Shown here: piece after piece, positions 1 to 22,514 of the stretch
Numbering within the stretch: the first letter of the stretch is position 1
Layout of the letters: each line of letters opens with the position of its first letter
Virus record (IMG/VR): IMGVR_UViG_3300010371_000369
Location: 1-22,514 of that record
DNA from: a virus
Length of the DNA stretch: 22,514 nt
Reading direction: 5' to 3' (one strand)
Notes under the pieces: generated by a model
Told to the model about the DNA's origin: nothing
The model's input: only the letters and a program-made list of their open reading frames with translations
The model's database searches: none
Translations under genes and position numbers: made by a program

Positions 1-201
1 CGCACGCGACTGAGGATCGAATCCACGCGCTCGCACCAGTCGTTCAACTTCGTCGATGAGGCCGAGAGCGCGTCGCATGGACCGTTGGAGTCCGGCAATT
101 CGATCGGCGGCGGCGACGGGACCTCCGACGGAGATGATCGGAGTGTCCTTGCGGGCGCGGCCATCATCTGCAAAGCCATCCGTCTTTGGCTCATCGGTCA
201 T
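1..201 (-). CDS. Partial hypothetical protein leaving the left edge
   Basis: An ATG on the minus strand overlaps the end of the 68-aa membrane protein gene and has a purine-rich GAGAGGGAG just upstream. It is open for 67 codons to the window edge, so the C-terminus is unseen. The product begins MTDEPKTDGFADDGRARKD and has a probable helical segment near residues 33-60 (AADRIAGLQRSMRRALGLIDEVERL). No signal peptide or membrane segment is visible. I do not recognise the family. Its place directly after a small membrane protein at the end of the fibre cassette would suit a lysis-associated or tail-related gene, but that is inference from position alone. Confidence 0.6.
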   Translation of the reverse strand, partial: MTDEPKTDGFADDGRARKDTPIISVGGPVAAADRIAGLQRSMRRALGLIDEVERLVRARGFDPQSRA

Positions 202-397
202 TGCTCCCTCTCTGTTTTCGCCCCTCGCGCAGCCCGGCCCGCCGGCCGCGCTCGAAATCCTTGAACCGCTCGAGCGCGCCGATGCGCTCGCCGGTGTGGC
301 GGTCCTTTTCGTCTCGGCGTCGCGCCACGGAGCCCGCCACCGCGCCGGCCACGGCGCCGACGATGGCGATGAAGACGGCCATTTCGGTTTCGCTCAT
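191..397 (-). CDS. Small single-pass membrane protein, holin-like candidate
   Basis: 68 aa. The ATG overlaps the stop of the fibre-like gene as ATGA, which decides this start over an in-frame start 21 bases upstream. The N-terminus MSETEMAVFIAIVGAVAGAV gives one membrane segment, roughly residues 6-26, rich in Gly and Ala. The rest is strongly charged (RRRDEKDRH, then ERFKDFERGRR). One transmembrane helix plus a charged cytoplasmic tail, in a gene placed after the tail fibre, fits small holins or holin-associated proteins. No endolysin is visible in the window to support that, so holin is only a candidate role. A membrane-bound accessory protein is the alternative. Confidence 0.65.
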   Translation of the reverse strand: MSETEMAVFIAIVGAVAGAVAGSVARRRDEKDRHTGERIGALERFKDFERGRRAGLREGRKQRGSNDR

Positions 398-2808
398 GGC
401 TGCAACAGCACCGTGCAATAGACGTCTCCGTTCGTGCAGACGCCTCCGCCGCAGGGCGAGTTTGCCGTCCCGACTGCGCCGAAATTCAGCCCCCAGGTAT
501 CGGTCGTCGATGGGCTCGCGACCGTCGTGCTCGTCGTCGACACGACACCCGCAGTCGATCCGGAGGTGTACGTGAGCGCGGCCCCGACGATGGCCCCGTT
601 GCGGGCGGCCCTAATGGAATAGGTTCCCCCTGTGATGTTGTTGCTCGCCAGAAAACAGGACAGAGTCACCGTCGAGGCCGAGACTCCGACCGGGTACTCC
701 GCTCGGACGATTCCGAGCGCGCCGTCAGGATTTTGCGCCAGACCTCCCTGGAGGACCTCGCCCGCGTTCAAGATCAGAGAGAGCCTGATCGCGAACGAGA
801 GCTGAACCGAGAACGGCGGCGAGATCGAAACGACGTGGCCGCCGCCGCTGATCGCGAGCGGTTCCCCCGCGGTCAACGCGTCGATCGGGTAGCGCGTCCC
901 TCCGGAATCGTGGATGGCCAATACCCGCGCATTCGCGTTGGTCCCGCCGAGGTCGCTCGTCCCGCCCTGGCAGGCGATCGAGACGTAGTCAGTGCAGGCG
1001 GTCAATGGCGCCTGGAACGCGCTGGTCGCGAGTTGACTGCTCCCGTTGACGATGACCGCCTGGTTGAGCCCCCACGTCCCCGTCGTGATGTGGTTGACGC
1101 CGCCGCCGTCGCGGAGCCCCACGGACTGGAGCTGCGCCGTCCCGTCGAAGGCGAGGGTGGTCCCGATCGATGTCTGCGCCGCCGGCGCCGCCACGCCAGT
1201 CCCGTTGGCGATGATGGTGTGCGCCGCGATGGTCGGCTCCTGCGCGAGCGACATCGTGCCCGAGAGGTTCGCAAACGACGGCTGTGTGCAGGTGAGCGCA
1301 CCGGCGGTCGAGATCGACGTCGCGAAGGCGTTTGTCCCGCAGATGTTGCCGGCGATCGGCGCCTGGTAGTCCGTGCCCGCCACCGCCTGGGCGAACTGCC
1401 CCACCGAAAACCCGTCGAGAGTCGTTGCCGTCGACTTCACCATCCCGCCGGCCGAGAGGTCGGCGACTACGACGTGCCCCCCGTTCGAAATCCCCAGCTT
1501 GACGACGCCGCCAACGGGAGACGATCCGGTCGTGAAAATCGTGTCGCCGTTCTGATTCTGAAACAGGAGGTGAGACGTCGCGCTCGCGTTGTAGTACCAG
1601 ATAGACGATCCACTCGTGTACAGCCCACCCGCGGAGGCGTAGTTGACGCCGTCCACGAGCAGCGTGAGCGATGGGTTGGCGAACGCGACGGAACCGAACG
1701 CCCACAGAGATCGCGCACCCGTCCCCGTGCTCGCGTTGGCGATGCCGCCCATCAGGTCGCCGTTGACGTTCCCCTGGACGTGCAACGCGACGGACGGTGT
1801 ACCTCCGACGCCGAGCCGCGCGCCATCGAATTGCAGGTTCGCGCTGTCGGTCAGCTGGCCGGCCGTTCCGCTCCCAAAGGGCACTCGATTGAGCGTCGAT
1901 CCAAATGCGGTCAACGTGTCCGGTGAGCCGTGGACGTACTCCACGACGCCGCTGGCGCCCGGGAGGCTCATCGTCGTCGGCGCCGCGCTCGCGCCGGTCG
2001 GGTTGCACACGAGCGTGTCGGCCGCGATGGGCCCGTACGTGATGTTGGGCGTCGCCCCGCCGGAGCTGGCGAGCGGCGCCGAAGCGGTCACGCTGGTCAC
2101 GCCGCCGCCGCCGCCCGAGCCGCACGCCGCGCCGGTGGCGCCGACTTTTCCGGTGTTGTCGACCTCCAAGCACTGGATGCCGCCGCCGGACAGCCCGGGC
2201 ACCGTAATGGCCTGCGACGCGTCGATGCTCAGCCCCGTCAGCCCGTCGGTCTCCAGCTCCACCGAATGCGCATCGACGGTCCCCAGCAGCAGGGCGCCGC
2301 CCGACTTGAAAACTCCCTGGTCGGCCGCCTTGAACATCGAGATCGGGTCGGAGCCCGTACCAAGGCCGAGCGTACCGACCACCGGGTCGAAATAGTCGTT
2401 CCCGAACTGCGTCTGAAGGTAGATCCGAGCGCCGCTGGCCGGCGTCGCGCCGGTGGCCTTGATCGTGATGCTGTCCGTCGTTCCGGTGCCGCCTATGACG
2501 GACTGTCCGCCGCTCACGCCAGTCGACAGATTTGACGTCACCGCCGTTCCGCCGACGAAGGTGATCCCGGTGCCTGCGGTCAGCGGGGAGCCGCACGCGA
2601 CGCTCATCGGGATCAGATTGCCGGCCGAATCGAACGCGGCGCACCGGGTACCAGTGCCGGCGCCGTTGTCGACCTGGATCGATCCGACGTCCTGAAGCGC
2701 GAACGAAGCGCCGCACTCGTTGTCCTGCCATACGCTGCAGCTCGACACCTGCGCGCCGGCGTCCCCGGAGCACAGGAGCATCGCTGCGACGATTGCGGCG
2801 CGCCTCAC
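394..2808 (-). CDS. Tail-fibre-like protein with Sec-type signal peptide
   Basis: 804 aa. It starts at a GTG coupled to the upstream stop (GTGA); no clear Shine-Dalgarno is seen. Residues 1-19 (MRRAAIVAAMLLCSGDAGA, followed by QVSS) look like a type I signal peptide with an A-G-A cleavage site. The body is low-complexity Gly/Ser/Thr/Ala beta-type sequence. A GSGGGGGVTSV linker near residue 230 precedes APLASSGG..PNI, a run I associate with phage fibres and neck-collar-like proteins. About 15 cysteines are spread along the chain, including a cluster PCGGGVC...YC near the C-terminus; this suits a protein that folds in an oxidising compartment. It is likely a receptor-binding or decoration fibre, but the export signal is unexpected for a virion protein assembled in the cytoplasm. 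No S74 or other auto-chaperone is seen at its C-terminus. Confidence 0.8.
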   Translation of the reverse strand: MRRAAIVAAMLLCSGDAGAQVSSCSVWQDNECGASFALQDVGSIQVDNGAGTGTRCAAFDSAGNLIPMSVACGSPLTAGTGITFVGGTAVTSNLSTGVSGGQSVIGGTGTTDSITIKATGATPASGARIYLQTQFGNDYFDPVVGTLGLGTGSDPISMFKAADQGVFKSGGALLLGTVDAHSVELETDGLTGLSIDASQAITVPGLSGGGIQCLEVDNTGKVGATGAACGSGGGGGVTSVTASAPLASSGGATPNITYGPIAADTLVCNPTGASAAPTTMSLPGASGVVEYVHGSPDTLTAFGSTLNRVPFGSGTAGQLTDSANLQFDGARLGVGGTPSVALHVQGNVNGDLMGGIANASTGTGARSLWAFGSVAFANPSLTLLVDGVNYASAGGLYTSGSSIWYYNASATSHLLFQNQNGDTIFTTGSSPVGGVVKLGISNGGHVVVADLSAGGMVKSTATTLDGFSVGQFAQAVAGTDYQAPIAGNICGTNAFATSISTAGALTCTQPSFANLSGTMSLAQEPTIAAHTIIANGTGVAAPAAQTSIGTTLAFDGTAQLQSVGLRDGGGVNHITTGTWGLNQAVIVNGSSQLATSAFQAPLTACTDYVSIACQGGTSDLGGTNANARVLAIHDSGGTRYPIDALTAGEPLAISGGGHVVSISPPFSVQLSFAIRLSLILNAGEVLQGGLAQNPDGALGIVRAEYPVGVSASTVTLSCFLASNNITGGTYSIRAARNGAIVGAALTYTSGSTAGVVSTTSTTVASPSTTDTWGLNFGAVGTANSPCGGGVCTNGDVYCTVLLQP

Positions 2809-3098
2809 GGCTTGATTGAACCCGCCCCGGCGGGAACGGCCGATGCCGCCGCCGCAATCGCCTGAGCCCGCGCGGTGGCCGCCTGCGCCTCCGTCGCTGC
2901 GACTCCAGACACGGACGCCATGAGCCGAGCGAACGCGGCCTGAGGCGTCGGATCAGCGAATGGGGGGACGGCGATCGTGAATTCCGCTTGCCACGTCACC
3001 CCGTCGGCGGTCATGAGCGCAAGAACCTGATTCCCTCCCATCGCAGCGAGGGCGGACGGCAGCGCCGATAGGTCGATGGTGACGACGGTGCTGGCCAC
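2805..3098 (-). CDS. Hypothetical 97-aa protein upstream of the fibre gene
   Basis: GTG start four bases after the stop of the lipoprotein gene, with GGTGAG just upstream. It ends in a GTGA overlap with the fibre-like gene. The N-terminal half (MASTVVTIDLSALPSALAAM, then QVLALMTADGVTWQAEFTIAVPPF) looks like a small alpha/beta fold. The C-terminal 45 residues are an Ala-rich helix (AATEAQAATARAQAIAAAAS) ending GAGSIKP. There is no signal peptide, unlike both neighbours. I do not recognise it. The tight coupling suggests an accessory or chaperone to the fibre-like product. Confidence 0.7.
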   Translation of the reverse strand: MASTVVTIDLSALPSALAAMGGNQVLALMTADGVTWQAEFTIAVPPFADPTPQAAFARLMASVSGVAATEAQAATARAQAIAAAASAVPAGAGSIKP

Positions 3099-3101
3099 CG
3101 C

Positions 3102-3833
3102 TCACCGGCTATGCCCCGGCCGGCGCCGGATGAAGAGGGTCGACCCGCTCGGCATCCCGTTGATCGAGATCGACGTGACGTCCGAGGTGACCGTCGAGCG
3201 CCCGATGTACTGCTCGAACAGCGTCGCCTCTCGAATCATTTGCGACTGCCAGATTTTCGCGGTGCCGGGGCCGCTCGCGCACAGACTCGCAACCGCGTAC
3301 ACGGCCGTGGCGTCCTGGTCGCTCAGAAGCAGGGTATTTTGCGCCTTGGTGGTTATCGCGCCAGCTCCGGTGAAGAAGTAGCCCTCCACGAGACCCGTGC
3401 TGTCCGTGCCGTTCAGAGAAACGTTGATCGCCGCGCCGGGCGCAACGACCCTGGTCTGAATGTCGTAGCAATGATCGGCGTCGAGGCTCAGGCCGGTGAT
3501 CGTCGTGGTGGTCGCGCTCGCGCCGAAGGTGATGTCGATCGCGTCTGCGCTGGAGGCGAACGCCACGGATGGTGTCGATCCTGACGTCGTTGCGGTCTGC
3601 AGAACTCCGAGACCGATAGTTGTAAACGCTGCGCCGTCGGTGCTCTGCAGTAATTGACCTCCCTTGCGGACAATTCGCGTGATGCCGACCGGAGCGACAG
3701 AGGCCGCGCTTTCCATGACGTCGACCTGCCCATACGTCGGTCCGCCAGAGTCCATGAAGACATGCGTTGGTTTTGCCCGCGGCGCCGTTGCGCAGCCGAG
3801 CGCGATCATGCAGAGCAGCGCGATCCGTTTCAT
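3102..3833 (-). CDS. Phage-encoded lipoprotein, beta-rich
   Basis: 243 aa. The ATG lies three bases beyond the upstream stop and has GAGGGGG about eight bases before it; this start is preferred over an 81-base longer one that would bury the signal. The first 14 residues, MKRIALLCMIALGC, form a lipoprotein signal with I-A-L-G-C as lipobox, so Cys14 is the predicted lipidated residue. The mature part is Thr/Ser/Ala-rich and beta-like (for example TTTITGLSLDADHCYDIQTRV), with a region resembling virion surface proteins (INVSLNGTDSTGL). It ends RRRPGHSR. It sits between the 141-aa protein and the fibre-like protein and may act with them. A capsid or tail decoration protein carrying a signal is possible; so is a genuine envelope lipoprotein made during infection. 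Confidence 0.7.
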   Translation of the reverse strand: MKRIALLCMIALGCATAPRAKPTHVFMDSGGPTYGQVDVMESAASVAPVGITRIVRKGGQLLQSTDGAAFTTIGLGVLQTATTSGSTPSVAFASSADAIDITFGASATTTTITGLSLDADHCYDIQTRVVAPGAAINVSLNGTDSTGLVEGYFFTGAGAITTKAQNTLLLSDQDATAVYAVASLCASGPGTAKIWQSQMIREATLFEQYIGRSTVTSDVTSISINGMPSGSTLFIRRRPGHSR

Positions 3834-3835
3834 GG

Positions 3836-4261
3836 TCAGGTCCCCCTCACGCTTACGGCCATTTGCAACGCGGCGGCGCCGCCCGCCGCTCGGGTGTAGA
3901 CGACGCGGCCCCACTTGAACCGCGGGAAGTTCTGCCCGGCCAAGGTGAACTGGCCTTTCCCCGACGTGCCGCCGGTCGGGTTGGCGCTCGTCATGTCGGC
4001 GGTGCGCGTGATCGCGACCGGGCCGAGGCCGCCGTGCGCGCCCGTCGGGTCCTCGTCGTCCGACACCTCGAAGTCAAACGCCCCGGTGGTGGCGGCCACC
4101 ACGCCGGCCAGCGGCCACTTGATTTGGACGCCGATCGCGTCCTGGTCCTGCAGCGGGATCCAGGGCCCGACGATGGTCGCCGGCGATCGGGCGTCCGGCG
4201 GTGCCGCGTTCGACATGTCGCCGTTGACGATGTAGTCGGGCCGGTTCTTGAACCTGGACAT
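3836..4261 (-). CDS. Hypothetical 141-aa protein, first gene of left cassette
   Basis: ATG start six bases beyond the TAGGCG of the promoter-like element at 4268-4297, so a transcript from it could be nearly leaderless; no clear separate Shine-Dalgarno is seen. The sequence (MSRFKNRPDYIVNGDMSNAA, then IVGPWIPLQDQDAIGVQIKW) looks like a compact beta-sandwich. It repeats phrases such as FDFEVSDDEDPTG that occur in small phage head or tail decoration proteins. The C-terminus AALQMAVSVRGT resembles a strand. No signal peptide. Function is not recognised. It leads a five-gene run that includes the lipoprotein and fibre-like proteins, so a tail-tip or decoration role is my best inference. Confidence 0.75.
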   Translation of the reverse strand: MSRFKNRPDYIVNGDMSNAAPPDARSPATIVGPWIPLQDQDAIGVQIKWPLAGVVAATTGAFDFEVSDDEDPTGAHGGLGPVAITRTADMTSANPTGGTSGKGQFTLAGQNFPRFKWGRVVYTRAAGGAAALQMAVSVRGT

Positions 4262-4267
4262 AATCTG

Positions 4268-4297
4268 CGCCTACCCACAGGAGGGCGCAGGGTTCAA
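4268..4297 (-). promoter_or_regulatory. Promoter-like element C (left cassette)
   Basis: On the minus strand TTGAAC is followed by 13 bases and GTGGGTAGGCG, with CAGATT next and then the ATG of the 141-aa gene. The same layout occurs at 16081-16110 and 22110-22139. TTGAAC overlaps the stop codon of the 190-aa gene. Reading TTGAAC as -35 and TAGGCG as -10 gives an 18-base spacer. Here the element can also form an RNA stem: CTGCGCC at 4284-4290 pairs with GGCGCAG at 4265-4271, with a 12-base loop. Promoter is the preferred reading; an RNA processing or translation control site is the alternative. Confidence 0.5.
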
Positions 4298-4866
4298 CTA
4301 TTTCCTTGCGCCCTCACCTCCACGTCGCGCCGATCGGCCTGCGTCGCCATACCCGCCGCCATGCTGGCCGGCGCCTTTGGCTTCCCGGCGGGCGGCGTAG
4401 CCTGCTGTTGCTGCTGTCCCGGTGGGCCGCTCTGCACCACTTCTGCGGGCGGCCTTCCGAACAGGACGCCAAGCACCGCCTCGGCCCATGCCGCGTAGGG
4501 GCGCGGCGTGGTCACCAGGTCGTGGATCGCCTCTCGTTCGAGCTCGCCGTAGATCTCAGGAAAGGACGCCGACACCGCGTCCACTTCGTCCGGCCCCAGC
4601 ATCCCGGCGCGCAACAGGGCGCGCGTGCGATACTGCGGCGAGGCGATCACGGCGAACACCCGGTCAAGGCGATCCTGGTCGACCGCGGACAGCGGAAGCG
4701 GCTCACCCCACTTGTCGAGCTGCATGCGCGGACCGCTCGACATGAGGTACTGCCTGGCCAGCGTGGGCGGGTCCGGCTGCGCTGTCAGGGTGGACATGAG
4801 CTGCTCGATGTCCACGTGCGCCGGCTCCGGCGGCGCGGGCGCCGGCGGCTTCTTGAGCCAACTCAC
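4294..4866 (-). CDS. Hypothetical 190-aa structural-region protein
   Basis: GTG start overlapping the stop of the 527-aa gene as GTGA. The N-terminus MSWLKKPPAPAPPEPAHVDI is Pro-rich. The middle (about residues 60-135, including DRVFAVIASPQYRTRALLRA and EIYGELEREAIHDLV) looks alpha-helical and folded. The C-terminus is disordered, with SGPPGQQQQQATPPAGKPK. No known motif is recognised. It is the last gene of the ejection-protein block, before the promoter-like element, so it may be a minor virion or assembly protein. Confidence 0.75.
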   Translation of the reverse strand: MSWLKKPPAPAPPEPAHVDIEQLMSTLTAQPDPPTLARQYLMSSGPRMQLDKWGEPLPLSAVDQDRLDRVFAVIASPQYRTRALLRAGMLGPDEVDAVSASFPEIYGELEREAIHDLVTTPRPYAAWAEAVLGVLFGRPPAEVVQSGPPGQQQQQATPPAGKPKAPASMAAGMATQADRRDVEVRAQGNS

Positions 4867-6446
4867 TGACCGAACACCTCGTGCACCAGGGCGGCATGTC
4901 CGAGGTTCGGATCGTTCGCGTCGAGCGCGTGCGCAAGAGACGCGGGCAGGCCCGCGGCGGTGCGCTCCTGCGCGGTCGCCGGCCTCCCGAGCACACGGAC
5001 GCCGTTGAGCAGCTTGCCGCCCGGTGATTCATTGATCGCGCGCGCTGCCCCTGCGACCGGAAGCCCCACGGCGGATGCCGCGGATCCGGTGCCACCAGCG
5101 CGCGCGAGGGCGGCATCAAGCACACGGCCACCCTGGGCGAGGCCGCGGCCGACCGCGGGGATCGCCTTCGTGGCGGCGTATTCGATCGCTGCCTCTTTCA
5201 GGGCATCCGGAGTGAGCCCCTTCCGAAGGGCCAGCAGGAGAAGCGCGCCGGGCTTCGCGCCCTCGCCGCCGACGAAATCCATCGCGCGCCCGGCTAGAGA
5301 TTTTGCCCCCGTCGCCTCGCTCTCAGCCCGGTCCTGTAGAACGTCTTTTAGCGGCAGAAGAACGGATGTCGCCTTGTTGTGCGCGCGGAATCGCTTGAGG
5401 TCGACCGGCGCGACGCCTTCGAGCGTTGATACAGCCCCCTCGATCGCGTCACGATAGGCGCCATAGAGGTCGCGCTTGACCTGCGTCTTGAGCGCGCGCG
5501 AGGCCATCGGCGTCGACTCGAACGCGGCCTGTCCGATCTGGTTCCGGAGCCCCTGCAGTTGCTTCCCGCTGAGCGTGGCGTTTTCGGCCTGTTGGCCGCC
5601 GTAGTTGCTGGCGAGCGACTTGATCTCTCGGTCGACCGCTTCGGCGGCGGGCGTATTGCCCCCCTCGAGATAGCTGTCCTTAAGTTTCTGCATCGGGCCA
5701 GTGATGTCCGTGAGCTTCACCCCGCCTGCATCCGTGATCGCCTGGTAGGCCGGCGTGGTCGCCTCCTTGTGACGGTCCAACGCCTCCTGTACCGCGCCGA
5801 GTGCCTCCCTGGGGTGCCTGGCGACCGTCGTCGAGAGCTTGCCTTCCAGTTCCGGGTCTTGACCCAATGCCTGCGCCAGATTCTGTCCTTCGTCGCCCGC
5901 GCGCGCGGCAAGTTTGCGGGCCAGCGACTTCGCCGGCTTCGCCGTGTCGCCTTCCCCCTGCACGATGTCCTGCAGGGACATGGCGCGCTCCCGAACCCGC
6001 TCCGGCGCGCCACCGAGATAGGCGAGCGGAGCGCCGAGCACGAGACCGGCGAGCCCAGCGACGCCGGTCTGTTTCGGATTCGCTCCCTGCAGCGCCGCCG
6101 TGGCCGCGCTGGCGACCGCGGGCTCGGCGTACCTGCCCACGGTCGGGGCGACCTTCCCGATCGCCGTCCGGGCAAGCTTCCCGGCGGCGCCGCCCGCCAT
6201 CGCGGTCGCGACGTCCATGACGGGGTCCTCGCGAATGAGCGGGGCGTCGGGCGCGTGGATCGGATCATGGACGCGCATGTACTTGGCGCTCGGTCCGATC
6301 GGCCCCGTCGCAATCCCGAGATCCTCGTCGGTGTACTCGCGCGGCCGGTAGTTCACCGGGGCCTGTCCAGGCTGCGCCGTCGGAACAGGCGTGGTCGGCG
6401 TCTGCGCTACCGGCGTCGCGAGCAGAAGATCGATGTCATCCGCCAC
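4863..6446 (-). CDS. Candidate ejection (internal virion) protein, 527 aa
   Basis: GTG start with GAGGTGA four bases upstream, overlapping the preceding gene by 11 bases. The N-terminal 60 residues are Pro/Thr-rich and then contain YRPREYTDEDLG. A Gly/Ala-rich hydrophobic stretch follows near residues 127-146 (GVAGLAGLVLGAPLAYLGG) and another patch GALLLLALRKGL near residue 400. The centre is predicted helical (EALDRHKEATTPAYQAITDA; LSGKQLQGLRNQIGQAAFES). Large helical, Ala-rich proteins with weak membrane segments encoded after the nozzle gene are typical of podoviral DNA-ejection proteins that enter the cell with the genome. I recognise the type from composition and position, not a specific family. 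Confidence 0.65.
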   Translation of the reverse strand: MADDIDLLLATPVAQTPTTPVPTAQPGQAPVNYRPREYTDEDLGIATGPIGPSAKYMRVHDPIHAPDAPLIREDPVMDVATAMAGGAAGKLARTAIGKVAPTVGRYAEPAVASAATAALQGANPKQTGVAGLAGLVLGAPLAYLGGAPERVRERAMSLQDIVQGEGDTAKPAKSLARKLAARAGDEGQNLAQALGQDPELEGKLSTTVARHPREALGAVQEALDRHKEATTPAYQAITDAGGVKLTDITGPMQKLKDSYLEGGNTPAAEAVDREIKSLASNYGGQQAENATLSGKQLQGLRNQIGQAAFESTPMASRALKTQVKRDLYGAYRDAIEGAVSTLEGVAPVDLKRFRAHNKATSVLLPLKDVLQDRAESEATGAKSLAGRAMDFVGGEGAKPGALLLLALRKGLTPDALKEAAIEYAATKAIPAVGRGLAQGGRVLDAALARAGGTGSAASAVGLPVAGAARAINESPGGKLLNGVRVLGRPATAQERTAAGLPASLAHALDANDPNLGHAALVHEVFGQ

Positions 6447-7896
6447 GGATCACCTCGCGGATCCGAGCCTCAATCGCGGCTGCGCGCGGATCGCCCTTGG
6501 CGCGCGCCTCCTGCAGCTTCGCCGAGAGCGCGCGGAGCAGGGTCGGCCGGTCGAGCGCCGTTGGGGCGGCCGGCGTCGCCGGCTTGGGCGCGACAGGGGC
6601 CGCGGGCGGGCCCGAGGCGGGCGGTGGCGCGGCTCCGGACGGCGGAGGAGCGGCGGCGGCCGGCCGACCGGCGGCGCCCATGGTCATTACGCCCAGCTGA
6701 TTCTTGAGGGCACTTAGCTTCGACGCACGCGCCTCCGCCGTGTCGGTGGCCGTGGGCAGGTACTGATCGCGGATCTCCTTGACCACCTCGGGGTTCGAGG
6801 CCGCGCGCGGCCCGACCAACTTGGCCGTGAGCTGCGTGGCAGTACGGCCGGCGGCGTCCTCGAACTTCTGCGCGTCCGCGTCGAGCATCGCGCGCGGCAT
6901 GATCTTCTCCGCGATCCCAGGCTGGTAGCCGGCGAGCGTCTCAAAGTCCTTGTTCAACTGGGGAGCCGCCATCGCGCCGCCGATCAGCTGCGACTGCATG
7001 GCCGTGTTCGTGCGGTTCGTAACCGCTTGGTCGAGCTTTTTGGCCGTCTCGATGTGCCGCGAGACCTGGTTATAGAGCGGCTCGACGTACTTGGCGTGTG
7101 CCTCTGCCCGCTTCTCTTGGATCCCCAGGATGGCCTGATGCTGGTCGATCTCCGGCTGCGACAGCCCCACCGCCGCCAGCCGAGCGCGGCCGATGCGCTC
7201 GAGCTGCGCGTAGGCCGCGGCGCCTCGAAGGTCGATGTCCTGTAGCATCTGCTGGCGCGCCTTAAACGCGTCGTCGATCCCCGTCCGCGCCATCACGACG
7301 CGGTCTTTCAGCTCGGCCACCTGCTGCTTCTGCTTTTCCAGGTCCGCCGAAACGATGCCGCCAACGGTGTCGAGCGTCGGCGGCGCGTGCCCGGTCCGCA
7401 CGGCTGCGTTCGTCACCTTGGCGTCGCCGATCGCACCGAGCGCCAGCCCGAACCCGCGGAGCACGTTTCCCCAGGTGTCGCCACTGTGGAAGTAGGAGGC
7501 CGGCGGCTGATTGTCGAGCCGCTGCTGCGCGACGGCGGCGCGCGCTCGGGCATCGTCGATCATCTTCTGCGTCTCGCTATACGCCTTCTCCGTCTCGTTC
7601 TGGAACCCCTGGCCGCGCAGCTCCGCCTGGCGGGCCATGTCGGCCGAGACCGCGCCCTCCCGCTCCTTCTGGGAGCGTTGCTCGCCCGTGGCGGCGATCT
7701 GACCCTGCGCAACCGTGTCCTGCCCTGCCTCGGCCGCCTGCTGCACCGGTGACAGCGCCTTCGTGTCGGTGGTGGTGCCGGCGGTGGTGCTGGTCCCCGT
7801 CGTGTCGGTCTGCTCGTGCTCGGGCGGCATGACGCCGGCCGGGTACGGGAAATCCGCCGCGTCCGCCTGCTGATTCGCGTTCTGCGTGGGATCCAT
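6436..7896 (-). CDS. Candidate ejection (internal virion) protein, coiled coil, 486 aa
   Basis: ATG start overlapping the upstream stop as TGATG; this is chosen over an in-frame start 96 bases upstream that would lie inside the preceding gene. After a Gln/Thr-rich head (MDPTQNANQQADAADFPYPA; TGTSTTAGTTTDT) come long helical, coiled-coil-like stretches (KAYSETQKMIDDARARAAVA; SADLEKQKQQVAELKDRVV; NQVSRHIETAKKLDQAV). A Gly-containing hydrophobic patch, GNVLRGFGLALGAIGDA, sits near residue 140. A Pro/Ala-rich linker near residues 408-448 leads to a short helical tail (LLRALSAKLQEARAKG). This layout suits a protein packed inside the capsid and ejected with DNA. A structural scaffold of the tail channel is the alternative. 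Confidence 0.65.
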   Translation of the reverse strand: MDPTQNANQQADAADFPYPAGVMPPEHEQTDTTGTSTTAGTTTDTKALSPVQQAAEAGQDTVAQGQIAATGEQRSQKEREGAVSADMARQAELRGQGFQNETEKAYSETQKMIDDARARAAVAQQRLDNQPPASYFHSGDTWGNVLRGFGLALGAIGDAKVTNAAVRTGHAPPTLDTVGGIVSADLEKQKQQVAELKDRVVMARTGIDDAFKARQQMLQDIDLRGAAAYAQLERIGRARLAAVGLSQPEIDQHQAILGIQEKRAEAHAKYVEPLYNQVSRHIETAKKLDQAVTNRTNTAMQSQLIGGAMAAPQLNKDFETLAGYQPGIAEKIMPRAMLDADAQKFEDAAGRTATQLTAKLVGPRAASNPEVVKEIRDQYLPTATDTAEARASKLSALKNQLGVMTMGAAGRPAAAAPPPSGAAPPPASGPPAAPVAPKPATPAAPTALDRPTLLRALSAKLQEARAKGDPRAAAIEARIREVIRGG

Positions 7897-8810
7897 CAGG
7901 CGTAGGCCCTTGCGGCCTCGACGGCGGATACCCGCTGGTGTAGGCGCCCCATGCCCCCGAGGATGTCGGAGATCGCGGAGGCGCTGATCCACTTCTTCCC
8001 ATCGGGGCCCGTCGCCACGTCGTGGGTCGGCAGTTCGTCAGCCATGACGCCGAGCCGCTGTCCCGGCGCCTGGCCCGGGGCCTGCGGGTCCTTGTATTTG
8101 AACTCCTTGGGCGCCAGCGAATCAAGGAATTCGTCGGACAGCTTGCCGCCGTCATGCACGTCCGTCTTGAGATCGGGGTCCGAGGCCGCGATCCCCTTGG
8201 CGATGCCGCCGGCGAGCTGCCCCATGGCCGCCTGATTCGCGGCGTTCGCTTGCACCTGCACCTGCTGCTGCCCCATTTGCGCGTTGAACGGCGCCTGGTT
8301 CGCGCTGTTGTAGGAGTTTGCGGCGTTGGCCGCGGATCCGGCCGCCGTGCTCTGGTTCTGCCCGGTGGCCGCCGCCAGCGTCTGGCGGGCCTGCTCCTGC
8401 TCCTGTGCGGCCTGCGCGGCACCGGCGGCCGTGGATGCGATCTGCGTCTGCTGCGCGCTCGACAGGCCGGCACGTAGCGCGTCGCCCGGATTGGTGCCCT
8501 CGAACGCGGCGGCCATGTTGACCGCGTTGCGGGAATTCGCGTCGGTCTGCTGGCGCATCAGGTTCGTCGCTGCGGTGGGCGCCCCGCTGGCCGCCTGGCG
8601 CAGCTGATCGATCGTCTGCTGCTGGTCGGCGTTCGCCGTCCCGAGCTGGCGCCCGGCGGTGGCATAGCCACTGTTCATGTTCCCCGCCGCCTGCATCAGG
8701 TTCCGGTACGCCGGGTTGGCGTCGGTGGCCAGGTTCGGCGGCGGCGCCGATGTGATCCCCAGCTTGTCCGTCACGTACCTGGCGTCGTCCAGCGGGTTCC
8801 ACCAGCTCAC
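7896..8810 (-). CDS. Gln/Ala-rich virion protein with C-terminal S74-type chaperone domain
   Basis: 304 aa. GTG start with AGGGGTG about four bases upstream. Residues 1-30 begin MSWWNPLDDARYVTDKLGI; residues 60-200 are Gln/Ala/Asn-rich and helical. The last 95 residues match the intramolecular chaperone (Peptidase_S74) pattern: ASDPDLKTDV at 209-218, then LAPKEFKYKDPQAPG, RLGVMADELP, GKKWIS and a closing helix GRLHQRVSAVEAARAYA. In characterised S74 proteins a Ser and a Lys five residues later cut the domain off after trimer folding; here S210 and K215 fit. The family is best known on tail fibres and spikes. Here the rest of the chain looks like an ejection protein, and the gene leads the ejection block. 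It could be a short tail appendage instead. Confidence 0.75.
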   Translation of the reverse strand: MSWWNPLDDARYVTDKLGITSAPPPNLATDANPAYRNLMQAAGNMNSGYATAGRQLGTANADQQQTIDQLRQAASGAPTAATNLMRQQTDANSRNAVNMAAAFEGTNPGDALRAGLSSAQQTQIASTAAGAAQAAQEQEQARQTLAAATGQNQSTAAGSAANAANSYNSANQAPFNAQMGQQQVQVQANAANQAAMGQLAGGIAKGIAASDPDLKTDVHDGGKLSDEFLDSLAPKEFKYKDPQAPGQAPGQRLGVMADELPTHDVATGPDGKKWISASAISDILGGMGRLHQRVSAVEAARAYA

Positions 8811-8836
8811 GGGGCACCCCTGCTCAGGCGTTCACC

Positions 8837-8864
8837 TTGACCGTCCACCCCTCGCGCTTACACC
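8837..8864 (+). promoter_or_regulatory. Possible promoter of the plus-strand lipoprotein pair
   Basis: TTGACC at 8837-8842, 16 bases, then TACACC at 8859-8864. The -35 matches the sigma-70 consensus at five of six bases, the -10 at only three. A start about seven bases on would fall at the ATG (8873), implying a leaderless or very short leader. The plus-strand pair is flanked by minus-strand genes, so it needs its own promoter somewhere here. This is a weak call. Confidence 0.3.
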
Positions 8865-8872
8865 CTGGAACC

Positions 8873-9250
8873 ATGCGAGTCACCATTTTTTGCGTCCTGG
8901 CGATGGCAATCGGGTGCGCGGACGGCGCGGTGGTCGACAACGGCGCCACCGGCGGATCGGGTGGCCAGGAAGCCACGGGTGGAGCCGCCGGGCACGTCAT
9001 GGCGATGACCGGCACCGGCGGTGCGACGCCCGTGGACTCCGGCACGGACACGGACCCGCCCGCCGATGCCGCGGCCGATCAGACGGTACGGTGCCCGGAA
9101 ACATTCACGTTCTGCACCAACGATCCGCGTGGCGTGCTGGGGCCCGGAACGTGCGCCAATTTGCAAACCGACATTTACAACTGCGGGGCGTGTTTTCACG
9201 CATGCGGGGGGGCCAACTTGGCCGGCTGCCAGGGCGGCGTTTGCCAGTGA
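8873..9250 (+). CDS. Cys-rich secreted lipoprotein of myxobacterial type (moron)
   Basis: 125 aa, opposite in strand to all virion genes. ATG at 8873 gives the signal MRVTIFCVLAMAIGC, with M-A-I-G-C as lipobox and Cys15 as the lipidation site; the 12-codon longer TTG start would spoil the signal. A Gly/Ala-rich linker follows (NGATGGSGGQEATGGAAG), then an acidic stretch (DSGTDTDPPADAAADQ). The C-terminal domain has eight cysteines in a pattern C..T.TFC...GTC.NLQTDIYNCGAC.HAC....C..GVC, enough for four disulfides. Gly-rich lipoproteins ending in NCGxC...C..GxC are frequent in Myxococcota surface proteomes as I know them. It overlaps the next gene by GTGA. Likely anchored in the host envelope during lysogeny or infection; receptor masking or superinfection exclusion is inference. 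Confidence 0.75.
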   Translation: MRVTIFCVLAMAIGCADGAVVDNGATGGSGGQEATGGAAGHVMAMTGTGGATPVDSGTDTDPPADAAADQTVRCPETFTFCTNDPRGVLGPGTCANLQTDIYNCGACFHACGGANLAGCQGGVCQ

Positions 9251-9465
9251 CCGATGCAGTCGCGGATAAACCGCGAAGGCGGCTGCTCGTGACCGCGTTC
9301 GCTGCCATCGGTCTGATCTGGACATGCTACGGCGGCATTCGCCTGATCGGGTTCCTTTTTGAGTGCCGAGAGATGTGCCTCGGAACGCCTAATCCGCTCA
9401 TTGGCCACAAGGTTCCGCCGGATGACATCGACCGGCTGCTGCAGACACCGATTCCACCTAAATGA
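9247..9465 (+). CDS. Small membrane protein coupled to the lipoprotein
   Basis: 72 aa. GTG start inside the GTGA stop overlap of the lipoprotein gene, so translation is probably coupled. The N-terminus MTDAVADKPRRRLL is basic just before a hydrophobic segment at about residues 14-38 (LVTAFAAIGLIWTCYGGI, IGFLF), giving one membrane pass with the N-terminus likely inside. The external part is short and carries two cysteines (ECREMCLG), then a Pro-rich end (IGHKVPPDDIDRLL...TPIPPK). The family is not recognised. Pairing with an exported lipoprotein on the minority strand suggests a two-part envelope module. Base composition looks lower in GC than the neighbours, which suggests separate origin. 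Confidence 0.6.
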   Translation: MTDAVADKPRRRLLVTAFAAIGLIWTCYGGIRLIGFLFECREMCLGTPNPLIGHKVPPDDIDRLLQTPIPPK

Positions 9466-9510
9466 CGGCCGTAAGCACTGTATATCTCACGCTTTGACGC
9501 GGCGTGTAGG

Positions 9511-9525
9511 TGTGACAGTGTCACA
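9511..9525. repeat. Perfect inverted repeat between converging genes
   Basis: TGTGACA-G-TGTCACA is a perfect 7-base inverted repeat with a single central base. It lies in the 65-base gap between the end of the plus-strand membrane protein gene and the end of the minus-strand nozzle gene. As RNA it could fold as a 6-base stem with a 3-base loop on either strand, but no T-run follows on either side. A bidirectional terminator is possible from the position; an operator-type dimer site is the alternative. Confidence 0.5.
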
Positions 9526-9530
9526 GCTTG

Positions 9531-12500
9531 CTACTGCCAGCGCTTCGCGGCCGTGAGCTTCTGGCCGGCGTTCTTGAAGCCGATCCAGGCCATCCAGCCA
9601 TCGAGGCGCACGCCGATGTCTCCGCTGGCGAGCAACAGCTGCAGCGAGAACGAGCCGCACTTCTGTCCGCGCGTTCTCGCCTCGTACTGGCCGCGCCCGA
9701 CGGAGACGGGTGAGATTGGGTTCGCGACGGGGGTGTCGCTGTCGTCGAAGTAGACGAACAGGCTCTCTTGCGGCCCCGCGCCCTCGCCGAGTAGGTCGAG
9801 CAGTAGCCGCACGCTGTAGAGGCGCATGTAGCCCCCCATTTCGGCGGGGCGGTACCAGACTGACCGGATCGCGCCCTGGTAGGGACTGGTCACGGCGGCC
9901 GGGTCATCGAGGTTTGCGTCGGTGCCCTCGGTCCACATCGTGCCGTCGGATCGGAACATGACGTCCTGGCTGGCGACGGTGAGCATGGCGATGGGCGTGT
10001 TGGCGACGGCCTGGAAGGTGTCGCGCACCCACAGGTTGTGCAGGCGGTCGAACACGTAGTGGCTGGCGGCCCCGAGGAAGCGGATCTCGTTCTTGGCGTC
10101 GTTGTAGGTTGCCGACAATAGCGTGTCGGGCGTATTTGCGTGCGGCTGCCCCAGGTACTGGTCGATCGGCATCCCAACGAAGTCGATCCCAAGGGAGCCG
10201 TTGAGGCGGTAGATCCCCTGGGAACTGCCGAAGTACACCTCGGATCCGGTCGACACGTAGGGCTGCCCCGACAGAAGGCCGACCTCCGACGATAGGCGCA
10301 CGGGCATGTACTGATTGCCGCCTCCGGTATTGTCGGGGCCGCCCTGGGGGACGTAGTAGATCCCCCGCGGCGACTTGAACAGGACGAGCTTATCGTCACA
10401 GGCGGCCATGCCGGTTAGCGGCCCGAGCTCGTCGGGCATGTCGAACCTGAACGACGATGGGAACTCTGGCGACGCCCCCTGGACGATCGGTTTCGAGTAC
10501 CAGACCTGCGTCGGAAAATCGCGGTCGATTCCCCATAGGCGACCGTCGAACAGAACGACGTGAGAGAACGCTGGGGTCACCGTGGCGGGCTGCTCGCCGA
10601 CATCTCCAGAGCTGAGCGCCGTGATGAGCTGCGTTCCGAGTTGGGCGTCGCTGAGCTCATCGGTGAACGAGATCGGGTTTGCGGGGTTCGATTGCTTCCA
10701 GGCGAGGAAATACACCGACCCGTTGCCGACCGTCCGATAGTATTTCACCGTGCGGACGCGCAGCGGAGACTCGAGCGGCGTCAAGGTGATTTTCACGTCG
10801 AATGCGGTCTGCGTTCCGGTGAGCGCGATCCACGCCGGAATGCTCGGGGTCGATCGCCAAACGTTGCCGGACTCATCGCTCATTTCGACCACGATGAGCG
10901 TGCCGTAGCTACTGTTCTGCGTGAGAGCGCCTCCGGCGCGCGGCGGCCCGAGCGTGGGCTGATACGGAAGTGCGCTGGCGCCGTGGCCCACGACCTGCTG
11001 GCCGTCGACCGTCTGCAGGAGCTGTCCCGCCGGCAAATAGGACGCGGAGGACGCCTTGAGGCCCCGGCCGAGGTTGACGCCGTTCGCCCCATTCAGGTGC
11101 AGGACGTCCCAGCGATCGACCGCGTACTGAAGCGGATTCGCGATCTGAGAAGCGGCTCCGGTGTCAAAGCGGGTGAGCCGGAAGAGGGGAAGCGAAAAGG
11201 CTCCTGCGCCGGTGCGCACCACCTGGACCTGCGCCCCCGGGAAGATAGACCCCGTCTTGTCGCAGCCGGCGGGCGGTCCGGCCTGCAGCGGGATCAGGCG
11301 GGCCTGCGGCTCGGAGAATTGATTGGCCACCGTGACGACGCCGCCGTACTCGAGTGCCATCTCGTAGAACGTGTGCTGAAAATCGGTTCCATTGGTGCCC
11401 TTGCCGCCGGACACGAACGTCGTGCCGGGCAAGCCGATGTGCAGGCCGGCGATCCAGTGCATGGCGTCGGTGCCGGGCTCGCGCCAGCCGTTCGAGTCGA
11501 TGTAGATTCCGGTGGCGTCGGGGATGATCTGCGAGGGCACGCCGACAGAAGCGGAGGTGACCATTTTGGTCGCCCAGATCCCGCCGGTGGCGGTCTGGAA
11601 CACGAGCACGGCGCCCTGCCCGGCGTTCACGGCGACGCCGGCAAATCCGGTAACGGTTACGCCCGCCAGTGATCCGACGTCCGATGTGGTGAGGACGGCA
11701 CCCGCGCTGCCGAACCTGGTCACCTGCTGGGCGTTCGGCGCCGCCGACGCCACCAGCCGTGTACCGGATCCGTCTGGATCTGGCAGGAGCTGCACGCATT
11801 GGGAGCCGACGGCGACGCCGACACCGGTAGACGTCACCGTGAGGACGGACGTCACCTCAAGAGCCTTCACGCGCCCAGCGGCACCCTGGTAGGCGACGGT
11901 GGCGGTGGCGCTCGCGCCGTAGATCACGGCGTCAAGCGACGAGCCCGCGGCCACGTCCGTCGAGATAAGGGTGACGCCAAAGTGGACGCCGTTGCCGCTG
12001 AACGTCTGGCCCCAGAGATTCGCCCCCTCGATCCAGAAGAGCGCGAACGTGCCCGGGGTGCCGGGGAAGTAGACGGCGCGCGGGCGGGTCGCGGTGGTGG
12101 TGAACGGCGTCCCGACGAACGTGAACGGCGTCCCGACGGACTTGTCCTCGCCCACCGTCTTGAAGAGCGCCGTGGCATTGGTGGGCGAGACGGCGGCCGC
12201 CCATGCGATGAGCTGGATGCCGTTGCCTTCGGCCAGCGTCACGAATGGCTGCGGGTTGTCGGTATATCCAACCTGATGGCGCGACCATACCGAAAGCGAC
12301 GCCTGTCCCGATCCTGACGCCGGCGGCGCGCCGCCGAACTGAGGCAGGAACTGCGGCGGGAGCGTCCACCGCGGGGACGCCGTCGGCGAGTAGAGGCGCG
12401 CGCAGGTGTTCGCGTCGGCGGAAGCCTCGGTGAGCGCGAGGATGCCGCCGCCTGGGAGCTCCACGGCGCGCACCACCTGCACGCCGCCGGTGATCTGGAT

Positions 12501-12671
12501 CGTGTCGTTGGGATCTTGCGCCCAGCCGTGGCGGCGGCGCCACTCGCCGGTGCGCTCCATCCGCACGTTGTCGAGCTGCAGGTGGGAGCCGGGCGCGGCG
12601 ACGAGCGGCGCGCTCTTGCCGTCCAGTCCTCCGGTGATCGGCAGGCGCACTCGCGTTTTCTGCAGCGGCAT
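9531..12671 (-). CDS. Tail nozzle / packaged-DNA stabilisation protein (P22 gp10-like type)
   Basis: 1046 aa. ATG start overlapping the upstream stop (TGATG). The N-terminus MPLQKTRVRLPITGGLDGKS then DNVRMERTGEWRRRHGW resembles the opening of podoviral nozzle proteins (PLxxGLD...NVRxxxTG). The chain is beta-rich throughout. Near residues 730-850 it has LWGIDRDFPTQVWYSKP, DDKLVLFKSPRGIYYVPQGG, EVYFGSSQGIYRLNG and FVGMPIDQYLG, propeller-like strands seen in P22 gp10 and T7 gp12-type tail tube proteins. It is longer than P22 gp10 (about 470 aa) and T7 gp12 (about 800 aa). It would close the tail below the adaptor and hold the DNA. It follows the adaptor gene by one short gene, the expected order. 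Confidence 0.8.
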   Translation of the reverse strand: MPLQKTRVRLPITGGLDGKSAPLVAAPGSHLQLDNVRMERTGEWRRRHGWAQDPNDTIQITGGVQVVRAVELPGGGILALTEASADANTCARLYSPTASPRWTLPPQFLPQFGGAPPASGSGQASLSVWSRHQVGYTDNPQPFVTLAEGNGIQLIAWAAAVSPTNATALFKTVGEDKSVGTPFTFVGTPFTTTATRPRAVYFPGTPGTFALFWIEGANLWGQTFSGNGVHFGVTLISTDVAAGSSLDAVIYGASATATVAYQGAAGRVKALEVTSVLTVTSTGVGVAVGSQCVQLLPDPDGSGTRLVASAAPNAQQVTRFGSAGAVLTTSDVGSLAGVTVTGFAGVAVNAGQGAVLVFQTATGGIWATKMVTSASVGVPSQIIPDATGIYIDSNGWREPGTDAMHWIAGLHIGLPGTTFVSGGKGTNGTDFQHTFYEMALEYGGVVTVANQFSEPQARLIPLQAGPPAGCDKTGSIFPGAQVQVVRTGAGAFSLPLFRLTRFDTGAASQIANPLQYAVDRWDVLHLNGANGVNLGRGLKASSASYLPAGQLLQTVDGQQVVGHGASALPYQPTLGPPRAGGALTQNSSYGTLIVVEMSDESGNVWRSTPSIPAWIALTGTQTAFDVKITLTPLESPLRVRTVKYYRTVGNGSVYFLAWKQSNPANPISFTDELSDAQLGTQLITALSSGDVGEQPATVTPAFSHVVLFDGRLWGIDRDFPTQVWYSKPIVQGASPEFPSSFRFDMPDELGPLTGMAACDDKLVLFKSPRGIYYVPQGGPDNTGGGNQYMPVRLSSEVGLLSGQPYVSTGSEVYFGSSQGIYRLNGSLGIDFVGMPIDQYLGQPHANTPDTLLSATYNDAKNEIRFLGAASHYVFDRLHNLWVRDTFQAVANTPIAMLTVASQDVMFRSDGTMWTEGTDANLDDPAAVTSPYQGAIRSVWYRPAEMGGYMRLYSVRLLLDLLGEGAGPQESLFVYFDDSDTPVANPISPVSVGRGQYEARTRGQKCGSFSLQLLLASGDIGVRLDGWMAWIGFKNAGQKLTAAKRWQ

Positions 12672-13213
12672 CAGGTCACCACCACGTTGAGGCCGCGCAC
12701 CTTCGCGGCGCCAGATCCGGCTTGTAGGGTCAGCTTCAGAAGGACGATGCCTCCCGGGTTCGGGATGGTGCCGCCGATCTCCTGCGCGCCGAACGTCGCC
12801 GACGCCTGCGCAGATGCCCCTACGAGCGTCCCCGTTGCGTCAGGCAGGCCCGTGGCGCCCAGCAGGCCACCAGCCCGCAGGCGGTACTGCGCCGTGCCGC
12901 CCGCGGACGCCGTGTAGAGCCCCGCGGTGATCGTCAGGGTCGACTTGGCGATGGCACCGGCCACCAGCGGGAAGCAGAGCTCGGGCGGTGCCCACTCGCT
13001 CGTCAGGGTGGTGGTGACGAGCTCCGACGTTGCCCACCCGGCGAGCGGGCCCCCGCCCCCGCCGCCCGTGATCGTCTCGTCGATGACCGTCTTGATGAAC
13101 TGCGTGAGGTTGCCGCCGGATGGCTTCTCGATCTTCTCGTAGAGCCCGACGAGCACGTCGAGCAGCTTGGCCGGGGTGGAGATCCCGGCCAGCGTCGGGC
13201 GACGGAAGCTCAC
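12671..13213 (-). CDS. Hypothetical 180-aa protein between adaptor and nozzle
   Basis: GTG start inside a GTGA overlap with the adaptor stop, preferred over an 81-base longer in-frame start inside the adaptor gene. Residues 1-50 are helical (STPAKLLDVLVGLYEKIEK; GNLTQFIKTVIDETI). A run of six glycines at about residues 50-55 then links to a beta-rich domain (WATSELVTTTLTSEWAPPEL; KSTLTITAGLYTASAGGTAQ; VLLKLTLQAGSG). A helical anchor joined by a flexible glycine hinge to a beta domain resembles head-tail decoration or small fibre proteins. I do not recognise a family. Confidence 0.75.
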   Translation of the reverse strand: MSFRRPTLAGISTPAKLLDVLVGLYEKIEKPSGGNLTQFIKTVIDETITGGGGGGPLAGWATSELVTTTLTSEWAPPELCFPLVAGAIAKSTLTITAGLYTASAGGTAQYRLRAGGLLGATGLPDATGTLVGASAQASATFGAQEIGGTIPNPGGIVLLKLTLQAGSGAAKVRGLNVVVT

Positions 13214-13881
13214 GGCGGCGCCCACATCCAGGGCGATCGGCGCCGCACGTCCTCGATCTTGTCGGGGTCGGCGCTGCGCTGGTCGGACGCCCATCGGCGC
13301 ACGCGACCGGCGATGCCCGCGTTCTGCGGGTCGCCCGGGATTCCGTAGCAGATCGCCACCATCTGGCCCGCGTCCGCCTCCTCCCTCGCAAGCGCCGCGA
13401 TCGTGGCGTCGTAGACAAGGAAGTCGGAAAACTGGTCGAGCTCGGCGTCAACCGAATCGGTGGGCGCGGCGAGCACGGGCGGCTGAGGGATGTAGTCGAG
13501 CGAGTAGACGCCAGCCGCGCGCTGCAGCGGCTCGATGATGAGGTTCGCGCCCGATGGCCGATAGCTGCGATCGTACTGCTGAGAGCCGGACTTGGCCCCC
13601 CACTTCGTCAGGTAGACCTGGCCGTCCGTGCCGGGGTTCAGCCGGACGAAACGGATCTCCATGAAGTCGGCAGGAAACGCCTGCGCCTGCTGTCCGGCGA
13701 CCAACGTGAACGGCAACGGCGTGAGCCGGAAGTCCTTGTTGACGGCGACCACCATCGCCCAGAGCTTCCGGTACGCGTCATTGATGAACTGGTCGAGCTC
13801 GGCGGCGGATAGGACCGTCGAGCCCGACACGTCATACAGCGTCTGCACCCGCTGCTCGAGGACCGACAGCGCGGTGGCCAC
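13210..13881 (-). CDS. Head-tail adaptor protein (SU10 / P22 gp4-like type)
   Basis: 223 aa. GTG start seven bases after the previous stop, with AGGAG upstream. The N-terminal helices (MATALSVLEQRVQTLYDVSG; SAAELDQFINDAYRKLWAMV) have the xLxxxxQxLxD...xxLxxxINxAYxxLW arrangement of phage adaptors of the SU10/P22 gp4 type. A central part with FPADFMEIRFVRL and a beta stretch (LIIEPLQRAAGVYSLDYIP) follows, then a helical end (FSDFLVYDATIAALAREEAD). It should dock under the portal and bind the nozzle. Gene order after capsid genes and before the nozzle agrees. Confidence 0.75.
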   Translation of the reverse strand: MATALSVLEQRVQTLYDVSGSTVLSAAELDQFINDAYRKLWAMVVAVNKDFRLTPLPFTLVAGQQAQAFPADFMEIRFVRLNPGTDGQVYLTKWGAKSGSQQYDRSYRPSGANLIIEPLQRAAGVYSLDYIPQPPVLAAPTDSVDAELDQFSDFLVYDATIAALAREEADAGQMVAICYGIPGDPQNAGIAGRVRRWASDQRSADPDKIEDVRRRSPWMWAPP

Positions 13882-13887
13882 GGGTGG

Positions 13888-14109
13888 TTACTCCTGTTCG
13901 TCCAGGGCCTTTTCGACGCACGCCTTGACGTAGTCGCTGAGGGCAGACTTCGCCTGCGCGCGGTCGCCCTCGTCCACGCCCAGCGCGTCGAACAGGTCGT
14001 TCGCGGCATTGTCCTCGACGTCACCGTAGGACGACATGGGCTTGTCGTCCCCGTCGTCGCCCTCGTCCCCCGACTTGCGCCGGGCGATCTGCTCCACCTC
14101 GGAGGCCAT
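13888..14109 (-). CDS. Small acidic hypothetical protein
   Basis: 73 aa, ATG start overlapping the previous stop as TGATG. Very acidic: DEGDDGDD near residues 15-22 and ending CVEKALDEQE. The second half (DLFDALGVDEGDRAQAKSAL, then SDYVKACVEKAL) looks helical, like a short helical bundle. No signal or membrane segment. Small acidic proteins in this position (after capsid genes, before the adaptor) are common but poorly defined; a head-assembly factor is possible. Confidence 0.7.
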   Translation of the reverse strand: MASEVEQIARRKSGDEGDDGDDKPMSSYGDVEDNAANDLFDALGVDEGDRAQAKSALSDYVKACVEKALDEQE

Positions 14110-14522
14110 CAGACGCCGTTCTCCACTTCGATGTCGAGAATGACCACCGCGCCGTTGGCGACGTCGGTCGCGGCTCCGGCGCTGCTCCGGAACTGCAGAG
14201 TGATCTGGCCGAGGGACGGCGTGCCGACCGCGCCTCCGGGGATCGGAACCGAACTGATGTTGTCCGTCTGCCAGTCCGGGACGACCGATCCGGTGTTGCC
14301 GATGAAGGTGGCCCCGATCGACGTGATGCGCTTGTACCCGCGGGGCAACTGGATCAGGTACTGACCCGCGGTGGCCTGCTTGGTGGCCACGACGCGCGAA
14401 TCGGCGTCCTGGCCGGCGATCGCACCGGCCGCCCCGATGAGCAGCCGGTGCGTGAACCCCTGCACGCCCTTCCGGTTGACGACACCGGCATAGGGGAACG
14501 GCAGGCTTGAGGTATTTCCCAT
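14109..14522 (-). CDS. Possible head decoration protein, 137 aa
   Basis: ATG start with AAGGAG six bases upstream, nine bases after the capsid stop. Small and beta-rich: MGNTSSLPFPYAGVVNRKGV, then FTHRLLIGAAGAIAGQD, and a C-terminal DVANGAVVILDIEVENGV. A middle segment KRITSIGATFIGNTGSVVPD also looks like strands. Small beta proteins coded directly after the major capsid gene are often capsid decoration or stabilising proteins. That role here rests on position and fold type only. Confidence 0.7.
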   Translation of the reverse strand: MGNTSSLPFPYAGVVNRKGVQGFTHRLLIGAAGAIAGQDADSRVVATKQATAGQYLIQLPRGYKRITSIGATFIGNTGSVVPDWQTDNISSVPIPGGAVGTPSLGQITLQFRSSAGAATDVANGAVVILDIEVENGV

Positions 14523-14531
14523 GTCGGCTCC

Positions 14532-15977
14532 TTACGCGTGCTGGATGACCGCGTTCTTGACGGGGGCGTTGCAGCCGAACGCGCCGTAGTAGCCGACGCG
14601 GCACTCGATTCCGTCGTCCGCACTCTGGCGCAGGATCTTGTTGCCGTCGGCCGTGATGAAGTCGGGGATCTTGGTGGTCCCGGCGCCGTACATGCGCAGC
14701 GTGTCCATCTGGAGCATCCAGCTGAACTGCGACTGGCAGTAGAGGTCGGGGAAGATCTCCACCTCGCCCTTCGAGGTCTCGAGCGCGACGCCCTTGAAGC
14801 CGATGCCGTACGGCCCCACGATCTCGATCGGCCGGCGGCGCGCCTGCCCATTGAGCAACAGGTTTCCGTACCTGGTCGGGTTCATGAAGATGGTCCCAGC
14901 CGTCCCGCCGAACCGGATGCGCTCGACGCTGGCCTTGATGATCGCTTCCTCCTCCGACATGTTGCGGGCGTCGAAGTACACGAACGACAGGCGGCTGTCC
15001 ATCGACCGGTCGTTGCCGAAAAAGTTCTCACCGGGGGTCGGCGCCGTGAAGGCGTTGTTGATGATGTTGCCCCAGGCCGCGAGACCCTGAATGGCGGTCG
15101 GAACCGGATTGGCCGCGTTGTTGCGGTCGCCAGAGGCGAAGATGTAATCGTTCACCGCGATGCCGGTGACGGTGTTCAAGTTCGCGTTGACGGTCAGCGT
15201 CCCCACCAGGGTGTTTGAGCTCGAGAATGTGAAATTGACCGACGTGACCGTCAGGACCGCACCGGCGTTTCGGAGCGCGCCCGAGTTTTCGAACTGAGCG
15301 AACTGGATGTCCTGGCCCTGCTCGTACAGCACGACGTCTTCGGGCGTCTTGAGGGTGATCACGGCGGCGGCCAGGTTCGTCGACGGGTCGATCTGGCCGA
15401 TCTGGCCGTAGCCGGCGCGGTAGATCTTCGTGCTGAACGAGTGCATCGTGGCGTCCAGCGCGCCGTCGATCTGGCTCACGAACTTGTCGTAGAAGCTCCC
15501 CTGCTTGTCGCCGGCGGTGGCCAGCAACAGACCGTCGATGGTCGACCGGCCGTAGTCCTTCATCCACGTCGCCTGCCACTGCTTCACCTTGGTGAAGCCG
15601 TACGTGGTGTCTTCGGACTTGGCGGCGGCGACCGAATACGTCGCCGACCTGGCCGGCGAGTTGCCGACGCGGTTCGCCCACACCGGGTTGGAGCCGCTCC
15701 ATGAGAGCTTGCGCACCATCGCGGCCAGGGCGCCCTTGCTCCATCCCACTTCGCCGAGGAAGTCGTCGTCGTAACGACGCTTGAGGGCCGTGGTCAGGTT
15801 GGCGAAGCTACCGCCCGTGCTCGCCAGAACGCGGGAGCCGAACAGCGCACCGCAAAGCGAATCGAGCGCGGCGCACCCGATCAGAAGCAGCGCGATGTGC
15901 TCGGCAATCGGCCCGGGAACGAACAGCGCACACGCGACAACGAAGGCCGCGACAACGAACAGCAACGCTCGACGCAT
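14532..15977 (-). CDS. Major capsid protein with hydrophobic N-terminal extension
   Basis: 481 aa. ATG with GAGGTG five bases upstream fixes the start; no ATG, GTG or TTG lies in frame between codon 5 and the region where the capsid core begins. From about residue 55 it matches a phage capsid family I know by pattern (HK97-type fold): FANLTTALKRRYDDDF, PARSATYSVAAAKSED, FTKVKQWQATWMKDYGRSTIDG, SQIDGALDATMHSFS, KIYRAGYGQIGQID. Residues 1-52 are extra: two hydrophobic stretches (ALLFVVAAFVVACALFV; HIALLLIGCAALDSLCGALF) ending SRVLA-STGG, where V-L-A could be a signal-peptidase site. The promoter-like element at 16081-16110 and a leader of about 100 bases precede it. Function as the shell subunit is well supported; the role of the extension is unknown. 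Confidence 0.85.
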   Translation of the reverse strand: MRRALLFVVAAFVVACALFVPGPIAEHIALLLIGCAALDSLCGALFGSRVLASTGGSFANLTTALKRRYDDDFLGEVGWSKGALAAMVRKLSWSGSNPVWANRVGNSPARSATYSVAAAKSEDTTYGFTKVKQWQATWMKDYGRSTIDGLLLATAGDKQGSFYDKFVSQIDGALDATMHSFSTKIYRAGYGQIGQIDPSTNLAAAVITLKTPEDVVLYEQGQDIQFAQFENSGALRNAGAVLTVTSVNFTFSSSNTLVGTLTVNANLNTVTGIAVNDYIFASGDRNNAANPVPTAIQGLAAWGNIINNAFTAPTPGENFFGNDRSMDSRLSFVYFDARNMSEEEAIIKASVERIRFGGTAGTIFMNPTRYGNLLLNGQARRRPIEIVGPYGIGFKGVALETSKGEVEIFPDLYCQSQFSWMLQMDTLRMYGAGTTKIPDFITADGNKILRQSADDGIECRVGYYGAFGCNAPVKNAVIQHA

Positions 15978-16080
15978 CGAAACACCTCACGAGTTGGGTT
16001 GTGAAAACCCGGCCTCGAGCGCTTGAGGTGTTTCGTCTTTGGTGTTGCGTCGTGGGGCGCTCTACCCCGGTGACAATCTG
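15978..16080 (-). promoter_or_regulatory. Structured leader of the major capsid gene
   Basis: Non-coding stretch from the promoter-like element to the capsid ATG. It holds GCGCCCCACGACGCAAC at 16044-16060, nearly shared with the portal leader; GACGAAAC at 16030-16037; an imperfect palindrome CCTCAAGC/GCTCGAGG at 16013-16028; a small hairpin GGGTT-TTCAC-AACCC at 15996-16010; and the GAGGTG ribosome site. No T-run follows a stem, so a terminator is not convincing. It may stabilise or control the capsid mRNA. Confidence 0.4.
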
Positions 16081-16110
16081 CGCCTACTCACGTTCGTTTT
16101 CGGCGCGCAA
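16081..16110 (-). promoter_or_regulatory. Promoter-like element B (capsid)
   Basis: On the minus strand TTGCGC, 13 bases, then GTGAGTAGGCG, followed by CAGATT. It matches element C over GTGRGTAGGCGCAGATT and element A over TTGCGCGC and GTGRGTAGGCG. It begins nine bases after the stop of the scaffold-like gene and lies about 100 bases before the capsid ATG. A dedicated promoter for the most abundant virion protein is plausible. If TAGGCG is the -10, the spacer is 18 bases, the same as in the other copies. Confidence 0.55.
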
Positions 16111-16119
16111 GTTATTTCT

Positions 16120-17334
16120 TCAGTACCACCCCATGTCCTTCTTGATTACCTGGTCTCGCGCGTCCCGATCCCGGGGGAGCTTGGGCGGGTTCGTCGGAGC
16201 GCCCTTACCCGTGCGCTTTCCGAGCGAAGGTCCGCCCGATGACACGGGGACCGGCGCGGCGGCGCCGTCGACCGTCTTCTGCGCGTCGAGCCGCGCGGCC
16301 AGCTTGGGATTCTTCTCGCGCAGGTGCGCCTCGACATTGGCGCCGGCTCGCTTGACGTAGTCTTTCGGGTGGCCGTTCTTCCCGCTGTCGAGCCACATCT
16401 GATTCGCCGTGAGCAGCACGAGGTGGTACGGCGTGACCACCGCGGGCTTCCCGTCGCGATCGATGGTGACGGGAACCTCGGAGTGAGTGAGCGGCAAGTC
16501 GACGTCCTTGAGGCCGTCGGCCACCGCTGCTTCAGCCCTGGCGATCTGCGCCGCTTCTTCATTACCGTCGCGAGAATCGAGGCGCCGCTGCAGCTCCTTG
16601 ACCGTCTCCTTGAGCGCGGCGAGCTCGGGCGTGTCCCTGGGTGCGGTGGCGGGCGCGTCTGGGGCGCCGTCGAGCTCGGGATCTTTCACGAGCAGCTTTT
16701 CCAGCAGCTCAGCCTGGTCAGCCTTGGACAGACCGAGCGCCTTCACTCGCTGGGCCAGCGTCCCCTCTCGAATGGACTTCGCCACCGGCTCGGACGCCTC
16801 GAGCTTCTTCTGTAGGTCCTTGACGGTCGCCTCGAGCGCGCGCGTCTTGCGCTCGGCCTCGAGGTTCGCCAGCGCCGTGCTCCGGCGGGCAGCGGGGGGC
16901 TCCGCGGCGGCCGACGGCTCGTCGTCTGTCTTGGCGGCGGCGGGTGCGGCGTCTTCGTCGTCGCCGACCTTGAGCGGCTCGTCCCGATCTTTCGCGGCCT
17001 TCTCCGGATTCTTTCCGATCGCCCCTTCCGATCCGCCGGTCTGGTCGCCGAGCGCGGCGGTGGGCGGCGTCTCGTCCGGTTCCTCTGCTCCGCGCGGGGC
17101 GCCGTTGCCCCACGCGATCGTCTTGACGTTGTTGGCCGTTGCCTGCGCGGTAGCCGCGGCGTCGCTCTGGATGGGCGGTGCCTGTCCGACGCGGCCGCCA
17201 GGCACTTCGCCGGCCCCCGCGGCGCCGGTCACGCGCTGGACGCGGGGTCCGGCGGCAACGCGCGGAGCAATCGCGGGGACGGGGATTGCGGGCTGAGGTG
17301 CGGGTGCGGACGCGGTGACTGCTTGTTTCGCCAT
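16120..17334 (-). CDS. Scaffold-like protein
   Basis: 404 aa. ATG with AAGGAG eight bases upstream, 19 bases after the portal stop. Residues 1-150 are disordered, rich in Ala/Pro and then acidic (MAKQAVTASAPAPQPAIPVP; EEPDETPPTAALGD). Coiled coils follow at about 153-182 (TALANLEAERKTRALEATVK) and 237-255 (LAALKETVKELQRRLDS). The C-terminus is basic (RKAHGK-free but rich in KRTGK, PRDRDARDQVIKKDMGWY). An acidic, coiled-coil protein with a basic tail between portal and capsid genes is the usual form of scaffolding proteins, which guide prohead assembly. No protease triad is seen. The family cannot be named from sequence alone. Confidence 0.7.
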   Translation of the reverse strand: MAKQAVTASAPAPQPAIPVPAIAPRVAAGPRVQRVTGAAGAGEVPGGRVGQAPPIQSDAAATAQATANNVKTIAWGNGAPRGAEEPDETPPTAALGDQTGGSEGAIGKNPEKAAKDRDEPLKVGDDEDAAPAAAKTDDEPSAAAEPPAARRSTALANLEAERKTRALEATVKDLQKKLEASEPVAKSIREGTLAQRVKALGLSKADQAELLEKLLVKDPELDGAPDAPATAPRDTPELAALKETVKELQRRLDSRDGNEEAAQIARAEAAVADGLKDVDLPLTHSEVPVTIDRDGKPAVVTPYHLVLLTANQMWLDSGKNGHPKDYVKRAGANVEAHLREKNPKLAARLDAQKTVDGAAAPVPVSSGGPSLGKRTGKGAPTNPPKLPRDRDARDQVIKKDMGWY

Positions 17335-17353
17335 GAACGTTTCTCCTTTGGTT

Positions 17354-19228
17354 TCAGGCCGCGACTGGCGTCACGGGTGGTACGGAAGGCAGCTGTACCG
17401 GCGGCCCGCCCTGGGGCGGAAGCGCGGGCGCGCCTGGCATCGGCATCGGTGTGCCGCCGGGCGCCGGTCCCATCGGCGGCGCCGGCGGGGCGGCCGCGGC
17501 CGCCTGCTTCTTGATGGTGTCCTCGACCGTGTCGATGAGCCGGTTCATCATGCTCAATCGCTCGATCGGGTAGTTCGAGCCGTCGTAGACTGCGCGCAGG
17601 TAGCGCGCGCGCGCGTACCCGTACATCGCCTTCGGGTCGATCCTTGGGTCCGGAGCGATGTACTTCCCGTCGTTCAGGATGCTGTCGCAGATGGCCTCCA
17701 TTGCGTACGGCTCGGCGAGCGTGAGATCGATGAGCGGCGACAGGTCCGGGATGTCGAGCCCCTTGAGCGCGTCTTCCTTGCTCAAGAATCCGCCCTGAAT
17801 CAGCTCCGTGGCTCGCTGCAGGCGCGCGGCGACGGTCTGACCGAACACCGACGCCGGGAAGCGGCGGATCTCGTATTCCTCGTCCGCGTTGTCCAGCGTC
17901 ATCTCCCGCCAGACGCCGCGGGTTACTGCCCGCCATTTCGGTCGGATCCCTTTTTTGGCCATCTCCTTGGTGAAGCGCCACCACCAGCCAGACGCCTCGA
18001 CCCGCATATCCTCCCAGCGCTGCGACAGCAGGGCCAAACGGTCAGTCTGGAGGTCGGACGCCTCGCGGATCGCAACGGCCGCGTTGAGGCCCGGCTGCTT
18101 TTGCCCAGCCGCAATGAACTGCGAAACACCCCACGTGTCGTACGCCTGCTTCGTGAGCAGCTCGACGTACTGGTAGATCTCCGGGTTCACCGCCGGCGGC
18201 GTATCGATCTGCGCCGCCTGGTTCTTGTAGCGCAGCAGCTGGATGTAGTCGTTGTTCAGCTTGGCGGGAGACTCCTCGTTTTCCTGCATCTGGATGTACT
18301 TCACGGACGACAGATGGTGCGCCTCGCGCAGCGTCCGTTGGAGCTCGTTCAGCTCGAGCTGAATCGACCGCAGCATCGTTACCCCGCCGACGCCCCAGAT
18401 TCCGACCGAGCGCTCGTCGAACACCTTCTGCACGAGCGGGAATCCGTCGTACTGCCAGGCTTCGTCCTCTTCCGGCGTGAGGACTTCCGTGCCTGCCACC
18501 ATGACGTGCTTGCCGGGGACGATCTCGCCAGCGTCAGTGCGGCTCGCCCGCTGCCACGCCTCGATGACCCGCACCAGCTCTCGGTTCGTGATGTAGATGA
18601 TCGACGGCGCCGTGGTGACCACCTGCGAGCGCAGGACCTGTTCAGAGAGGCCGTACTCCTCGGCCGCCTGCTCCACCGGCATGTACCGCACGTGGTACGC
18701 GCACTCGGGCTCGCCGTAGATGCTTTCTCCCTCGTCGTAGTAGAACTCCCACGACGGGAACCGGGCACCCTTCACGGTCGCGCCCTCGATCCAGAGCTTG
18801 TAGACGCCGCCGTCTCCCGTGATGAGGTCGCGGAACGCCAGCGATGCCTCCTCCTGGTACTTCACCTGCTCCGCCCACGCGTCGGACATTTCGGTCCGAT
18901 CGCGGGCGCCCATGCGGATCTTGTAGTCGCCTCCGTCGGGAAGGAATTGCGCGCGCGGACGAAACGAACAGATCCGATTGCGGACGGTATTGGTGAGCGA
19001 GTAGCAGACGTTGAAAACGAGATTTTCCGGGTTCCACTGGCGCGCGCCGTGGTCGCCCTGCACCTGGTAAAGCGACGACAACGGCTGCCCCAGGTACAAC
19101 TCGAGGTCGTAGAGCAGATTTTGCCGCCGCATCGACTCGAGCGGCGACATCTCCATGCGCCCAACCTGTGAGATCAGCGCCTGTGCGAGCTTATCCCGAT
19201 CTTGCTTGAACCAAGGAGTTTCGGCCAC
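17354..19228 (-). CDS. Portal protein
   Basis: 624 aa. GTG start with AAGGTG about eight bases upstream. The N-terminal part (NLLYDLELYLGQPLSSLY; NLVFNVCYSLTNTVRNRI) matches podoviral-type portals, where NxxxNxxxxxxxxxxR leads into a beta domain. The central DLITGDGGVYKLWIEG, SWEFYYDEGES and YHVRYMPVEQAAEEYGL resemble the wing and stem, followed by LELNELQRTLREAHHLSS and an AAVAIREASDLQTDRL helix. The last 60 residues are Pro-rich (PPMGPAPGGTPMPMPG). It forms the dodecameric channel to which terminase and adaptor dock. Length is in the usual 500-730 range. Position between terminase and scaffold agrees. Confidence 0.88.
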   Translation of the reverse strand: MAETPWFKQDRDKLAQALISQVGRMEMSPLESMRRQNLLYDLELYLGQPLSSLYQVQGDHGARQWNPENLVFNVCYSLTNTVRNRICSFRPRAQFLPDGGDYKIRMGARDRTEMSDAWAEQVKYQEEASLAFRDLITGDGGVYKLWIEGATVKGARFPSWEFYYDEGESIYGEPECAYHVRYMPVEQAAEEYGLSEQVLRSQVVTTAPSIIYITNRELVRVIEAWQRASRTDAGEIVPGKHVMVAGTEVLTPEEDEAWQYDGFPLVQKVFDERSVGIWGVGGVTMLRSIQLELNELQRTLREAHHLSSVKYIQMQENEESPAKLNNDYIQLLRYKNQAAQIDTPPAVNPEIYQYVELLTKQAYDTWGVSQFIAAGQKQPGLNAAVAIREASDLQTDRLALLSQRWEDMRVEASGWWWRFTKEMAKKGIRPKWRAVTRGVWREMTLDNADEEYEIRRFPASVFGQTVAARLQRATELIQGGFLSKEDALKGLDIPDLSPLIDLTLAEPYAMEAICDSILNDGKYIAPDPRIDPKAMYGYARARYLRAVYDGSNYPIERLSMMNRLIDTVEDTIKKQAAAAAPPAPPMGPAPGGTPMPMPGAPALPPQGGPPVQLPSVPPVTPVAA

Positions 19229-19299
19229 GCTCCAGCACCTTTCGGTGGCGGCGCGCGTGGTCGTTTCGTCGTGGGTGCGCCTGGTTGAATGTCACGGGA
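19229..19299 (-). promoter_or_regulatory. Portal gene leader with shared motif
   Basis: 71-base gap before the portal GTG. It carries GCGCACCCACGACGAAAC at 19263-19280, which matches GCGCCCCACGACGCAAC in the capsid leader with one gap and one change. No copy of the GTGRGTAGGCG element is present here. The AAGGTG ribosome site follows near the start. Function unknown; an RNA-level control element or a protein-binding site is possible. Confidence 0.35.
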
Positions 19300-19488
19300 T
19301 TATTCGGTCGCGACCGGTGGCTCGAGGTCGGCGTCGACCTGGGGCTGCGCGAGCGCGGCGTCGACCTTTGTCAGCACCTCCTGCGCGGCCAGCTTGCGCG
19401 GCGGAGATAGCCCCGGCGTGTGTCCCGCGCCACCCAACATAAACCTGAGCGCGATCGCCTCTTCCCTGGTCAGCTCGATCGTGTACAT
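19300..19488 (-). CDS. Hypothetical 62-aa protein between terminase and portal
   Basis: ATG start nine bases after the terminase stop, without a strong Shine-Dalgarno (GGGTAGG lies rather far upstream). Sequence MYTIELTREEAIALRFMLGG looks like a strand then a helix; PPRKLAAQEVLTKVDAALAQ is a second helix; the end is acidic (DADLEPPVATE). Small two-helix proteins here are common in phages, with no fixed role known to me. It is a plausible gene because it fills the gap with sensible spacing. Confidence 0.6.
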   Translation of the reverse strand: MYTIELTREEAIALRFMLGGAGHTPGLSPPRKLAAQEVLTKVDAALAQPQVDADLEPPVATE

Positions 19489-19497
19489 GCCACGCGC

Positions 19498-20925
19498 CTA
19501 CCCCAGGCCGCGGCGCCTGTCAGCAAAATATCCGCGATGGCTCGCCTGGGGGCCTTTCTCCTGGCGCTTCATGTACTCGTCGAACGGGTCGAACTGCTTG
19601 CGCGGCGGCGGCGGTTCCGGCAACGCGCGCAGGAGGTCCCTGGCGTAGCGGTGGGCGTACAGCCACGCGTCCCCGAGGTCCGAGTGGTCCGCATCCACCG
19701 CCAGCGCGCCGGGCCGCCTCCATCGCAGTCGGCGCGCTTCGCGCAGCATCGGCGAATCAGGCTCTACGGTCGCTACGCCGCTCCGCAGGTCATCGTTGAG
19801 CGTCTGGATAAATTCGATCTTTCGCTGCTTGTCGGCCATGACCCACATGATCTTTGGCGCGTCGTTGCGGAATGTCTCGATCGTCTTCTTGGTCGTGTGG
19901 CCCGCCGGGTCGAACACCACCGGGCCCGGAAAGCGCTCCTGCTGCTGCAGGATGCGCTCGAACAGCTGGTGGTTGGTCTGCTTGCCGTCCCACTCTTCGA
20001 TCCACCCAAGGTGCGCTCGGGAGCGCGCCTGATCGACGTCCACGCGACCCATGGCGTCCTTGTCCCGGAACCCAAAGTCGAGCCCGTATACGTGCGCGTA
20101 GAACGCCGCCGGCGCCGCCATCACCGCCTTGTCGGGGATGGCGTAGACGAGCGCGTCGGGATCGACGATCCAGAGGCCGAGCCACTCTCGCCGGTAGGTG
20201 ACGCTGTCCTCGGCGAGATTGAACCGCTCCCGAGCCTCGCGCAGAGGGTCGCGTCCCTGTCGCGTGAAGAACGGGTTATCTGCCGCGGTGACGGGCGGCT
20301 CGCACTCCCACTTCGATTCGTGGCAGGCGTCGAAAAAGAACCCGTCCGCACTCGGCGCCGGCGTGCCCGTCGCCCACACCTGACCGAGGTAGTCGAGCGT
20401 GACCGGCATGATGGCCGATTCGCACTGATGGCCGAACCAGTCTGGCGCGAGCTGCGCCTCATCGATCTCGACCAGGTGCGCCTTACGGCCGCGGGCCCGC
20501 TCAACGTCGCTACGGTCGTGGAAGCTGAACACCTCCAGCTTGCGGTTGTCGAGCGTCCACCACTTATCCGACCAGTGCTCCCTCAGTCCCAGGTCGAAGT
20601 CGCGGTTGTACGCCTGCAGCTCCTCCCACAGGATATCGACGCCCTGTTCGCCGGTGGGAGCGAAGTAGAACACCCGAGCGTTGGCGTTCAGCTCGAACGT
20701 CTTGAGCGTCTTGCCAATGAACGCCGTTGTCTTGCCCGTGCGCCGGCCCCAATGCCGGGCGATGAGCGGGCGTTCGCTGTCGATCAGCCGGAGCTGGTAC
20801 GGCGCGAGGATGCCACGGAAGCGCTGGTATCCGTCCCAGGTGCGCGCCCCGCGCGCGGCGACTACTCGGCGGGCGAGCTCTCGAATGTCGTCGCTGTCAG
20901 TCCCGCCTGATCGGGCGGCCATCAC
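19498..20925 (-). CDS. terL: Terminase large subunit (DNA packaging ATPase/nuclease)
   Basis: 475 aa, starting at GTG (an ATG is the next codon), overlapping the 113-aa gene by 29 bases. Walker A is HWGRRTGKTT (residues 58-67), Walker B HLVEIDEAQ (150-158), and the coupling motif TGTPAPS (187-192). The nuclease half shows three acidic sites: YGLDFGF with D283, VVFDPAG with D339, and HSDLGDAW with D415 and D419. The length is typical of TerL. The protein drives ATP-dependent genome packaging at the portal and cuts concatemers. No inserted intein or intron is seen. Upstream genes probably include its small-subunit partner. Confidence 0.95.
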   Translation of the reverse strand: MMAARSGGTDSDDIRELARRVVAARGARTWDGYQRFRGILAPYQLRLIDSERPLIARHWGRRTGKTTAFIGKTLKTFELNANARVFYFAPTGEQGVDILWEELQAYNRDFDLGLREHWSDKWWTLDNRKLEVFSFHDRSDVERARGRKAHLVEIDEAQLAPDWFGHQCESAIMPVTLDYLGQVWATGTPAPSADGFFFDACHESKWECEPPVTAADNPFFTRQGRDPLREARERFNLAEDSVTYRREWLGLWIVDPDALVYAIPDKAVMAAPAAFYAHVYGLDFGFRDKDAMGRVDVDQARSRAHLGWIEEWDGKQTNHQLFERILQQQERFPGPVVFDPAGHTTKKTIETFRNDAPKIMWVMADKQRKIEFIQTLNDDLRSGVATVEPDSPMLREARRLRWRRPGALAVDADHSDLGDAWLYAHRYARDLLRALPEPPPPRKQFDPFDEYMKRQEKGPQASHRGYFADRRRGLG

Positions 20926-21238
20926 GTCCCAGGATCAGCGACTGTCGCGCCAATAGCCGCTGCATCGCGTAGTCGTCGCGTCGAGCCCGCGCAACCTCAC
21001 GCAGATCGACGCGGGACACCTCCGGCGGCGCCGGCACGGACTGCTCAGCTGGCGGCGGGGGAAGCTTGCCGCCGTTGGACTCCCACTCCTTGTGCTTCTT
21101 CTCGAGCTCCTTGATGGCCGCCAGCATCCGGAACTTGTCCTCCTCGGGCAGCGCCTTGAACTCTCGGATCACGTCAGCCGCCGGCACGCCCATGCCGCTC
21201 GCATAGGTCTCCAGCGCCTCCCGGATCGCCCTTAACAC
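20897..21238 (-). CDS. Hypothetical 113-aa protein next to the large terminase
   Basis: GTG start overlapping the acetyltransferase stop by seven bases, with GGGAG nine bases upstream; a longer start 108 bases earlier lies inside the acetyltransferase gene and is less likely. Helical (VLRAIREALETYASGMGVPA; EEDKFRMLAAIKELEKKHKE), then a Pro-rich linker (KLPPPPAEQSVPAPP) and a basic helix (RVDLREVARARRDDYAMQRL). Helical, with a basic tail and directly before terL, it could be a DNA-binding packaging partner. The 129-aa protein upstream is the better small-terminase candidate. Confidence 0.65.
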   Translation of the reverse strand: MLRAIREALETYASGMGVPAADVIREFKALPEEDKFRMLAAIKELEKKHKEWESNGGKLPPPPAEQSVPAPPEVSRVDLREVARARRDDYAMQRLLARQSLILGRDGRPIRRD

Positions 21239-21693
21239 GCGGCACGCTCCCACTTCACCCCGCTCCGCTCGCACCAGCGCTGCCAGCTCGGCGTGGGCAT
21301 CATCGCTATCACCAGCCGGGCGCCACGGCCTCGACTGTCGACGCACCGATTCGTCGCGATCCTGTCGGTAGAGTCCGCGAGTATGATCGCGCCGAGCAGC
21401 CGCATTCCGATGCCTTCGCCGCGAAACCCGCGCTTAACGTAGAGCATCGCCACGCCGGTCGGAGCGAGCACTACGAAGCCGAGCAGTACGCCGCTCGACT
21501 CGGCCACCAGCGCTTGGCCGTCGCGCATCCAGCGGTCGACCATGGGACCGTGCATCATCTTCCATTCGCCCCAGGGGATGCTGTTGCGACGAGGCCATCG
21601 CACCTTGACGGTCGTCTCGAAAACGAACTGGTAGTCTGTCTCCCGCATGGGGCGTATCTCGACCGGAAGCTCCGACTCTGAGACTGCGGTCAC
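21232..21693 (-). CDS. GNAT-family N-acetyltransferase
   Basis: 153 aa. GTG start in a GTGA overlap with the previous stop. The N-terminus VEIRPMRETDYQFVFETTV is the usual first strand and helix of GNAT enzymes. ALVAESSGVLLGFVVLAP gives strands 2-4, and YVKRGFRGEGIGMRLLGAI (about 85-103) is motif A, where R-G-E-G-I-G at 91-96 should bind the acetyl-CoA pyrophosphate. Substrate unknown. GNAT proteins encoded in phage packaging or virion modules are known but mostly uncharacterised. It sits inside the packaging operon between the likely small and large terminase genes. It could acetylate a host or virion protein, or a small molecule such as an antibiotic. Confidence 0.8.
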   Translation of the reverse strand: MTAVSESELPVEIRPMRETDYQFVFETTVKVRWPRRNSIPWGEWKMMHGPMVDRWMRDGQALVAESSGVLLGFVVLAPTGVAMLYVKRGFRGEGIGMRLLGAIILADSTDRIATNRCVDSRGRGARLVIAMMPTPSWQRWCERSGVKWERAAC

Positions 21694-22079
21694 TCCTTCA
21701 CGTCCACGTCGATAGCGGCGCTACGCTGCTGCGCCGCCTCGGCCTCCGATAGGAGCCGCTCCATCTCGGCCCGCACGCCCAGCTGAATCCGCTCCTGCTC
21801 GGTGAGCGTCACGGCTTCCTTGACGCCTACCACCTCGAGGTAGACCTTGGCGGCCGCCGGTGCCGTCCTGCCGTGCGACATGGCGTCCTCGCGCATCGCC
21901 GCCACCACCTTGGCGATCTTGTCGGGCGGCTCCTGCTTCCGCAGGACGGCGCGGACCTTGTCCCGGTACTCGCGCTCGACCTTCGACATGCCTCCTGGAT
22001 TGCCTGACTGCCCGGCCATCCAACCGCGCCCGGTGACACCTCCTGGACGTACAGCCAGGTTGCCGCCTACGGCGCTCAC
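21690..22079 (-). CDS. Terminase small-subunit-like protein
   Basis: 129 aa. GTG start with GAAGG six bases upstream. GRGWMAGQSGNPGG (about 17-30) is the GQSGNPxG signature of the DUF5681 type, found at the N-terminus of many phage small-terminase-like proteins. A helical body follows (YRDKVRAVLRKQEPPDKIAK; APAAAKVYLEVVGVKEAV) and a charged coiled-coil end (AEMERLLSEAEAAQQ). Small terminases bind the packaging site and recruit TerL. First gene after promoter-like element A. The role is by motif and position, not a full-length match. Confidence 0.65.
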   Translation of the reverse strand: MSAVGGNLAVRPGGVTGRGWMAGQSGNPGGMSKVEREYRDKVRAVLRKQEPPDKIAKVVAAMREDAMSHGRTAPAAAKVYLEVVGVKEAVTLTEQERIQLGVRAEMERLLSEAEAAQQRSAAIDVDVKE

Positions 22080-22109
22080 TGCCGACCTTCGCGTTTCGTC
22101 ATACCCTCC

Positions 22110-22139
22110 CGCCTACCCACAATCCGAGGTCGCGCGCAA
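22110..22139 (-). promoter_or_regulatory. Promoter-like element A (packaging genes)
   Basis: On the minus strand TTGCGC, 13 bases, then GTGGGTAGGCG. Spacing is identical to elements B and C, and TTGCGCGC is shared with B. It begins three bases after the stop of the 55-aa ORF and about 30 bases before the small-terminase-like start. The bases after GTGGGTAGGCG differ here (GGAGGG instead of CAGATT). Likely start point for the packaging and head transcript. Confidence 0.5.
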
Positions 22140-22142
22140 GAG

Positions 22143-22310
22143 CTACCCGGGGTGTCCCAGGATCACCTCTCGAGGCGTCGCCGGCCGCACGATATCTGAC
22201 TCGTGTGCCGTGCGCATCGTGTGCGACCACCGGACTCGGCGAGGGGCCATCATGCTCAGACCCATCCACAAGCGCACGCCGATCACCCCGTTTCCGTACG
22301 TCCTCACCAC
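22143..22310 (-). CDS. Possible small protein, 55 aa
   Basis: A GTG start five bases after the preceding stop, with AGGTG overlapping it. Most codons end in G or C (46 of about 56 by hand count), as in neighbouring genes, which supports coding. Sequence: VRTYGNGVIGVRLWMGLSMM, then SDIVRPATPREVILGHPG at the end. No membrane segment or motif is clear and the family is unknown. A non-coding interval before the packaging operon is the alternative. Confidence 0.4.
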   Translation of the reverse strand: MVRTYGNGVIGVRLWMGLSMMAPRRVRWSHTMRTAHESDIVRPATPREVILGHPG

Positions 22311-22315
22311 CTGCG

Positions 22316-22514
22316 CTACGGCGGGTGACCTGCCAGTGATCCGCAGAACACACGCGGGGCGTTCTTCTGGAGGTTCCCCCAGGCTTCCTTGCGTCCTCCC
22401 CCCCGCTTGGCCGGGATGCTCTCGCAGCACGGCGGGTATGTCCGGGATAGCGCGCCCACGTTCGCCAGTCGACCCAAGCCCCGCGCGGTCGACCGAGAGC
22501 CGTTGCCCGCGCGA
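22316..22514 (-). CDS. Possible C-terminal part of a gene entering from the right edge
   Basis: An open frame from the window edge to TAG at 22316 (65 codons visible) with strong G/C at third positions. It ends PPCCESIPAKRGGG, RKEAWGNLQKNAPRVFCGSL, AGHPP. The start is out of view, or could be an internal GTG or TTG. Three cysteines (CC and FCG) and a basic patch hint at a small metal-binding or nucleic-acid-binding tail, without a recognised family. The two other frames are also open here, so the choice rests on codon usage and on its spacing to the next ORF. Confidence 0.35.
   Translation of the reverse strand, partial: RAGNGSRSTARGLGRLANVGALSRTYPPCCESIPAKRGGGRKEAWGNLQKNAPRVFCGSLAGHPP

Follow-up and report, generated by a model that had tools for sequence, protein, structure and literature searches.

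A plus-strand lipoprotein gene with a host-type cysteine-rich tip: a candidate conversion gene in a probable Myxococcota phage

Why should a phage that keeps its packaging, capsid and tail genes on one strand carry a small lipoprotein gene on the other? The question arises from the viral-contig record IMGVR_UViG_3300010371_000369, analyzed here over 22,514 nt (the window, to which coordinates refer unless stated otherwise). Its minus strand encodes, among other products, a terminase (phrog_2, E 8e-31), a capsid protein (NF033394, E 3e-7) and a portal-like protein. A first-pass annotation had singled out a lipoprotein gene and a following membrane protein gene as the only pair on the plus strand. 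Its coordinates were right, and all other convincing genes of the window do lie on the minus strand (Table 1).

Table 1 Features of the lipoprotein locus and its surroundings in the window
Feature	Position	Strand	Basis or remark
Conserved upstream region: TTGACC (8837-8842), 16 nt, TACACC (8859-8864), 8 nt, ATG	8837..8872	+	
Lipoprotein gene (ORF 1, protein P0001), 125 aa	8873..9250	+	Sequence, codon usage, GC by codon position
Signal peptide MRVTIFCVLAMAIG, 14 residues	8873..8914	+	Sequence; same signal in P0003 of G001
Lipid-bearing Cys15 codon (predicted)	8915-8917	+	Cleavage between MRVTIFCVLAMAIG and C
Gly/Thr/Ala-rich stalk, predicted disordered, pLDDT about 50	8918..9091	+	
Tip: one Stig1/MXAN_6577-like Cys-rich repeat, eight Cys (C74-C124)	9092..9244	+	Host-built profile
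ORF 2, 72-aa predicted single-pass membrane protein	9247..9465	+	GTGA overlap with ORF 1
304-aa protein, S74-like C-terminal chaperone domain (weak match)	7896..8810	-	Flanks the locus on one side
1046-aa virion structural protein ("nozzle" in the first-pass annotation)	9531..12671	-	phrog_3287, E 0.0039; flanks the locus on the other side
Capsid gene	14532-15977	-	

The lipoprotein gene, ORF 1, has the parts originally ascribed to it, i.e., a lipoprotein signal, a stalk and eight C-terminal cysteines. GC content at codon positions 1/2/3 is 0.63/0.62/0.79, and by codon usage ORF 1 is the best of six frames (+28.9 bits). Compared with the related phage G001 described below, substitutions at the three codon positions number 10/12/23. 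Together with homologues of the Cys-rich part, these data show that the coding of ORF 1 is real. The lipobox of the window copy, A-I-G-C with Ala at -3, is imperfect relative to the pattern [LVI][ASTVI][GAS]C, and that of the G001 copy, L-V-G-C, is canonical. The residue at +2 is Ala, not Asp. The tip cysteines (positions 74, 81, 94, 104, 107, 111, 119 and 124) are packed into 51 residues, with a 12-residue loop between the second and the third. This layout is what one would predict for an outer-membrane lipoprotein that carries a small, disulfide-rich binding domain on a flexible stalk.

The tip had been likened to Cys-rich domains of myxobacterial surface lipoproteins, and our searches bear this out. 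Library models matched P0001 below their cut-offs: Pfam Stig1 (PF04885) gave E 0.022 and 15.7 bits against a cut-off of 24.1 bits, and NCBIfam NF041328 (MXAN_6577-like protein) E 0.0084 and 16 bits against 100. A profile built from 165 repeats, real host sequences only and P0001 left out, scored P0001 at 34.3 bits (E 2.7e-10) with all eight cysteines aligned, and the best of 200 shuffled P0001 versions reached E about 5. All eight cysteines are invariant in the alignment with the host repeats, some of which also have longer loops between Cys 2 and Cys 3. A whole-genome scan for the tip returned 15 loci, 14 in Myxococcota and one in a Pedosphaera assembly; the alignment used for it included four hand-written consensus-like rows, which widen the pattern and are not data, and matches were confirmed against P0001 alone. 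The Stig1 model itself exceeded its cut-off in 46 of 96 Myxococcota genomes, in some of them dozens of times, and in none of 14 controls. Among the host carriers readable from their start, 13 of 16 have a lipoprotein-type signal. With the host repeats as alignment, structure prediction gave a pLDDT of 75-91 for the tip and low confidence for the remainder, as for a disordered stalk. Solved structures related to the tip were found neither by sequence nor by fold (best Foldseek E 5), the TraA Cys-rich repeat TIGR04201 was absent among the NCBIfam matches of P0001 at E up to 1, and MXAN_6577 was not named in the literature searched. Judged by these sequence comparisons, P0001 combines a phage anchor with a single repeat of the kind found in host lipoproteins.

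A terminase search gave two related contigs, one of them G001 (IMGVR_UViG_3300010397_000068), a circular record of 35,823 bases whose ends carry a direct repeat of 123 bases. G001 is syntenic with the window, with 88% identity in the capsid protein, 83% in the terminase and 66-68% in the structural protein. Its counterpart of P0001 in place and strand is P0003, a 170-aa lipoprotein (L006:8659-9171 in G001). The first approximately 45 residues of both proteins are 62% identical, and their C-terminal parts have nothing in common. The first half of the stalk is shared, and homology breaks after position 9021; at the DNA level, the similarity covers the upstream region and the signal through 9021, is lost, and returns at 9527, where the neighbouring gene ends. 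This gap between 9021 and 9527 identifies the tip and the second gene as the exchanged part. The P0003 tip matched no family, and a single-sequence structure model of it was poor (pLDDT 42). Weak genome matches of the P0003 tip were judged to be chance. Searches with the nozzle, portal, terminase, capsid protein and upstream DNA yielded only G001 and a 6.9-kb fragment lacking the region, and no relatives were found among isolate phages. Only two genomes, the window and G001, carry the module.

The second gene, ORF 2, fits its first description, as it starts at a GTG within the ORF 1 stop and encodes a 72-aa protein with one hydrophobic segment (residues 13-31, best 19-residue Kyte-Doolittle mean 1.84). 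The protein is predicted to be N-in, with two cysteines past the membrane segment. ORF 2 is also the best of six frames, but by +6.8 bits only, and its coding support is weaker than that of ORF 1. We found no homologue in viral contigs and no convincing one anywhere searched. Three weak matches (E 0.003-0.006) in 189 Myxococcota genomes lay mainly over the hydrophobic segment and were rejected as chance. The proposal that lipoprotein and membrane protein form a conserved unit failed when we checked whether the pair always occurs together: G001, the sole syntenic relative with the region, retains the lipoprotein's upstream region, signal and stalk but has another tip and no plus-strand membrane gene downstream. 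We infer that the 72-aa protein is an accessory orphan acquired together with the window tip and not a core part. A perfect palindrome, TGTGACA-G-TGTCACA, lies at 9511-9525 between the converging ends of ORF 2 and the structural gene; it was not seen at the corresponding place in G001 and is a possible operator or end signal.

More distant relatives, with about 25% identity, sit in Myxococcota genome assemblies. In two of them, L058 and L060, the genes flanking the locus overlap or abut with nothing inserted between (end/GTG of the flanking genes at 10177/10172 in L058 and 3717/3708 in L060), so the simplest reading is that the lineage leading to the window and G001 gained the module. It has the attributes that define a moron, i.e., it is inserted between genes adjacent in relatives and has putative expression signals of its own in the conserved upstream region. 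From the tip domain and these relatives, the host is probably a member of the Myxococcota. The lineage is probably temperate, because G001 encodes a tyrosine-type integrase (PF00589, E 8e-14; phrog_1, E 2e-27), a RusA-like resolvase and an Mgm101/Rad52-type protein; the window is a fragment without the integrase. G001 also encodes, at L005:4006-5772 (minus strand), a 588-aa protein with a DUF6745 domain (PF20530, E 3e-44).

Upstream of the lipoprotein gene, both phages have TTGAC(C/G)-N16-TACACC followed by eight bases and the ATG, with no Shine-Dalgarno sequence in either. In the window and in G001 alike, the motif TTGAC-N16/17-TACAC has a single match, the one before the lipoprotein gene. 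A 41-nt block from 8854 into the gene is identical to G001 at no fewer than 39 of 41 positions, where aligned windows average 31 of 41; some 30 further clusters, most of them within structural genes, are as conserved. The phage seldom uses the conserved codons ATT (9% of its Ile codons) and TTT (15% of its Phe codons), so the constraint probably acts partly on DNA or RNA. A strict sigma-70 scan did not call the region as a promoter. From its layout we consider it probably the promoter of a leaderless transcript.

Further features lie among the capsid and packaging genes. Upstream of the capsid gene, three phages with 88% identity in the capsid protein share a leader of about 110 nt (15978-16085, minus strand) at 98% identity. 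It is predicted to form a long stem in which the ribosome-binding site just before the ATG is buried (-49.6 kcal/mol, z -3.1) and matched no Rfam family; from this model, translational control of the capsid gene is possible. The capsid ORF itself starts with about 45 hydrophobic residues (MRRALLFVVAAFVVACALFVPG..., 15840-15977, minus strand), which is unusual for a capsid protein; the stretch is conserved in G001 as well as L003, and the distant homologues inspected lack it. Among the packaging genes, a GNAT-like acetyltransferase, recognized by inspection (21232-21693, minus strand), is 73% identical in G001.

What, then, might the lipoprotein do? Its orientation against the late operon and its own start region fit a conversion gene expressed from a prophage. 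We regard the locus, at slightly less than an even chance, as a lysogenic-conversion gene, a moron, of a temperate short-tailed Myxococcota phage, one in which the anchor stays fixed and the tip can be exchanged. From its own promoter region, opposite to the late genes, the prophage would express a protein that is exported, lipidated and, given Ala and not Asp at +2, probably anchored in the outer membrane. The disulfide-bonded tip, which the stalk would present either to the periplasm or to the exterior, might bind an envelope component and change the lysogen surface. Such a change could block adsorption or DNA entry of competing phages, and a new target would prompt an exchange of tips. Small phage lipoproteins encoded beside receptor-binding genes do exclude superinfection, e.g., T5 Llp, which jams FhuA by binding it on the periplasmic side, with Cor probably acting alike (PMC9586334). 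Ltp, the lipoprotein that TP-J34 makes as a prophage, blocks DNA injection (PMC3952083). By analogy with these three proteins, an envelope or receptor modification that excludes other phages is the most plausible function, though still somewhat less likely than not. We favor superinfection exclusion since tip exchange on a constant anchor is expected if the target varies. A place next to the receptor-binding protein gene would be expected of an Llp/Cor-type lipoprotein; the neighbours here are a structural protein gene and the gene of the S74-domain protein. The domain had been described as unlike Llp or Cor, and indeed neither P0001 nor P0003 showed homology to known exclusion proteins or matched an exclusion family in PHROGs. 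Searches for defence-system membership gave no matches.

The same conversion gene might serve the host without excluding phages. As a mimic of Cys-rich surface lipoproteins of the host, the protein would then alter how the lysogen adheres, preys or interacts with other cells, as morons of the lambda type change their hosts. A temperate lineage and a tip from a large host family borne by lipoproteins speak for this; the family, however, has no established transferable function, and the G001 tip is unrelated to it or to any other family. We consider this reading rather unlikely, if still one to be reckoned with. Phage exclusion as the preferred function also has to be weighed against the possibility that the locus is mosaic cargo, i.e., host DNA captured recently and kept without a selected function. 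That the module has few members and that the coding signal of ORF 2 is weak would suit such cargo. Yet the upstream region and signal were conserved while the tip was exchanged, and the frame was kept in both phages with substitutions concentrated at third codon positions, which makes neutral carriage improbable.

The modular build with a variable C terminus on a probable myxobacterial mobile element also recalls SitA, a polymorphic lipoprotein toxin of outer membrane exchange, for which the 72-aa protein would be the immunity partner. SitAI loci are often found on mobile DNA, but sitA and sitI always occur together, and SitA has an escort domain of about 375 aa and a nuclease (PMC8546572). 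With 125 and 170 aa, the phage proteins have no such escort domain and no nuclease family match, and P0003 has no downstream plus-strand partner; a SitA-like role is therefore very unlikely. Adjacency of a lipoprotein and a single-pass membrane protein could further indicate a lysis pair of an outer-membrane lipoprotein and an inner-membrane spanin. The C-terminal part of the 72-aa protein, however, comprises only about 35 residues with a Pro-rich end and, by inspection, no evident coiled coil, the membrane partner is missing in G001, and the pair lies on the strand opposite to the late genes. G001 moreover has another lipoprotein candidate in its late region (L005:15603-16001, minus strand, lipobox SSC), possibly a lysis protein itself. 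We regard a lysis function as extremely improbable.

Exclusion of other phages by the lysogen might in one variant extend beyond it. Myxobacteria exchange outer-membrane lipoproteins (PMC3325183), so a phage lipoprotein could, speculatively and in principle, reach neighbouring cells. The locus would then be a display cassette with swapped tips, and lipoprotein exchange would pass a lysogen trait, e.g., phage exclusion, to uninfected kin, an idea to which we assign a very slight chance.

Morons encoding lipoproteins have been described from phages of enterobacteria and streptococci, and conversion genes of Myxococcota phages are little known. If true, a fixed anchor and stalk with exchangeable tips would explain how such phages retune an envelope modification. 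With a host-type repeat as one of these tips, it would also provide a phage-side handle on the very large family of myxobacterial Cys-rich repeats.

Among known systems, T5 Llp and T1/phi80 Cor resemble P0001 as small phage lipoproteins with disulfide potential, encoded by an extra gene beside tail or structural genes. In contrast to them, P0001, unrelated by PHROGs search, is longer, has a Gly-rich stalk and an exchangeable tip and is encoded on the opposite strand. Ltp of Streptococcus thermophilus phage TP-J34 is likewise a temperate-phage lipoprotein expressible from the prophage, but has a Gram-positive host, a lysogeny-module location and an unrelated domain. Lambda bor, which encodes a lipoprotein, and lom are also morons located within or close to the late region, in a different host group. 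SitA toxins share the lipoprotein N terminus, the variable C terminus and the mobile DNA, whereas P0001 and P0003 lack the escort domain, nuclease and constant immunity gene. The MXAN_6577-like/Stig1-like proteins of Myxococcota carry the same eight-Cys repeat, C-x(n)-LQTD-x(2)-NCGAC-x(3)-C, often on lipoproteins; they have several repeats, whereas P0001 has one, on a phage-specific anchor, and scores below the cut-offs of both library models.
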